DNA of 64,000 nucleotides, taken from assembly GCF_001559595.1 (NCBI RefSeq), contig NZ_LNTY01000034.1, forward strand, positions 124,001-188,000. The letters run 5' to 3'. The DNA comes from Enterovibrio coralii. Its GTDB lineage: Bacteria > Pseudomonadota > Gammaproteobacteria > Enterobacterales > Vibrionaceae. Positions 1-64,000 of the stretch are shown one piece after another. The notes below the pieces were generated by a model that worked only from the letters and a program-made list of their open reading frames with translations, was not told the DNA's origin and ran no database searches. How positions within the stretch are numbered: position 1 is the first letter of the stretch; the number at the start of each line of letters is the position of its first letter. Made by a program: the position numbers and the translations under genes.

Positions 1-1074
1 AGAAGCATGGTGGGTCGCAGCGAAGCGATCAGTGAAGTCCGTCATTTAATTGAGCAAGTCGCAGGCACTGATGCCAGCGTTTTGATCCTTGGTGAATCCG
101 GCACGGGTAAGGAAGTTGTTGCGCGAAACATTCACTACCATTCTCAGCGCGGTAAAGGCCCATTTGTTCCAGTAAACTGTGGTGCTATTCCGCCAGAACT
201 TCTAGAAAGTGAACTGTTCGGCCACGAAAAAGGTGCCTTCACGGGAGCTATCTCTTCGCGTAAAGGGCGTTTTGAGCTGGCAGAAGGTGGCACCCTGTTC
301 CTTGATGAAATAGGGGACATGCCGCAACCGATGCAGGTGAAATTACTGCGCGTGCTTCAAGAACGTTGTTTCGAGCGCGTGGGTGGCAACAAAACCATTC
401 AAGCAAATGTTCGTGTGGTCGCGGCAACGCACCGCAATCTGGACGTGATGATTGAAAATGGCGCATTTCGTGAAGACTTGTTCTATCGCTTGAACGTCTT
501 CCCAATCGAAATGCCCGCATTGCGTGAACGCATTGAAGACACGCCGCTTCTCATCCAAGAGTTAATGGCGCGCCTTGAAGCGGAAGGGGGCAACCAAGTG
601 CACCTGACGCCGCGAGCGATTTCATCGTTGATGGAACACGAATGGCCGGGTAACGTGCGTGAACTGGCCAACTTGATTGAGCGTTTGGTTATTCTTTATC
701 CGGGCCAAATGGTTGACGTTAATCGACTGCCAAAAAAATATCGCTACAGCGATATTCCGGAATTCCAGCCAGAAGCCTTCAACCAGTTTGAAGATGCCGA
801 AGAGCTTGAACGTGAAGCACTCCATGCTGTTTTTGCCATGGACGATCATGAAGAAGACATGCCAGGCTTTGCTAATCCAGTTGCGACAGGGCTTCCACCG
901 GAAGGTGTTGATTTGAAAGCCATGTTGGCCGATTTGGAAGTCGATATGATCCGCCAAGCTCTGGAAGCGCAAATGGGGATTGTTGCCCGTGCAGCAGATA
1001 TGCTGGGTATGCGCCGAACCACGCTGGTAGAGAAGATGAGAAAGTACGGATTGAATAAAGAAGATATCGCGTAA
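1..1074 (+). CDS. flrA: Sigma-54-dependent flagellar master regulator FlrA (5' truncated by window)
   Basis: This is the C-terminal part of FlrA, the top regulator of the polar flagellar cascade, which activates sigma-54 promoters of early flagellar genes. The reading frame is open from base 1, so the N-terminal receiver-like domain lies outside the window. What is visible: an AAA+ domain with Walker A GESGTGKE, the sigma-54 contact loop GAFTGA and Walker [12 protein letters not shown]-terminal FIS-type helix-turn-helix follows, ending in [20 protein letters not shown]. The gene is followed by an intrinsic terminator and then by flrB under its own sigma-54 promoter, the normal Vibrio order. 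The internal ATG at 7 is not the real start. FlrA rather than FlrC is inferred from position and from the separate complete flrC downstream. Confidence 0.95.
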
Positions 1075-1095
1075 CATTCTCTCTTTTCACCCGCC

Positions 1096-1132
1096 AAAAA
1101 AGCGAAGTCAAAAAAATGACTTCGCTTTTTTT
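1096..1132 (+). terminator. Intrinsic terminator after flrA
   Basis: The arms AAAAAGCGAAGTCA and TGACTTCGCTTTTT form a strong hairpin around a short A-rich loop and end in a run of T. It separates flrA from the flrBC promoter. Confidence 0.9.
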
Positions 1133-1173
1133 ATTGTGCAAAGAGTTAACTTGTTGAATTTTAATGGTTAATT

Positions 1174-1192
1174 ATTGGCACATTATCTGCTA
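1174..1192 (+). promoter_or_regulatory. Sigma-54 promoter of flrBC
   Basis: TTGGCACATTATCTGCTA carries GG at 1177-1178 and GC at 1189-1190, exactly the GG-N10-GC spacing of -24/-12 elements, and TGGCAC matches the consensus. Transcription would start near 1201, about 35 bases before flrB. By analogy with Vibrio it should be FlrA-activated. Confidence 0.88.
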
Positions 1193-1236
1193 ATACTGGC
1201 TTAATAACGAATCGACTAGGTCATAAGTAAGAGATA

Positions 1237-2282
1237 ATGGAAGCCAACGACTCTCCGCTGGGAACAATGGACCAGCAGCTTCTTCGCTACAAACAAGTTC
1301 TAGATGTGATGCCTGCGGGCGTATCTTGCTGGATCCGTTTGGAAAAGTGGCAGAAGCCAACCCTGAAGCGTATCGCCTACTTGGCGAGCCGTTGGAGAAT
1401 GTTCGTTGGGTTGATGTTATCAATCGCGCCTTCTCGCCAAGAGAAGATGACGGTCATGAGGTGTCATTACGTGATGGCCGTAAGGTGAAACTGGCTATCT
1501 CGGCGTCAGAATCTGGGCAGCTCATCCTCATCACTGACATGACCGAAACCCGTCTGCTGCAATCTCGTGTGAGTGATCTGCAACGCTTGTCATCGCTCGG
1601 CAAGATGGTGGCCTCATTGGCGCACCAAGTCAGAACGCCGTTGTCGAGTGCCTTGTTGTATGCCGCAAACCTTGGCGCACCGAACCTGAATGAACCCACA
1701 CGTCAGCGTTTTCAAATGAAGCTGGTGGACAGGCTACATGATCTTGAAAAACAGGTGAATGACATGCTGCTGTTCGCTAAAGGCGGCGATAACAAAGTGG
1801 TAGACACTTTTACCTTGGAACATCTGCTCAATGAGTTTGAACCTATGGTAGAGGCTTTGGTCGCCAGTCAGAACGTCGATTTCGAAATTAATTGTGATGA
1901 TGAATCCCACACCTTGTTGGGTAACGTCAACGCGTTGGCGAGCGCACTGTCAAATCTCGTCGTCAATGCCATTCAGGTATCTGGCAAGAACTGCAAAGTG
2001 GTAGTTGATGCCCGCGCGATTGGGAACCAATTGTTCCTTTCCGTGGCGGACAACGGACCGGGTATCTCAGAAGAACTTCAAAGCAAGATCCTTGAGCCTT
2101 TCTTTACCACGCGTCAGCAGGGGACAGGGTTAGGGCTTGCCGTCGTACAAATGGTCAGTCACGCACACAAAGGAAGACTGACATTGCAATCAAAGCCGGG
2201 CCAAGGCGCATGTTTTACTCTCTGTTTACCATTGGTAGACAGTTGTGATGCTGCACTAGACAAGGTATCAGGAGAAGCATAA
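1237..2282 (+). pseudogene. flrB: Flagellar sensor histidine kinase FlrB, interrupted by a one-base deletion (probable sequence error)
   Basis: FlrB is the cytoplasmic kinase that phosphorylates FlrC to turn on middle flagellar genes. Translation from ATG 1237 runs through RYKQVLDVMPAGV and then leaves frame near 1323. The frame that opens at 1326 continues the PAS-like segment (LLDPFGKVAEANPEAYRLLG) and the whole kinase. Adding one base near 1323 restores a protein of about 349 residues, normal for FlrB. Visible motifs are the H box SLAHQVRTPLSSAL, an N box in NLVVNAIQV, and G boxes DNGPGIS and GTGLGLAV. The stop overlaps the flrC start (TAATG). The intact halves, and eight similar deletions elsewhere, argue for an artefact rather than a dead gene. 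Confidence 0.9.
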
Positions 2283-3685
2283 TGAACCAGAGCAAAGTAT
2301 TGATTGTTGAAGATGATGAAGGCTTGCGCGAAGCGCTCGTCGACACTCTGGCATTGGCGGGTTACCAATGGGTAGAAGCAGACAGTGCTGAGCAGGCACT
2401 GCTTATACTGAAAAATGAATCTGTCGACATTGTCGTGTCTGATGTTCAGATGGCAGGCATGGACGGATTAGGGCTGCTTCGAAACCTTAAGCTGAACTAC
2501 CCAAAACTCCCGGTACTTTTGATGACGGCCTATGCCAACATTCAAGATGCCGTCGCAGCAATGAAAGAAGGTGCTGTGGACTACATGGCAAAACCGTTCG
2601 CACCAGAAGTGCTGCTGAACATGATCAGCCGCTATGCGCCGGTGAAAACAGAAAACACGGACGCCATCGTCGCGGACCCGAAAAGTCAGGCACTGATTGC
2701 CCTTGCCGACAAGGTGGCAAAGACAGATGCAAACGTGATGATTCTGGGCCCAAGTGGTTCGGGTAAAGAAGTCATGGCGCGTCATATTCATCGCCAATCA
2801 CTGCGTGCAGATGGCCCATTTATCGCCATCAACTGTGCAGCGATTCCCGAAAACATGCTCGAAGCGACCTTGTTCGGTTACGAGAAGGGCGCGTTCACCG
2901 GTGCGGTTCAAGCGTGTCCGGGTAAATTCGAACAAGCGCAAGGCGGCACCATCTTGTTGGATGAAATCAGTGAGATGGATTTGGCCCTTCAAGCGAAGTT
3001 GCTTCGCGTGTTGCAAGAGCGTGAAGTAGAGCGTTTGGGCAGTCGTAAGAGCATCAAGCTGGATGTGCGAGTGTTGGCAACCAGCAACCGCGATCTGCGC
3101 CAGTATGTGGAAGAGCGTAATTTCCGTGAAGACCTTTACTACCGCCTCAACGTTTTCCCAATCTCATGGCTACCGCTGTGTGAACGACCTGGAGATATCA
3201 TTCCTTTAGCAAAACATTTGCTCCAGCGTCATTGCAGTAAGATGGGGCATGGTACACCAGAGCTAGAGGATTCTGCAGCGCAGAAACTGCTTCAGTATAC
3301 GTGGCCAGGTAATGTGCGTGAGCTGGATAACGTGATGCAGCGTGCGTTGATCCTTTGTCAGCAAGGCTCTATCACTTGCGGTGATATTCTGCTGGAGGGG
3401 TTGGATTGGCAAGATGCAGGAAGCCTTCAAACCTTAGTGTCTAACAATGATGTCGCTACACCACAAATTCAGCCGCAAGCAGCACCGTCGAATGTTTCTG
3501 CACCTGCATCAGCGGAAAGTTTGGGTGGCGAGCTTCGTGAACAGGAGTTTGCCATCATTCTGGAAACGATCCGCGCCTGCGAAGGCCGACGTAAAGATGT
3601 TGCAGAGCGTCTTGGCATTAGCCCGCGCACTTTACGCTACAAGCTCGCAAAAATGCGCGATGCGGGTATCGACATCCCACAATAA
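2282..3685 (+). CDS. flrC: Sigma-54-dependent response regulator FlrC
   Basis: FlrC is the response regulator that, phosphorylated by FlrB, activates sigma-54 promoters of hook, basal-body and main flagellin genes. The 467 residues show a receiver domain with acidic pocket D11-D12, phospho-acceptor D54 in VVSDVQMAG, and K in MAKPF. Next comes an AAA+ domain with Walker A GPSGSGKE, GAFTGA loop and LLDEISEMD. A linker rich in Q, A and S leads to a FIS-type helix-turn-helix (RKDVAERLGISPRTLRYKLA). It is translationally coupled to flrB. Length and domain order match Vibrio FlrC. Confidence 0.95.
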   Translation: MNQSKVLIVEDDEGLREALVDTLALAGYQWVEADSAEQALLILKNESVDIVVSDVQMAGMDGLGLLRNLKLNYPKLPVLLMTAYANIQDAVAAMKEGAVDYMAKPFAPEVLLNMISRYAPVKTENTDAIVADPKSQALIALADKVAKTDANVMILGPSGSGKEVMARHIHRQSLRADGPFIAINCAAIPENMLEATLFGYEKGAFTGAVQACPGKFEQAQGGTILLDEISEMDLALQAKLLRVLQEREVERLGSRKSIKLDVRVLATSNRDLRQYVEERNFREDLYYRLNVFPISWLPLCERPGDIIPLAKHLLQRHCSKMGHGTPELEDSAAQKLLQYTWPGNVRELDNVMQRALILCQQGSITCGDILLEGLDWQDAGSLQTLVSNNDVATPQIQPQAAPSNVSAPASAESLGGELREQEFAIILETIRACEGRRKDVAERLGISPRTLRYKLAKMRDAGIDIPQ

Positions 3686-3715
3686 CCCAAGGATCCCCTT
3701 CTGATATGACGTTAT

Positions 3716-3744
3716 GTGATGACTCAGCAAAATTGAGTCATCAC
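3716..3744. repeat. Perfect inverted repeat between flrC and fliE (possible terminator)
   Basis: GTGATGACTCA and TGAGTCATCAC are 11-base perfect arms around a 7-base loop. Only three T follow, so it would be a weak intrinsic terminator of flrBC; an operator is the alternative. It lies about 60 bases upstream of the fliE sigma-54 promoter. Confidence 0.7.
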
Positions 3745-3799
3745 TTTGGCGCAGGTGAAGGTAATAAGCTGCTTTTTATGACGCGAGTACGATATAATT

Positions 3800-3819
3800 A
3801 TTGGCTTGCATATTGCATA
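3800..3819 (+). promoter_or_regulatory. Sigma-54 promoter of the fliE operon
   Basis: TTGGCTTGCATATTGCAT has GG at 3803-3804 and GC at 3815-3816, the exact N10 spacing, with TTGC in the -12 element. It lies about 75 bases before fliE and should drive fliEFGHIJ. Confidence 0.88.
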
Positions 3820-3890
3820 AATAGTAATCAATTAGACGTACAAGCCAGAAATGGCGCGAGTTGCCAAAGTTTTGACAGTGAGGACGACCC

Positions 3891-4202
3891 ATGAAAATTA
3901 ATGGAATGCAGCACGAAATGCAGGCGATGGCGATGGAAGCCCAAAACACAACGCGCGCCGCAACGGGTCAGCAAGTGCAGCAAGACTTCGGTGAACTCCT
4001 TTCTAGCGCAATCAATACGGTTAATGGATTACAAAAATCATCTGGCGAGTTACAAACCCGCTTTGATCAAGGCGACCGCAGTGTCAGCCTGTCAGATGTA
4101 ATGATTGCACGTAACAAATCCAGTGTAGCGTTCGAAGCGACGATTCAGACGCGTAACAAGCTGGTTGAAGCGTACAAAGAACTAATGAACATGCCGGTTT
4201 AA
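3891..4202 (+). CDS. fliE: Flagellar hook-basal body protein FliE
   Basis: FliE is the small protein that joins the MS ring to the proximal rod. The 103 residues fit the family, and the C-terminal stretch DVMIARNKSSVAFEATIQTRNKLVEAYKELMNMPV is the conserved FliE helix. It is the first gene of the fliEFGHIJ operon behind a sigma-54 promoter. ATG 3891 has a GAGGA ribosome site just upstream. Confidence 0.95.
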   Translation: MKINGMQHEMQAMAMEAQNTTRAATGQQVQQDFGELLSSAINTVNGLQKSSGELQTRFDQGDRSVSLSDVMIARNKSSVAFEATIQTRNKLVEAYKELMNMPV

Positions 4203-4217
4203 TGTAGGTAATAGCTC

Positions 4218-5975
4218 GTGGCAGAAGACACTGATAACACGCAACTAGCCCTAGCAGATAATGCTTCGGCGTTGCCAGTCGCATCGGATAGCTCGATGTC
4301 CGATCCTGACATGATGGAGCGGGACATTACGCCATCGTCAGGTATGCTTGGCGGCATGGACGTGGCGCGTCAGGTCATCCTTGTTGCAGCGGTTGCCATT
4401 TGTGTCTCACTTCTTGCGCTGCTATTTGTCTGGGTTCAAGAGCCTGAAATGCGTCCTCTTGGCACCTATGAAACCGAAGAACTGATCCCGGTCTTGGATC
4501 ACCTAGACCAACAAAAGATTGAATACACCTTGGATGGCAACACCATCCGTGTTCCCGTCAAAGAATATTCTTCCATCAAACTGAACCTTAGCCGTGCAGG
4601 GTTAAATTCTGCTCGCGAAGAAGGGGATGACATCCTTCTGGAAGACATGGGCTTTGGTGTTTCTCAGCAGCTTGAGCGCGAGAGACTCAAACTCAGTCGT
4701 GAACGTCAACTTGCTGCCGCTATTGAGAAAATTCGCGCAGTCAGTAAAGCTCGGGTTCTGCTGGCGATGCCAAAACAGAGCGTGTTTGTTCGTCACAACC
4801 AAGAAGCGTCGGCTACTGTCTTTCTGACTGTTCGCGGCAACACGCAGTTAGGGCAAGAAGAAGTCGACTCTATCGTGGATATGGTGGCATCTGCGGTTCC
4901 GAGCCTGAAACCTTCTCGCGTCACTGTGACTGACCAACATGGTCGCCTGCTAAGTTCGGGCAGTGCGGACCCAATGGCTTCACAGCGTCGTAAAGAGTAC
5001 GAACTTGAGCGCAAGCAAGAACAAGCACTGCGTGAGAAAATTGACGCCATCCTGATCCCCGTTCTTGGTCTGGGTAACTACACGGCGCAAGTCGATGTCA
5101 CCATGGACTTCAGCGCGATTGAAGAAACCCGCAAGCGTTTCGACCCAGCGACATCTTCGACGCGAAGCGAATACACGCGCGAAAACTATAACAACACTGA
5201 CTATGTGGCGGGTGTACCGGGGGCTCTGAGTAACCAGCCACCTGTTGATTCTGCGATTCCAGAAGACATTCAAGATTTGAAAAACGGCGGCGCAGGCGAC
5301 AAAGGCTCGCTTAGCCGTGAAGCTACACGCAACTACGAATTAGATACCACGATTAGCCATCGCCGCGCGCAAACAGGGACAGTGGCAAGACAAACCGTTT
5401 CTGTTGCGGTTGATTATATCTCCGGTGTGAACACCGAATCAGGCGAAGCTGTTCGTGTACCTGTCGGTGAAGCGGAGCTGCAAAAGATCCGTCGATTGCT
5501 GATTGGTGGTGTCGGTTACTCTGAGCTTCGTGGCGACATCCTTGAAGTGATTTCAGTACCGTTTGTTGAGCCTGAAGTTGAAGCGATTGGCGAAGTGCCT
5601 ATCTGGGAACACCCGAACTTCAATGACTGGGTACGTTGGCTTGCCGCTGCATTGGTTGTGATTGTGGTGGTGTTTGCACTGATCAAACCTGCGCTGTCCA
5701 AACTGCTCAACCCACACAAAGACGACGATGCCTTGTTGGGTCCAAATGGCGAGATGATGGGACCAGATGGTCTGCCACTCAGCCCAGACGACGACATTGG
5801 CTTGATTGGTGCAGAGTTGGATGGTTCGAACAACTTCTCGATGAGTTCGTCGAACCTCAACCTGCCGGATCTGCATAAAGATGAAGACCTGCTGAAAGCA
5901 GTACGTGCACTGGTTGCAAATGAACCTGACCTTGCGGCTCAGGTTGTTAAGAGCTGGGTAAGTGAAGATGGCTAA
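4218..5975 (+). CDS. fliF: Flagellar MS-ring protein FliF
   Basis: FliF polymerises into the membrane MS ring that seats the export gate and the C ring. The 585-residue protein begins at GTG 4218 with AGGT upstream. It has an N-terminal membrane segment at about 52-72, ring-building periplasmic domains (for example VLLAMPKQSVFVRHNQEASA), a second membrane segment near 470-492 and a cytoplasmic tail that binds FliG (KAVRALVANEPDLAAQVVKSWV). Length is slightly above the usual 550-570. It overlaps the start of fliG, indicating coupling. Confidence 0.95.
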   Translation: MAEDTDNTQLALADNASALPVASDSSMSDPDMMERDITPSSGMLGGMDVARQVILVAAVAICVSLLALLFVWVQEPEMRPLGTYETEELIPVLDHLDQQKIEYTLDGNTIRVPVKEYSSIKLNLSRAGLNSAREEGDDILLEDMGFGVSQQLERERLKLSRERQLAAAIEKIRAVSKARVLLAMPKQSVFVRHNQEASATVFLTVRGNTQLGQEEVDSIVDMVASAVPSLKPSRVTVTDQHGRLLSSGSADPMASQRRKEYELERKQEQALREKIDAILIPVLGLGNYTAQVDVTMDFSAIEETRKRFDPATSSTRSEYTRENYNNTDYVAGVPGALSNQPPVDSAIPEDIQDLKNGGAGDKGSLSREATRNYELDTTISHRRAQTGTVARQTVSVAVDYISGVNTESGEAVRVPVGEAELQKIRRLLIGGVGYSELRGDILEVISVPFVEPEVEAIGEVPIWEHPNFNDWVRWLAAALVVIVVVFALIKPALSKLLNPHKDDDALLGPNGEMMGPDGLPLSPDDDIGLIGAELDGSNNFSMSSSNLNLPDLHKDEDLLKAVRALVANEPDLAAQVVKSWVSEDG

Positions 5976-7008
5976 AGACGACGACAACAAAGCAGGTGCT
6001 GAATACGACATCAGCCAGCTATCGGGCATTGAAAAAGCAGCGATCTTGCTGCTCAGCTTAACCGAGCAAGACGCCGCGAGCATTATCCGCCACTTAGAAC
6101 CCAAACAGGTTCAGAAAGTGGGTGGTGCCATGACGCAAATGGCGGATCTAAACCAAGAGAAAGTGACGGCGGTTCACCGTGGCTTCCTTGAAGATATCCA
6201 GAAATTCACCTCGATCGGTATGGGCAGTGAAGACTTTGTCCGTAATGCATTGATCGCGGCTCTGGGTGAAGACAAAGCGACTAACCTGGTTGACCAAATC
6301 CTGCTCGGCAGTGGTTCTAAAGGTCTGGATTCTCTTAAATGGATGGATCCTCGTCAGGTTGCGTCAATCATCATCAACGAACACCCGCAGATCCAAACCA
6401 TTGTTCTTTCTTATCTGGAACCCGAACAGTCTGCCGAGATTTTGACGCAGTTCGCAGAGCGTGATGCGCTCGACTTGGTCATGCGTATCGCTAACCTTGA
6501 AGAAGTTCAGCCTGCTGCACTGCACGAGCTGAATGAAATCATGGAGAAACAGTTTGCGGGTCAAGCCGGTGCTCAAGCGGCCAAGATTGGCGGCCTGAAA
6601 GCAGCTGCAGATATCATGAACTACATGGACAACGCGCTGGAATCTGCTTTGATGGAGCAGATTGGCCAAAACGACGAAGAGATGGCATCGCAAATTCAGG
6701 ATCTCATGTTCGTATTCGACAACCTGGCGGAAGTCGACGACCGTGGTATTCAGGCCATCCTCAAAGACGTTCCTCAAGAAGCACTGCAAAAAGCCCTCAA
6801 AGGTGCCGAAGAAGGACTTCGCGACAAGATTTTCCGAAACATGTCCAAACGTGCGGCAGAAATGCTGCAAGACGACTTGGAAGCAATGGGCCCAATTCGC
6901 GTCTCCGATGTGGAAGCTGCCCAGAAAGAAATTCTGTCTGTGGCTCGACGTCTGGCCGACGCTGGCGAGATCATGTTGAGCAGTGGTGGGGCGGACGAGT
7001 TCCTCTAA
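5968..7008 (+). CDS. fliG: Flagellar motor switch protein FliG
   Basis: FliG is the C-ring protein that contacts the stator and generates torque. It shows the N-terminal FliF-binding domain (GIEKAAILLLSLTEQDAASI), the middle-domain EHPQ motif (INEHPQIQTIVLSYL) and the C-terminal charged torque helix (LKGAEEGLRDKIFRNMSKRA). ATG 5968 is preferred; an in-frame GTG at 5962 would add two residues. It overlaps the end of fliF by eight bases. About 346 residues, typical of Vibrio FliG. Confidence 0.95.
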   Translation: MAKDDDNKAGAEYDISQLSGIEKAAILLLSLTEQDAASIIRHLEPKQVQKVGGAMTQMADLNQEKVTAVHRGFLEDIQKFTSIGMGSEDFVRNALIAALGEDKATNLVDQILLGSGSKGLDSLKWMDPRQVASIIINEHPQIQTIVLSYLEPEQSAEILTQFAERDALDLVMRIANLEEVQPAALHELNEIMEKQFAGQAGAQAAKIGGLKAAADIMNYMDNALESALMEQIGQNDEEMASQIQDLMFVFDNLAEVDDRGIQAILKDVPQEALQKALKGAEEGLRDKIFRNMSKRAAEMLQDDLEAMGPIRVSDVEAAQKEILSVARRLADAGEIMLSSGGADEFL

Positions 7009-7054
7009 CCATGGCAGTTTTTGAACCAAAAGAAGCAAAGTGTAAGGTAGCTGC

Positions 7055-8050
7055 ATGACTCTTGATCGTCGACGCGGATATATTCGCTCCAGCGAACAGC
7101 CAGAAGATGTGCTGGAACGCTGGGAGTTGCCTAGCTATTCCTCCGGAAAACCCCAACCCAAAGATACTGCTCTCAACTACGATCCGAGTTGGGAGCCACC
7201 AGAGCTTGAAGAAGAGCAAGAGCCTCAAGTTGACCTTTCTATGCTCACCGCGGAAGTGCTTGAAGAGATCAGGCAAGCTGCGATGGAAGAAGGTCACGAG
7301 GAAGGTCGCGCTGCCGGCTTTGAAGAAGGCAAAGACGCCGGCTTTGAGGAAGGAAAGACCGAAGGCTTCGATACCGGTAAAACGGAAGGTTACGAGCAAG
7401 GACTTTCTGACGGACAGCAGCTTATCGAGGCGCGTTGTGGTCACCTAGATACAATGCTCTCTAAGCTGGCGTTTCCGATTGAACAAATTAATCATCAGGT
7501 CGAGCAACAGATGGTCGAGTTGGTGTTGCACCTTGCCAAATCTGTGATTCAAACAGAAGTGCAGACGAACCCACAAGTTATCTTGAACACGCTTCGTGAA
7601 GCTGTGAACGCTTTGCCAATGGCAGGTCGTCAGGTGACTATCTATTTGCACCCTGAAGACATGGACATTGTTACCTCCGCGCATTCGGTGGAGTCCCTTC
7701 GCGACCGCGAATGGCGTTTGATTGCTGAGCCATCGCTAAATCGTGGTGACATTCAAGTTGCATGTGGCGATTCGGTGGTGGATTACCGCATCGAAGACCG
7801 CATCTCCCAAGCGTTAAGTCGATTTGCAGGTCAGAACTTGAGCCGAGACCCAGAGCCAGCGGAAAATGATCCGGGTGCAGATGTGTTGTTAGGCGCAGAT
7901 AAAGTCGTGACCGACGACATGGTGAACCCTTCAAGCAACCAAACTGAATCCGACGTGTTTGCTCAAACTGATGAAGCGGACGCTGTATCTGTAGAAAGCG
8001 AACCACAACAAACCCAGCAATCAGGTGATCACGATGGTCAGCCTGTCTGA
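7055..8050 (+). CDS. fliH: Flagellar export apparatus stator protein FliH
   Basis: FliH binds and regulates the export ATPase FliI and tethers it to the C ring. At 331 residues it is longer than most family members. About residues 76-125 form the Gly-rich repeat typical of FliH, with successive GxxxG units such as [19 protein letters not shown]. The C-terminal FliH core follows (about 140-260). The last 60-70 residues are an acidic, low-complexity tail (D, E, S, Q) that looks like an extension. Its end overlaps the fliI start. The 46 bases between fliG and fliH hold no other gene. Confidence 0.92.
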
Positions 8051-9349
8051 ACGCCTCGCTGCACTCTCTACTGAAAATATTGGTGTTCGTCCTGTTGCGT
8101 CTGGCAAATTGGTGCGGGTTGTTGGCCTCACGCTTGAAGCGATTGGCTGTCGTGCGCCGATTGGCAGTCTGTGTAAAGTAGAAACCCTAAACGGCAGCAT
8201 AGAAGCTGAAGTCGTTGGTTTTTCAGGCGAAACCCTTTATCTCATGCCAAGTGAACAAATCTCTGGCGTACTGCCTGGCGCCCGTGTCACGCCGCTTTCT
8301 GGAGAGCAAGGGGTGCCTGTTGGTCTGGAATTGTTAGGCCGGGTCATCGATGGTGTGGGAAATCCCCTAGATGGCTTAGGCGACATCTTCACAGGGCAAA
8401 CTGCGTCATTCACGCCTGCTGCCATCAACCCACTGTCTCGAAAACCCATCGATACGCCATTGGATGTTGGCATCAAAGCCATTAATGGCTTGCTGACCGT
8501 GGGTAAAGGCCAACGTATCGGTTTGTTTGCCGGTTCCGGTGTCGGTAAATCGGTTACCCTTGGCATGATGACACGAGGCACAACGGCCCAAGTGGTTGTC
8601 GTTGGCTTGATTGGTGAGCGTGGACGCGAAGTTAAAGAATTCATCGATGAAATCTTGGGTAAGGAAGGGCGCGCACGCTCTGTGGTGATCGCGGCGCCGG
8701 CGGATGCGTCACCATTGATGCGCCTGAAAGGGTGTCAAACCGCCCTGACCATTGCCGAGTTCTTCCGAGACCAAGGTTTAGACGTTCTGCTGTTAATGGA
8801 CTCATTGACCGTTTTGCCCAAGCTCAGCGTGAAATTGCGCTATCTGTGGGTGAACCGCCAGCAACTAAAGGTTATCCACCTTCCGTGTTTGCCAAGCTGC
8901 CAGCCCTTGTTGAGCGCGCAGGCAATGGTGCAGAAGGGCAGGGGTCAATCACTGCATTCTTCACCGTATTAACCGAAGGTGATGATCTGCAAGACCCGAT
9001 TGCCGATGCGGCACGTGCGATTTTGGATGGCCATATCGTGCTTTCACGTGAAATGGCAGATGCGGGTCATTATCCTGCGATTGATGTTGAACGCTCGGTG
9101 AGCCGTGTTATGCCAAACATTGTCGACGATGAACACATGCTCATGTCGCGTGCCGTGCGGCAAATTCTCTCCGTCTGTCGTAAGAATCAGGACTTGGTGT
9201 CTATTGGTGCCTATAAACCGGGGACCGATCAGTCGATCGATCAGGCGTTTACTCTGAAACCGCGTATCGATGGCTATCTGCAACAAGGCATGAAAGACGT
9301 TGTGCCTTACGCCATGTGTGTCAACATGCTGCGCTCAACGCTTCAGTAG
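8034..9349 (+). pseudogene. fliI: Flagellum-specific ATP synthase FliI, interrupted by a one-base deletion (probable sequence error)
   Basis: FliI is the ATPase that energises unfolding and delivery of flagellar export substrates. The first frame is normal to LLLMDSLT near 8809. The continuation [20 protein letters not shown] is in the next frame: ACC-GTT should read ACC-CGT, so one C of a CCC run is missing at about 8809-8811. Restored length is about 439 residues, normal for FliI. Walker A is [11 protein letters not shown] and the Walker B region is LLLMDS. ATG 8034 is preferred over the in-frame GTG 8025; both overlap the end of fliH. Nothing else in the gene suggests decay. Confidence 0.93.
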
Positions 9350-9356
9350 GTGAACC

Positions 9357-9806
9357 ATGTCCAATAACGCGATGAACCTGCTGTTAGACCAAGCCAAAGA
9401 CACCGAACACAAGGCGCATTTGGCGCTTGTTGCCGCCCAGCAAGAGCTTCAGGGCTACTACATTCAGGTAGAACAAATCGAGCAGTATCGTCTTGATTAC
9501 TTTCGTCAAATGTCCGAACGCGGGCAAGCTGGCTTAAGTGCCAGCAGCTATGGTCACTTAAACCGCTTTATCGTGCAGCTCGATGAAACACTGGCAAAAC
9601 AGCGCCAAGCGGCAATGGATTTCGAACAAAACGTCGAACGTTGCCGAGAGCATTGGATGCAATGCCGTCAACATTCCCGCTCGCTAGAGTGGCTGATCGA
9701 AAAACGCGAAAAAGAAGCAAGAATGCGGGCTGAGCGTCTGGAGCAAAAGCAGATGGACGAGTTCGCAATGCTGAGTTTTTCCCGCCAAAAACGCCAACAG
9801 TATTAG
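9357..9806 (+). CDS. fliJ: Flagellar export chaperone FliJ
   Basis: FliJ is a small coiled-coil protein that works with FliI/FliH and FlhA in export. The 149 residues are almost entirely predicted helix rich in Q, E, K and R (LLDQAKDTEHKAHLALVAAQ; WLIEKREKEARMRAERLEQK). It starts seven bases after fliI and ends the fliEFGHIJ run. Assignment rests on position plus helical composition, as FliJ is poorly conserved. Confidence 0.88.
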   Translation: MSNNAMNLLLDQAKDTEHKAHLALVAAQQELQGYYIQVEQIEQYRLDYFRQMSERGQAGLSASSYGHLNRFIVQLDETLAKQRQAAMDFEQNVERCREHWMQCRQHSRSLEWLIEKREKEARMRAERLEQKQMDEFAMLSFSRQKRQQY

Positions 9807-9895
9807 TTTGGCTGATAATTGCTTCACACTCTGTAACGAACCAGTAGATGCGGCTATCTACTTAGAATCGACACAGTATTCGAAGCAGGAACACT

Positions 9896-11811
9896 ATGAC
9901 GCAAACCAGTTTCTTACTCTCAGGTATATCCAGCAATAAGGCGGCCGTTGGCGATGCCAAAGGTGCGGTTTCCCAAGATGTAACTGAAATTGAAGGTGAA
10001 GGCTTTTTTTCTAAGCTCTCTCAGCTTGTTGCGGGAGATGCCGAAACTGTTGACGGTAAGAAAGACGCTGCTCTGGAAGGTGGAGAAAGCGAAGAAGCAT
10101 TGAATGAGATGCTGACAAGTGCGTTGAAACCTGAAGAAACTGAAGGTGCCGAAAACTTGGCACTTGAGGGTGAAGAAATTGACGCTGACGGTGAAATTAG
10201 CACCGGCAGCGAAATCAAAGCAGACAAAACTGCGCTTTCAGAAGACGCGGCACTGTCTCTGAAAGCCGCAAATCCTGATGCGGAATCAGGTACAGCAGAG
10301 CGACAACTCGCTGCCAAGCAAGATGGTGAAGCTTGGTTGCAACGCTTGAACGAAGCCAACAGTGTACTCAAGCCACAGGCAGAGCACACGTTGGATGCGG
10401 AAACGGTTGTACTGAATACCGAAGGAAAAGCATTAGTCGGCAAAAGCTTGCCGTCAGACCAATCCGGTAGAGAACTGCTATCCACGGAAAGTCTCAATGC
10501 GAGTGTCCTGACAGCTTCATCTAGCCAAGATGCCTTGCCATTTACTTCGGTTGAACCTGCCTCTGTGGAAGAAGTGAAAGCGGTATTGGCAAGCGAAGGC
10601 ATTGATGTTTCTACGCTGTCTACCGCCGAATTGGAAACCATAGCCAAGATGGCGGTGGTACAAGATGTGACTGAACAGCAACTCAGTTCCTTTTCGCCAG
10701 AGCAGCAAGCCATTGATGCGGCGGCTGTGCGCGCGATAGCAATCAACAATGATGGTTCAGAGCGTCCAGATGCAACCGGGGCAGAGTTAGTGGCTGGCTC
10801 TGCGGAGGCTGGGCGTGTGTTAAGTAACGCGGCAATCGCGCAGACAGCAACAGTGACGGCTGACACCAAAGAAGCAGACCTGCTTGCTAAAGCGGGCGCA
10901 GAGACCTTGACTAAACCACAACAAGACGCTTGATGCGAGCGCAACTTGCCGCGCAAGCAGCGGGGACGGGCACCGATAAAACCGATGTTGCAGATATGCA
11001 GATGCGAGGCTTCGCCGCGCAATCACAAAGCGCACAAAATGGATTGAGCCAAGCAGCGAGTGCCGTTCAAGCCGCCGTAAATCCGCAGTTGCAACAACAA
11101 ACCCCTGCATCAGCATTTGCGGCGATCCCATGGACGCCAGCAGGTATGCAAAATAATGCACAACCGCAAGCCGCGGCAAGCTCTGCGGCATTAGAAGCGG
11201 CGACGGCACTGCAAATGACAGAGGCGTCACAAGCCAAGCCAGAAGTGAAAGCGGAGCATCTAGCCCAACAACTGGCGACGAGTTTTGGTAATACAAGCTC
11301 TACAACGGCCGCGCGATTAGACAATGCTGTCACACAGACACCACTTCAATTGAGCCAAAATCAGGCGGAAGCGGCGAATGCGCTGTCTGAAAAGGTCAAT
11401 ATGATGATGTCGAAGAACTTGAAGCATGTTGATATTCGCCTCGACCCACCAGAGCTTGGGCGTATGCAAATCAAATTATCGATGAACCAAGACCAAGCGT
11501 CAGTGCAGTTCACGGTAGCCAACCAAGCAGCACGAGATATGGTTGAACAAACCTTGCCAAGACTGCGTGAAATGATGCAGCAGCAAGGGCTTCAGCTGGC
11601 ACAATCTTCGGTGCAACAGCAAGATGCTGGCGGCAGACAAGCCTTTGCTGGCAGCCAATCACAGCAAGGTGATGGCCAAAATGGACAAGGCGGTCAAGAC
11701 GGATCTTCTCGGTTTGGTCGAAATGATGGTGACCACGAGATTGAAACTTCTTCAATCAATCGTGAGCTTTACGTCAATACATCAAAGGATCGTGTCGACT
11801 ATTATGCTTAA
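9896..11811 (+). pseudogene. fliK: Flagellar hook-length control protein FliK, interrupted by a one-base deletion (probable sequence error)
   Basis: FliK measures hook length and triggers the export specificity switch through FlhB. The first part (9896-10933) is a long, disordered, Ala/Glu/Ser-rich ruler region. The second (frame opening at 10930) is Gln/Ala-rich and ends in the conserved FliK C-terminal domain, KHVDIRLDPPELGRMQIKLS to VEQTLPRLREMMQQQGLQL. At about 10926 GACGCTTGATG should probably read GACGCTTTGATG, a T missing from a T run. Restored length is about 638 residues. A terminator hairpin begins at the stop codon. No perfect promoter is seen in the 89 bases before the gene. Confidence 0.9.
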
Positions 11812-11842
11812 TGTAGCGATTATGCTACATGCGTTTTTTATT
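11811..11842 (+). terminator. Intrinsic terminator after fliK
   Basis: ATGTAGC and GCTACAT pair around a 6-base loop and are followed by GCGTTTTTT. The hairpin begins at the fliK stop codon and separates fliK from fliL. Confidence 0.72.
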
Positions 11843-11873
11843 AGACACTTAATTAACGGTACCGAGGATTATC

Positions 11874-12374
11874 ATGGCAGATGAAGATATTGAAGCAGGC
11901 GGCGGTGGCGGCGGTAAGAAAAAGCTGATCATCATTATCGTGGCGGCTCTTCTGTTGTTAGGTGGTGGCGCGGGTGCGTTTTTATTCTTGATGGGCGGAG
12001 ACAGTGGCGGTAACGACGACATCGTCATTGAAGAAGAAGCAGAGCCTGTCAATCTGCAGGCGATTTATGTCACCTTGCCACAGCCATTCGTGTTTAACGT
12101 CACGGGCGACTCTCAGCAGCGTTTGGTACAAGTAAAAGTACAGCTGATGGTACGCGGTGATTCAAACGAAACGCTGGCAAAACAAAATTTACCGCTTGTT
12201 GAGCACAGTCTGCTGACAACATTCGGTGCTGCCACGGTAGAGCAGCTTAGAACCCCACAAGGACAGGTGGAAATCCGTAAACAAGCAGCTGACACCGTTC
12301 AAGCTGCGATGGAAAAAGTCACCGGCAAGACAGTTGTTGAGCGGGTGTTATTTACTGGCTTTGTAATGCAATAG
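11874..12374 (+). CDS. fliL: Flagellar basal body-associated protein FliL
   Basis: FliL surrounds the stator units and supports torque at high load. The 166 residues show a Gly-rich N-terminus, one membrane segment (about 15-41, KKLIIIIVAALLLLGGGAGA) and a periplasmic domain with the family features YVTLPQPFVFNVTGDSQQRL and RTPQGQVEIRKQAADTVQAA. It starts the fliLMN group, seven bases before fliM. Confidence 0.94.
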   Translation: MADEDIEAGGGGGGKKKLIIIIVAALLLLGGGAGAFLFLMGGDSGGNDDIVIEEEAEPVNLQAIYVTLPQPFVFNVTGDSQQRLVQVKVQLMVRGDSNETLAKQNLPLVEHSLLTTFGAATVEQLRTPQGQVEIRKQAADTVQAAMEKVTGKTVVERVLFTGFVMQ

Positions 12375-12381
12375 GTGCAAT

Positions 12382-13449
12382 GTGACCGACCTACTCAGTC
12401 AAGACGAAATTGATGCTCTCCTTCACGGTGTAGATGACACTGATGATGACGAACCCGAATCAGGTGGTGGGGGCGATGTAGCCTCCGCCTCGAATTTCGA
12501 CTTCTCATCACAAGACCGCATCGTCCGTGGGCGAATGCCTACGCTGGAGCTGATTAACGAGCGATTTGCGCGTCATATGCGTATTAGCTTGTTTAACATG
12601 CTGCGAAAAACGGCGGAAGTATCGATTAACGGTGTACAAATGGTGAAGTTTGGTGAATACCAAAACACCTTGTTTGTCCCGACGAGTCTGAACATGGTGC
12701 GATTCCGTCCTCTAAAAGGGACGGCACTCGTAACCATGGAGGCGCGATTAGTCTTTATTCTTGTAGAAAACTTCTTTGGTGGAGATGGACGTTTCCACGC
12801 CCGTATCGAGGGGCGTGAATTCACGCCAACGGAACGCCGTGTCATTCAAATGCTGCTGAAACTGGTATTTGAAGACTACAAGGATGCGTGGGCTCCGGTC
12901 ATGAAAGTCGAGTTCGAATACCTCGATTCAGAGGTGAACCCGGCAATGGCGAACATCGTGAGCCCGACAGAAGTGATTGTCGTAAGCTCATTCCACATTG
13001 AGTTAGATGGCGGCGGCGGTGACTTCCACGTTGTTATGCCTTACTCCATGGTGGAGCCTATCCGCGAATTGTTGGATGCGGGTATCCAGAGTGACAAGAT
13101 GGATACAGACCTTCGTTGGTCTAAGGCTCTGCAAGATGAAGTGATGGACGTTGAAGTTGCCCTGACGGCGAAACTGCTCGATACGACCTTGTCGTTGCGC
13201 GACATGATGGAGCTTCAGGTAGGGGATGTTATCCCTGTGAAGATGCCAGATGCATGTACTATCTACATTGAAGATCTTCCGACCTATAGAGGGAAGATGG
13301 GACAGGCGAACGACAACCTGGCGATAAAGATTACTGAAAAACTGAAACGCCCTGAAGTGGCGAAGAGTGACGTCGTGTTGCTTGAAGAGGAAGATGATTT
13401 CCTCGCTCTTGAAGACCTTGAGTCGAGCGGTGACAACAACGATGACTAA
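12382..13449 (+). CDS. fliM: Flagellar motor switch protein FliM
   Basis: FliM is the C-ring protein that binds phospho-CheY and passes the direction signal to FliG. The N-terminus has the CheY-binding peptide (LLSQDEIDALLHGV). The middle domain follows (RMPTLELINERFARHMRISL), then a FliN-like C-terminal domain. An acidic tail ends the 355 residues. GTG 12382 is the start; the nearby ATG runs straight into a stop. FliN follows after 27 bases. Confidence 0.95.
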   Translation: MTDLLSQDEIDALLHGVDDTDDDEPESGGGGDVASASNFDFSSQDRIVRGRMPTLELINERFARHMRISLFNMLRKTAEVSINGVQMVKFGEYQNTLFVPTSLNMVRFRPLKGTALVTMEARLVFILVENFFGGDGRFHARIEGREFTPTERRVIQMLLKLVFEDYKDAWAPVMKVEFEYLDSEVNPAMANIVSPTEVIVVSSFHIELDGGGGDFHVVMPYSMVEPIRELLDAGIQSDKMDTDLRWSKALQDEVMDVEVALTAKLLDTTLSLRDMMELQVGDVIPVKMPDACTIYIEDLPTYRGKMGQANDNLAIKITEKLKRPEVAKSDVVLLEEEDDFLALEDLESSGDNNDD

Positions 13450-13476
13450 AACTGATAGACGATGTGGTGATGAATC

Positions 13477-13866
13477 ATGAGTGATGTAGAAGACGATTGG
13501 GCTGCAGCGCTTGCTGAACAAGCAGAAGTGGAAGGTGGTGACGACGTTCAAACGGCCCCTTTAGACGAGCTTGTTGATGAAGCCCCACCGATGAATGCGG
13601 ATGAGGTGCGTAAACTGGATGCGATTTTGGACATTCCAGTCACCATCTCCATGGAAGTTGGCCGTACCAACATCAACATTCGTAACCTGCTGCAATTGAA
13701 CCAAGGTTCGGTCGTAGAGCTTGACCGACTGGCGGGTGAATCGTTGGACGTACTGGTCAACGGTACCTTGATTGCTCACGGTGAGGTTGTCGTGGTGAAC
13801 GATAAATTCGGTATCCGCTTAACCGACGTGATCAGCCAAACTGAGCGTATTAAAAAGCTTCGCTAA
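13477..13866 (+). CDS. fliN: Flagellar motor switch protein FliN
   Basis: FliN completes the C ring and helps dock export complexes. The 129 residues have an acidic N-terminus and a SpoA-type C-terminal domain (IPVTISMEVGRTNINIRNLL, then GEVVVVNDKFGIRLTDVIS). It is followed directly by a strong terminator, so fliO and later genes need read-through or another promoter. Confidence 0.95.
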   Translation: MSDVEDDWAAALAEQAEVEGGDDVQTAPLDELVDEAPPMNADEVRKLDAILDIPVTISMEVGRTNINIRNLLQLNQGSVVELDRLAGESLDVLVNGTLIAHGEVVVVNDKFGIRLTDVISQTERIKKLR

Positions 13867-13886
13867 CCCCTTTTTTGAATCCTTTG

Positions 13887-13917
13887 AAAAAGCACACCCA
13901 CGTGGTGTGCTTTTTTT
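13887..13917 (+). terminator. Intrinsic terminator between fliN and fliO
   Basis: AAAAAGCACACC and its complement TGGTGTGCTTTTT form a 12-base stem with loop CACG and a T run. It interrupts what is otherwise one flagellar gene string. Confidence 0.92.
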
Positions 13918-13978
13918 CGGCCTGAATTTTGCTTATCAGTCAAAATTACCCGTAATTTCTGGCTGAAGAAGATAATTC

Positions 13979-14371
13979 ATGGCTCTCCTGCGACTTGCTC
14001 TGATTGGACTGTTTTTCGCACCAAGTGCGTTCGCTGCAACGCCCGGTAGCGAAAGCTTGGCAACCACCTTTGTGGCATTGATCTTTGTTATCGGCCTGAT
14101 TTTTGGGTTGGCGTGGCTGCTTAAACGCATGCAAGTTCCTTCGATGATGGGCGCAAAATCGGGCCTAAAAGTCATAAGTCAGCTGCCTTTAGGGCAAAAA
14201 GAGCGGGTTGTTGTTTTAGATGTAAATGGCGAACAAGTATTGGTGGGTGTCACTGCACATCAAATCACGCTGATCAAAAGTTTGGACAACCCGATGACGA
14301 CTCAGGCACCTGAGACTTCGTCTTTTTCCTCTCAACTCAACCAAATTCTGAAAAAAAATGAAGCGTCTTAA
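13979..14371 (+). CDS. fliO: Flagellar export protein FliO
   Basis: FliO assists assembly of the FliP ring of the export gate. The 130 residues start with a signal-like or membrane segment ([19 protein letters not shown]). A second membrane span near 25-47 follows ([20 protein letters not shown]), then a small conserved cytoplasmic domain ([20 protein letters not shown]). Its end overlaps fliP by 14 bases. Confidence 0.92.
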
Positions 14372-15194
14372 TTCCGTCAGTGCCATTTTTCTGGCACTTT
14401 GCTGTTTTATCGTCACGCCGTTTGCTGTTGCAGAGGACGAACCCGCGCCTGCGGCTGATACAGTCACTGAGACCCTGATCAATGATGCGGGTGAAGCATC
14501 CATGATTCAGGCCAGAAACGGTGGTGGTATTCCAGCACTGACCATGACGGTGAACCCAGACGGCAGTGAGGACTACTCGGTCACGCTACAAATTCTGGCG
14601 ATGATGACTGCGCTCGGCTTTTTGCCAGCTATTGTTATCTTGATGACGTCGTTTACCCGTATCGTGGTGGTGATGTCCATTCTCCGTCAGGCAATGGGTT
14701 TGCAGCAAACGCCGTCCAATCAGGTCATTATTGGTATCGCCATGTTTCTGACGTTCTTCATCATGTCGCCCGTTATCGACAGAATGAAGGTGACAGCATT
14801 CCAGCCTTATTTGAACGAAGAGATTTCATCGCGAGAAGCGTTTGACCGCGTGCAGATCCCGCTGCGTGAATTTATGCTTCAGCAGACCCGCGTCAAAGAT
14901 TTGGAAACCTTCGTGAATATGTCGGGCTCAGACGCGACTGACCCTGAGCTTGTGCCGATGACAGTGCTGATCCCGGCGTTTATCACCTCCGAGCTGAAAA
15001 CTGCGTTCCAGATTGGCTTCATGCTGTTTTTGCCCTTTTTGATTATCGACTTGGTGGTGGCGTCTGTCTTGATGGCAATGGGTATGATGATGTTGTCGCC
15101 TATGATTGTATCGTTACCCTTTAAACTCATGCTATTTGTGCTGGTGGACGGCTGGAACCTCATTCTGTCGACACTTGCCGGCAGTTTTGGATAG
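14358..15194 (+). CDS. fliP: Flagellar export gate protein FliP
   Basis: FliP forms the core pore of the flagellar type III export gate. It has a cleavable signal peptide ([20 protein letters not shown]), then hydrophobic segments with conserved family stretches [20 protein letters not shown] and [19 protein letters not shown]. The 278 residues fit Vibrio FliP. It overlaps fliO, and fliQ follows after nine bases. Confidence 0.95.
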
Positions 15195-15203
15195 GAGTGA
15201 GTC

Positions 15204-15473
15204 ATGGCACCAGAAGCCTTTGTCGAGCTGTTCCAAGATGCGCTCTATCTCATTCTCATCATGGTAACGGCCATCATTGTTCCCGGTCTTATCGTGGGTC
15301 TGATTGTCGCGATTTTCCAAGCCGCAACCTCAATCAACGAACAAACGCTGAGCTTTTTGCCGCGTTTGATTGCGACCTTGATTGCGTTGATGGTCTTTGG
15401 ACACTGGATGACCCGCATGTTGATGGAGTATTTCTTCCGTTTGATCGAAGAAATACCGACATTGCTCTATTGA
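15204..15473 (+). CDS. fliQ: Flagellar export gate protein FliQ
   Basis: FliQ packs around the FliP-FliR core of the export gate. The 89-residue protein is two membrane helices joined by a short loop (IVGLIVAIFQAATSINEQTL is the conserved part). Length and position between fliP and fliR are diagnostic. Confidence 0.95.
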   Translation: MAPEAFVELFQDALYLILIMVTAIIVPGLIVGLIVAIFQAATSINEQTLSFLPRLIATLIALMVFGHWMTRMLMEYFFRLIEEIPTLLY

Positions 15474-15487
15474 CGCGATAAATTGCG

Positions 15488-16285
15488 ATGGAATACCCAG
15501 CAGAACTTATTCTCGATTGGATGGCCCAGTTTTTCTGGCCGTTGACGCGCATCTCATCAATGATGATGACGATGACCTTCTTCGGTGCGCGCTATGTGCC
15601 TGTTCGTGTGAGATTGTATCTGTCGTTGGCCATCACCTTTGCAGTTATGCCTGCTGTGCCAAAAGTGCCGGAATCGATAGAACTGCTGTCCTATGGCGGT
15701 TTTGTGGTTTTGGCGCAACAGATACTGATCGGCGTGGCGATGGGCACGGTCACTCAATTTGTTACCCAAACTTTCGTTCTGCTCGGTCAAATCATCGGTA
15801 TGCAATCGAGCTTAGGTTTCGCGTCCATGGTTGACCCAGCGAACGGTCAGAACACGCCCTTGCTTGGTCAGTTCTATCTTTTCGTTGCTACCATGTTGTT
15901 CCTCGCGACCGACGGGCACCTTCAAATGCTCAACCTTGTTGTCATGAGTTTTAAAAGTCTACCTATCGGAGAGATGCTGCAAGCTGCAGACTATCGGCTT
16001 ATCGCCAGTTGGTTTGGCATCATGTTCAGCGTCGCGCTGGGCATGGCGTTAGCGGGCATCATCGCGCTGCTGGTGGTTAATCTCTCGTTTGGTGTGATGA
16101 CCCGTGCTGCTCCGCAGTTAAACATCTTCTCGCTGGGTTTCTCCTTCGCACTGTTAGTGGGTCTTCTCATCAGCATGTATTTGCTGAGTGGTATCTTGCC
16201 GCATTACTTAAATCACTGGGAAACGGGTGTCGACACCATCTGTGACTTGATTCGTCTCGACTGCGCAACGGGCGGAGGTGCCTAA
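15488..16285 (+). CDS. fliR: Flagellar export gate protein FliR
   Basis: FliR is the single-copy subunit that closes the export pore. The 265 residues form about six hydrophobic segments; conserved pieces include FLATDGHLQMLNLVVMSFKS and the MTRAAPQLNIFSLGFSFALL motif. The stop overlaps the flhB start by one base (TAATG). Confidence 0.95.
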   Translation: MEYPAELILDWMAQFFWPLTRISSMMMTMTFFGARYVPVRVRLYLSLAITFAVMPAVPKVPESIELLSYGGFVVLAQQILIGVAMGTVTQFVTQTFVLLGQIIGMQSSLGFASMVDPANGQNTPLLGQFYLFVATMLFLATDGHLQMLNLVVMSFKSLPIGEMLQAADYRLIASWFGIMFSVALGMALAGIIALLVVNLSFGVMTRAAPQLNIFSLGFSFALLVGLLISMYLLSGILPHYLNHWETGVDTICDLIRLDCATGGGA

Positions 16286-17418
16286 TGGCAGAGAACGACG
16301 GTCAAGAACGTACAGAAGACGCCACGCCCCGAAGGCGGCAGCAGGCGCGGGAGAAAGGTCAGGTACCGCGCTCAAGAGAACTGGCATCCGTTGCTGTGCT
16401 CGTGGTAGGCGCAGTCGCGCTGATGTGGTTTGGTGAAGGTCTGGGTGTGGCGTTGATGGAAATCATGCGCAAGTTCTTCACCCTTACCCGAGACGAAATT
16501 TTTGACGTCACAACGCTAGGGTTGATTACCTATGGCGCGATTTTCCATATCGCGTGGCCACTGACGCTGGTGCTCACCATGCTATTCGTGGCGGGGCTTA
16601 TTGGCGCGTCTGCGCTTGGCGGCGTGTCGTTTTCTTGGGAAGCTGCGCGTCCTAAGCTATCAAAAATGAGCCCGCTCCAAGGCATTAAGCGCATGTTTGG
16701 CAAACAAAGCTGGGTTGAGCTTATCAAGTCGATCTTGAAAGTGGCCTTGGTGTCTGGCGTGGCGTTTTATTTGATGTGGGCCAGTTTGGAAGACTTCTTC
16801 CAGCTAAACATCGAGACGTTCCCAACCAATCTGTACCACGCCTTAGATATTCTCCTGAACTTCGTCCTGCTGATTTGCTGTTCCTTGTTGGTCGTGGTGG
16901 CGATTGATGTGCCATTCCAGATCTGGCAGCACAATGAACAGCTAAAAATGACTAAGCAAGAAATCAAAGATGAATACAAAGAAACCGAAGGTAAGCCTGA
17001 AGTGAAAGGGCGGATCCGCATGTTGCAACGTGAGATGGCGCAGCGCCGGATGATGTCTGAAATCCCGTCGGCTGACGTAATCATTACCAACCCGGAACAC
17101 TACTCGGTTGCGCTGCGCTACGACAGCAAAATCGACCGTGCTCCCATAGTGGTAGCGAAAGGTACTGACTTTTTGGCGTTGAAAATACGGGAGATTGCCG
17201 CTGAGCATGACATTACGATCGTGCCAGCACCACCACTTGCCCGTGCGGTCTATTTCAGCACAGAACTTGAGCAACAAATTCCTGACGGCCTGTTCGCTGC
17301 CGTCGCTCAGTTGTTAGCATACGTCTTCCAGCTCAAACAATACAAAAAAGGCCGGGGCCGGAAACCGAAATCCTTGGTTGACCAACAAATGCCCATACCG
17401 CCAGAATTACGTCACTAA
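16285..17418 (+). CDS. flhB: Flagellar export switch protein FlhB
   Basis: FlhB controls the switch from rod/hook to filament export by autocleavage in its cytoplasmic domain. The 377 residues have the N-terminal motif GQERTEDATPRRRQQAREKG, four membrane segments, and the cytoplasmic domain with ADVIITNPEHYSVALRYD. The cleavage motif normally written NPTH reads NPEH here (AAC CCG GAA CAC). Asn and Pro, which carry the cleavage chemistry, are kept. It is the last gene before the flhA promoter. Confidence 0.95.
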   Translation: MAENDGQERTEDATPRRRQQAREKGQVPRSRELASVAVLVVGAVALMWFGEGLGVALMEIMRKFFTLTRDEIFDVTTLGLITYGAIFHIAWPLTLVLTMLFVAGLIGASALGGVSFSWEAARPKLSKMSPLQGIKRMFGKQSWVELIKSILKVALVSGVAFYLMWASLEDFFQLNIETFPTNLYHALDILLNFVLLICCSLLVVVAIDVPFQIWQHNEQLKMTKQEIKDEYKETEGKPEVKGRIRMLQREMAQRRMMSEIPSADVIITNPEHYSVALRYDSKIDRAPIVVAKGTDFLALKIREIAAEHDITIVPAPPLARAVYFSTELEQQIPDGLFAAVAQLLAYVFQLKQYKKGRGRKPKSLVDQQMPIPPELRH

Positions 17419-17460
17419 CGTGACCTACTCCTTTAATTTATTGAATTTAAGCACTAATTT

Positions 17461-17481
17461 TTTTGGTTTGTTTTTTGCATA
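17461..17481 (+). promoter_or_regulatory. Sigma-54 promoter of the flhA operon
   Basis: TTGGTTTGTTTTTTGCAT has GG at 17465-17466 and GC at 17477-17478, exactly N10 apart, with TTTGC at -12. It lies about 43 bases before flhA and would drive flhAFG-fliA and probably the chemotaxis genes. Confidence 0.82.
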
Positions 17482-17521
17482 ATGCAACGTCATTACTCAG
17501 AAAAACGACTAAAAATTACTC

Positions 17522-19626
17522 ATGAAGCTCTCTTTGCCGTTTTACGACAAGGTCCAAGACAAAATCCCGTTTAAACGCGGTGGTGCGTTCCCAGCGATCG
17601 GTGCGCCGTTGCTGGTATTGTCGACATTGGCGATGGTGGTATTGCCAATGCCGGCGGTGCTGCTTGACTTGATGTTCTCATTCAACATCGCTTTGTCTTT
17701 GGTTGTGCTTCTGGTAACGGTATACACCCGCAGACCGCTCGATTTCGCGGCATTCCCGACCGTCCTTCTTATTGCCACCTTAATGCGTTTGGCATTGAAC
17801 GTTGCTTCTACCCGTGTGGTTCTGCTCAATGGCCATGAAGGCCCGGGCGCGGCCGGTGAGGTTATTGAAGCGTTCGGTTCGGTCGTTATCGGTGGTAACT
17901 ACGCCGTTGGTCTGGTCGTGTTCCTTATCTTGATGATCATTAACTTTATGGTTGTTACCAAGGGTGCGGGCCGTATTTCTGAGGTAAGCGCACGTTTCAC
18001 CCTTGATGCATTGCCAGGTAAGCAAATGGCCATCGATGCGGACTTGAACGCCGGTTTGATCAACCAAGAACAAGCCCGTACTCGCCGACAAGAAGTCACC
18101 AAAGAAGCTGACTTTTACGGTTCGATGGACGGTGCGTCTAAGTTCGTAAAAGGGGATGCCATCGCCGGTATCCTTATCCTTGTGATCAACATCGTGGGCG
18201 TCTCATCATCGGTATGGTGCAGCACGGCCTGACGTTCTCTGACGCTATCGAGATTTATGTTCTGCTGACTATCGGTGATGGTCTAGTCGCGCAAATTCCA
18301 TCGCTGTTGCTGTCTATCGGCGCGGCGATCATGGTAACCCGTCAAAACACCGATGAAGACATGGGTCAGCAGTTGGTGTTCCAGCTGGTGGATAATCCGA
18401 AAGCACTGATCATCTCGACGGGCATCTTGTTTGTAATGGGTATCGTCCCGGGCATGCCGCATATTCCTTTCCTGACGCTCGCTTTGATTTGTGGTGGCTT
18501 CGCCTACTGGAAAACAAAACAAGTCGAAAAAGCCAAAATTGCCGCCGAGGAAGCCCCGCAACAAGAACTGGCACCGCCGAAACCAAAAGAGCTTTCTTGG
18601 GACGACGTACAGCCTGTCGATGTCATTGGTTTGGAAGTGGGTTATCGCCTGATTCCTATGGTTGACCGAGACCAAGGTGGTGAGCTGCTTGATCGCGTGA
18701 AAGGGGTGCGTAAGAAGCTATCTCAAGACTTTGGCTTCCTTGTACCGCCAGTACATATCCGCGACAACCTTGAACTGCCACCAAACAGTTACCGCATTAC
18801 TTTGATGGGCGTGGCAGTCGGCGAAGCGGATATTCGCCCTGACAAGGAATTGGCGATTAACCCTGGTCAAGTTTTCGGCCCAATTGACGGTGAAGGTACT
18901 GTCGATCCGGCCTTTGGTCTGGAAGCAGTTTGGATTGAAAAATCCCAGCGCGAACATGCGCAAGCACTCGGCTACACCGTGGTGGATTCTGCCACTGTAC
19001 TGGCAACGCATTTGAGTCAGATGCTGACCAACAACGCAGAACGTTTACTGGGCCACGAAGAAGCACAGAACCTGATTGATATGCTGGCGAAACAAGCACC
19101 GCGTCTGGTGGAAGGCCTAATCCCTGATTTGGTTTCGCTGGGTGTGGTAGTGAAAGTGATGCAGAACCTGCTTAACGAAGCTATCCCAATTCGTGATGTT
19201 CGAACCATCATTCAGACCCTGTCTGAGTACGCGCCGAAGAGTCAAGATCCCGACATCCTCACTGCGGCTGTACGTATTTCACTCAAGCGTCTAATCGTTC
19301 AAGAAATCAATGGTATAGCTCCTGAGCTGCCAGTGATTACATTGGTGCCTGAATTGGAACAGATATTGCATAAAACTATGCAAGCATCGGGTGGTGAATC
19401 GACGGGTATTGAACCTGGATTGGCTGAGCGATTACAGCAAAGTTTGTCTGAAGCAACACAGCAGCAAGAGCTGCAAGGCGAACCAGCCGTTCTTCTCACT
19501 TCTGGCGTATTACGTTCCACGCTTGCCAAGTTTGTGAAGAACACCATCCCATCCCTGCGCGTCCTGTCTTATCAGGAAGTGCCGGATGAAAAACAAATAA
19601 GAATTGTAAGAGCAGTTGGCAACTGA
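17522..19626 (+). pseudogene. flhA: Flagellar export protein FlhA, interrupted by a one-base deletion (probable sequence error)
   Basis: FlhA forms the cytoplasmic ring of the export gate that docks chaperone-substrate complexes and uses proton motive force. The N-terminal membrane part runs to [12 protein letters not shown] near 18199. The continuation [20 protein letters not shown] is in the next frame: GTGGGCGTCTC should read GTGGGCGGTCTC, one G missing. Restored length is about 701 residues, normal. The N-terminal half has about eight membrane segments with the conserved loop [20 protein letters not shown]. The C-terminal half is the soluble platform (VHIRDNLELPPNSYRITLMG). Confidence 0.94.
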
Positions 19627-19657
19627 TGCGCTGCATCAGTAAATCAGGACAACGATT

Positions 19658-21286
19658 TTGAAGATTAAACGATTTTTTGCAAAAGACATGCGTACTGCGC
19701 TTGCCGAAGTGAAAGAAGCTCTCGGCTCGGACGCGGTGATCATGTCCAACAAAAAAGTGACCGGTGGTGTCGAAATCGTGGCTGCTGTGGACACTGAAGC
19801 GCCAACCCGTGATACACGCAAAGAAGCTGCGCGTACACAGGTTGCCCAAAGCATGGAGCGCGCTCAGCAAACACGCCGCCTGGCCGAAGATAAAGTGCAC
19901 CTGCGTCGAGACATTAGCAAAGAAGCGGCACGCAAACCTTTGGGCAGTGCATTGGGCAGCAAGTTTTCAAGCTTGCTGGACCGCTACCAGACTCAATTGA
20001 CTGATTCAGACAAAGAGCCAAATGTTGAGCCAGAAGCCGATTCGCTGACAGCACTGTTGGCACGCCAAAACGAAGCGCGTCGTCGTCAGTCAGAGTCGTC
20101 TTATGGCGCGTTGACACAAACGTCATCTCGTCAAAATACCAACGGCTCAAACGGCCAAGGTTACGGTCGTGCGCCGTCGAACAATCAGCAACAAGCGAAA
20201 GGCCAAGAGCTGGATCGTCTCTATCGTCAAAAACGTGACGAGTTGCAGCGACGCGATGAACGTCAGCCGAGTCGTCAGGAGAGCCGTCAAGAAAACCGCC
20301 TAGACAGCACCCGCTACGAAGCGAGAAAGCCCGCGTCACGCCAAAGCGACGAAATTGAAGCGATGCGAAAAGAAATGGCGAGCATTCGTAGCCTTCTAGA
20401 GCACCAACTTTCAGGTCTGATGTGGCAGGAAGTGGAGCGCAAAGAGCCGCTACGTGCCATGCTGATTAAACGCTTGGAAAAGCTCGGTTTGTCACCAGTA
20501 TTGGCGGATCAACTGGCAGGTTACATCCCAGAAGAAACACCACCGAATGAAGCTTGGTCAGAATTGCTCGATTTGCTGGCTGATCAGGTGATCACCTCTA
20601 GCGAAAACCTTTTAGAAACCGGTGGTGTGATCGCGCTTCTTGGTCCAACTGGCGTGGGTAAGACAACCACCATCGCCAAATTGGCCGCAAGAGCAGCGAT
20701 GGACTTTGGTCCAGAAGAAATTGCATTAGTGACCACAGATACCTTCCGTATCGGTGCTCACGAACAGCTCGCAACCTACGGAAGAATCTTAGGTTGCCCT
20801 GTAAAAGTTGCTAAAGATGCCGAGGCTCTTGCCGATATCCTTTATCAGTTACGTCATCGTCGACTGATTCTGTTGGATACTGCGGGTATGGGACAACGGG
20901 ATCTAAGGCTGTCAGAACAATTAGATACTCTGATTCAAAGCAGTGGCTCTCACATTCGGAGCCTACTCGTGTTGCCCGCCACTTCACAACGTCGCGTGTT
21001 ACAAGAGACCATTGATCATTTTCGACGTATCCCGCTGTCGGGATGTGTCCTAACAAAACTGGATGAATCCCTCAGTCTTGGGGAATTATTGAGTGTGACC
21101 ATCGAAAACGCCCTTCCTGTGACGTATTTAGCGGATGGACAGCGAGTGCCAGAAGACATTCGTCAAGCCAGCGGCCGCTATTTAGTCAACAGAGCAAGTG
21201 AACTGATGGATCAAGATTCAGAGCAGCAAAACCATTTCTGGAGTCATGATGTACCAGAGTCGAATGCGGCGGACTTTTATGATTGA
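19658..21286 (+). CDS. flhF: Polar flagellar placement GTPase FlhF
   Basis: FlhF is an SRP-like GTPase that marks the pole where the flagellum is built. The N-terminus (MKIKRFFAKDMRTALAEVKE) is the conserved entry segment. A long basic, Gln/Arg-rich linker covers about 110-240. The NG domain begins near 325 with P loop LLGPTGVGKTTT, then TTDTFRIGAHEQL, LLDTAGMGQ and LTKLDE. The 542 residues are long for the family because of the linker. TTG 19658 is the start, with CAGGA upstream. It overlaps flhG by eight bases. Confidence 0.94.
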   Translation: MKIKRFFAKDMRTALAEVKEALGSDAVIMSNKKVTGGVEIVAAVDTEAPTRDTRKEAARTQVAQSMERAQQTRRLAEDKVHLRRDISKEAARKPLGSALGSKFSSLLDRYQTQLTDSDKEPNVEPEADSLTALLARQNEARRRQSESSYGALTQTSSRQNTNGSNGQGYGRAPSNNQQQAKGQELDRLYRQKRDELQRRDERQPSRQESRQENRLDSTRYEARKPASRQSDEIEAMRKEMASIRSLLEHQLSGLMWQEVERKEPLRAMLIKRLEKLGLSPVLADQLAGYIPEETPPNEAWSELLDLLADQVITSSENLLETGGVIALLGPTGVGKTTTIAKLAARAAMDFGPEEIALVTTDTFRIGAHEQLATYGRILGCPVKVAKDAEALADILYQLRHRRLILLDTAGMGQRDLRLSEQLDTLIQSSGSHIRSLLVLPATSQRRVLQETIDHFRRIPLSGCVLTKLDESLSLGELLSVTIENALPVTYLADGQRVPEDIRQASGRYLVNRASELMDQDSEQQNHFWSHDVPESNAADFYD

Positions 21287-22166
21287 GACAACCATGCATG
21301 ATCAAGCAAGCGGCCTCCGCCGCCTGACAAACCCGACTCGCACAAAAGTAATAACCGTCACTGGTGGTAAGGGCGGTGTAGGTAAAACCAACATTACGTT
21401 GGGTATTGCTGCGTCAATGGCTAAGCAAGGCAAAAAGGTCATGGTACTGGATGCCGATTTAGGCTTGGCGAACGTCGATGTGCTGTTGGGCCTGCGTGTG
21501 GGTAAAAACCTGAGCCATGTTATGCAAGGCGAGTGCGATCTGAAGGACATCATCGTTGAAGGTCCTCATGGTATGCGCATTATTCCTGCGTCTTCCGGTA
21601 TGCGTGGCATGACCGAACTGACACCTGCGCAACACGCGGGCTTGATTCGCGCGTTTGGTACGCTGGACGAAGACGTTGACGTGCTGTTGGTTGATACGGC
21701 GGCGGGTATCTCAGACATGGTTCTGAGTTTTTCTCGTGCCGCGCAAGATGTATTGATCGTGGTATGTGATGAGCCTACTTCCATCACAGATGCCTACGCG
21801 TTAATCAAGCTCCTAAGCCGTGAGCACGGTGTCACTCGATTCAAAGTCGTTGCAAATATGGTCAGAAGTTACCGCGAGGGTCGAGATTTATTCACAAAAT
21901 TAACTCGGGTAACAGAAAGATTTTTAAATGCTAATCTAGAATTAGTAGCATGTGTCCCATTAGATGAACGTGTGCGTCAATCTGTGAAGAAGCAAAAAGT
22001 GGTTGTAGATGCGTTTCCAAAGGCTCCAGCTGCACTTGCTCTTAACGCATTGGCAAACAAAGCACTAACGTGGCCAGTGCCTAGAAACCCGGGTGGGCAT
22101 TTAGAGTTTTTCGTAGAACGATTGCTCGTCCGAGACGAAGTGACGGGAGATTATCTCGGTGAATAG
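21279..22166 (+). CDS. flhG: Flagellar number regulator FlhG (FleN/MinD-like ATPase)
   Basis: FlhG limits polar flagellar number by opposing FlhF and restraining FlrA activity. The 295 residues include a deviant Walker A KGGVGKTN, the LDADLGLANVDVLLGL switch and DTAAGISDMV. They end in an amphipathic C-terminal membrane-targeting helix (LEFFVERLL). ATG 21279 gives a family-like N-terminus with HDQASGLRRL; an in-frame upstream start at 21246 would only extend into flhF. It overlaps fliA by eight bases. Confidence 0.94.
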   Translation: MIETTMHDQASGLRRLTNPTRTKVITVTGGKGGVGKTNITLGIAASMAKQGKKVMVLDADLGLANVDVLLGLRVGKNLSHVMQGECDLKDIIVEGPHGMRIIPASSGMRGMTELTPAQHAGLIRAFGTLDEDVDVLLVDTAAGISDMVLSFSRAAQDVLIVVCDEPTSITDAYALIKLLSREHGVTRFKVVANMVRSYREGRDLFTKLTRVTERFLNANLELVACVPLDERVRQSVKKQKVVVDAFPKAPAALALNALANKALTWPVPRNPGGHLEFFVERLLVRDEVTGDYLGE

Positions 22167-22881
22167 GACGCTCACCTACAGTAGGAGTGGCGCATCAACG
22201 GAAACAGTGTTTGAGCAATATTCGACGTTAGTTAAGCGGATTGCTCATCATTTGATTTCACGTTTGCCTCCTAATGTACAGGTAGAAGATCTTATTCAAG
22301 CAGGCATGGTTGGTTTGCTTGAAGCGCAGCAAAACTACGACCCTTCAAAAGGGGCGAGTTTTGAAACGTATGCGGGCATCCGTATTCGTGGAGCGATGCT
22401 CGACGACATTCGCAAAGGCGATTGGGTGCCAAGATCGGTACATAAAAACAACCGCCAGATCAGCGAAGTGATTTCGCAACTGGAAGGTGAGTTGGGCAGA
22501 GACCCAAACGACAAAGAGATTGCAAAGCGTTTAGGAATGAGCTTGGACCAATATTACCAAGCGCAAAATGACATCAACGCAGGGCGTTTGATTGGCATCG
22601 AAGACCTAGGCGTTTCAGAAGATGCTTTCATGACTGAAAGTCATCGCGACGAAAATCTTCCCTTTGAGGAAGTCGCCGAAGATAGTTTTAAGGGTCATTT
22701 GGCCAATGCTATCCGAGGACTTCCTGAAAGAGAGGCTTTGGTTCTCTCTCTCTACTACGATGAGGAACTTAACCTCAAAGAGATAGGGGCCATTATTGGG
22801 GTTAGCGAATCCCGAGTTTGCCAGATTCAAAATCAGGCAATGCAGCGGTTACGGACCAAGCTATCCGCTTGGTCAAAGTAA
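22159..22881 (+). CDS. fliA: RNA polymerase sigma-28 factor FliA
   Basis: FliA transcribes late flagellar genes (alternative flagellins, motor proteins, anti-sigma FlgM). The 240 residues have region 2 (ARIRGAMLDDIRKGDW-type segment GIRIRGAMLDDIRKGDWVPR), region 3 and a region 4 helix-turn-helix (LKEIGAIIGVSESRVCQIQN). Start is GTG 22159, overlapping flhG. Position after flhG is standard. Confidence 0.95.
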   Translation: MNRTLTYSRSGASTETVFEQYSTLVKRIAHHLISRLPPNVQVEDLIQAGMVGLLEAQQNYDPSKGASFETYAGIRIRGAMLDDIRKGDWVPRSVHKNNRQISEVISQLEGELGRDPNDKEIAKRLGMSLDQYYQAQNDINAGRLIGIEDLGVSEDAFMTESHRDENLPFEEVAEDSFKGHLANAIRGLPEREALVLSLYYDEELNLKEIGAIIGVSESRVCQIQNQAMQRLRTKLSAWSK

Positions 22882-22918
22882 GTTTTTAAAATTATAAGGG
22901 ACCTCACCGGAGGCAACT

Positions 22919-23299
22919 TTGGACACAAACATGAAAATCCTCGTTGTTGATGACTTTTCAACAATGCGACGTATCGTTAAGAACCTCCTTCGTGATCTGG
23001 GTTTCAACAATACCGTTGAAGCAGATGACGGCCTAACAGCACTGCCAATCTTGAAGAAAGGCGGTATTGATTTTGTCGTAACTGACTGGAACATGCCTGG
23101 TATGCAAGGTATTGACCTGCTCAAGACAATTCGTGCTGACGATGAATTGAAGCACCTCCCAGTGCTGATGATCACGGCGGAAGCGAAACGTGAGCAGATC
23201 GTTGAAGCCGCACAGGCGGGTGTTAACGGTTACATCGTTAAGCCATTTACTGCTGCGACGCTGAAAGAGAAGCTGGATAAGATTTTCGAACGCATGTGA
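22919..23299 (+). CDS. cheY: Chemotaxis response regulator CheY
   Basis: CheY, phosphorylated by CheA, binds FliM and changes motor direction. The receiver domain has the acidic pocket DD, phospho-acceptor D56 in [13 protein letters not shown] in MITAEAK and K in YIVKPF. TTG 22919 is chosen because GGAGG lies five bases upstream; ATG 22931 would be 17 bases away. The protein is closest in kind to the CheY of the main Vibrio flagellar cluster (CheY3 of V. cholerae). Confidence 0.95.
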
Positions 23300-23334
23300 T
23301 TTACTTCTTCGCGCAGTGAAGGACTATTAAAACG

Positions 23335-24057
23335 ATGATAACACTCGACCAAGCTAAAGAATTGGTCAGTTTGCTCGAAGAAGGGAATCAGGATGGCGCG
23401 GAGGAGCTGTTGGTTAAGATCACCAGTGATTCGCGCAATCCACTCTTCAATGAAGTAGGAAAACTGACCCGGCAACTGCACGATTCACTCGCTAATTTTC
23501 GTTTGGATCCTCGTGTCAGTGATTTGGCGACCAGCGAAATCCCAGATGCGAAAGATCGTCTGAATTTTGTTATGGAAAAAACGGAGCTTGCAGCTAACCG
23601 CACCATGGATGCGGTTGAAGCAACGCTGCCGATTGCCGACAACCTGCAAGAATGTCTCACTCAAGTTCGTCCTCAATGGAATAACTTGATGGGTGGCAAA
23701 ATCGACATTGAGAGCTTTAAACAGCTTTGCCATCAAATTGATGGGCTGTTGACGCAAGTCGAAGGTGATACCACCAAACTTCAAGGCCAATTAACTGAAA
23801 TCTTGATGGCACAGGACTTCCAAGACCTTACCGGTCAGGTCATCCGACGCGTTATCGAGTTAGTACAAGAAGTCGAGAAGCAACTGGTAGAAATCCTCAC
23901 TGCGTTTGGTTTGGATGAAGACCAACAAGTAGAAACAGAACAACAATCTGGTATCGAGGCCGAAGGTCCAGTTATCTCTGAACAGCAGCGTCAAGAAAAA
24001 CAAGTGATGCAAAGTCAGGATGACGTGGATGATTTGCTTTCCAGCCTTGGCTTTTAG
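23335..24057 (+). CDS. cheZ: Chemotaxis protein phosphatase CheZ
   Basis: CheZ dephosphorylates CheY-P. The 240-residue protein is a long helical hairpin. The catalytic region LMAQDFQDLTGQVIRRVIEL contains the conserved Asp and Gln. The C-terminal peptide DDVDDLLSSLGF is the CheY-binding tail. It lies between cheY and cheA, nine bases before cheA. Confidence 0.95.
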   Translation: MITLDQAKELVSLLEEGNQDGAEELLVKITSDSRNPLFNEVGKLTRQLHDSLANFRLDPRVSDLATSEIPDAKDRLNFVMEKTELAANRTMDAVEATLPIADNLQECLTQVRPQWNNLMGGKIDIESFKQLCHQIDGLLTQVEGDTTKLQGQLTEILMAQDFQDLTGQVIRRVIELVQEVEKQLVEILTAFGLDEDQQVETEQQSGIEAEGPVISEQQRQEKQVMQSQDDVDDLLSSLGF

Positions 24058-24066
24058 GGGTGAGTT

Positions 24067-26216
24067 ATGAGCTTTGAAATGGATGAAGAAATCCTGCAGG
24101 ACTTTTTGATCGAAGCAGGTGAAATTCTGGAGTTGTTGTCTGAGCAATTGGTTGATCTGGAGAAAACGCCAGAAGACCGGGATTTGCTCAACGCGATCTT
24201 CCGTGGATTCCACACGGTTAAAGGTGGTGCGGGCTTTTTATCACTCACCGAGTTAGTTGATACTTGCCACGGTGCGGAAAACGTTTTCGATAACCTGCGA
24301 AATGGCGGTCGTGAACTAACGCCTGAGGTGATGGATACCATCCTTCAAGCACTTGATACCGTTAACGAACAGTTCGCTTGTGTTCAAGAACGTGAGCCTG
24401 CACCTGCGGCAGACCCTGCGCTGTTGGAAGCATTGCACAAATACAGCAGCCCGGCGAGTGCAGATGAAGCAGCAGAAGCTGTTGCCCCAGAACCAGAACC
24501 AGAACCTGAGCCGGAACCAGAACCAGAAGCCATCCCTGAGCCGCCAGCGGCAGAAGGCGGTGATGCTATCGCCGGTGACTCTGTTGACGAAATTACGGAC
24601 GATGAATTCGACCGTCTCCTCGATCAGCTGCATGGTTCAGGTAAAGGGCCAGCTGCCGGAAATGCGGCACCAGAAGCGAGTGCTGCGCCTGCATCTGATG
24701 GCGACATTACCGACGATGAATTCGAAAAACTGTTAGACGACCTGCATGGTTCCGGTAAAGGACCAGCTGCAGGCGGTGCTGCAACGCCTCCACCGCAAAA
24801 TGCTTCGGTTGAAAGTCCTGACAGTGACGAAATCACAGACGACGAATTTGAAAAACTGTTGGATGAACTGCATGGCAAAGGCAAGAGCCCTATAGCCGGT
24901 GGAGCACCAGCACCTGCTGCGCCAAAAGCAGAACCTGCACCTGCGCCGAAACCAGCACCTGCACCTAAAGCAGAAGCACCGGCAGCGAAACCGCCTGCGC
25001 CAGCGGCAAAACCGCCAGCAAAAGCGGAAGAGAAAAAGCCGCCTGCCCCTCAAGCTGAACAGACTGTACGTGTAAACACCTCAACCCTCGACACTATCAT
25101 GAACATGGTGGGTGAGTTGGTTCTGGTACGTAACCGTCTCGTGAGTTTGGGCGCAAACAGCGACGACGAAAACATGGCGAAAGCGGTAACCAACCTCGAC
25201 GTTGTTACTGCTGACCTGCAGGGTGCTGTTATGCAGACCCGCATGCAGCCAATTAAGAAGGTTTTCGGCCGTTTCCCTCGCGTTGTTCGTGACTTGGCGC
25301 GAAGTCTGAAAAAAGACATCGTGCTGGAAATGCGCGGTGAAGAAACCGATCTGGATAAAAACCTGGTTGAGGCACTCGCAGACCCAATGGTTCACTTGGT
25401 GCGTAACTCGGTTGACCACGGTATCGAAATGCCAGATAAGCGTGAAGCCAACGGCAAACCACGAACAGGTACCGTTACTCTGGCAGCATCCCAAGAGGGG
25501 GATCACATCCTCCTCACCATCGAAGATGACGGTGGCGGTATGGATGCAGAGAAACTGCGTGGCATTGCGGTTGAGCGCGGTGTAATGGATGCAGATGCAG
25601 CAGCGCGACTGACCGACACTGAAGCGTTTAACCTGATCTTTGCGCCAGGTTTCTCAACCAAGACTGAGATTTCAGATATCTCTGGTCGTGGTGTGGGTAT
25701 GGACGTTGTTAAAACGGCAATTACTCAGTTAAACGGCACCATTTCAATCGACTCAGAGCTAGGTCGCGGTACGATCATTTCAATCAAGGTACCATTGACG
25801 CTGGCAATTCTGCCAACGCTGATGGTAGGCGTGGGTAACAACCCGTTTGCGTTCCCATTATCGAATGTGAATGAAATCATCAGCCTTGATTTGTCGAAAA
25901 CAAACACCGTTGACGGACAATTGACGCTTATCGTTCGTGAAAAAGCGATTCCTCTGTTCTACCTGCAAGACTGGCTGTGTCCAGGACGCGGAACAACAAA
26001 CAGAGAAAGCGGTCACGTGGTTATCGTTCAAATGGGCCATCAGCCAGTCGCGTTTGTTGTTGATTCTTTGATTGGCCAAGAAGAAGTGGTTATCAAACCT
26101 CTGGACGAATTGCTGCAAGGTACGCCTGGATGGCGGGTGCGACAATCACCAGTGATGGTCACATTGCGTTGATCCTCGATGTGCCAAACCTGCTTAAGCG
26201 TTACGCAGGTCGATAA
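24067..26216 (+). CDS. cheA: Chemotaxis histidine kinase CheA (one-base deletion near the 3' end)
   Basis: CheA is the sensor kinase of the chemoreceptor array. Domains in order: P1 with phospho-His H49 (FRGFHTVKGGAGFL); a Pro/Glu tract; three copies of a DEITDDEFxxLLDxLHG motif starting at residues 174, 212 and 254; an Ala/Pro/Lys linker; dimerisation (NTSTLDTIMNMVGELVLVRN); ATPase (NSVDHG, DDGGGMD, GRGVGMDVV); and a CheW-like domain. As written the frame stops at 26172. CCTGGATGGCG near 26130 should read CCTGGTATGGCG. The corrected frame runs MAGATITSDGHIALILDVPN to the stop at 26216, the normal CheA end. Only the last residues are affected. No clear P2 domain is seen. Confidence 0.93.
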
Positions 26217-26232
26217 TTAAAAAAGGAATGAT

Positions 26233-27384
26233 ATGGCAGTGAAAGTTTTGGTGGTGGACGATTCCAGTTTTTTCCGCCGCCGAGTTAGTGAAATTATTAA
26301 CGGGGACCCTCGCCTTCAAGTCATTGACTGTGCAGTCAATGGCAAAGAGGCTGTTGAAAAGGCAGCTCAGCTAAAACCAGACGTTATCACGATGGACATT
26401 GAAATGCCGGTGATGGACGGGATCACTGCAGTTCGCGAGATCATGCAATCGAACCCGACACCTATTTTGATGTTTTCTTCGCTCACTCATGACGGAGCAA
26501 AAGCGACGCTGGATGCGCTGGATGCCGGGGCTCTCGACTTCCTGCCAAAGAAATTCGAAGACATCGCTCGCAACCGAGATGAAGCCGTCACGTTGCTTCA
26601 GCAACGTGTGAGTGAAATCGCGCGTAAGCGTGCGTTTATGCGCCGACCAGCGATTGCACCTGTGAAAACTGCTGCAGCGACGACCGCTGCAGCACCTTCT
26701 TCGTCTCAGCGTGCGCCTGTGCGTGCGATGGCGAGCGGTGCTGCGACAGCAACTGCACCGGCTCCACGCGCACCTTCGGCTCCTTCTCGTTTTAAGGCAA
26801 GTGGAAAACGCTATCAGCTTGTGGCTATCGGTACATCAACCGGTGGTCCTGTTGCACTTCAGAAAGTGCTCAGTGCATTGCCAGCGAATTTCCCGTTGCC
26901 TATTTTGTTAATTCAACACATGCCTTCTACTTTCACGGCTGCATTTGCACAGCGTCTGAATGGACTTTGCAAAATCAGTGTGAAAGAAGCACAAGATGGT
27001 GAACCATTGAAAGCAGGTACCGCTTATTTGGCACCTGGCGGTATGCAAATGATGATCGATGGACGCGCTGGGGCGACCCGTGTGAAAATCATCGATGGTG
27101 GCGACCGCATGAATTACAAACCTTGTGTTGATGTGACATTTGGCTCTGCTGCCAATATTTATGGCGACAAAGTGTTGTCAATGGTATTGACCGGAATGGG
27201 TGCTGATGGTCGCGACGGAGCGAGATTGCTCAAGCAACATGGCTCTACGGTATGGGCGCAGGATGAAGAAAGCTGCGTGGTATACGGTATGCCGCAAGCG
27301 GTTGCTAAAGCAGGTATCTCCACCGAAGACCTTCCACTTGACCGCATCTCTGAGCGCATTCTTGTAGAGCTCAATCTGGTATAA
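26233..27384 (+). CDS. cheB: Chemotaxis protein-glutamate methylesterase CheB
   Basis: CheB removes methyl groups from chemoreceptors during adaptation. The 383 residues have a receiver domain with D55 ([13 protein letters not shown]), an Ala/Pro/Ser-rich linker (about 140-185) and a C-terminal esterase with the catalytic Ser in [13 protein letters not shown], His in [10 protein letters not shown] and Asp in [13 protein letters not shown]. It lies 16 bases after the corrected end of cheA. Confidence 0.95.
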
Positions 27385-27393
27385 GGAGCGGCT

Positions 27394-28173
27394 GTGATAG
27401 TCTGGAGCATTGCAAACCAGAAAGGGGGCGTGGGGAAAACAACCACAACGATTACCCTTGCTGGGCTTCTCAGCGAAAAGAACAAGCGTGTATTGTTGAT
27501 CGACACCGATCCTCACGCTTCGCTGACGACCTATCTGAATTACGATTCGGAGAAGTTGTCACATACCCTGTTTGATTTATTTCAGCTTCAGACCATTAAC
27601 CGTGACACGGTTAAGCCCCTTATCCTGAAAACCGAATACAAAAACCTCGATTTGTTGCCTTCACATATGTCGTTGGCAACGCTAGATCGCGCAATGGGAA
27701 ACCGAGGTGGCATGGGCTTGATGTTGAAAAAAACATTGGCCTGCCTCGAAGGCGAATATGACTACGCACTCATTGACTGTCCACCAATTTTGGGCGTGAT
27801 GATGGTGAATGCGCTGGCTGCAAGCAATCGTATTCTTATCCCTGTTCAAACCGAGTTCCTCGCGATGAAAGGCTTGGAGCGTATGGTGCGCACGTTGCAA
27901 ATCATGCAGAAGTCGAGAAGCTCTGCATTCAAGGTTTGCATCATTCCGACCATGTACGACAAGCGCACGCGCGCCTCTCTTGAGACGTTGCAAGAACTGA
28001 AAGTGCGTTATCCCGACCAGGTTTGGACATCTGCGGTTCCGATTGATACTAAATTCCGTGATGCGAGCTTGAAGCACATGCCGCCATCGTATTACGCGAA
28101 AAATTGTCGTGGCGTCTTTGCATATAAAACGCTGCTCTCTTATTTGGAGCGACTCGAACAGGATGAAAGATAG
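27394..28173 (+). CDS. parC: ParA-like ATPase ParC, chemotaxis array positioning
   Basis: ParC is the ParA/MinD-family ATPase that positions chemotaxis arrays at the old pole in vibrios, through HubP and ParP. The 259 residues have a deviant Walker A (NQKGGVGKTTTTITL), switch I LIDTDPHASLT and switch II ALIDCPPILG. It is not a chromosome ParA: there is no N-terminal DNA-binding extension and no parB, and it sits between cheB and parP. Start GTG 27394 has AGGAG upstream. Confidence 0.92.
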   Translation: MIVWSIANQKGGVGKTTTTITLAGLLSEKNKRVLLIDTDPHASLTTYLNYDSEKLSHTLFDLFQLQTINRDTVKPLILKTEYKNLDLLPSHMSLATLDRAMGNRGGMGLMLKKTLACLEGEYDYALIDCPPILGVMMVNALAASNRILIPVQTEFLAMKGLERMVRTLQIMQKSRSSAFKVCIIPTMYDKRTRASLETLQELKVRYPDQVWTSAVPIDTKFRDASLKHMPPSYYAKNCRGVFAYKTLLSYLERLEQDER

Positions 28174-29269
28174 CCGTGCCGTGTCCAGTGTTCAGGCATT
28201 GGATGATTACTTTGATGCGCTGTTGGATGAAGATGAACATCCCCAGTTAGCAGACACGGATGCTGAGCCACTATTAACGGATGCAGCACTGGATGTTGCA
28301 CCCCAATTAAAAGCTGTCGCAATGGAGCCCGTTGAGAAATTCAGCGGCGCGACACTGACAAAAGAACAACGCGACTTGTCTTCAGTCGAAAAGCTGCTCA
28401 GTCAATTGCAGCTTGATGAAGACATGGAAGTGGAAGTGGAAGTGGTGGAAACCACAGAAACAATGGTGGAGACACAAACTGACATTGAAGTGTCAGTGGC
28501 GGTTGAAACCGAGCTAGAAACACATGTCGAAACGCTCACTGACGTTGCTGTAGAGCAAGACGTCGTGGTTGAGACGGAAGTTGTCGAAGCTGTTGACACT
28601 GAAGTGGCTATTGAGACCGAAACGGTGCTTGAAGAGCCGCAAGTGATAGAAGAGCTTGCAACTGAAACGCTAGAAGCGGAAGCGGTTTACGTTGAAGAAA
28701 CCGTGACGGTTGAAGAAGAGGTCGTTGTTGATGCGACGTCCGACGTTGATACCGATACCGAGATGGAAACCGAAAGTGCGGTCGAAGAAGAGACGTCACC
28801 GCCATGGAAAAACATCGTTCCTGAACATGGCTTTCAGGTGTTGTTTTTCGAATCTTTCGGTGTGACATATGCGGTACCACTGGCAGAACTCGGTGGTATT
28901 CACAAGCTAGAAGAGTGCAATCACCTGATCGGTCGCCCAGATTGGTATTTGGGCTTACAGACCGAACGTGAGCAGCAACTCGATGTGGTGGATACCGCGA
29001 AATGGGTGATGCCAGAAAAAATAACAGATAACAGCCATCGCGACGGCTATAGTTATATTGTGCTCTTGGGTGACAGTAAATGGGGCTTGGCTTGCAACGC
29101 TCTACTAGGGACAGAATCACTCAATGGCGAACAAGTGCGATGGCGTGAGCAAGCAGGTAAACGACCTTGGCTCGCAGGATTGGTAAAACAGAAAATGTGT
29201 GCACTGATCCATGTAGAGGCGTTGGTTACCATGCTTAATCAAGGTATTGATGCCAATGCGTTGGCGTAG
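28163..29269 (+). CDS. parP: ParP, CheW-domain protein linking ParC and CheA
   Basis: ParP holds chemotaxis arrays at the pole by binding ParC and CheA. ATG 28163 overlaps the parC end by 11 bases. Residues 1-85 are acidic. About residues 88-212 are a low-complexity tract made almost only of Val, Glu and Thr (for example VVETEVVEAVDTEVAIETET). The C-terminal domain from about 225 is CheW-like (GFQVLFFESFGVTYAVPLAE, ending LIHVEALVTMLNQ). The linker's composition is unusual. The N-terminal boundary of a ParC-binding part cannot be placed from sequence. Confidence 0.88.
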   Translation: MKDSRAVSSVQALDDYFDALLDEDEHPQLADTDAEPLLTDAALDVAPQLKAVAMEPVEKFSGATLTKEQRDLSSVEKLLSQLQLDEDMEVEVEVVETTETMVETQTDIEVSVAVETELETHVETLTDVAVEQDVVVETEVVEAVDTEVAIETETVLEEPQVIEELATETLEAEAVYVEETVTVEEEVVVDATSDVDTDTEMETESAVEEETSPPWKNIVPEHGFQVLFFESFGVTYAVPLAELGGIHKLEECNHLIGRPDWYLGLQTEREQQLDVVDTAKWVMPEKITDNSHRDGYSYIVLLGDSKWGLACNALLGTESLNGEQVRWREQAGKRPWLAGLVKQKMCALIHVEALVTMLNQGIDANALA

Positions 29270-29293
29270 CACAGCACGTAAAGAGGAAAATAA

Positions 29294-29782
29294 ATGTCTC
29301 AGGTAGCTGAAGTCCAAAAAGAAAACGTGAATGACGAGGTCCTGCAGTGGGTGACCTTCCAGCTGGAAGACGAAACCTATGGCATTAATGTCATGCAGGT
29401 GCGAGAAGTATTGCGCTATACCGAAATTGCCCCTGTACCCGGTGCGCCGGATTATGTACTTGGCATCATTAACCTTCGCGGTAATGTTGTTACGGTTATC
29501 GACACGCGCTCCCGTTTCGGTCTGATGCAGGGTGAAGTAACGGATAACACGCGTGTTATCGTTATCGAAGCTGAATCTCAGGTTATCGGCATCATGGTCG
29601 ATAGCGTTGCTGAAGTGGTTTACCTCAAAACCTCTGAAATCGATACCACACCAAGCGTGGGTACTGACGAAAGCGCGAAGTTTATTCAAGGCGTAAGCAA
29701 CCGCAACGGTAACCTGTTGATCCTGGTTGATCTGAATAAACTGCTCTCTGACGAAGAGTGGTCTGATATGGCCATGCTGTAA
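29294..29782 (+). CDS. cheW: Chemotaxis coupling protein CheW
   Basis: CheW couples receptors to CheA. The 162 residues form one CheW domain (WVTFQLEDETYGINVMQVRE, then PDYVLGIINLRGNVVTVIDT and NRNGNLLILVDLNKLL). It is preceded by GAGGAAA and ends in a TAATG overlap with fipA. Confidence 0.95.
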   Translation: MSQVAEVQKENVNDEVLQWVTFQLEDETYGINVMQVREVLRYTEIAPVPGAPDYVLGIINLRGNVVTVIDTRSRFGLMQGEVTDNTRVIVIEAESQVIGIMVDSVAEVVYLKTSEIDTTPSVGTDESAKFIQGVSNRNGNLLILVDLNKLLSDEEWSDMAML

Positions 29783-30207
29783 TGCTCGAGAGCGTGTTGT
29801 ACTGGTTGCCGCTAGGGATAAGCTTATTCGTAGCGGCAATTGCGCTTGTATTATGGCGACGCGAAAAGAAAGCAATCGCGCAGCTTGAAGCAAAATGTCA
29901 GGCCATGGAGCTGTTGTTGAAAAACGCACGACAGCAACATGAAAGCCTTAGTAAACAGTTTAATGAGCTGCGTGCGGGTTCTATTGGTATGAGCCAAAAG
30001 CTGGCTGAGCTTTCCCATCGTTTCGATGATTTGATGGAAAAGCAGCATGAGCTTGAAATGCACGACCAAGATGGCAGGCTTTACTCTCGTGCCAGTAAGA
30101 TGGTGGAGTTAGGGGCTGACATCAATGAGCTGATGGAAGAGTGCGATCTTCCTAAAGCCGAAGCAGAGCTGCTTCTTAGCATAAGAAAACAGAGAATGAT
30201 GCGTTAA
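29782..30207 (+). CDS. fipA: DUF2802 protein, FipA-type polar FlhF recruitment factor
   Basis: FipA proteins are DUF2802 membrane proteins of polar flagellates that help bring FlhF to the pole. The 141 residues have one N-terminal membrane segment (about 6-25), a coiled coil (30-95) and the DUF2802 domain SKMVELGADINELMEECDLP KAEAELL. Residues G111, E127 and L130 appear to align with positions reported as essential in Vibrio FipA, as far as I recall them. It is the last gene of the chemotaxis run, coupled to cheW. The function is from family knowledge; the domain identification is firm. Confidence 0.85.
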   Translation: MLESVLYWLPLGISLFVAAIALVLWRREKKAIAQLEAKCQAMELLLKNARQQHESLSKQFNELRAGSIGMSQKLAELSHRFDDLMEKQHELEMHDQDGRLYSRASKMVELGADINELMEECDLPKAEAELLLSIRKQRMMR

Positions 30208-30235
30208 TTCAACGCCTTATTTCATTTAGGCTCCG

Positions 30236-30529
30236 CTACACTTTCTGATTGACGACTGACCCCTCCCAACCTGGAGGGGTTTTTCCATCTAGGTACCAAG
30301 CAAACGCAATAAGTTCTGCAATCACTAGGTAGAGAGCTTCAGGTATCTCATCTCCCACTTCAAGCGCAGACAGCCACTGCATCAAGGTTTCATCACTGTG
30401 GATGAGCCCGCCTTGCTTTTCCATTTCCTCTATTAGCTTCTCAGCCAATGCCTCATAGCCTTTGGCTGAAACATGTGGCGCGTTTACACCATCGTATTTG
30501 AGTGCAACGGCACTTTTTGCTTTCTTCAT
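30236..30529 (-). CDS. Stand-alone FlhB C-terminal-domain protein (FhlB/FlhX-like)
   Basis: This 97-residue protein matches only the part of FlhB that remains after autocleavage. Its start KSAVALKYDGVNAPHVSAKG aligns with the HYSVALRYDSKIDRAPIVVA stretch just behind the cleavage site of the flhB in this window. The rest, GDEIPEALYLVIAELIAFAW, resembles IPDGLFAAVAQLLAYVFQL. It has no membrane segments. ATG 30529 overlaps the stop of the upstream FliK-like gene (ATGA), so the two are translationally coupled. Similar stand-alone domains are known in epsilonproteobacteria (FlhX) and in other polar flagellates. Its role here is unknown; interaction with the export gate is inference. Confidence 0.85.
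   Translation of the reverse strand: MKKAKSAVALKYDGVNAPHVSAKGYEALAEKLIEEMEKQGGLIHSDETLMQWLSALEVGDEIPEALYLVIAELIAFAWYLDGKTPPGWEGSVVNQKV
30260..30284 (+). terminator. Intrinsic terminator after fipA
   Basis: CCCCTCC and GGAGGGG pair around CAACCT and are followed by five T. The hairpin lies inside the 3' end of the convergent FlhB-domain gene, so its bases are shared. Confidence 0.82.
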
Positions 30530-31293
30530 ACTTGGATATTCAACCCCGTGTGGATGGTTGCTTCTGGCTGCGTAGGTGTTGTTATCACCTCGCACGAGGT
30601 GACGCTAATACTGTGTTTGGAGAGTTGCGCTTCCAACACCGGCTGCGATTTTTCTACCAATTGCTTTAACGCGTCAGAGTCCGTTGAAAAGCTTAAGTCC
30701 AATTGCTGGTCTTCAAGTTCAGCGGTTGCGGTTAATTGCCTGTTGTTTGACAGCGTCAGATTGACGCTGACACTCCAACGAGATTTTTTCCGTATCTTCG
30801 GGGTCTTTTTCTTCACGGAGACCTCGACTTTCGTTTGCTCTGTTGTGCCAAAACAAAATAGCCAGGTGAACTCTCCTGGTTTGGTTGCGTCAGTCTGAAA
30901 ACGCTGCTCTGCCAAAAGCTGGATAGCAGCCTTCAAAGAAGAGGACTCGTCGCTCTCAGTGCGTTGCCGGAGAAGTGTCAGTGCCTCGATCAACGCTTTG
31001 TCTGGTTGCCTTTCCGCTAGCCATTTGGCGAGGAGCGCTGGGTCTTTGGGCGCAATGAGATTATTGAGTAAAACGTGAAGGGGAGACGACGCATCTTGTT
31101 TACTGGCGATTCGATACAGCGAGGGAAACACATTGAGTAACTGTAGAAGCTGCGAAAGTTGAGAAAATTGTTTGGTATTCAGGGAACTGTTAGCGGTTTC
31201 TGTTTGTCCGAGCTTAACCAACTCTTTGAGGCCATTGTTTTGGATGAGAGCCAGCGTTAGTGCGTTGATGTTTCCTGTGTTATCGATTTTCAT
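30526..31293 (-). CDS. FliK-like protein with hook-length-control C-terminal fold
   Basis: The 255-residue protein has no clear signal peptide. Its middle is helical and Leu-rich. The C-terminal third (WSVSVNLTLSNNRQLTATAE, then DLSFSTDSDALKQLVEKSQP) follows the strand-strand-helix pattern of the FliK C-terminal domain, which in FliK reads MQIKLSMNQDQASVQFTVAN then ARDMVEQTLPRLRE. It lacks FliK's long ruler and the PPELG motif. It is coupled to the FlhB-domain gene, the same functional partners as FliK and FlhB. The assignment rests on pattern and partner, so it is moderate. It is transcribed away from ccmA. Confidence 0.65.
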   Translation of the reverse strand: MKIDNTGNINALTLALIQNNGLKELVKLGQTETANSSLNTKQFSQLSQLLQLLNVFPSLYRIASKQDASSPLHVLLNNLIAPKDPALLAKWLAERQPDKALIEALTLLRQRTESDESSSLKAAIQLLAEQRFQTDATKPGEFTWLFCFGTTEQTKVEVSVKKKTPKIRKKSRWSVSVNLTLSNNRQLTATAELEDQQLDLSFSTDSDALKQLVEKSQPVLEAQLSKHSISVTSCEVITTPTQPEATIHTGLNIQV

Positions 31294-31415
31294 ATTTACT
31301 CACAATTATTAACGCGTCTCATGTAACAGCAAAATCTCGCAGCTAACAGTACCACGTGCCTCTATGATATTATCGGGCGAAATTTTCATTACTTTATCTG
31401 GAAACCAGATTTCTC

Positions 31416-32030
31416 ATGCTAGAAGTGCGTCAACTCAGCTGTATTCGTGATGAGCGAGTGCTGTTTGAAGACCTCAATTTCACGGTGTCTACGGGTGACC
31501 TCGTTCAAATTGAAGGCCCAAATGGGGCAGGAAAAACAACCCTTTTGCGCATTATTGCGGGGCTAGGGTTAGCTGAGTCGGGAGACGTGCTTTGGCAGGG
31601 CGAAAGTGTTAATCGCGCACGAGACGAGTTTTACAGTGATTTGCTGTTTTTAGGCCATAGTACAGGCGTAAAACGCGAGCTGACAGCATTCGAAAACCTG
31701 GCGTTCTATCAAAAAATGCACGGTAGTGCTGACAAAGATAAGTTGTGGGACGCACTGGCACGTGTTGGCCTTGCGGGGCGTGAGGATGTTGCTGCGGCGC
31801 AGTTATCAGCAGGACAAAATCGTCGCGTTGCACTGGCAAGACTTTGGATCAGCGAAGCGAAGCTTTGGGTACTCGATGAGCCGCTCACTGCGATTGATAA
31901 GCAAGGCGTGAAAGTATTGGAAAATTTGTTCCAGCAGCACGTGGATAACGGTGGCATGGTGTTGTTTACCACGCACCAAGACATGTTTGTCGACAACGCG
32001 AATCTGCGTCGCATTAAACTGGGGGCGTAA
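31416..32030 (+). CDS. ccmA: Heme exporter ATP-binding protein CcmA
   Basis: CcmA is the ABC ATPase that releases holo-CcmE for cytochrome c maturation. The 204 residues show Walker A GPNGAGKTT, signature LSAGQNRRVALARL and Walker B LWVLDEP. It is the first gene of a complete ccmABCDEFGHI operon and overlaps ccmB by one base. In Vibrio the ccm operon also follows the chemotaxis cluster. Confidence 0.96.
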   Translation: MLEVRQLSCIRDERVLFEDLNFTVSTGDLVQIEGPNGAGKTTLLRIIAGLGLAESGDVLWQGESVNRARDEFYSDLLFLGHSTGVKRELTAFENLAFYQKMHGSADKDKLWDALARVGLAGREDVAAAQLSAGQNRRVALARLWISEAKLWVLDEPLTAIDKQGVKVLENLFQQHVDNGGMVLFTTHQDMFVDNANLRRIKLGA

Positions 32031-32698
32031 TGGGTTCGGCTACTTTCTCAATGATCCAGCGAGAGCTGCTTATCGCGTACCGTCGACAATCTGACATGAT
32101 GAACCCACTGTGGTTTTTCATCATTGTCATTACCTTGTTCCCACTTGGCGTAGGGCCAGGACCAAACTTATTAGCAGAAATTGCCCCCGGTATCATTTGG
32201 GTGGCGGCACTACTGGCGGCCGTTGTGTCGTTGGAGCGCATGTTTAAAGACGACTTTGCAGATGGCTCTCTTGAGCAAATGCTTTTGATGCCTGAGCCGC
32301 TGCCCGTGTTGGTATTTGCGAAAATCGTCGCGCATTGGCTGCTCACCGGACTGCCGCTTTTGATCATAAGTCCGCTTTTGGCTGTATTGCTTTCTTTAGA
32401 CTGGGAAGCATACAAAGCGGTGGTGCTAACGCTTTTATTGGGCACGCCAACCCTGAGTTTCCTAGGCTCCATTGGCGTAGCGTTGACGGTAGGACTGAGA
32501 AAAGGCGGCGTATTGTTAAGCCTACTGGTTCTTCCTTTGTTTATTCCGGTTCTGATCTTCGCGACGTCGGCGATCGATATGGCCGCAAGTGGTTTTGCGA
32601 TCAATGGGCAGTTGGCGATTCTGGGCGCACTGCTGGTTGGATCGGCAACATTGTCTCCGTTTGCTGCATCAGCAGCATTGAGAGTCAGTGTGCAATAA
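32030..32698 (+). CDS. ccmB: Heme exporter membrane protein CcmB
   Basis: CcmB is the membrane subunit of the CcmAB complex. The 222 residues contain about six hydrophobic segments; conserved parts include MIQRELLIAYRRQSDMMNPL at the N-terminus and the FKDDFADGSLEQMLLMPEPL loop. It is coupled to ccmA. Confidence 0.95.
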   Translation: MGSATFSMIQRELLIAYRRQSDMMNPLWFFIIVITLFPLGVGPGPNLLAEIAPGIIWVAALLAAVVSLERMFKDDFADGSLEQMLLMPEPLPVLVFAKIVAHWLLTGLPLLIISPLLAVLLSLDWEAYKAVVLTLLLGTPTLSFLGSIGVALTVGLRKGGVLLSLLVLPLFIPVLIFATSAIDMAASGFAINGQLAILGALLVGSATLSPFAASAALRVSVQ

Positions 32699-32729
32699 TT
32701 TTTATTATTAACTGAGAGCGATATTTGCA

Positions 32730-33467
32730 ATGTGGAAGTGGCTTCATCCTTATGCTAAGCCTGAGGCAACCTACCAGCTGTGTAACAAACTGCTGCCTTG
32801 GTTCGCTATCTTGGCTCTTGCGTCTTTAATTACAGGGACGATCTGGGGGTTGGCGTATGCACCTTCTGATTACCAGCAAGGGGATAGCTTTAGAATTATT
32901 TACATCCACGTACCAGCGGCAATCTGGTCAATGGGTGCGTACATGTCGATGGCAATCGCTGCGTTTATTGGCTTGGTCTGGCAAATCAAAACGTCAGATT
33001 GGGCTGCTGCGGCGATGGCACCAGTTGGCGCTGTGTTCACTTTCATTGCGTTGGTCACGGGCGCCATTTGGGGTAAACCAATGTGGGGTGCGTGGTGGGT
33101 GTGGGATGCGCGTCTAACCTCAGAGCTCATTTTGCTGTTCTTGTACCTTGGTGTGATTGCGCTTTATAACGCTTTTGACGATGAGCGCACGGCTGGCCGT
33201 GCAGCAGGCATCCTGGCGATTGTGGGTGTTATCAACCTGCCAATCATTCACTTCTCGGTAGAGTGGTGGAATACCCTGCATCAGGGCGCGACCATCACCA
33301 AGTTTGCAAAACCGTCAATCGCTAACGACATGCTGTGGCCTTTGCTACTGAACATTCTTGGCTTTGCGCTGTTCTTCGGTGCGCTGACGTTGATGGGACT
33401 AAAAAACAAAATCTTGCAACGCGAAGCCCATCGTCCTTGGGTACGTGAATTGGTGGAGCGAGCGTAA
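32730..33467 (+). CDS. ccmC: Heme handling protein CcmC
   Basis: CcmC loads heme onto CcmE in the periplasm. The 245 residues have six membrane segments and the tryptophan-rich WWD motif (WGKPMWGAWWVWDARLTSEL). Conserved His residues flank it (IYIHVPAAIWSM and INLPIIHFSVEWWN). ccmD starts two bases after its stop. Confidence 0.95.
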   Translation: MWKWLHPYAKPEATYQLCNKLLPWFAILALASLITGTIWGLAYAPSDYQQGDSFRIIYIHVPAAIWSMGAYMSMAIAAFIGLVWQIKTSDWAAAAMAPVGAVFTFIALVTGAIWGKPMWGAWWVWDARLTSELILLFLYLGVIALYNAFDDERTAGRAAGILAIVGVINLPIIHFSVEWWNTLHQGATITKFAKPSIANDMLWPLLLNILGFALFFGALTLMGLKNKILQREAHRPWVRELVERA

Positions 33468-33469
33468 AC

Positions 33470-33676
33470 ATGCATTTTTCTTCGATTTCTGAATTTTTAG
33501 CGATGGGCGGTTACAGTGCCTACGTGTGGAGTGCATTTGCCATCACTTTCATTGCCATGCTTTGGCTGGTGGTGTCGGCGCATTTTACTCGTCGCAAACT
33601 CTTTCGTGAGATTAAGAACAAAGTTGCCCGAGAGCAGCGCATTAAGAAAGCTGAAAAGATGGAGAACACGTTATGA
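33470..33676 (+). CDS. ccmD: Heme exporter protein CcmD
   Basis: CcmD is a small membrane protein that stabilises CcmC-CcmE interaction. The 68 residues hold one membrane helix ([20 protein letters not shown]) followed by a basic cytoplasmic tail, the usual pattern. It overlaps ccmE by four bases (ATGA). Confidence 0.92.
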
Positions 33677-34154
33677 ATCCAAGACGCAAGAAACGATTGG
33701 GGCTCGCGTTAGCTCTATTGTTTGGTGTAGGCGCAACAATTGGTCTGGTGCTGTATGCACTGAACCAAAATATGGATTTATTCTACACGCCGACTGAGCT
33801 GGTTAACGGCAAACCAGATGGCACCAAGCCAGAGGTTGGTCAACGTCTACGTATCGGCGGCATGGTTGTGGCGGATTCTGTTCAACGTGATCCTGAATCT
33901 TTGAAAGTAACCTTTAAAGTGGCGGACATTGGTCCACAAGTCACGGTCGAATTTGATGGCATCCTCCTGATCTGTTCCGTGAAGGGCAGGGTATCGTGGC
34001 GCAAGGTGAGTTGATTGATGCAACGACTGTGCGCGCGCATGAAGTGCTGGCCAAGCACGATGAAGAATATATGCCACCTGAAATTGCAGAAGCAATGAAC
34101 AAAGGGCATACGCCACTTGAATACACTGAGCAGCAAAAACAGGGTAGCTACTAA
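33673..34154 (+). pseudogene. ccmE: Heme chaperone CcmE, interrupted by a one-base deletion (probable sequence error)
   Basis: CcmE binds heme covalently and passes it to apocytochrome c. The N-terminal anchor ([20 protein letters not shown]) and the beta-barrel start are normal to FDGIL. ATCCTCCTGATC near 33966 should read ATCCTCCCTGATC, one C missing. The corrected frame gives [20 protein letters not shown] and the heme-binding His in [14 protein letters not shown], ending at 34154. Restored length is about 161 residues, as expected. As written, translation ends early at 34014 and loses the heme ligand. Confidence 0.92.
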
Positions 34155-36129
34155 TGATTGCTGAACTGGGGCATTTCGCTCTCATAATCTCTCTTGGTTT
34201 TTCCGTATTGTTGAGCATCTACCCATTGTGGGGTGCTCAAGTTGGAAACCAAGCCATGATGCGCTCGGCGCGTCCGCTTTCCATCGGCATGTTCTTGATG
34301 CTGCTGTTGTCATTCATCGCACTGAGTTGGGCGTTTTACACCAATGACTTCACTGTGTCGTACGTTGCGAGCAACTCAAACAGTGCGTTGCCTTGGTACT
34401 ACCGTTTAACTGCGGTATGGGGTGCACACGAAGGCTCACTGTTGCTTTGGGTGCTTATTCAAGCCGGTTGGACCGTAGCGGTTGCGATTTTTAGTCGTGG
34501 AATGCCGCTTGAATCAGTGGCTCGCGTGCTGGCTGTGATGGGTATGATCGGTGTTGGCTTCTTGCTGTTCATCATTCTGACCTCAAACCCATTTGAGCGC
34601 ACACTGCCTTACTTCCCTGTTGATGGTCGCGACCTCAACCCGCTTCTGCAAGATCCGGGTCTGATTGTTCACCCGCCGATGCTTTACATGGGTTACGTAG
34701 GCTTCTCGGTTGCGTTTGCATTTGCTATTGCGTCTTTGATGGCTGGTCGTCTTGATACGGCATGGGCACGTTGGTCTCGTCCTTGGACGATTGCCGCATG
34801 GGTTTTCCTGACGCTGGGTATCGCACTGGGCTCTTGGTGGGCTTACTACGAACTTGGCTGGGGCGGCTGGTGGTTCTGGGATCCAGTAGAAAACGCGTCA
34901 TTTATGCCTTGGCTTGCGGGTACCGCGTTGATGCACTCGCTGGCAGTAACAGAAAAGCGCGGCACATTTAAAGCGTGGACAGTATTGCTGGCAATCTCTG
35001 CGTTCTCATTGAGTTTGCTGGGTACCTTCCTTGTACGTTCAGGCGTACTGGTGTCGGTGCATGCGTTTGCCTCTGACCCAACGCGCGGTCTGTTTATTTT
35101 GGCGTTCTTGGTTGCGTTATCGGTGGTTCTCTGCTCCTTTACGCGCTGCGCGCATCGGAAGTGCGTGTACGAGGCAACTTTGAATTGGTATCGCGTGAGA
35201 ACGCACTGCTAGCGAACAACATTTTGCTGGTAGCCGCTTTGGTGGTTGTGCTTCTGGGTACCTTGCTGCCATTGGTACACAAGCAATTGGGCTTGGGCTC
35301 GGTGTCAATCGGTGAACCGTTCTTCAACCTGCTGTTTACTTGGCTGTCCGTACCCTTTGTCTTCCTGCTGGGTATCGGTCCGCTGATCCGTTGGAAGCGT
35401 GACAATCTGGGCAAAGTGAAAAAAGAGCTGATTGTCAGTGGTGTGTTATCCGTTGTTCTGGGTATTGCACTGGTTTGGATCTTTGCTGACAAATTTATGC
35501 CGCTGGCGGCATTGGGTGCGGTGATGGGCCTTTGGGTCATCATTACTCAGTCTATCGAAGTGTACCAACGTGCAACGCATCGCCATGATTTGGTAACTGG
35601 TTTAGGTAAGCTGGGTCGTAGCCACTGGGCAATGGTGTTGGGCCATATCGGTCTTGCTGTGTCTGTGCTGGGTATTGCGATGGTACAGAACTACGACATC
35701 GAACGTGACGTGAAAATGGCACCGGGCGATCGCATTGTGATGCAAGGCTACGAGTTCCACTTTGCTGGTCTGCGTGACAAAGATGGTCCGAACTACGATG
35801 GTTATATTGCGGACTTCGACATCTACAAAAATAACAAGCGTGTTAATACCTTGCATGCTGAAAAACGCTTCTACAACGTACAGCGTTCAATGATGACAGA
35901 AGCAGCGATTGATCGTGGTATCACCCGTGACTTGTATGTGGCGATGGGTGAACGCCTGCCAGATGGTTCTTGGGCGGTACGTATTTACTACAAACCGTTT
36001 GTCCGTTGGATCTGGTTCGGTGCTGTGCTTATGTCTATTGGTGGTTTGTTTGCGATGTCAGATAAACGCTACCGTTTCCGTCAAAAATCGAAATCGGCAG
36101 TGTCAGCCGAACCTGTGAAGGAGGTTTAA
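34154..36129 (+). pseudogene. ccmF: Heme lyase subunit CcmF, interrupted by a one-base deletion (probable sequence error)
   Basis: CcmF attaches heme to apocytochrome c together with CcmH and CcmI. The first half has [11 protein letters not shown] and the WWD motif [20 protein letters not shown], ending in frame near FLVAL. The continuation [20 protein letters not shown] lies in the next frame: GCGTTATCGG near 35118 lacks one base, probably a T. The C-terminal half ends KPFVRWIWFGAVLMSIGGLF. Restored length is about 658 residues, normal. The start overlaps ccmE by one base. Confidence 0.93.
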
Positions 36130-36131
36130 GG

Positions 36132-36689
36132 GTGAAAAAATCTTTACTCTTCATCCCTCTCGTTTTGTTTATGATTCTGGTCGCCTTTTTCTTTGTGCAG
36201 CTAGGTAAAAACGCGGAAGGTGATGACCCAACAAAGCTGGAATCTGTTTTGGTGGGTAAGCAAGTACCAGAATTCCGCTTAGAGGACTTGACTGAGGCGG
36301 GAAGGCTCTATGATCAAAGCATTTTCCGCGGTCAGCCATTGCTGCTCAACGTTTGGGCGACATGGTGCCCTACTTGTTATGCGGAACATACCTACTTGAA
36401 TGAGTTGGCGGCCAAAGGTGTCAAAATCATCGGCCTTAACTACAAAGATGACCGTGTGAAAGCCATCGATTGGCTGAACAACCTAGGGAACCCATACCTC
36501 ATCAGCCTGTTTGATGGTAATGGTATGTTGGGCTTGGATTTGGGCGTGTATGGCGCACCTGAAACCTTCCTTATCGATGCTAACGGTGTCATTCGCTATC
36601 GCCATGCTGGTGATGTGAACGATCGCAACTGGAACGATACGCTGGGCCCGATCTATGACCAAATGATGGCGGAGGCGAAAAAGGGATGA
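36132..36689 (+). CDS. ccmG: Thiol:disulfide interchange protein CcmG (DsbE)
   Basis: CcmG reduces the heme-binding cysteines of apocytochrome c. The 185 residues have an N-terminal membrane anchor, thioredoxin-fold active site WATWCPTCYAEH (CxxC) and the cis-proline region GVYGAPETFLID. GTG 36132 is the start. It overlaps ccmH. Confidence 0.95.
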   Translation: MKKSLLFIPLVLFMILVAFFFVQLGKNAEGDDPTKLESVLVGKQVPEFRLEDLTEAGRLYDQSIFRGQPLLLNVWATWCPTCYAEHTYLNELAAKGVKIIGLNYKDDRVKAIDWLNNLGNPYLISLFDGNGMLGLDLGVYGAPETFLIDANGVIRYRHAGDVNDRNWNDTLGPIYDQMMAEAKKG

Positions 36690-37180
36690 TGAAACGTTTC
36701 TATTTGGCCGTTCTGATTGCGCTATCGGCGGTGTTTACAGTCAATGCCGCAATCGAAGTGTACGAGTTTGACTCGCCTGCGCAGGAAGAGGCATTTAAAA
36801 AGCTCGGTAAAGAACTGCGCTGTCCGAAGTGTCAGAATAACAACATCGCGGATTCAAATGCTGGCTTAGCGCAAGACCTTCGACTGAAGGTCTATGACAT
36901 GCTGAAAGACGGCAAAAGTGAAGATGAAATCGTGGACTACATGATTGCTCGCTATGGCAATTTCGTTACCTACGATCCACCGCTGTCTGCATCAACGCTG
37001 ATCCTTTGGGTGGGACCGCTTCTGTTTGTAGTGATTGGTTTTACCGTTTTGGTCGTGCGCAGTCGCAAACCAAGATCTGCAACGGAAAGCGTCACGCTGG
37101 ATCGCGATGAAGAAGCGCGTCTTGCTGCTTTGCTGAGTGATGAAGAAACTGACAATAAGAACAAGGACAACAACGGATGA
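36686..37180 (+). CDS. ccmH: Cytochrome c maturation protein CcmH
   Basis: CcmH is a membrane-anchored thiol protein of the heme lyase. The 164 residues have a signal peptide (FYLAVLIALSAVFTVNAA), the redox motif LRCPKCQNNNIADSNAGLAQ and a C-terminal membrane segment. ATG 36686 or 36689 are both possible; each overlaps ccmG. It overlaps ccmI by ATGA. Confidence 0.94.
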   Translation: MMKRFYLAVLIALSAVFTVNAAIEVYEFDSPAQEEAFKKLGKELRCPKCQNNNIADSNAGLAQDLRLKVYDMLKDGKSEDEIVDYMIARYGNFVTYDPPLSASTLILWVGPLLFVVIGFTVLVVRSRKPRSATESVTLDRDEEARLAALLSDEETDNKNKDNNG

Positions 37181-38391
37181 GTGAAATGTGGTTCTGGCTG
37201 CTCACAGCCTTAATGGTACTCGTGTCTGTTGCCGCCTTTGTCGTGCCTATCTTACGCGGTAAAGCGCAAGATGAAGTTGCCAGCCGTGATGAGCTAAACA
37301 AAGCGTTTTTCCGCGACCGTATGGCAGAGCTAAACGAAGAAGCAGAAGAAGGCTTGGTTGATAACCAAAAAGAACTGGCAGTTGAGCTTCAACAGTCTCT
37401 GCTGGATGACATTCCTTCAAGCGAACAAGCACTATCAAGCAACAAGGTATCGCCAGTGGTGTTGGTGCCTGGCGTGTTGGTGCTGGTTTTCCTGAGCTAC
37501 GGTCTCTACAACGTGATGGGCAACCAACACAATGTGACTGAATGGCAAGATGTGGCGTCTCGTCTTCCTGAGCTGTCTTCTCGTTTGATGTCTGATAGCG
37601 AAGAGCCGATGACAGACAAGGAGATGAACGATCTGACCTTGTCTTTGCGCACTAAGCTCCACGATACACCGAATGATGCGATGGGTTGGTTGCTGTTAGG
37701 TCGTATTGGTTTGGCGAACCGTGATATTCAAACTGCAGAAGGTGCAATGGCAAAAGCTTACGACCTGTCTCCAGGTGATACCGATATCAAACTGGGTTAT
37801 GCGCAAACCTTGATGCTGAGCGGTGACGAGGCAAATGTCGCAAATGCACGTAATTTGCTTCGTGAAGTGATTCGTGAAGATCACGCAAACCTGCAAGCAT
37901 TCTCTTTGCTAGCATTCGAAGCGTTCGAGCGTGGTGCTTATGAAGAAGCAATTGCAGCTTGGTCAACCATGAAGCAACTGCTGCCAGCAGATGACCCGCG
38001 AGTCTCGATGCTAGATCGCAGCATTGAACGTGCACAAGTGCATGTGGGTGGGGTAGAAGGTCAGTCAGTGTCAGTAAACATCGCGTTGGAAGATGGCGTT
38101 AAGCTGCCTGAGCAAGGTGTCTTGATTGTTTCTGTCCACTCTGCTGATGGCGCACCAATGCCTGTTGCTGCGAAAAGGCTGCCCCTGAGTCGATTCCCAT
38201 TGAATGTTGAACTGACAGACGTAGACAGCATGATCCCAGAGCGTCAAATGTCCTCTTTGCCTGAAGTGATTGTCAAAGCGCGTATCGACAATGATGGCAA
38301 TGTAATGACGAAAGATGGCGACTGGTACGGTGAAACATCTCCCTTTAAGATGGGTGGTGAGTCTCAGATCGTGATTAACCAAAAGTATTAA
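37177..38391 (+). CDS. ccmI: Cytochrome c biogenesis TPR protein CcmI
   Basis: CcmI is the apocytochrome chaperone of the Ccm system. The 404 residues have two membrane segments (at about 3-23 and 90-110), TPR-like repeats in the middle (MGWLLLGRIGLANRDIQTAE) and a periplasmic C-terminal domain. It closes the operon and is followed by a terminator. Confidence 0.93.
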   Translation: MSEMWFWLLTALMVLVSVAAFVVPILRGKAQDEVASRDELNKAFFRDRMAELNEEAEEGLVDNQKELAVELQQSLLDDIPSSEQALSSNKVSPVVLVPGVLVLVFLSYGLYNVMGNQHNVTEWQDVASRLPELSSRLMSDSEEPMTDKEMNDLTLSLRTKLHDTPNDAMGWLLLGRIGLANRDIQTAEGAMAKAYDLSPGDTDIKLGYAQTLMLSGDEANVANARNLLREVIREDHANLQAFSLLAFEAFERGAYEEAIAAWSTMKQLLPADDPRVSMLDRSIERAQVHVGGVEGQSVSVNIALEDGVKLPEQGVLIVSVHSADGAPMPVAAKRLPLSRFPLNVELTDVDSMIPERQMSSLPEVIVKARIDNDGNVMTKDGDWYGETSPFKMGGESQIVINQKY

Positions 38392-38417
38392 GTGTTTTAT
38401 ACTTTGGGAAAATGGAT

Positions 38418-38445
38418 AAGGCTGGAGTATTCCAGCCTTCTTTTT
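38418..38445 (+). terminator. Intrinsic terminator of the ccm operon
   Basis: AAGGCTGGA and TCCAGCCTT form a 9-base stem around GTAT, followed by CTTTTT. Confidence 0.9.
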
Positions 38446-38465
38446 AGTTAGGAACAAACATCTGT

Positions 38466-39254
38466 ATGTGGAAAGAGTTAGTCATCGCCCTCGGGCTAGT
38501 TATTGGACTCAGTGGGTGTGCGCAGTCACCGCAGGAATCGTTGGCCGATGCTGAAACCAATGAAGAGTTTGATATCGCCCACCCCAATGACCCCTTTGAA
38601 GGGTTCAACCGTGCAATGTGGGCAATCAACTACGACTATCTCGACCCGTATATCGCCCGTCCCGTCTCTCTTGCTTACGTGAATTACGTGCCAAGTTTCG
38701 CGCGCACAGGTATATCAAACTTTATCAGCAACCTTGAAGAACCCGCGAGCATGGTGAATAGCCTCATTATGCTGGAAGGCGAAGAGGCACTGACCCACTT
38801 TAATCGTTTCTGGATTAACACCGTGTTCGGTGTGGCAGGTCTTGTCGATATTGCATCTGCAGCGGATATTCAAAAGCTAGATGAGCGTCAGTTTGGTGAT
38901 GCGATGGGATACTACGACATCGGACAAGGGCCATACTTTATGATCCCTGTTTACGGACCGTTGACGATTCGCGAGGGCGTCGGTGATGTTGTTGATGACC
39001 TTTACCCACCGCTGTCTTTGCTAACATTCCCACAAGCTATCTTGAAGTGGGCGTTTGATGGTATGGAAAGCCGAGCCGCTTTAGTTCCACAAGAAGCTAT
39101 CTTGGAAGCATCGCCTGATCCTTATGCTTTCACACGAGACGCATATCTGCAAAACAAAGCATTTAGAGCTCAAGGCAGTGATGCAGTTGTCGAAGACAAC
39201 CTCGACGAAGACGATTTCGATGAAGCCTTGTTAGATGAAATCGACGATTACTAG
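38466..39254 (+). CDS. mlaA: Phospholipid-retrieval lipoprotein MlaA (VacJ)
   Basis: MlaA is the outer-membrane lipoprotein that removes misplaced phospholipids from the outer leaflet, passing them to MlaC. The 262 residues have a lipoprotein signal with lipobox LSGC. The family stretch DPFEGFNRAMWAINYDYLDP follows, and the C-terminal tail is acidic. It lies beside fadL, as in E. coli. ATG 38466 lies about 20 bases after the ccm terminator stem. Confidence 0.94.
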   Translation: MWKELVIALGLVIGLSGCAQSPQESLADAETNEEFDIAHPNDPFEGFNRAMWAINYDYLDPYIARPVSLAYVNYVPSFARTGISNFISNLEEPASMVNSLIMLEGEEALTHFNRFWINTVFGVAGLVDIASAADIQKLDERQFGDAMGYYDIGQGPYFMIPVYGPLTIREGVGDVVDDLYPPLSLLTFPQAILKWAFDGMESRAALVPQEAILEASPDPYAFTRDAYLQNKAFRAQGSDAVVEDNLDEDDFDEALLDEIDDY

Positions 39255-39272
39255 CGTAGAAAACGGACAAAT

Positions 39273-39301
39273 AAAAACGCCACCCAATGGGTGGCGTTTT
39301 T
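39273..39301. terminator. Bidirectional terminator between mlaA and fadL1
   Basis: AAAAACGCCACCC and GGGTGGCGTTTTT are perfect 13-base arms with loop AAT. A/T tracts on both sides make it usable by mlaA (plus) and fadL1 (minus). Confidence 0.93.
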
Positions 39302-39325
39302 GATTCTTGGGAACGAAGATTGAGC

Positions 39326-40633
39326 TTAGAAGCGGTAAGTCGCTTGAACGCCTGCCAGCCAAACGTTGCCGGTTACTTGACCTTCAAGTCCACCGCCGAT
39401 CAAAGCAGAAAGAGCATCAGAAGGGTCACGTGGTTCTGAGAACGAAGCATCCTTCGCAAAAATGTAAGTGAAACCTGCGTCAAACGTCAGCTCTTCGCTC
39501 CATTGATAGCCCGCACCAACACTCAACCAAGTACGATCTGTCTCAGGGATGGTCGCTGTGCGGTATTTATCATCTACTGCTGCTGTATCGAAAGCAACAC
39601 CTGAACGTAGAGCAAGTTTGTCATCGACTTGGTAAGTAGCACCTAGAGCAAAACGGTAGTTATCTTTCCAGTTTTCTAGCTTCACATCTTGTGGGGTAGA
39701 GAACTGTGGGATATCTGCTTTCAGCTCTTTAAAGCTGCTCCAATCTGTCCAGTTGATGCTTGCGTGCATAGCAAGCTTATCGGTGATTTGATGGAAAGAA
39801 GCGATTTCAGCCGTTGCTGGCAAAGCCAAATCCATTGAACCCGCATAACTAGGCTTCTTATAGGCACCAGCAACTTTATCAAAGCCCACGCCTTCAGCGT
39901 GACCTTCTAGCGTCAAGTTAACTTCTGACTTATAGGCAAAACCTAAACGGTTGTTGTCGTTAATTTGCCAAGTCGCGCCTGCTTGCCATCCCCAAGAAAT
40001 ATCGTCGCCAGCCATGTATTTGAGTGTGGTGCCTTGTGGCGCACCAACAAGGTTCTTTTCTGGCATTGTGGCACCAAAGCTGCCATCTGCCATAACGACA
40101 CGTAAGCCAGCACCCAGACTAATAGCGGGAGCAATTTTGTAAGCAGCATTGAAATTGGCTTCTTTAGAGATGATGCTTGCTTTGTTACCAAAGTGAGAGC
40201 CGCCAAAATCAGTTCCCAAGTCAGTTTCCATGCCGTAGTTCGTACCAAAGGCTACACCAAGTGCAAGTTGCTCATTCACTTGATGGGAAAAGTAGAAGTT
40301 AGGGATAACAGCAGCGTGAGCAAAGTCTTCAGATGAAACTTGATGTGGCTCATGGTGGTAGAAACTTACTTCACCATTAACATCAATATTTGGGTCTACA
40401 TAAATTGCGCCAACTGAAACCTGAGTACCTTCTAGGTCGGTCAACAGAGCAGGGTTACGCCATTGTGAGCTCGCATTGTCTGCCATTGCAGCTTCACCTG
40501 CGTACGCGCGACCAAGACCGGTTGCTGAGTACTCTGCAAGTTGGAAGCCAGCTGCGTTTACTGCTATTGAAGAAAGAGAGCCTAATGCCGCAGCAATGGC
40601 TAGCGGTAAGTATTTGTTCTTGTTCATAGTCAT
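39326..40633 (-). CDS. fadL: Long-chain fatty acid outer-membrane transporter, FadL family (copy 1)
   Basis: FadL proteins are 14-stranded barrels that admit long-chain fatty acids. The 435 residues have a signal peptide (LPLAIAAALGSLSSIAVNAA), mature N-terminus AGFQLAEYSATGLGRAYAGE and the NPA motif (QWRNPALL). The protein ends in an aromatic beta-strand (WLAGVQATYRF). It is one of two FadL copies in tandem on the minus strand. ATG 40627 is a second possible start. The 314-base upstream region holds palindromes resembling FabR and FadR sites. Confidence 0.93.
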   Translation of the reverse strand: MTMNKNKYLPLAIAAALGSLSSIAVNAAGFQLAEYSATGLGRAYAGEAAMADNASSQWRNPALLTDLEGTQVSVGAIYVDPNIDVNGEVSFYHHEPHQVSSEDFAHAAVIPNFYFSHQVNEQLALGVAFGTNYGMETDLGTDFGGSHFGNKASIISKEANFNAAYKIAPAISLGAGLRVVMADGSFGATMPEKNLVGAPQGTTLKYMAGDDISWGWQAGATWQINDNNRLGFAYKSEVNLTLEGHAEGVGFDKVAGAYKKPSYAGSMDLALPATAEIASFHQITDKLAMHASINWTDWSSFKELKADIPQFSTPQDVKLENWKDNYRFALGATYQVDDKLALRSGVAFDTAAVDDKYRTATIPETDRTWLSVGAGYQWSEELTFDAGFTYIFAKDASFSEPRDPSDALSALIGGGLEGQVTGNVWLAGVQATYRF

Positions 40634-40761
40634 TTGATTGAGTTTTTGGAGGCGTATAGAGTACTGAGCAAAAACTCTAAATCAATTTTGACACCCATTG
40701 AGAGTATATTTTTAGATGTTTCATCCTGTAAACATAGTTTGTGTGGATATAAATTCTGTGA

Positions 40762-40778
40762 AAATGGTCTGAATTTAC
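40762..40778. promoter_or_regulatory. Possible FadR operator upstream of fadL1
   Basis: AAATGGTCTGAATTTAC shares the TGGTCTGA core with FadR operators (consensus near AACTGGTCNGACCNGTT), but only one half is good. It overlaps the left edge of the palindrome at 40775-40811. Confidence 0.45.
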
Positions 40779-40811
40779 ATGTGTACGCTGAATTTCAGCG
40801 TACACATGTAA
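40775..40811. repeat. 37-base perfect palindrome containing two FabR-like half-site pairs
   Basis: TTACATGTGTACGCTGAA and its exact reverse complement flank a single T, giving 18-base arms. Each arm contains TACAnnTGTACGCT, which resembles the FabR palindrome AGCGTACAnnTGTACGCT as I remember it. A one-base loop makes a terminator unlikely, so a double operator for a dimeric TetR-type repressor is the better reading. Confidence 0.6.
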
Positions 40812-40828
40812 TAAAATAAGTGGAATAT

Positions 40829-40846
40829 AGCGCACCAATGTACGCT
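40829..40846. promoter_or_regulatory. Third FabR-like site between the fadL genes
   Basis: AGCGCACCAATGTACGCT differs at two positions from AGCGTACAnnTGTACGCT. It lies 17 bases beyond the perfect palindrome, about 200 bases upstream of fadL1. Confidence 0.5.
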
Positions 40847-40901
40847 GAAATGTGGGCTAAATTGGAGCTCTAGAAGATAAGTCTTCGAAATTCAGCGAAC
40901 A

Positions 40902-40926
40902 AAAAAGGGAGCTAAGCTCCCTTTTT
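40902..40926. terminator. Terminator at the 3' end of fadL2
   Basis: AAAAAGGGAGC and GCTCCCTTTTT flank TAA. A and T tracts on both sides allow use from the minus strand, where fadL2 ends at 40948. Confidence 0.85.
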
Positions 40927-40947
40927 CTAACCTAACTTTAGCCGTTA

Positions 40948-42249
40948 TTAGAAACTGCGGCTGTACTGCAGGCCCATCAGGATTGCGTTTGCTTGAGTGG
41001 TTGCAGTAATCGAAGATAGATCTTTACCACCAAATGGGTTCGGAGTGCTTTCAGATACTGAAACTTCTTCGCCCATCAGGTAAGTGAAACCGAAATCGAT
41101 TGAAGACTTCTGGTCCAGATGGTATGTCAGGCCAGCAGACAGCCACTGACGGTCTGAGTCCGGCACCGAAATTGATGTAATTTGGTCTTGAGCACTGGTG
41201 TCGTACATGTAACCTGCGCGCAACGTCCAATCGTTGTTCAGGTAGTAAGTACCACCGATGCTGTAGTGCCAACCATCTTGCCAACCGTACTGTTTGTCAT
41301 ATGACCCACTCAATACAGACCCTTGCAGGTTGTCGAAGCTGATTTGGTCGAAAGCACCCCAGCCGATATATTGAACGCTGTAGTGAACAGCGAACTTAGT
41401 ATCCTGGATTTTATGGTAACCAGAGAATTCAGCAATGTCTGGCAGTGGCAGAGTGATTTTCTGACCTTTGTCATCCTCTGCTTCGAATTCTGGGCTATAA
41501 CGGTAAGAGAAGCCAAAACGGTTGTTTTCGTCCAGTTCGAACACAGTACCTACGTTGAAACCAACGGCAAAGCCTGTTGCACCATCTACGTCTAGCAGAG
41601 GCTTGCCAGCAAGCTGAGGTAGTTGACTTCCGATAATTGAGCCAATCACGCTGTTAGGCTCGCGTTTCATCGTTCCCTGACCGTAGATCAGATCAATACC
41701 TGCACCGAAGCTCCATTGTTCGTTTAGACGGTATGAACCCGCTAAGCCAAGGTTGAAGCTCTTAACATCAGTTAGACCACCATATTCAGTAGCATGGTAG
41801 TCACTTGCAAACTCAGTCTTAGTACCAAAATTCGAGTAAGCGTTGATACCTACAGCGAATTTCTCGTTGATTGGATGAATGAAATGCACATTTGGTGCAA
41901 TTGATGTACCGCCGACATCATCGATATTATCAACTGAAACTGGGTTTTGTAGCTTTTCAGGGAACTGCTGACAAACGGCACCGCAGTACTTAGCATCTTT
42001 AACTTCAATCATGGTTGTGACAGTTTCAAAACCGATTGAGAACGCATTTTCGCCGAACAGTGCCATTGCCGCAGGGTTACGTGCCATTACTGCTGCGTTA
42101 TCTGCGATAACAGCATCACCTGCGAACGCACGGCCGATACCCGTTGCTGATTGGGCATTCAATTGGAAGCCAGCAGCCAGTGCTGACGTAGAACTCGCTG
42201 CAACAGCAATTGCCACTGCTGAGCGGATAAACAGACGCTTCTTATTCAT
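40948..42249 (-). CDS. fadL: Long-chain fatty acid outer-membrane transporter, FadL family (copy 2)
   Basis: This second FadL paralog has 433 residues with signal peptide (SAVAIAVAASSTSALAAGFQ) and NPA-type motif ARNPAAMALFG. A Cys pair (YCGAVCQQF) lies in an extracellular loop region, absent from copy 1. The protein ends in the barrel strand AILMGLQYSRSF. The two copies share the AGFQL...SATG.GRA.AG start but differ strongly after it, so this is an old duplication. A good FadR-like operator lies about 95 bases upstream. Confidence 0.94.
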   Translation of the reverse strand: MNKKRLFIRSAVAIAVAASSTSALAAGFQLNAQSATGIGRAFAGDAVIADNAAVMARNPAAMALFGENAFSIGFETVTTMIEVKDAKYCGAVCQQFPEKLQNPVSVDNIDDVGGTSIAPNVHFIHPINEKFAVGINAYSNFGTKTEFASDYHATEYGGLTDVKSFNLGLAGSYRLNEQWSFGAGIDLIYGQGTMKREPNSVIGSIIGSQLPQLAGKPLLDVDGATGFAVGFNVGTVFELDENNRFGFSYRYSPEFEAEDDKGQKITLPLPDIAEFSGYHKIQDTKFAVHYSVQYIGWGAFDQISFDNLQGSVLSGSYDKQYGWQDGWHYSIGGTYYLNNDWTLRAGYMYDTSAQDQITSISVPDSDRQWLSAGLTYHLDQKSSIDFGFTYLMGEEVSVSESTPNPFGGKDLSSITATTQANAILMGLQYSRSF

Positions 42250-42341
42250 AATGTGAATTAATCCGATGGAATTTCTAATATTTATTTATTTTTTAGTGCT
42301 TTTCGAAAAGCTGGGCGGATTCTATTGTGAAGGCTGTTAAT

Positions 42342-42358
42342 TGGAAATCTGACCAGTT
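42342..42358 (-). promoter_or_regulatory. FadR operator upstream of fadL2
   Basis: On the minus strand the site reads AACTGGTCAGATTTCCA, close to the FadR consensus AACTGGTCNGACCNGTT over the first half and centre. Its position before a fadL gene fits FadR repression. Confidence 0.7.
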
Positions 42359-42414
42359 ACGAGACATTGTTCTGAAAATGCAACTATCTGCGTCAATATG
42401 GCGTAACTTAAAGG

Positions 42415-42440
42415 AAAAACGGGGAGCATCTGCTCCCCGT
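42415..42440 (-). terminator. Terminator of the sigma/anti-sigma operon
   Basis: On the minus strand ACGGGGAGCA and TGCTCCCCGT pair around GA and are followed by TTTTT. It lies about 30 bases after the anti-sigma stop. Confidence 0.9.
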
Positions 42441-42471
42441 CAATTTGTAATGAAGTGTGTATTTGCGGCGT

Positions 42472-43194
42472 TTATGCTTTTTGGTTTAAGTGCTTTGTCA
42501 GCTCTTCCAAGACAGGCATGATGTCTGAGCCTTCCTTGCCTACCACAATGACACTGCTGTCGTTGGCTGGCATTGAAACAGCTTCCATGTTTCCATCAGT
42601 ATATTTCTCCATCGCTGGAGACTGCTGTGGAACCACAAACACCGTGTAATCTTCGCCATTGTCAGCTTTTAAAACCATATGCACAGCATGTCGGTCATCG
42701 AAGCTGCAGTGGTTTAGGTAAGAGACTTGCCCAGGTAGCGTGCCATTAAACGTTTTACCTAACGGCAGAAGCTTGGCGTTGACTTGCTGCAACGTTGCCC
42801 CTTCAAACGCATCCTTGGTAAACCCTTCTTCGTGGTAGTAATGCTCAAGCGCAATCTGACCAAGATTTGGACTAGTTGGAGCCGTTGGTAGTGTCTGCCA
42901 ATTAAATTGACCAAGCATAATACCGAACACAAAGGCAACGGACGCAGCGATAGCAAGGTGGAATCGAGGCTTACGATTCTCCCTGATCACATCACTGGTT
43001 TGTTTAAACAACACTTTATCGACAAGATCTTCTGGCACATCAACACGCAGAGCCTGATCGATCATCACATCCAGTTGCTCTAGCTCCGCCGCCAATTTTT
43101 GGTTAGCGGGTGATTCTTGCTTAGCGGCAGAAAGTGCCGGATCTCTGTCTTGAGGATCCGCCAATAAACGGCGGCGAAATTCAAGCTCGTCCAT
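42472..43194 (-). CDS. DUF3379-type membrane anti-sigma factor
   Basis: The 240-residue protein has an N-terminal cytoplasmic helix region (MDELEFRRRLLADPQDRDPA), one membrane span at about 82-102 (FHLAIAASVAFVFGIMLGQF) and a periplasmic or extracytoplasmic domain. It overlaps the sigma factor gene by 14 bases. A single-span protein coupled to an ECF sigma is the standard anti-sigma layout, and the DUF3379 family occupies this place in vibrios. What it senses is unknown; the fatty acid transport neighbours suggest an envelope or lipid signal, as inference only. Confidence 0.8.
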   Translation of the reverse strand: MDELEFRRRLLADPQDRDPALSAAKQESPANQKLAAELEQLDVMIDQALRVDVPEDLVDKVLFKQTSDVIRENRKPRFHLAIAASVAFVFGIMLGQFNWQTLPTAPTSPNLGQIALEHYYHEEGFTKDAFEGATLQQVNAKLLPLGKTFNGTLPGQVSYLNHCSFDDRHAVHMVLKADNGEDYTVFVVPQQSPAMEKYTDGNMEAVSMPANDSSVIVVGKEGSDIMPVLEELTKHLNQKA

Positions 43195-43756
43195 TTTGCG
43201 CTCCCCTTTGAGGTTGAGTTTGATTATCCATGTATTCTTTTAATTGGTTTCTGGCGCGGAACAGTCTCGTCATCACTGTATTTTTATTCAGATCGAGAAT
43301 TTCAGCGATTTCTTCACCACTAAAACCAGCCAACACCTGAAGCACTAGCGGCTCTCGGTATTCAGGAGCTAGACGCATTATCTGCTTGTGAAGCCATTGC
43401 TGTTCTACCGAGGCTTCTTCGTTAGGCTGAGTATTGTCTGCCACCTGATGGTCATCAATATCTACCAATTCGAGCTGCTTGCGCTCAAATCGACGTGCAT
43501 TTTCTCGGCGAAGAATGGTGATCAGCCATGCTTTCGCAGCGTTGTCATCTTGAAGGCTATCGAGCGAGCGCCAAGCACGCAGACAAGTTTCCTGCACTAA
43601 ATCCTCTGCGACGTGCTGATCTTTCGTCAGCCAATACGCATAGCGATATAGGTCTCTGTGCCAGGCTCTCACGAGCGCTTCGTATCGTCTTTGCTTTTCC
43701 ATATCCTTAGAGACCTGGGAAGCTGACGTTTTCTTTCCAAAAAAATTTAAAACCAT
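43181..43756 (-). CDS. ECF-family RNA polymerase sigma factor
   Basis: This 191-residue sigma factor has region 2 (YRYAYWLTKDQHVAEDLVQE, then TCLRAWRSLDSL) and region 4 (YREPLVLQVLAGFSGEEIAE, then LNKNTVMTRLFRARNQL), and lacks regions 1.1 and 3, as in ECF sigmas. ATG 43756 is chosen because AGGAAG lies about seven bases upstream; a TTG at 43798 would extend it by 14 residues without a ribosome site. It is co-transcribed with the overlapping anti-sigma gene. Regulon unknown. Confidence 0.88.
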   Translation of the reverse strand: MVLNFFGKKTSASQVSKDMEKQRRYEALVRAWHRDLYRYAYWLTKDQHVAEDLVQETCLRAWRSLDSLQDDNAAKAWLITILRRENARRFERKQLELVDIDDHQVADNTQPNEEASVEQQWLHKQIMRLAPEYREPLVLQVLAGFSGEEIAEILDLNKNTVMTRLFRARNQLKEYMDNQTQPQRGAQNGRA

Positions 43757-43798
43757 TCTGGTCTTCCTGAAAGTCTGGTTTTTTCTGATGTTGAGCAA

Positions 43799-44243
43799 CG
43801 ATTTACGTCATTACATCACTCATGATAATGAATTGCGTTTCAAATGTGAGTGAATAAGGTGCCTTTAAGATCACATTTCTAATATTGAGACTGAGGGAAG
43901 GGTAGAGGCTTAACGCAACAATATTCATATAAATCTAGCTAATTCTGGGCAAATACGCGCTGTTTCTCCATGAATAGTCCCTTCGCGCGACAGAATCGAA
44001 CATAAAATTGATCTGCTTCAAAAATGCTTCCCTTTCAATGGGTATAGTAAGCACTGTCATCTGGTGGCGCGCCCATTTTGTTTGTTGGTTTACCAAACAG
44101 TTTGAGAACGACACCGTGTTGAGCAAGATGACAAACTTCCTTTTTGAAGGCTGACTTTACTTTCTCCTCAGGTCTTTGGGCCTGATTTGCAATTGGCTTT
44201 ACGACAATTGAATTGAATACGTGATTGCTTTCCACATACGTTA
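43799..44243. other. Long non-coding stretch upstream of fadI
   Basis: I find no credible coding sequence here: open frames are under 75 codons, lack ribosome sites and family features. A TATAGT box lies at 44043-44048. The stretch ends in a strong terminator that has no gene in front of it on the plus strand, so part of it may encode a small RNA of roughly 200 bases. Confidence 0.5.
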
Positions 44244-44272
44244 CCACACCGATTCGGTGTGGTTTTTTTTTG
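44244..44272 (+). terminator. Orphan intrinsic terminator before fadI
   Basis: CCACACCG and CGGTGTGG pair around ATT and are followed by nine or ten T. No plus-strand gene precedes it for over 4 kb (mlaA ends at 39254), so it should end an unannotated transcript. Confidence 0.88.
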
Positions 44273-44485
44273 CCTGCTCCTACGCCTCTCTCTTTTTCAC
44301 CCTATCTTTTTCAATTGTTCATTGAGTATATCCCCCCGCAACGCGCTTCCTTCGTTTTTGCTTTTGACCTGTTTTCCATCGACCGACGACTGAGGAATTT
44401 TCAAAAATGTCGGTACGGTCTATTTTTGCTTTATCGAATTGATTAAAACGCACGTTTAAATTTGGTAACAAATTGGTTACACTTT

Positions 44486-44502
44486 TCTGGTCTGACCTCT
44501 AA
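44486..44502 (+). promoter_or_regulatory. FadR operator of fadIJ
   Basis: TCTGGTCTGACCTCTAA matches the FadR operator core CTGGTCNGACC, as at E. coli fad genes. It lies 17 bases before the fadI start, in the promoter or leader, fitting FadR repression lifted by long-chain acyl-CoA. Confidence 0.8.
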
Positions 44503-44518
44503 CAAGCAAGGAGCAGCA

Positions 44519-45829
44519 ATGAACTCTCCCCAAAACCTGACAACCCGTCAGGGAGAACGCATCGCCGTCGTCGCAGGATTGCGTACCCCGTTTGCGCGGC
44601 AGTCAACTGCGTATGCAGATGTACCCGCCGTCGATCTAGGAAAAATGGTGGTGAGCGAGATGCTCAATCGAACCGCCATTGACCCGACGTTGATTGACCA
44701 ACTTGTGTTTGGCCAAGTTGTGCAAATGCCAGAAGCACCGAATATTGCACGCGAGATTGTGCTCGGCACAGGTATGAATATTCATACTGACGCTTATAGC
44801 GTTAGTCGCGCCTGTGCGACCAGTTTCCAATCTGTCGTGAATGTGACAGAAAGCATCATGGCCGGTGCAGTAGACATCGGTATAGCGGGTGGGGCGGACT
44901 CGTCGTCAGTTTTACCCATTGGTGTTTCCAAAAAGATGGCGGCGACCTTGCTGGCGTTGAGCAAAGCCAAAACCATGAGCAAGCGCCTCAAGCTGCTTTC
45001 CAAATTATCATTGAAAGATTTGGCTCCAGTGCCACCCGCTGTGGCGGAATACTCCACTGGCCTTAGCATGGGGCAAACCGCCGAGCAAATGGCGAAATCA
45101 CATCACATCAGCCGTGAAGACCAAGATGCATTAGCACACCGTTCGCATAGCCTTGCTGCTAAAGCATGGGCTGATGGTTTGGTGCGCGATGAAGTGATGA
45201 CGGCGTTTCCAGAACCCTTCAAGCAGTGGATTGATAAAGACAACAATGTCCGAGAAGACTCCACGCTTGAAAGTTACGCCAAGTTGCGTCCAGCGTTTGA
45301 TCGTAAGCATGGCACTGTTACCGCTGCAAACAGTACACCTCTGACCGACGGTGCCGCAGCAGTGATGTTAATGCGTGAAGGCCGGGCGAAAGAGTTGGGG
45401 GTGGTGCCTTTGGGTTACATCCGTTCCTACGCATTTGCGGCAATTCAAGTTGAGCACGACATGCTGATGGGCCCGTCATATGCGACGCCGATGGCATTGG
45501 ATCGCGCAGGTATCACGCTTAACGATTTGACCTTAATTGACATGCATGAAGCGTTTGCTGCTCAAGCACTGGCAAACGTAAAAATGTTCGGTTCGAAAAC
45601 CTTCGCAGAGCAGAAACTGGGGCGTAGCAGTGCAATCGGTGAAATCGACATGGACAAGTTCAATGTTCTTGGCGGCTCCATTGCTTACGGACACCCCTTT
45701 GCTGCAACGGGGGCACGTATGATCACACAAACATTAAATGAGCTTCGTCGTCGTGGCGGTGGCTTAGCGTTGAACACAGCGTGTGCTGCAGGTGGCCTTG
45801 GTGCTGCAATGATTTTGGAGGTGGAGTAA
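44519..45829 (+). CDS. fadI: 3-ketoacyl-CoA thiolase FadI
   Basis: FadI carries out the last step of beta-oxidation, cleaving 3-ketoacyl-CoA with CoA. The 436 residues contain the nucleophile Cys in [21 protein letters not shown], the His of DMHEAFAAQ, and C-terminal [18 protein letters not shown] with catalytic Cys in [16 protein letters not shown] 44519 has AGGAG upstream; an in-frame upstream start at 44462 would cover the FadR site and is rejected. It overlaps fadJ by one base. Confidence 0.95.
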
Positions 45830-47952
45830 TGAACGAGCAAACCCCATCAACAGGCTCTGTTTTTTCGCTTCGCCATGGCGATAACGGCATTGCATGGTTG
45901 AGTATTGATGTACCCGGCGAGAGCATGAATACGCTGCAAGCGAGCTTCGTCGATGAAATTGGTGCCATTTTGACGGAGCTTGAAGGCAACAAAGACATCA
46001 AAGGTATGGTGCTTTACTCAGCAAAACCTGACAACTTTGTCGCGGGTGCGGATGTGCGTATGTTAGACGCCTGCGAAACGGCAGAAGATGCACAAGCGAT
46101 TGCACAAGCTGGTCAGCAACTTTTTACCCGCCTAGAGAAGTTGCCATTTCATGTGGTCGCGGCGATTCATGGCCCTTGCTTAGGCGGCGGTCTTGAGTTG
46201 GCTTTGGCTTGTCACAGCCGCGTGGCGACAGACGATGACAAAACCCGAATTGGTCTGCCAGAAGTGCAACTTGGCTTACTACCCGGCTCAGGCGGTACGC
46301 AGAGATTACCTCGTTTGATAGGTGTTGCAGGCTCGCTTGATATGATCCTGACGGGTAAACAACTTCGCGCCAAGAAAGCAAAGAAAGTGGGTGTGGTTGA
46401 TGATGTTGTGACGCACTCAGTCCTACTTAAGGTGGCGGAAGAGCTGGCAGGCAAGAGCAAACCAAAACGTAAAAGCTCATGGCAAGATTGGGCAATGGGC
46501 GGCAACGCGCTAGGGCGCTCTGTGGTCTTTGATCAAGCGGCGAAGAAAACCCACGAAAAAACACGTGGTAACTACCCTGCGACCGAGGCCATTTTGGAAG
46601 TGATTAAGCATGGCCTTGATAAAGGAGTAGAGAAAGGCTTGGCTCTCGAAGCGAAACGCTTTGGCGAGTTGGTGATGACCAAGGAATCTGCAGCCCTTCG
46701 CAGCTTGTTCTTTGCGACAACGGCAATGAAAAAAGAAACCGGTGCGGAAGCAGAGCCTCGCGAAGTGACGGGCGTTGCAGTGCTCGGTGGTGGCTTGATG
46801 GGCGCGGGTATTGCCAATGTTTCAGCGACCAAAGCTAACCTGCCGGTGCGCGTAAAAGACGTCAGCAACGACGGTCTTCTCAATGCGATGAACTACAGCT
46901 ACAAGTTACTCGATAAGAAACGCAAACGCCGCATCATCTCCAAAGCTGAGCTTCAGGCGCAGATGGCACGCATCAGTGGCTCAACGGATTATTCCGGTAT
47001 GAACCGCTGCAACGTGGTTGTCGAAGCCGTATTTGAAGACTTGTCCCTTAAGCACAACATGGTGGAAGAGGTAGAAGGTGCGCTGGCGGAAAATACCATT
47101 TTTGCCACCAATACCTCCTCACTGCCTATCCACCAAATTGCGGAAGGTGCAAAGCGTCCTGAAAATATCGTCGGTCTTCATTACTTCAGTCCAGTCGACA
47201 AGATGCCGCTGGTGGAGGTCATTCCTCACGCGGGTACATCGGAAGAAACCGTGGCTACGGTGGTGAAGCTTGCTAAAAAGCAAGGTAAAACGCCGATTGT
47301 GGTTGCCGACAAAGCGGGATTCTATGTTAATCGCATTCTGGCACCTTACATGAACGAAGCCGCGACCACGCTACTGGCTGGCGAGTCGGTGGAACATATC
47401 GACAATGCCTTGTTGGATTTCGGCTTCCCAGTGGGGCCTGTTACGCTCTTGGATGAAGTGGGCATCGATATTGGGGCGAAGATCAGCCCAATTCTGCTCA
47501 ATGAGCTGGGTGAGCGTTTCCGCGCCCCAGACATGTTCGATGTAATGCTTAATGACGGCCGCAAAGGACGCAAGAGTGGAAAGGGCTTCTTCACCTACAA
47601 CGGCAAGAAGAAAGAAGTGGATAAACGCGTTTACGGCTTATTGGGTGTTGAACTCAAAAGTCAGCTTTCAGGCCACGAACTGGCTATGCGCTGTGTATTG
47701 ATGATGCTCAATGAAGCCGCGCGTTGTTTGGATGAAGGTGTCGTGAAATCTGCGCGTGATGGTGACATTGGTGCTGTATTTGGTATTGGCTTCCCGCCGT
47801 TCTTGGGCGGTCCATTCCGATACATGGACCAAATTGGTGTTAAGCGTGTGGTGGAGCTGCTCGAACAGCATGAGGCTAAGTATGGCGACCGATTTGCGCC
47901 GTGTGATCGCTTGAAGGCAATGGCATCAGAAGGTGTCGCTTTTTACGAGTAA
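45829..47952 (+). CDS. fadJ: Fatty acid oxidation complex alpha subunit FadJ
   Basis: FadJ carries enoyl-CoA hydratase and 3-hydroxyacyl-CoA dehydrogenase activities and pairs with FadI. The 707 residues start with a crotonase domain ([32 protein letters not shown] with catalytic Glu; [20 protein letters not shown]). An NAD domain ([20 protein letters not shown]) and a 3-HAD C-terminal domain ([20 protein letters not shown]) follow. Start ATG 45829 overlaps the fadI stop. A terminator follows. Confidence 0.95.
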
Positions 47953-47975
47953 GCCTTGGTGTATTCAAACAAATA

Positions 47976-48008
47976 AAAACCCGGCGTCATTGCCGGGTTT
48001 TCTTTTTT
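47976..48008. terminator. Terminator after fadJ
   Basis: AAAACCCGGC and GCCGGGTTTT pair around GTCATT, followed by CTTTTTT. It can also serve the convergent peptidase gene. Confidence 0.92.
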
Positions 48009-48043
48009 CTGTTCGTTAAGAAATATAGCGCAGTCGAGCTCTA

Positions 48044-50814
48044 CTATCGCTCCAAGCGATTGCGGCGAAACTCGGTAACAGACGTGATTTCGTTCGTGCC
48101 TTCCAGTGAGCATTGATCGGGGTGGGCGAGGCCGCAACTGTGCATAACCAAACGGTCTGAGGTGCGTGGTTTCAGTTTCTCAACCACAAACTTCACCATG
48201 TCTGCGCGGTCCATTTGCTTGATGGCATCTGCGACTTTACGACGTTGCTCAAAATGAACATCTTTATTGCCGATACTTATCCAATAGCGTTGACCGCGAG
48301 CACGTAAGTTAGCATCCGGTTCTTCAATTTGCGCTATCAAACCTTGTTTACTGGCTTGCCACTGCGCTTCGTTAAGCTCTAGCAATACCAAGAAGAATGC
48401 ATTCAAGAAATCATCGATCGCTTCCATCAGCTTGGAAGGGCCAGCCTGCGGCGATTGAACATAGAAAATCAAACCAGGATGGCGGTTAAGCGGCATGTTG
48501 CCTGAACCCACCATGTAACCCAGTTGCTGTTTAGTTCTGAGCTCATTAAAGAAAATCGCCGACATCAAATGCTGGGCAAAGGTGTACATGGCGACATCTT
48601 GTGGTTCGGTCGTGTGGCTTTGGTAATACACCAGGACCGCGGAATCTTGCTGATCGCTGCTTAGGTGGTATGACGCGCTACCAGCATTGTTCAAAAGCAC
48701 CAGTGGGCGCGTGGACTCTTGATAGCGTTGGTCATGCACACGTAGAGCTTGTTTGATGGATTCGGCAAGTTCCAGTGTTTGCGCCTTTTGCCAGTTGCCA
48801 TACACGAACATTTCCACGTGAAGTTCAGACATTACGCGATTAACAAAGTCAGGCAACGCAGACACTTGGAGCGGTTCCAATGCCTTTATCAGCTGTTCGT
48901 ACGGCGGATTATTAGGCTGCAAAATGCCCGTCATCGCGTTGTACAAACGGCTGATAGGTTTGTTTTGGGTGGCATTCTTCCAACCGCGAAGCAGTTGGGT
49001 TTTGATTATGTCAAAACGATCGGGGTTGAAATCGCGTTTGGCAAAGCGTTCCAGCACCAAATCAAGCAGCAGCGGCAGCTTCTCATTGAAACCGCTGAGT
49101 TTGAGTGTCACCCCCCTTGATGGGCATAAAGGTTGTAGCTCAGGCCAGCGACTTCAGCGGGATAGGCCGTTTCATTAATGGCTTCTAGCAACATCTCAAC
49201 GCTGACGCGCGTTTTGACGATGTTCTCCACGGAGGAGACCGCATGTGGACTGTCTATCGCCACATAGATAACACCTTTTGGCACACGATAGACCGTGTCT
49301 TGAAGGTGCCATAGTCTAAATCCTGGCAGCTCCTGGATGAGCTGAGGCTTCTCTTTGTCCGGGGCTTCGAGTAGCGCGGGATCTAACTCGTAGCTGATGA
49401 ACGGGTTTTGATCTGGCAATGACAGCGCAGACGATATGAGTGGAGAACGCCACTTATCGAGCTGCTTTTCGGTAAAGGGTTTGACGCTGTATGGCGTGTC
49501 ATACCATTTGGCGATGCGATCGTACTTACCGCCTTTGGCAATGAGCGTCAGGCGAAGATTGTCTGGCGTCAGGTAGCCGAGCATTTTTCTGATCAGGCTT
49601 TCATCAAATGCCTGCATCATGTAATCGCCATAAAGCACATCATCAGCATCATAGTGTTGCAAGTTGAGCACCAGGTGGCTGACGGTATCGAGCGGTCTCA
49701 GTGGTTCTTGGTAGCGAAACGCCATTTCCTGAACAGCACGCTTTTCCGCATATCGCCACTCGGCGAGCCCCGTGTCGCGAATAAGCTTAATCGCCTGAAA
49801 GATATACATGACGATGCTGTCGATTTTTGACAGACCCACTTCGGTCAGCCCAACACTGACAGTGAACTCGCGAAAGTTAGAGCCACTGATGCCGCCGCCG
49901 GCAGAAAGATTATTGATGTACCCTTTGTTTTTTAGCAGCGACATCACGCTGCCTGCACCTTCGTAGCCCAAAAGATGGGCGATGTACGAAAGCGGTTTTA
50001 TTTTGTAGAACTCGTCGGTTGACGGCATGGCAAACGCCAGCGTCAATTTGCGTACGTCTTTGAGCGGTTCAATGGCAATGAATTGCTGTAACTGTGCCTT
50101 TTCAGTAAAAGCTACTTCTGGAATAAAGGGCGGCAAGTTGTGGTTTGGAATGCTGCCAAACGCGTCATTGGCTAGGCTTTCAAGATCATCAAGCGTGAAA
50201 GGCCCAATAACCGCGGCTGTCATTAAATTGGCACTGTAGTGATGCTTATAAAACGCTACCAGTTCATCACGGACACTGCTGCCTTCTCTGTCTTCCAACG
50301 TATCCGCACTACCCACCGAAAATTTGGAAAAAGGGTGGTTGGGATTGATGGTCTCTTTTTGCACTTGGTAGATGCGTCTTACATCATCTTGAAGCTTGAG
50401 CTTATATTCGGAGTCAACCGCGTTGCGCTCTTTGTCTACGGCGTCGGCGTTAAACAGCGGCGCGGTAAAAAACTGGCTGAAGCGATCTAACGCTTCTTCA
50501 AAATGCGGGTGCTGAATGTCAAAGAAAAACGTGGTGTTCTCTGTACCTGTCCACGCATTATTGCTGCCACCGTGGCGGCTAATAAAAGACTGGAACTCGC
50601 CGACAACAGGGTATTTATCTGTGCCAAGAAAAAGCATGTGCTCAAGGAAGTGAGCCAACCCTTCGCGGTCAGATGGATCGCAAAAGTGACCGACGTTAAC
50701 GGTTAACGCGGCGGCACTGCGCGGCGCTTGTGCGTCTTCGATGAGCAAGACACGTAATCCATTGTCGAGTGTGAGGTGGCGATAGCCACGTTGATCGTTT
50801 GGACTGATTTGCAC
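48044..50814 (-). pseudogene. Insulinase-family (M16) zinc peptidase, interrupted by a one-base deletion (probable sequence error)
   Basis: This is a large M16 peptidase related to pitrilysin (protease III). The N-terminal half carries the inverted zinc motif HxxEH (H55, E58, H59 in GLAHFLEHMLFLGTDKYP) and begins near residue 10 with RHLTLDNGLRVLLIEDAQAP. It reads to SYNLYAHQGG. The C-terminal half continues TLKLSGFNEKLPLLLDLVLE in the next frame. The break is in a run of six C (plus strand) at 49111-49116, where a seventh would restore frame. Restored length is about 924 residues, normal. The C-terminal half has RTKQQLGYMVGSG. It lacks a clear signal peptide. It sits between fadJ and sixA, where E. 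coli has no such gene. Confidence 0.9.
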
Positions 50815-50949
50815 AAAGCACCTCCAGTGATGAGGTCTTAATTATGACTATCTAACCAAACTGAGGCAAACATCTGTGCGCTTTATCGTTCCAGAATGCG
50901 CGTTTCGCTGGTAGCATTATTTGGAAACTTTTAAATAAGCAGTATTCCT

Positions 50950-51441
50950 ATGCGAATTTATATCATGCGCCATGGTGAGGCGCAGACCTTTGCCGCCACG
51001 GACGAAGAACGCGCGCTCACTGAGCGTGGAGAACAGCAATCGATTGAAATGGCGCGTTGGCTAGCTAACGAATTGCCAGATGGGAAGCTGGATATGGTGC
51101 TGGTTAGTCCATATCTTCGTGCGCAACAGACGTGGCAAGGGTGTTCAACCGTCTTGCCTAGCCCTAAACGTGTGCTGACAGAAGAAGGCATTACGCCTTA
51201 CGGTGACAGCGAGCATGTAGCGTCTTATGTTCGCGCGCTGGCTGATGTGGAAAGCCCTGCATCTATATTGCTGGTATCACATTTACCGCTGGTGGGCTAT
51301 CTGACTGCTGAGTTTGCGCCAGACATGCAGCCGCCTATGTTCCCAACATCCTCTATCTCATGTGTTGATTTCGACCCAGAAACCGGTGCGAGTGATGTGA
51401 TGTGGCTTAAAACGCCAAGCCAATTGGAAGACTGCGCCTAA
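50950..51441 (+). CDS. sixA: Phosphohistidine phosphatase SixA
   Basis: SixA removes phosphate from His residues of phosphorelay or PTS proteins. The 163 residues are a histidine-phosphatase domain with the N-terminal RHG motif (YIMRHGEAQTF), catalytic Arg in SPYLRAQQT and second His in LLVSHLPLVGYL. It is near fadJ, as in E. coli, and is followed by a terminator. Confidence 0.94.
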   Translation: MRIYIMRHGEAQTFAATDEERALTERGEQQSIEMARWLANELPDGKLDMVLVSPYLRAQQTWQGCSTVLPSPKRVLTEEGITPYGDSEHVASYVRALADVESPASILLVSHLPLVGYLTAEFAPDMQPPMFPTSSISCVDFDPETGASDVMWLKTPSQLEDCA

Positions 51442-51448
51442 CAGCATG

Positions 51449-51476
51449 AAAAAACGCCCGTGATGGGCGTTTTTTT
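51449..51476. terminator. Bidirectional terminator between sixA and smrB
   Basis: AAAAAACGCCC and GGGCGTTTTTT pair around GTGAT. A and T tracts flank it, so it serves convergent sixA and smrB. Confidence 0.93.
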
Positions 51477-51502
51477 GTAAGTACGGTTTGATGCTTTTGA
51501 GC

Positions 51503-52033
51503 TTACTTTTCTGGGATCTCAATCAGAACCAGCAAAGCTCCGTCGCCGCCAAACTCTAGAGGAGCTTGGTGGAACGCTAAAACGTCAGGGTGCTGAGCAA
51601 GCCAAAGTGGGGTCTTTTGCTTCAAAATGTGCTTGCCAATACCGTGCATCACACACGCACAGCTAATGTCTTCTTTTATGCACGCTGCAATCAACGCACC
51701 TAACTCGCGTTTGGCTTCCATCTGCGTCATACCATGCAGATCCAAAAACATATCCGGCACATAAACACCACGACGAAGGCGTTTCACTTCGTACTTAGAC
51801 ACGCCAGTGCGCGCGTATTGTGTTGGGCCATCTTCTTTCAACAGCGGCTCAAACTCATCCGAAAAATAGAATGTATGGTCTCTGACCGTCGAGTCTGACA
51901 GCTTCTTCTTAGATTGTTCTGTTGTCTGGCGTCTTGGCGGAGTTATGGTATCCTGCTGCAGTTTTTTAACGCCTTTCACCGCATCGCGGAACAATGAGAA
52001 ATCATCGTCTGGGATCGGGGTATTCTTGCTCAT
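51503..52033 (-). CDS. smrB: Ribosome-collision endonuclease SmrB
   Basis: SmrB cleaves mRNA at collided ribosomes for rescue. The 176 residues have a disordered N-terminus and a C-terminal Smr domain (MFLDLHGMTQMEAKRELGAL with DxHG; CVMHGIGKHILKQKTPLWL). It is divergent from prmB, as in E. coli. Confidence 0.93.
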   Translation of the reverse strand: MSKNTPIPDDDFSLFRDAVKGVKKLQQDTITPPRRQTTEQSKKKLSDSTVRDHTFYFSDEFEPLLKEDGPTQYARTGVSKYEVKRLRRGVYVPDMFLDLHGMTQMEAKRELGALIAACIKEDISCACVMHGIGKHILKQKTPLWLAQHPDVLAFHQAPLEFGGDGALLVLIEIPEK

Positions 52034-52167
52034 AAGTCAATTCCAAATACTGATAGCTGCATTGTACTCAAAATACGCGCAATGTCTTGTTGTCGGATTT
52101 GGAATTGACCTATGCCGGATACGCCGAGAGCGATGCGCTGGGGTGAATCGGGCTAGTGGAGGCCATT

Positions 52168-53100
52168 TTGGATAAGATTATTGTTGATGAAGTTGTCAAC
52201 GAGCTACGTACGCTGCAGGACATGCTGCGTTGGACGGTAAGTCGCTTTAACGCGGCAGGATTGTTTTACGGTCACGGAACGGACAATGCATGGGATGAAG
52301 CGGTACAACTGGTGTTGCCAACTTTGTATCTTCCTATCGATGTGCCTGCCGATGTTCGTGAATCTCGCCTGACCACCAGCGAGCGTCATCGCATTGTTGA
52401 GCGTGTTGTTCGTCGTATCAATGAGCGCACGCCAGTGGCTTACTTGACCAACAAAGCGTATTTCTGCGATTTGGAATTCTACGTCGATGAGCGTGTATTG
52501 GTGCCACGTTCACCAATCGGTGAGCTGATCCAAAACCAGTTCAGCCCAATGCTGCCAGTTGAACCACAGCGCATCATGGATCTGTGTACAGGTAGTGGTT
52601 GTATCGGTATCGCGTGTGCTTATGCCTTCCCAGAAGCAGAAGTGGATCTGGTAGATATTTCTACCGATGCGCTGGAAGTGGCGGAAATGAACATTCAAGA
52701 GCACGGTTTGGAGCAGCAAGTTTTCCCTATCCGTTCTGATTTGTTCCGCGACCTGCCTAAAGACAAATACGACCTGATCGTGTCTAACCCACCGTATGTG
52801 GATGAAGAAGACATGAACTCACTGCCAGACGAATTCCGTCACGAGCCAGAGCTTGGCTTGGCTGCGGGTAGCGACGGTCTGAAACTGATGCGTCGTATCA
52901 TTGCTAACGCACCGGATTACCTGACAGAAGACGGCGTGCTTATCTGTGAAGTGGGCAACTCTATGGTTCACGTTCAAGAACAATACCCACACGTTCCATT
53001 GACGTGGCTGGAATTTGAAAACGGCGGTCACGGCGTGTTCATGATGACTTACCAAGACTTGGTAAGTGTTGCTGACGAATTTTCTATCTACAAAGACTAA
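52168..53100 (+). CDS. prmB: Ribosomal protein uL3 glutamine methyltransferase PrmB
   Basis: PrmB methylates a Gln of ribosomal protein uL3. The 310 residues have the SAM-binding region ([20 protein letters not shown]) and the catalytic NPPY motif ([14 protein letters not shown]). TTG 52168 gives the usual N-terminus ([20 protein letters not shown]) and has GGAGG five bases upstream; a GTG at 52156 sits on that ribosome site and is rejected. Confidence 0.94.
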
Positions 53101-53140
53101 GCAACGAAAGACGCAGTCACCCTGACGTTTTGCAGAGTTT

Positions 53141-53174
53141 AAAAGGCCGAAAATACCCATTTCGGCCTTTTTTA
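53141..53174 (+). terminator. Intrinsic terminator after prmB
   Basis: AAAAGGCCGAAA pairs with TTTCGGCCTTTT around a short loop, then a T run. Confidence 0.92.
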
Positions 53175-53328
53175 TTTTTACCGTTCGTATTTTTCTCTTC
53201 TTGTCGATATTCAGCCTTTTACACAAAGAGTTGGAAAGCACCGCCTTAAAAAATTTTTGCTTCTCTGAGCTGGTTATGTTTCATTAACCTGAAGCAGTAG
53301 TGCCGCAGAAGAAGAGACAGAGGAAGTA

Positions 53329-54414
53329 ATGGCAGGCAACACAATAGGTCAGGTTTTTAGAGTTACCACCTTTGGTGAAAGTCATGGAGTGGCTTTAGGG
53401 TGTATCGTTGACGGGTGTCCTCCGGGACTGGAAATTTCAGAAGCTGACTTGCAGGTAGATTTGGATCGTCGCCGTCCAGGCACATCAAAATACACCACGC
53501 AGCGTCGTGAACCAGATGAAGTCCGTTTCCTTTCTGGCGTGTTTGAGGGTAAAACCACAGGTACCTCAATCGGTCTGATGATTGAAAATACAGACCAGCG
53601 CTCACAAGACTATTCAAAGATTGCCGATCGCTTCCGCCCGGGGCATGCAGACTATACCTACCACCAAAAATACGGTCATCGTGATTATCGTGGTGGCGGC
53701 CGTTCATCTGCGCGTGAAACCGCAATGCGCGTTGCTGCTGGGGCCATCGCCAAGAAATACCTCAAGCAGGAATACGGCATTGAAGTGCGCTGCTATCTCT
53801 CTCAAATGGGCGATGTCACCATTGATAACGTCGATTGGGATCAAGTCGAGCAAAACCCGTTCTTTTGCCCAGATGCGAGCAAACTCGATGCGCTGGATGA
53901 GCTGATCCGTAACCTAAAAAAAGAAGGTGACTCGATCGGAGCCAAACTTACCGTGGTAGCGAACAACGTACCGGTCGGTTTAGGTGAGCCCGTGTTCGAC
54001 CGTTTGGATGCCGACATTGCTTACGCTCTGATGGGTATTAACGCTGTAAAAGGTGTTGAGATTGGTGATGGGTTTGATGTGGTCAATCAGCGCGGCAGCG
54101 AACACCGTGATGAGCTGACGCCGAGTGGCTTCAAGTCCAACCACGCGGGTGGCATCCTGGGCGGCATTTCGTCAGGCCAAGAGATCGTGGCGCATTTGGC
54201 ACTTAAGCCAACCTCAAGCATTACAGTGCCGGGTGAAACCATCAATGTGGATGGTGAAACCGTGGATGTGGTAACGCGTGGTCGTCATGACCCATGCGTG
54301 GGCATTCGCGCAGTGCCAATCGCTGAAGCTATGGTCGCGATTGTGTTGATGGATCACCTGCTGCGCCATCGTGCTCAGAATGCAGGTGTAGAAACCGCGA
54401 CGCCAAAAATTTAA
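53329..54414 (+). CDS. aroC: Chorismate synthase AroC
   Basis: AroC makes chorismate from EPSP with reduced flavin. The 361 residues start [20 protein letters not shown] and contain the signature [20 protein letters not shown] and [19 protein letters not shown]. Length and residues are standard. It follows prmB as in E. coli, with its own 228-base upstream region. Confidence 0.96.
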
Positions 54415-54437
54415 GTTTGAGCACAGATAGAAATAAC

Positions 54438-54464
54438 AAAGGCCAGCAAGATGCTGGCCTTTTT
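54438..54464. terminator. Bidirectional terminator between aroC and yadS
   Basis: AAAGGCCAGCA and TGCTGGCCTTT pair around AGA, with flanking A and T tracts, serving convergent aroC and yadS-like genes. Confidence 0.92.
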
Positions 54465-54488
54465 GTGTTTGTTACTGCGGGCTGAAAC

Positions 54489-55138
54489 TTACTTCGCCTC
54501 GGCCTTTTTAGGTTCGTCGTCTGATTCGAAGCTAAACACAGGTAAGCTCCAACCAAAACGCACGGCACTCATTCGAAAAACAAAACCAACAATCAGCGTA
54601 GAAATGGTCGCATAGGTTTCATTAATGCCAATTTGCGCGCCGTAGGTCATCAATACCCAATACATGCCGCCGGATAAAAATGCCACGGAGGCATAAAGTT
54701 CTTTGTGCAGCACCATAGGTTGACGCCGACACAAAAGATCGCGCAATAAACCACCGAACACACCTGTGACTAAGGCTGATACCACGCAGATCAGCGGTGA
54801 AAGGCCCATGTCCATGCCGACACGACAGCCGATGATGCTGAATGCGATAAGTCCTAGTGAATCCAGACCGACAAACAGTTTGTGGTTGCGATGAACCAAG
54901 ATGCCATCCAGGTCGTGATAATGCCTGCTACGCACACAATGACTAAATAGTGCGGGTTCGCCACCCAACCTAATGGGTAGTGACCCAATAAAATGTCGCG
55001 TACCGTTCCGCCGCCAATGGCCGTGCAACTGGCCACCAGCATGACGCCGAACCAGTCCATATTTCTGCGGCCAGCCGCGAGCGCACCAGTCATGGCTTCT
55101 GCGGTGATACCTATGATGTAAAGTGTGGACAACAACAT
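54489..55138 (-). pseudogene. TRIC/UPF0126-family membrane protein (YadS-like), interrupted by a one-base deletion (probable sequence error)
   Basis: The family (DUF205/UPF0126, related to TRIC cation channels) has two repeats of three membrane helices, each with a GGGxxRD motif. The first repeat, with IGGGTVRDILLGHYPLGWVA, reads in frame to TTWMAS near 54901. The second, LVHRNHKLFVGLDSLGLIAF then FGGLLRDLLCRRQ, is in the next frame; one base (probably T) is missing at about 54899-54901. Restored length is about 217 residues with a charged tail (DDEPKKAEAK). Whether the protein carries cations or another small solute is not settled by sequence. Confidence 0.9.
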
Positions 55139-55185
55139 TTTCTATTCAGTGAGTTACATAAGATTGACGAATTACCCGCGATTGT

Positions 55186-55207
55186 ATGTGTGATAAATCT
55201 CACAAAC
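55186..55207. promoter_or_regulatory. CRP-binding site between yadS and epmC
   Basis: TGTGATAAATCTCACA at 55189-55204 is a perfect TGTGA-N6-TCACA palindrome. It lies about 58 bases upstream of the yadS-like gene (minus) and 165 bases before epmC, so the former is the likelier target. Confidence 0.65.
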
Positions 55208-55362
55208 CAATGAAAGCTTGTGAACTCACGCATGAATTCGATTCATGCTTAAAGGCGGATAAATCACCATTAAAGCGACTTTTTCCTGCGACAAGCCTCT
55301 GTGGGATGGGTAAAATGCCTCTCGACCTAATTTGTTGTTACTGATTTTTTACATTTACTTCC

Positions 55363-55890
55363 ATGCACCACGACTACAACGACCTAATTTCTGTCTTTAA
55401 TCAGACTTTTATCGACACCTTCAATACAGAACTGCTGCTGGGTGGTGATGAACCAATCTATTTGCCTGCTGATGAGGAGCATGCCAAGCATCGCATCATT
55501 TTTGCGCGTGGTTTTTATGCCTCGGCACTTCACGAAGTGGCGCACTGGTGCATTGCTGGGCCTGAGCGTCGTTTATTGGAAGACTACGGCTACTGGTATC
55601 AGCCGGATGGCCGTGACGAAACAACACAAATGGAATTTGAAAAGGTAGAGATTAAACCTCAGGCTGTGGAATGGATTCTGTCGGCAAGCTGCGGCTTTCG
55701 TTTTCAGGTAAGCTGTGACAACTTAAATGGAAACTTTGAACCTGATCGCCCTGCGTTTACCCCGAAAGTGCGTGAACAGGTATTGGCGTATTTGGATGGC
55801 AGCATGCCAGAGCGTGCGAAGGCCTATTCAGATGCCCTGAGAACGTTTTATAATCTGCCCCCTTTGACTGCAGCAAACTTTGACGCTTGA
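55363..55890 (+). CDS. epmC: Elongation factor P hydroxylase EpmC
   Basis: EpmC hydroxylates the beta-lysyl-lysine of elongation factor P. The 175 residues contain the metal-binding motif HEVAHWCIAG (HExxH) and family stretches RIIFARGFYASALHEVAHWC and EKVEIKPQAVEWILSASCGF. It is followed after nine bases by yfcL, as in E. coli. Confidence 0.93.
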   Translation: MHHDYNDLISVFNQTFIDTFNTELLLGGDEPIYLPADEEHAKHRIIFARGFYASALHEVAHWCIAGPERRLLEDYGYWYQPDGRDETTQMEFEKVEIKPQAVEWILSASCGFRFQVSCDNLNGNFEPDRPAFTPKVREQVLAYLDGSMPERAKAYSDALRTFYNLPPLTAANFDA

Positions 55891-55899
55891 GAGAAAAAC

Positions 55900-56166
55900 A
55901 TGATCCAAGACTATGAAGAAAAGATCCTCGATCTGATTGATGCCATGGTAGAAACCGCATCTGACGATGAGCTGTTTGCAAGCGGTTACCTGCGTGGCCA
56001 CATTTCACTGGCGGCTGCAGACTGTGAGCAGGAAGGCATTGATGATATCGAGTCGCTGAAAATCCGCGTTGACGGCAGCCTGAAAGACAATGCGAACGAA
56101 TTGAATCCGGCTGACCAAGCCTTGGTAGCGAACTTGTGGTCTTCACTGCAAGCACAAGCAAACTAA
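55900..56166 (+). CDS. yfcL: YfcL family protein
   Basis: An 88-residue acidic protein of the YfcL family of unknown function (MIQDYEEKILDLIDAMVETA; then ASGYLRGHISLAAADCEQEG). No membrane segment or known catalytic motif is visible. It is probably co-transcribed with epmC and ends at a shared terminator with mnmC. Confidence 0.88.
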   Translation: MIQDYEEKILDLIDAMVETASDDELFASGYLRGHISLAAADCEQEGIDDIESLKIRVDGSLKDNANELNPADQALVANLWSSLQAQAN

Positions 56167-56185
56167 GCGACGGTTGGCTTGAAAC

Positions 56186-56217
56186 AAAAAAGGCACTGAT
56201 GAACAGTGCCTTTTTTT
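56186..56217. terminator. Bidirectional terminator between yfcL and mnmC
   Basis: AAAAAAGGCACTG and CAGTGCCTTTTTT pair around ATGAA. Confidence 0.93.
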
Positions 56218-56233
56218 GTATCTTGTTTTCCTA

Positions 56234-58237
56234 CTACAGAGCTTTACCCTTCAGTAGTTTTCTCACCCACATGCGTCCGGGGTGAAGGGCATCCAATACA
56301 TCAACAGGCAAAGGCAATGGGTCACCACAAATTTGCGATGCCATCAGCTCACCAAGAATCGGCGCAGACGTTAAACCGCGAGAACCCAGTGCCAACAGGC
56401 TGTAAAGGTTAGGGTAGACCGGTACGTCAGCAGCATTGTCCTGATTGTGCTTCAAGTCTGCATAAACCGTTGTTAGCTCATCATACACACACACATCACC
56501 CACATACGGCAAATGGTCGCGACTTGCACAGCGGATGCCTACACGGCCTGCACCATGGTCAGTATCAATCGCACTTGGCCACTCTGCTGGAATACAGTCA
56601 ATCAGGCGTTGTCGGTTCTCAACTTGATCGTCCATGCGAAAATCCATCGACACATCGTTACGGCTGTAAGTGGCACCAATACAATGCGTGTCATTTTTCG
56701 GGTTCACAGGTGTGAGGTAACCGTCGTAGCAAAGGACAGTCTTGAGTTTTTTCAGTGCAGGCGTGGTGTTGATATGGCTGACCTGACCACGCACGGCATA
56801 GGCTGGAATTGGGGCGGTTTGTTCAAACGCCGTGAACTTATGACCGTTAGCAATGACCACGGTAGCGTGTTCAAACGTTTCGTTTGCTGATTTCAAACTC
56901 CAAGCACTTTCATTACGTTCAATTTCTGTAATTTCGGTGTTGTAGTGACAAGTCAGCAGGCCTGTTTCTTCTGCTAATGCAATCAGGCCTTGAGTCAGTT
57001 GCTGAGGGCAAAGCCAGCCACCCATCGGGTAGGAAACTCCGCCATGTCCGGTCTCAATGTCAGTAACATCTGCGGTTTGTTCCTTGGTCAGGCTGGTAAT
57101 GATTGCTTCTGGGAAGCCGCCAGTGAGCATTTTTGCCAGTTTATCGGCACTTTTCTCATCCCAACCCAGTTGCGTCACGCCGCACCAGTCATGGTCAAAA
57201 TCAATCTTGGTTGCCGCCTGCTCGACAAACTGACGAGAGAACACAAAAGCCGGCGCGAAAAAGCGCGACAATGCATCATTGTTGCCGTTTAGTAGCGGAT
57301 AGACTGCGCCTTGACGATTACCAGAGGCTGCTTGGCCCGGTTTATCGTGCTCGCAGTAAAGGGAAACACGCTTGCCGCGACGTACTAGAGACAGGGCTAG
57401 CGTGGCACTTGCTACACCGCCACCAATGATAGCAACGTCATTGCTGTCGTCAGACGAAACACGTTTGTACCACGGTGCTTGCTGGATAGCTTGGTTGCGC
57501 TCTTCCATGGTGCCGACAATCATGTCACGCTTGGTGCCATAGCCTTTGGCTTTTTTCATGGCAAAGCCAGCATCAATTAGGCCGCGACGCACAAACCCTG
57601 CTGCGGTAAAGGTTGCGACAGTACAGTCATTTCTGGCAAGTCGCGCCATGCCGTTGAATAGCTCTTGGCTCCACATTTCTGGGTTTTTGCTGGGTGCAAA
57701 ACCATCAAGGAACCAACAATCCACGATACCGTCATCAGAGGTCCACACTTGTGGCATACAGTCTTTGATGTCACCAAACCACAAATCGAGCGTGATCATG
57801 CCATCAGCAAGAATGATGCGGTGGCAACCTGATACGGCCGCCGGGTAGTGGCGTCGAAACTCCGCCGCGAGGTCAGCTAGCTCAGGCCATGCTGCATGGG
57901 CTTTTTCTAAGTCAGACGCTGTAACGGGGAACTTCTCAAAGCTGATGAAGTGAAGCTGACGGGTTTGTGCTTCAGGGTGTGCTTCGCGAAAAGCGGCAAA
58001 CCATTGCCACACGGCAAGGAGGTTAAGCCCGGTACCAAACCCTGTTTCAGCAATGACAAACCGGTCACGATTGAAGTGCTGCCAGCGGTCAGGTAGCTGA
58101 TTTTGTGCTAAAAACACGTAACGCGTTTCTTCCAAACCATTGGCATTTGAGAAATACACATCGTCAAAGTTATCTGACACAGGTGTGCCGACATCATTCC
58201 AATGGATTTGGGCGTGTTCTATGCGAGGTGGGGTCAC
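56234..58237 (-). CDS. mnmC: Bifunctional tRNA mnm5s2U34 enzyme MnmC
   Basis: MnmC finishes the wobble uridine modification mnm5s2U34: its FAD oxidase part removes the carboxymethyl group and its methyltransferase part adds the methyl. The 667 residues have the N-terminal SAM domain (FVIAETGFGTGLNLLAVWQW; VDCWFLDGFAPSKNPEMW) and a C-terminal FAD domain (VAIIGGGVASATLALSLVRR). Both parts look intact. It is divergent from fabB, as in E. coli. Confidence 0.95.
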   Translation of the reverse strand: MTPPRIEHAQIHWNDVGTPVSDNFDDVYFSNANGLEETRYVFLAQNQLPDRWQHFNRDRFVIAETGFGTGLNLLAVWQWFAAFREAHPEAQTRQLHFISFEKFPVTASDLEKAHAAWPELADLAAEFRRHYPAAVSGCHRIILADGMITLDLWFGDIKDCMPQVWTSDDGIVDCWFLDGFAPSKNPEMWSQELFNGMARLARNDCTVATFTAAGFVRRGLIDAGFAMKKAKGYGTKRDMIVGTMEERNQAIQQAPWYKRVSSDDSNDVAIIGGGVASATLALSLVRRGKRVSLYCEHDKPGQAASGNRQGAVYPLLNGNNDALSRFFAPAFVFSRQFVEQAATKIDFDHDWCGVTQLGWDEKSADKLAKMLTGGFPEAIITSLTKEQTADVTDIETGHGGVSYPMGGWLCPQQLTQGLIALAEETGLLTCHYNTEITEIERNESAWSLKSANETFEHATVVIANGHKFTAFEQTAPIPAYAVRGQVSHINTTPALKKLKTVLCYDGYLTPVNPKNDTHCIGATYSRNDVSMDFRMDDQVENRQRLIDCIPAEWPSAIDTDHGAGRVGIRCASRDHLPYVGDVCVYDELTTVYADLKHNQDNAADVPVYPNLYSLLALGSRGLTSAPILGELMASQICGDPLPLPVDVLDALHPGRMWVRKLLKGKAL

Positions 58238-58356
58238 GGGCCTTACCTTAAATTGTTAGCATCTGTTTCTAGGCGCGGATTCTAACGCCAATTTACGTTG
58301 AGATACAGAATCGCAGGCCACGGAATGCGGGGCGAGAGCAGCGTGACCCAAATCTC

Positions 58357-58374
58357 AGCGTACAAGTGTACACA
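58357..58374 (+). promoter_or_regulatory. FabR-like operator of fabB
   Basis: AGCGTACAAGTGTACACA has a perfect AGCGTACA left half and TGTAC in the right half, resembling the FabR palindrome as I recall it. It lies about 70 bases before fabB, a known FabR target in E. coli. Confidence 0.7.
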
Positions 58375-58391
58375 GGAAAGCTGACCACTTT
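58375..58391 (-). promoter_or_regulatory. FadR-like operator of fabB
   Basis: The complement reads AAAGTGGTCAGCTTTCC, sharing TGGTCAG with the FadR consensus. It abuts the FabR-like site and sits just upstream of a TATCAT -10 candidate at 58408-58413, the place where FadR activates fabB in E. coli. Confidence 0.6.
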
Positions 58392-58443
58392 GCTGATTTA
58401 AAACCGCTATCATCGGGGCGAACTCGAATTGTAGGAACAAAAG

Positions 58444-59655
58444 ATGAAACGAGCCGTAATCACAGGTATGGGAATTGTTTCCAGCATCGGTAACAACGTT
58501 AAAGAAGTGCTGGAGTCGTTAAAGTCGGGCAAATCAGGGATTAGCTTTTCCCAGCAATTCGCAGACATGAAGCTTCGCAGCAACGTCTGGGGTGATTTAA
58601 AGCTAAATCCAGCCGATCACATCGATCGTAAAAAGTTTCGTTTTATGGGCGATGCCGCAGGCTTCGCTTATCTGTCAATGGAGCAGGCTATTGCAGACGC
58701 TGGCCTGACCGAAGACCAAGTTTCAAATGATCGTACTGGCCTGGTAGCAGGTTCTGGTGGTGCGTCATCTATCAACCAAGTTGCAGCGACAGACACTCTG
58801 CGTGAGAAAGGCGTGAAGCGCGTAGGCCCTTACATGGTGCCACGTACTATGTCTTCTACTGTTTCTGCATGTCTGGCAACGCCATTCAAAATCCGCGGTG
58901 TTAACTACACCATGAGCTCTGCATGTGCGACGTCTGCACATTGTATCGGCCACGCGGTTGAACTGATCCAACTGGGCAAACAAGATGTTGTTTTCGCAGG
59001 TGGTGGTGAAGAACTGGATTGGTCACTGACTATGATGTTTGACGCAATGGGCGCGCTGTCGACTAAGTACAACGACAACCCAGAAAAAGCGTCTCGTACC
59101 TACGATGCGGACCGTGACGGTTTCGTTATCTCTGGTGGTGGCGGCATGATGGTTATCGAAGAGCTTGAGCATGCACTGGCACGCGGCGCGAAAATCTACG
59201 GTGAAATCGTAGGTTATGGCGCAACGTCTGACGGCTACGACATGGTTGCACCGTCTGGTGAAGGCGCAATCCGTTGTATGAAGATGGCGATGCAAGACGT
59301 AGACAGCATTGACTACATCAACACCCACGGTACATCCACACCAGTAGGTGACGTGAAAGAATTGGGTGCGATTCAGGAAGTGTTCGGCAACAACAGCCCA
59401 GCAATTTCTGCAACCAAAGCGATGACTGGTCACGCACTGGGTGCGGCAGGTGTTCACGAAGCGATTTACTCCACCATCATGCTGGATAACAACTTCGTAG
59501 CGCCAAGCATCAACATCGAAAACCTAGATTCAGCAGCGGAAGGTTTGGACATTGTGACTGAAACCCGTGAAGTAGAACTGAAGACAGTGATGTCTAACAG
59601 CTTCGGTTTCGGTGGCACCAACGCCACGCTGGTGATCAAGAAATACGAGGGATAA
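58444..59655 (+). CDS. fabB: 3-oxoacyl-ACP synthase I FabB
   Basis: FabB condenses malonyl-ACP with acyl-ACP and is needed for unsaturated fatty acid synthesis. The 403 residues have the catalytic Cys ([14 protein letters not shown]) and two His ([13 protein letters not shown] and [15 protein letters not shown]). ATG 58444 follows GTAGGA. FabR- and FadR-like sites precede it. Confidence 0.96.
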
Positions 59656-59778
59656 GCGTAAGGGGCTAACAGCCACCTTTTGTCCCCTGAGTTTTCCGGG
59701 ACGTTGGCTCTAAGCCTTCAACAGACGCGGGTTGAGTTCGATGAGAGCCGAGTTCAACCTTTCAGATCCTGGATTTTA

Positions 59779-59800
59779 CCCGGCTTCGGCCGGGTTTTTT
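59779..59800 (+). terminator. Intrinsic terminator after fabB
   Basis: CCCGGC and GCCGGG pair around a stable TTCG loop and are followed by six T. Confidence 0.9.
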
Positions 59801-59863
59801 CGTTTTAAGTCATGCCGAAAAGCGTCACAATAGAGGCATTGATGTACGTGCAGAGATAACAGC

Positions 59864-61009
59864 GTGAATATTCTGATTGATGAAAATATGCCGTATGCCG
59901 CTGACCTGTTCAGCCGCTTGGGAACCGTAACCGCAAAATCCGGACGTGATTTGACTGCCGATGACTTGGTGGATGTTGATGCTTTGATGATCCGCTCGGT
60001 CACGAAAGTGAACGAAGCCTTGTTGGCAAAAGCGAACCGCCTAAAGTTCGTAGGCACAGCAACAGCGGGTACCGACCATGTTGATGCTGACTTGCTGGCA
60101 AGCAAAGGTATCTTCTTTACCGCCGCACCGGGTTGTAACAAGGTAGGCGTTGCTGAGTATGTGATCAGTGCGTTGTTGGTACTTGGCCAGCAACAAGGTT
60201 TCGAGCTGACTAACCGCAAAGTCGGCGTTGTCGGCGCGGGTCAGGTGGGTTCTTATCTATCAAAATGTCTTTCGGCATTGAGTATTCCGCACCTTCTTTG
60301 TGATCCACTGAAAGAAGCTGAAGGTGACAAGCGCGAATTTCACCCACTGAGCACACTGCTGGCTGAGTGTGATGTGATTACGCTGCATACCCCACTGACG
60401 AAAGCAGGTGAACACCCGACGCATCATCTAATCAGTGAAAAAGAGCTGGCAGCACTTAAACCTAACAGCATCCTGATCAATGCGGCGCGCGGCCCAGTGG
60501 TGAGCAATGATGCGCTGAAAGCGGCATTAAAGACGCAGCAGCTAACTGCTGTACTGGACGTGTTTGAGTTTGAGCCTGAAGTCGACCTAGAGCTTTTGCC
60601 ATTGCTCGCATTTGCGACGCCGCATGTGGCGGGGTATGGCCTTGAAGGTAAAGCACGTGGCACCACCATGATTTACAACGCCTACTGCGATTTCCTCAAT
60701 AATGGTGAAGCACACGTCGACGCCTCATCGCTGCTGCCAACGGCACCAATCCCACATGTTTCTCTCAGTAAGAAATGGGACACGGCAGACCTGATGGCAC
60801 TTTGTCAGCTTATCTACGACGTTCGCCGTGATGACGCAGAGTTTCGCCGAGAGATGGTAGATCTCAATAATCAACGCGCAACCTTTGACCGCTTGCGTAA
60901 GAATTATTGGGACAGACGCGAGTACAGTGCAATTACAGTAGCGGGACAACCTGACTTTGGGTTAGAGTCGCTCGCTAATTTAGGTTTTACCGTAGAGGAA
61001 CAATCATGA
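59864..61009 (+). CDS. pdxB: Erythronate-4-phosphate dehydrogenase PdxB
   Basis: PdxB oxidises 4-phosphoerythronate in pyridoxal phosphate synthesis. The 381 residues have the NAD motif [13 protein letters not shown], the catalytic Arg in [12 protein letters not shown] and His in [16 protein letters not shown]-terminal dimerisation domain specific to PdxB is also present. GTG 59864 is the start. It overlaps usg by four bases. Confidence 0.95.
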
Positions 61010-62031
61010 CACAAGAATTTGATGTGGCTTACGATGTCGCTGTTTTAGGTGCTACTGGCGCTGTTGGCCGCACCATTATCGAGGTGTTGGAAGAGCGTAA
61101 ATTCCCAGTGCGCACCCTGCATTTGCTGGCGAGTGAGCGCAGTGCCGGTGAAACCATTCGTTTTAACGGCAAAAGCGTGCGCGTTAAAAACGTAGAAGAT
61201 TTTGATTGGAGCCAGGTGCAAATTGCACTGTTCTCAGCGGGTTCAGAAGCATCTGACCGTTGGGCACCAATCGCAGCCGATGAAGGCGTTGTAGTCATCG
61301 ACAACACCTCGCGCTTCCGCTACGACTTTGATGTTCCTCTTGTCGTGCCTGAAGTTAACCCAGAAGCGATTGCAGATTTCCGCAACCGTAACATCATCGC
61401 TAACCCGAATTGCTCAACCATCCAAATGTTGGTGGCGTTGAAGCCAATTTACGATGCAGCAGGTATCGAGCGCATTAACGTCGCGACCTACCAATCAGTA
61501 TCAGGTACCGGTAAGAAAGGTATCGATGAGCTGGCGGGTCAAACCGTGAAACTGCTGAACAGCCAAGAAGCAGAGCCAAGTGCGTACAAAAAGCAGATCG
61601 CGTTTAACTGTCTGCCACACATCGATCAGTTCATGGATAACGGCTACACCAAAGAAGAAATGAAAATGGTGTGGGAAACGCAAAAAATCCTTGGTGATGA
61701 AAGCGTTGCGGTTAACCCGACCTGCGTGCGCGTGCCTGTGTTCTATGGGCACGCAGAAGCCGTGCACATCGAATGTCAGCAACCGATAGATGCAACAGAA
61801 GCGATGGATATTCTGGCTCGCACTGAAGGCGTGGAAGTGTTCTACGGTGAAGACTATCCAACCCAAGTGAAAGAAGCGACAGGCAAAGACCACGTTATGG
61901 TTGGCCGTGTGCGTAACGACATCAGCCATCCAAACGGTTTGAACATGTGGATCGTTGCGGACAACGTTCGTAAAGGCGCAGCCACCAACTCTGTTCAAAT
62001 CGCAGAAGTTCTGATCCGCGATTATCTGTAA
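61006..62031 (+). CDS. usg: Aspartate-semialdehyde dehydrogenase family protein (Usg/Asd)
   Basis: The 341 residues belong to the aspartate-semialdehyde dehydrogenase family, with NADP motif [16 protein letters not shown], active-site Cys in [11 protein letters not shown] and the substrate-binding HDQ-like region [18 protein letters not shown]. Because the catalytic Cys is kept, it may be a true Asd; the E. coli neighbour usg is thought not to be. It is coupled to pdxB and followed by a terminator. Which role applies here cannot be told from this window, as another asd copy could lie elsewhere. Confidence 0.92.
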
Positions 62032-62046
62032 GAAATCCCAATGAAA

Positions 62047-62080
62047 AACCGGCATCACGTGACGTGGTGCCGGTTCTTTG
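62047..62080 (+). terminator. Intrinsic terminator after usg
   Basis: AACCGGCA and TGCCGGTT arms, with inner CACG/CGTG pairing, form a long stem followed by CTTTG; the T tract is weak. Confidence 0.78.
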
Positions 62081-62264
62081 ATCACAAAACACAGTTTTAA
62101 CTCTCCACACTACAGTTTTCCTCTGCCCTTCCGATATAGTTAGGGAAATAACCAGTATTATCAGTTTCAGTGAATTTTTGGTCTGAAAATTGCTGCGATT
62201 GAGAAAAGCCTATTTCTGCCATAGGGGAATGCGGGCAGTGTCTGACCCAGATTTTAACAACACC

Positions 62265-64000
62265 ATGACGCGACAATTCTTTTCATCTTTTTCTGGCCGT
62301 CGTATCGGCAAAACACTTGTCGTCTCTTCATTATTGCTGAGCCTTGCCGCGACCTTCTCTGTGCAGTCGGCGATTCGTATTCTTGGTCCGCAAGATGAGT
62401 CTCCATCGCCAAATGCGGTGCAGCCTCTGTCTCAGTCTACTCAACCGACATCGACGGCAAATCGTCGCCAGGCTGTTGGCCCTACACGAGATTCCGATAC
62501 CCTTTGGTCGATTGCGAACAATTACAAACCAAGCAATGCGGTGACGGTTTATCAGACGCTAGGGGCGATTTACCGCTTAAACCCTGCCGCATTTGAAGAC
62601 AACAATATTCATGGTCTGATCCCAGGCAGTACGCTGTTGATGCCAACAGTGTCAGAAATCCGACGCGAAAGCACCGACGACGTTGCGCAGCGTCTGCAAA
62701 TTGACCAAGCACGAAAAGACTCGCTTCGTCGTGTGGACAATCGTCCACTGAGCCAACAAGTTACCGCTCCTGCTCCACAACCCGTTCAACCTGCGCCAGC
62801 GCCTGTAGTACCTGCACCTGCGTCAGTAAAAGAAGCGAAGGTTGAGCCGGCAAAACCTGAACCTAAAGAGGCAATGGCAGAAGAAAAAGCCATGATGCCG
62901 AAAGAGGAGATGGCAAAGACAGATTCAGAAATGATGAAAGACGGCGCGGAAATGACACCGCCTAAGCCAGACATGGCTGCCGTTCAAAATCAAATCAACG
63001 AATCCGATCTTCAAATGGGCAAATTGGTTGAAAGCAACCACATCCTGAAGATCCGTTTGGCAGAAGTGCAAAACGAACTGGCGGCACTGAAAGACCAAAT
63101 GACCGCTGACGAGGAATTGACGGGCGAAATTCGCGAGTTCCTTGAAATGCAGCGCATGCGCCAAGCGCAAATGCAAATGAAAGAGCCGACTTTCATGGAA
63201 TCGCTTATCGCGAGCCCATTGATGTTGGCAACCGTCGCGATCATTCCTGCACTATTGATTATCGGTGCTGCGGCATTCTTTATCATGCGTCGTCGTAAAG
63301 ATGACGACGTAGAAGAGCCGGAAGGAATCGACAGTGAAATGCCGGATGACATGCCAGTCATCATGGTACCAGAACCGGGTGATGACACTGACGAACTCAT
63401 TCTTGAAGATGACGAACTCGAAGTCACAGAAGACACCGATGCGGATGAGCTCTTCGGTGATGAGAGCCTGTTTGATTCTGAGCTGGATGACATCAACCTG
63501 TCTGATTCTCTTGAGTTGTCCGAAGAGCCAGAAGAAGGTGGCTTGGATCTGGATGCGGATACTGACTTTGGCACCGACACTGACCTTGCAGCCTCGCTTG
63601 ATGATTTCGATACCTCAACCGACTTGGATGTTGAGGCAAGTACTGACGGTGCAATTGGTCTGGAAGACATGGAGCGCGCGCTCGATGAGATGTCGGCCTC
63701 GCCAGATGAGTCAGAACTAAGCCCGGACGAAGCGTTGGCTGCGATGTGGGAACAGTCGCTGAGCGGCGGCGGTGATGATGACGTCGATGACATTGATGCG
63801 CTGCTAAACGCTGAGCAGGGGGCTCCGGAAGAAGAAAAGGAGTCCGTAGCTGACGTTGAGGCGTCTGAATCAGAGCCAGATACTAATGAAGCTCTGTTCG
63901 ATAAAGTTTTAGAAGATGAACCAGAAGTTGACCTGACCCAAGACATTGATTTGTCAGATGACGACGACGTGTCTGATGACAATGCCGCGATGCTGGATGA
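62265..64000 (+). CDS. fimV: Polar hub protein FimV/HubP (3' truncated by window)
   Basis: FimV/HubP is a membrane organiser of the cell pole; in Vibrio it recruits ParA1, ParC and FlhG. The frame is open to the window end. Visible: a signal-type N-terminus (KTLVVSSLLLSLAATFSVQS), a LysM-like periplasmic domain with DSDTLWSIANNY to LIPGSTLLMP (about 75-130), a Pro/Ala-rich linker, and a coiled coil (about 245-290). One membrane span follows at about 318-342 (MLATVAIIPALLIIGAAAFF), then a very acidic cytoplasmic part with DELF and LDD repeats. ATG 62265 is chosen; in-frame GTG 62238 has AGGGG at good spacing and is an alternative. The usual adjacency to usg supports the call. Confidence 0.92.
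   Translation, partial: MTRQFFSSFSGRRIGKTLVVSSLLLSLAATFSVQSAIRILGPQDESPSPNAVQPLSQSTQPTSTANRRQAVGPTRDSDTLWSIANNYKPSNAVTVYQTLGAIYRLNPAAFEDNNIHGLIPGSTLLMPTVSEIRRESTDDVAQRLQIDQARKDSLRRVDNRPLSQQVTAPAPQPVQPAPAPVVPAPASVKEAKVEPAKPEPKEAMAEEKAMMPKEEMAKTDSEMMKDGAEMTPPKPDMAAVQNQINESDLQMGKLVESNHILKIRLAEVQNELAALKDQMTADEELTGEIREFLEMQRMRQAQMQMKEPTFMESLIASPLMLATVAIIPALLIIGAAAFFIMRRRKDDDVEEPEGIDSEMPDDMPVIMVPEPGDDTDELILEDDELEVTEDTDADELFGDESLFDSELDDINLSDSLELSEEPEEGGLDLDADTDFGTDTDLAASLDDFDTSTDLDVEASTDGAIGLEDMERALDEMSASPDESELSPDEALAAMWEQSLSGGGDDDVDDIDALLNAEQGAPEEEKESVADVEASESEPDTNEALFDKVLEDEPEVDLTQDIDLSDDDDVSDDNAAMLD

Follow-up and report, generated by a model that had tools for sequence, protein, structure and literature searches.

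We found an overlapping pair of minus-strand genes in the 64,000-nucleotide stretch of Enterovibrio coralii DNA analyzed here (the window), of which the first encodes a 255-residue protein with a FliK domain and the second a 97-residue stand-alone FlhB C-terminal domain; the two proteins are called FliK2 and FlhX-like, respectively. The FliK-FlhB switch is a textbook example of a self-measuring machine that afterwards alters what it exports, and its models come largely from Salmonella. In many swimming bacteria, such a pair seems to represent a second control on the hook-to-filament export switch that has gone unnoticed.

Identity and structure of the fliK2-flhX pair

The fliK2 gene extends from position 31293 to 30526, and its product carries a C-terminal FliK/type III substrate-switch domain, identified by PF02120 and by the top Foldseek matches 2rrl and 5cuk. 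The Pfam search gave a score of 34.8 bits against PF02120 (cut-off of 29.8), with the core domain at residues 169-236 (30586..30789, minus strand). The C-terminal tail GLNIQV (30529..30546, minus strand), which is equivalent to the last residues of FliK, has no aromatic residue at -2. The flhX-like gene runs from an ATG at 30529 to 30236, and the two genes share a 4-bp ATGA stop/start overlap (30526..30529, minus strand). The flhX-like product lacks the NPxH motif and scored 41.3 bits against PF01312 (cut-off of 24.4) at profile positions 262-334 of 335; the last fifth of this FlhB profile alone was matched, and the membrane domain of full FlhB is absent. The Pfam matches and the ATGA overlap confirmed that the pair is real, namely a FliK-domain gene overlapping a gene for a stand-alone FlhB C-domain on the minus strand, as the preliminary description had claimed. 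Its statement that the FlhB part begins at about the cleavage point also held.

The open reading frame list offered an alternative GTG start for flhX-like at 30595, which would give 119 aa. The 97-aa form was preferred because seven congeners (L018-L024) have this form, with the ATG as the first possible start. The protein scored 63 bits against TIGR00789 (flhB_rel), below the curated cut-off of 117.35, and the name "FlhX-like" was chosen because this cut-off was missed; the members from P. aeruginosa and B. velezensis scored 72.7 and 123, respectively.

The AlphaFold2 model of FliK2 had a modest pLDDT of 64.4. The best two of its 711 Foldseek matches in the PDB were the FliK C-terminal domain (2rrl) and the PscP substrate-switch domain (5cuk), each with a probability of 1.00 but with weak E-values of 6e-3 and 4e-2, respectively, from a model with a pLDDT of 64. 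Additionally, the FliK2 profile found 2rrl by sequence (E of 0.0014). The 34 best Foldseek matches of the FlhX model (pLDDT of 74.9) were all FlhB/SctU C-domains, and it lay 1.8-2.1 Å from 3b1s/3b0z. The preliminary description had tied its reading to a structural likeness between FliK2 and FliK and to the co-occurrence of the pair with flagella; the first is suggested by the two best matches, weak as their E-values are, and the second is seen in the 49 genomes, among 143 gammaproteobacterial genomes searched, that hold the pair together with FlhA.

Other flagellar genes of the genome and ancestry of FliK2

The window also contains a complete polar flhB (16285..17418, plus strand) with the NPEH and R-x-x-Y motifs and a sigma factor gene with regions 2, 3 and 4, probably fliA (22159..22881, plus strand). 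A complete flhB alongside the pair had been described previously, and so had a complete fliK; the polar fliK (9896..11811, plus strand) is in fact divided here into two frames (9896-10933 and 10930-11811), while it is a single frame of 615-682 aa in 12/12 congeners. We also observed that fliI (8025-9349), fliK (9896-11811) and flhA (17522-19626), all on the plus strand, are each spread over two overlapping frames in the record; either indels in the assembly or a decaying polar system may be responsible. In the whole genome, PF01312 and PF02120 each gave three matches above the cut-off, belonging to the polar system, the pair and a set on another contig; the FlhB and FliK of that contig were taken for a lateral system. 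An extra sub-threshold PF01312 piece adjoins the lateral FlhB, a sign that a frame change affects this gene as well.

To place FliK2 among its relatives, a tree was built from 75 switch domains: 22 of FliK, including the polar and lateral proteins of this genome, 39 of FliK2 from other families and 14 of Vibrionaceae FliK2. All 22 FliK domains were split from the 53 FliK2 domains by a branch with an SH-aLRT of 100 (root unknown), in a quick search on a short, divergent domain in which 43 of 72 inner branches were weak. The Vibrionaceae FliK2 formed a long branch with a weak link to the remaining FliK2. A recent duplication of the genome's own fliK was considered as the source of FliK2 and rejected, as the tree did not support it and BLASTP gave no useful alignment between FliK2 and the polar FliK.

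Distribution and linkage of the pair

The profiles of FlhX (A1) and PF02120 were both run on one set of 143 gammaproteobacterial genomes, in which every genome listed represents a different family. The profile search revealed an FlhX-like gene in 52 of the 143. A PF02120 gene with the same orientation lay 5' of flhX, no more than 800 nt away, in 52/52 and within 153 nt of the domain in 51/52; the exception (G176) had a gap of 471 nt and no FliK2 frame reaching FlhX. A further FliK was present in 49 of the 52 genomes with the pair (one in 47 and two in 2) and was not found in three (G094, G158 and G159). Another 21 genomes had a PF02120 gene without the pair, with a single match each, and 70 had neither, so that 73 genomes of the sample have a FliK-domain gene and 52 of them carry the pair.

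The pair and FlhA were found together in 49 genomes, the pair alone in 3, FlhA alone in 23 and neither in 68. FlhA was thus present in 49/52 genomes with the pair and in 23/91 without it (Fisher p of 9e-17, which is not a clean probability, as the genomes are related). Flagella can do without the pair, because 23 of the 72 genomes with FlhA lack it. The three genomes with the pair and without FlhA were G094 (one contig), G139 (81% complete) and G158 (a 560-contig draft that has FlhB). In G094, the region C1:2593225-2594061 holds a FliK-domain gene and an FlhX match in two pieces, and the genome has no FlhA and no full FlhB; this pair is perhaps the relic of a lost flagellum.

In the window, the divergent neighbor of the pair is an ABC ATPase gene that occupies the ccmA position (31416..32030, plus strand), and the convergent neighbor is a DUF2802 gene (29782..30207, plus strand) at the end of a parA-cheW-cheW cluster. 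One member of this region (28109-29269, plus strand) encodes a 386-aa CheW-like protein whose CheW domain is preceded by a long acidic stretch rich in Val and Glu. On this side of the pair, a match to the window cheW was found in 15 of 40 loci, to the long cheW-like gene in 13, to parA in 10 and to DUF2802 in 10, each time convergent as in the window. A ccmA match was found in 2 loci, and many loci gave no match to these neighbors. A role of the pair outside the flagellum would fit its absence from the 23 genomes with FlhA and the ccm genes among its neighbors. We consider such a role highly improbable in view of the co-occurrence with FlhA, measured though it was on related genomes, the chemotaxis genes that several families have as convergent neighbors, and the two-piece FlhX of G094, which looks as if it were decaying where FlhA and full FlhB are missing.

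The wide flanks of 40 of the 52 loci were examined, and the FliK2 frame ended adjoining FlhX in 39 of them. These upstream frames, all from other families, were 385-716 aa long in 38 of the 39 loci, the 39th being cut by the end of its contig, while the Vibrionaceae FliK2 ORFs were mostly 252-286 aa. The term "mini-versions" used in the preliminary description therefore applies to a trait of Vibrionaceae and not to the pair in general. The size of FliK2 bears on whether FlhX might be an escort dedicated to an exported FliK2, for example a second ruler, without touching the gate. The linkage and the 4-bp overlap of fliK2 and flhX would suit an escort, and the frames of other families are long enough for a ruler, but most Vibrionaceae FliK2 ORFs are short, and FlhX keeps the FlhB fold and the presumed pocket positions described below; we regard a dedicated escort as very unlikely.

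Five FlhX matches lay in long open frames (385-775 aa), and a fusion of FliK2 with FlhX was considered for them; no fusion was present among the four that were read. In three of these (L050, L061 and L072), the frame before the FlhX start was low-complexity read-through, and FliK2 lay in another frame; G121 has a separate FliK2 frame (L136), and the fifth case is G122 (385 aa). Plasmid carriage was likewise considered and rejected. The plasmid collection gave 0 FliK2 matches; FlhX matched in 10 of its records, several of them megabase-sized.

Among Vibrionaceae, FliK2 was matched in 32 genomes, and the locus was obtained for 30. Since flhX adjoined fliK2 in 30/30 of these loci, the pairing is beyond chance. 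FlhX was present in 35 of 61 Vibrionaceae genomes and absent from 26. It occurred in 10/12 genomes of genus g1, 10/11 of g7, 8/8 of g9 and 7/7 of g4, g5, g6, g8 and g13 together, and it was found in 0/10, 0/10 and 0/3 genomes of g10, g12 and g2 with g3 and g11, respectively. We also found that FlhX is absent from G002 and G021, the two smallest genomes of the genus to which the window belongs. The absences in g10, g12, G002 and G021 are probably separate losses, and these may be the reason why the pair was overlooked in work on vibrios. The pair is not specific to vibrios; in this survey, many other families carry it and a good part of the Vibrionaceae genomes do not.

Elsewhere in the phylum, TIGR00789 was matched in 129 of 150 genomes, a count that includes full FlhB. 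Among the best 30 of these loci, an upstream match to the FliK2 model, which is gammaproteobacterial, was found in 17 and none in 13. The frame before the FlhX-like gene matched the FliK2 model with an E of 1e-12 in Cupriavidus and 5e-5 in Acetoanaerobium (small database). In B. velezensis, the gene before the FlhB-like gene (L167:2280-3983) is annotated as a "glycosyl transferase", overlaps it by 4 bp and ends in VDVKI. This 567-aa partner had no FliK match in Pfam, and hhalign gave it probabilities of 1.2 with FliK2 of other families, 4.6 with FliK and 12.3 with Vibrionaceae FliK2; 30 shuffles compared with the profile of FliK2 from other families reached 0.8 at most.

Residue changes in both partners

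We set 70 FlhX-like proteins (69 distinct), of which 30 came from Vibrionaceae and 40 from other families, against 21 FlhB C-domains (20 fetched and that of the window). The NPxH cleavage motif was present in 21/21 FlhB and in 0/70 FlhX-like proteins, and the same distribution was found for the R-x-x-[YF] motif that precedes the conserved IP loop of the Tyr323 region (21/21 and 0/70). Alignment position 53 is Leu in 70/70 FlhX-like proteins and Tyr (19) or Phe (2) in FlhB, with the reservation that FlhX has one residue fewer than FlhB in this region, so that the alignment may be shifted by one position; Tyr occurs at position 54 in 1/70 FlhX-like proteins. Other positions were kept: Pro18 and Ala71 in 70/70, with Ile or Leu at position 74 in 70/70. 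These residues align with Pro287, Ala341 and Leu344 of Salmonella FlhB, which we take to be part of the export-signal pocket. A hydrophobic pocket is spoken of, without residue names, in the accessible part of PMC8983047.

The FliK tails also differed. Tyr or Phe stands at -2 in 21/21 FliK that do not adjoin FlhX (20 fetched and the polar FliK of the window), whereas an aromatic residue occurred at this position in 0/65 FliK2 (39 from other families and 26 of the 30 Vibrionaceae loci; one ambiguous letter). This signature comes from the present comparison and not from a paper, and it is not absolute, as the lateral FliK of the same genome also lacks the aromatic residue. FliK2 has a hydrophobic residue at -5 in 38/39 proteins of other families and 25/26 of Vibrionaceae, and its last residue is Ala, Val or Ile in 39/39 and 25/26, respectively.

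The changed positions have been linked to switching elsewhere. In Salmonella FliK, the last five residues matter for switching, according to the accessible part of PMC10965912. In Xanthomonas, the accessible part of PMC3040844 describes HrcU Y318D, with which late secretion is active without the FliK-like protein HpaC and HpaC binding is abolished; the equivalent alleles YscU Y317D and FlhB Y323D are reported there to suppress the loss of yscP and fliK. By alignment, both partners of the second pair are changed from those of the first at sites tied to switching, and we infer that the changed sites in FlhX and FliK2 touch each other. The preliminary description likened the FlhB part to the cleaved fragment made separately. 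This holds for its start; because the residues tied to switching differ from those of the FlhB fragment, FlhX is an altered copy rather than a plain cleaved fragment.

These changes also weigh on a simpler explanation, that FlhX backs up the FlhB C-fragment and FliK2 is a back-up switch protein, with no regulatory role of their own. HP1575 of Helicobacter is reportedly called, in the title of Wand et al. (2006), a "spare part" permitting export when the FlhB C-domain is deleted, and the presumed pocket positions are kept in FlhX. The accessible part of PMC3040844 states that the HrcU C-fragment functions in trans, which also favors a back-up. One would expect a plain back-up, however, to retain the residues of the switch, while R-x-x-[YF] is missing from every FlhX and the aromatic residue at -2 from every FliK2 compared; this explanation seems to us possible but on the improbable side.

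Promoter-like sites upstream of fliK2

A FliA (sigma-28)-like promoter, TAAAG-N14-CCCGATAA, i.e. TAAAGTAA-N11-CCCGATAA, lies at 31396-31370 on the minus strand, 76 nt upstream of fliK2. The site is the sole exact match in the 64 kb to TAAAG-N14-SCCGATAA, a pattern that was written after the site was seen, with C or G left open at one base. It agrees with 13 of 16 positions of the consensus, a score that two other sites in the window also reach; within 300 nt, a score of 13 had a chance of 0.002 in shuffles. No sigma-70 site and no convincing sigma-54 site were found upstream of fliK2.

We then searched for a 12-position FliA pattern upstream of other pairs. At a threshold of at least 10 positions, it was found in 11 of 29 Vibrionaceae regions (one of the 30 loci was left out), against 0 in the antisense direction and 0.58 in shuffles. 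The sites were concentrated by genus, with 9/10 loci in g1, 2/2 in g6 and 0/17 in the others. In the other families (37 regions, with two of the 39 left out for short flanks), at least 10 positions were matched in 9 regions, against 4 antisense and 0.67 in shuffles, and at least 11 in 6 regions, against 1 and 0.03; at a threshold of at least 9, sense (17) and antisense (15) were alike. Going by these sites, the pair is likely to be expressed late here, and plausibly so in certain other lineages, but not in general.

The type of promoter matters for the possibility that the pair is a decoy or brake, with FlhX titrating FliK or FliK2 occupying FlhB, such that switching would be delayed or cancelled and hook length tuned or rod-hook export allowed again. 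Duplicates without a working motif can be competitors. FliK2 lacks the conserved aromatic residue in the tail region that is needed for switching according to the accessible part of PMC10965912. A brake would nevertheless be expected to be expressed early, and the promoter-like sites, where seen, are of the late (FliA) type; furthermore, FlhX lacks the tyrosine whose change abolished HpaC-HrcU binding in the accessible part of PMC3040844. We judge a decoy or brake to be unlikely.

Proposed role of the pair

The reading that we prefer is that the genes encode a second specificity-switch pair, in which FlhX acts in trans at the gate in a switched-like state with FliK2 as its partner after completion of the hook; we give it somewhat less than an even chance. 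FlhX would be a pre-made, non-cleavable C-fragment of FlhB that works in trans on the FlhB membrane part and/or on FlhA. FliK2 would be its matching switch-domain protein, as suggested by the linkage and the shared domain. The loss of the Arg/Tyr pair around Tyr323, together with the changed FliK2 tail, suggests a rewired interface with FlhX switched-like. This "switched" state is an analogy, because Leu and not Asp is found at the Tyr323 position. With expression driven by a FliA-type promoter in this clade, the pair would act after the first switch, stabilizing or re-setting filament-mode export. The behavior of HrcU Y318D, which does not bind its own FliK-like protein, speaks against a conventional mode of binding between FlhX and a FliK-type ligand.

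A broader form of this proposal covers the many gammaproteobacterial families with the pair (52 of the 73 genomes with a FliK domain). There, a naturally "pre-switched" FlhX that does not depend on cleavage and a rewired FliK2, driven by FliA after the hook in at least some lineages, would form a second gate checkpoint and replace the cleaved fragment of FlhB to lock or re-set the gate for the filament; in this breadth, the proposal is doubtful. If these genomes and P. aeruginosa carry a second pair of different construction, the standard picture of the switch leaves out a component in many bacteria. The altered residues of FlhX and FliK2 also offer a direct test of how the FlhB Tyr323 region and the last residues of FliK cooperate.

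Comparison with known systems

FlhX itself is known. The accessible parts of PMC9321776 and PMC10746217 count it as a part of flagellar export in Campylobacterota and Actinobacteria, and it is listed for C. jejuni and Leptospira in those of PMC4894983 and PMC4758666, respectively; the accessible part of PMC9321776 also names "flhX-fliK" for Nitratiruptor. The accessible part of a review of Pseudomonas flagella (PMC8036289) does not show the second pair, and no functional study of the pair was found in the literature searched, which covered little subscription material. As far as that literature goes, the pair has an annotation but no explanation, and neither the promoter nor the altered residues of the two partners have been described before.

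A close counterpart is a P. aeruginosa locus, in a record deposited as a plasmid, that encodes WP_003083123.1 and WP_003083121.1. These are annotated as "flagellar hook-length control protein FliK" and "EscU/YscU/HrcU family ... switch protein", respectively, and no study of this pair was found in the literature searched. The locus resembles that of the window in its gene order, 4-bp overlap, divergent ccmA and a FliA-like site of the same type (11/12 positions), whereas its FliK2 has 492 aa, unlike the 255 aa of the window. The FlhX/HP1575-type proteins (TIGR00789) are likewise stand-alone FlhB C-domains that begin at the cleavage point and occur alongside full FlhB, and the B. velezensis member overlaps the preceding gene by 4 bp, as in the window. 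In contrast, the protein of the window scores under the TIGR00789 cut-off and is tied to a FliK-domain gene, a combination that the literature searched names a single time, for Nitratiruptor.

Compared with the C-terminal fragment of FlhB, the FlhX of the window has the same fold and presumed pocket positions, but it is a separate chain without the membrane part, NPxH and R-x-x-[YF]. FliK and FliK2 share the PF02120 core domain and, in nearly all cases, the hydrophobic residue at -5 and the Ala, Val or Ile end; FliK2 differs in its separate branch, its missing aromatic residue at -2, its link to FlhX and its length here (255 aa, compared with 615-682 aa for the polar FliK of congeners). Finally, the tyrosine missing from FlhX is the one lost in HrcU Y318D, YscU Y317D and FlhB Y323D, as described in the accessible part of PMC3040844. 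These suppressor alleles place a laboratory Asp in a full-length protein, whereas FlhX carries a natural Leu in a separate chain.
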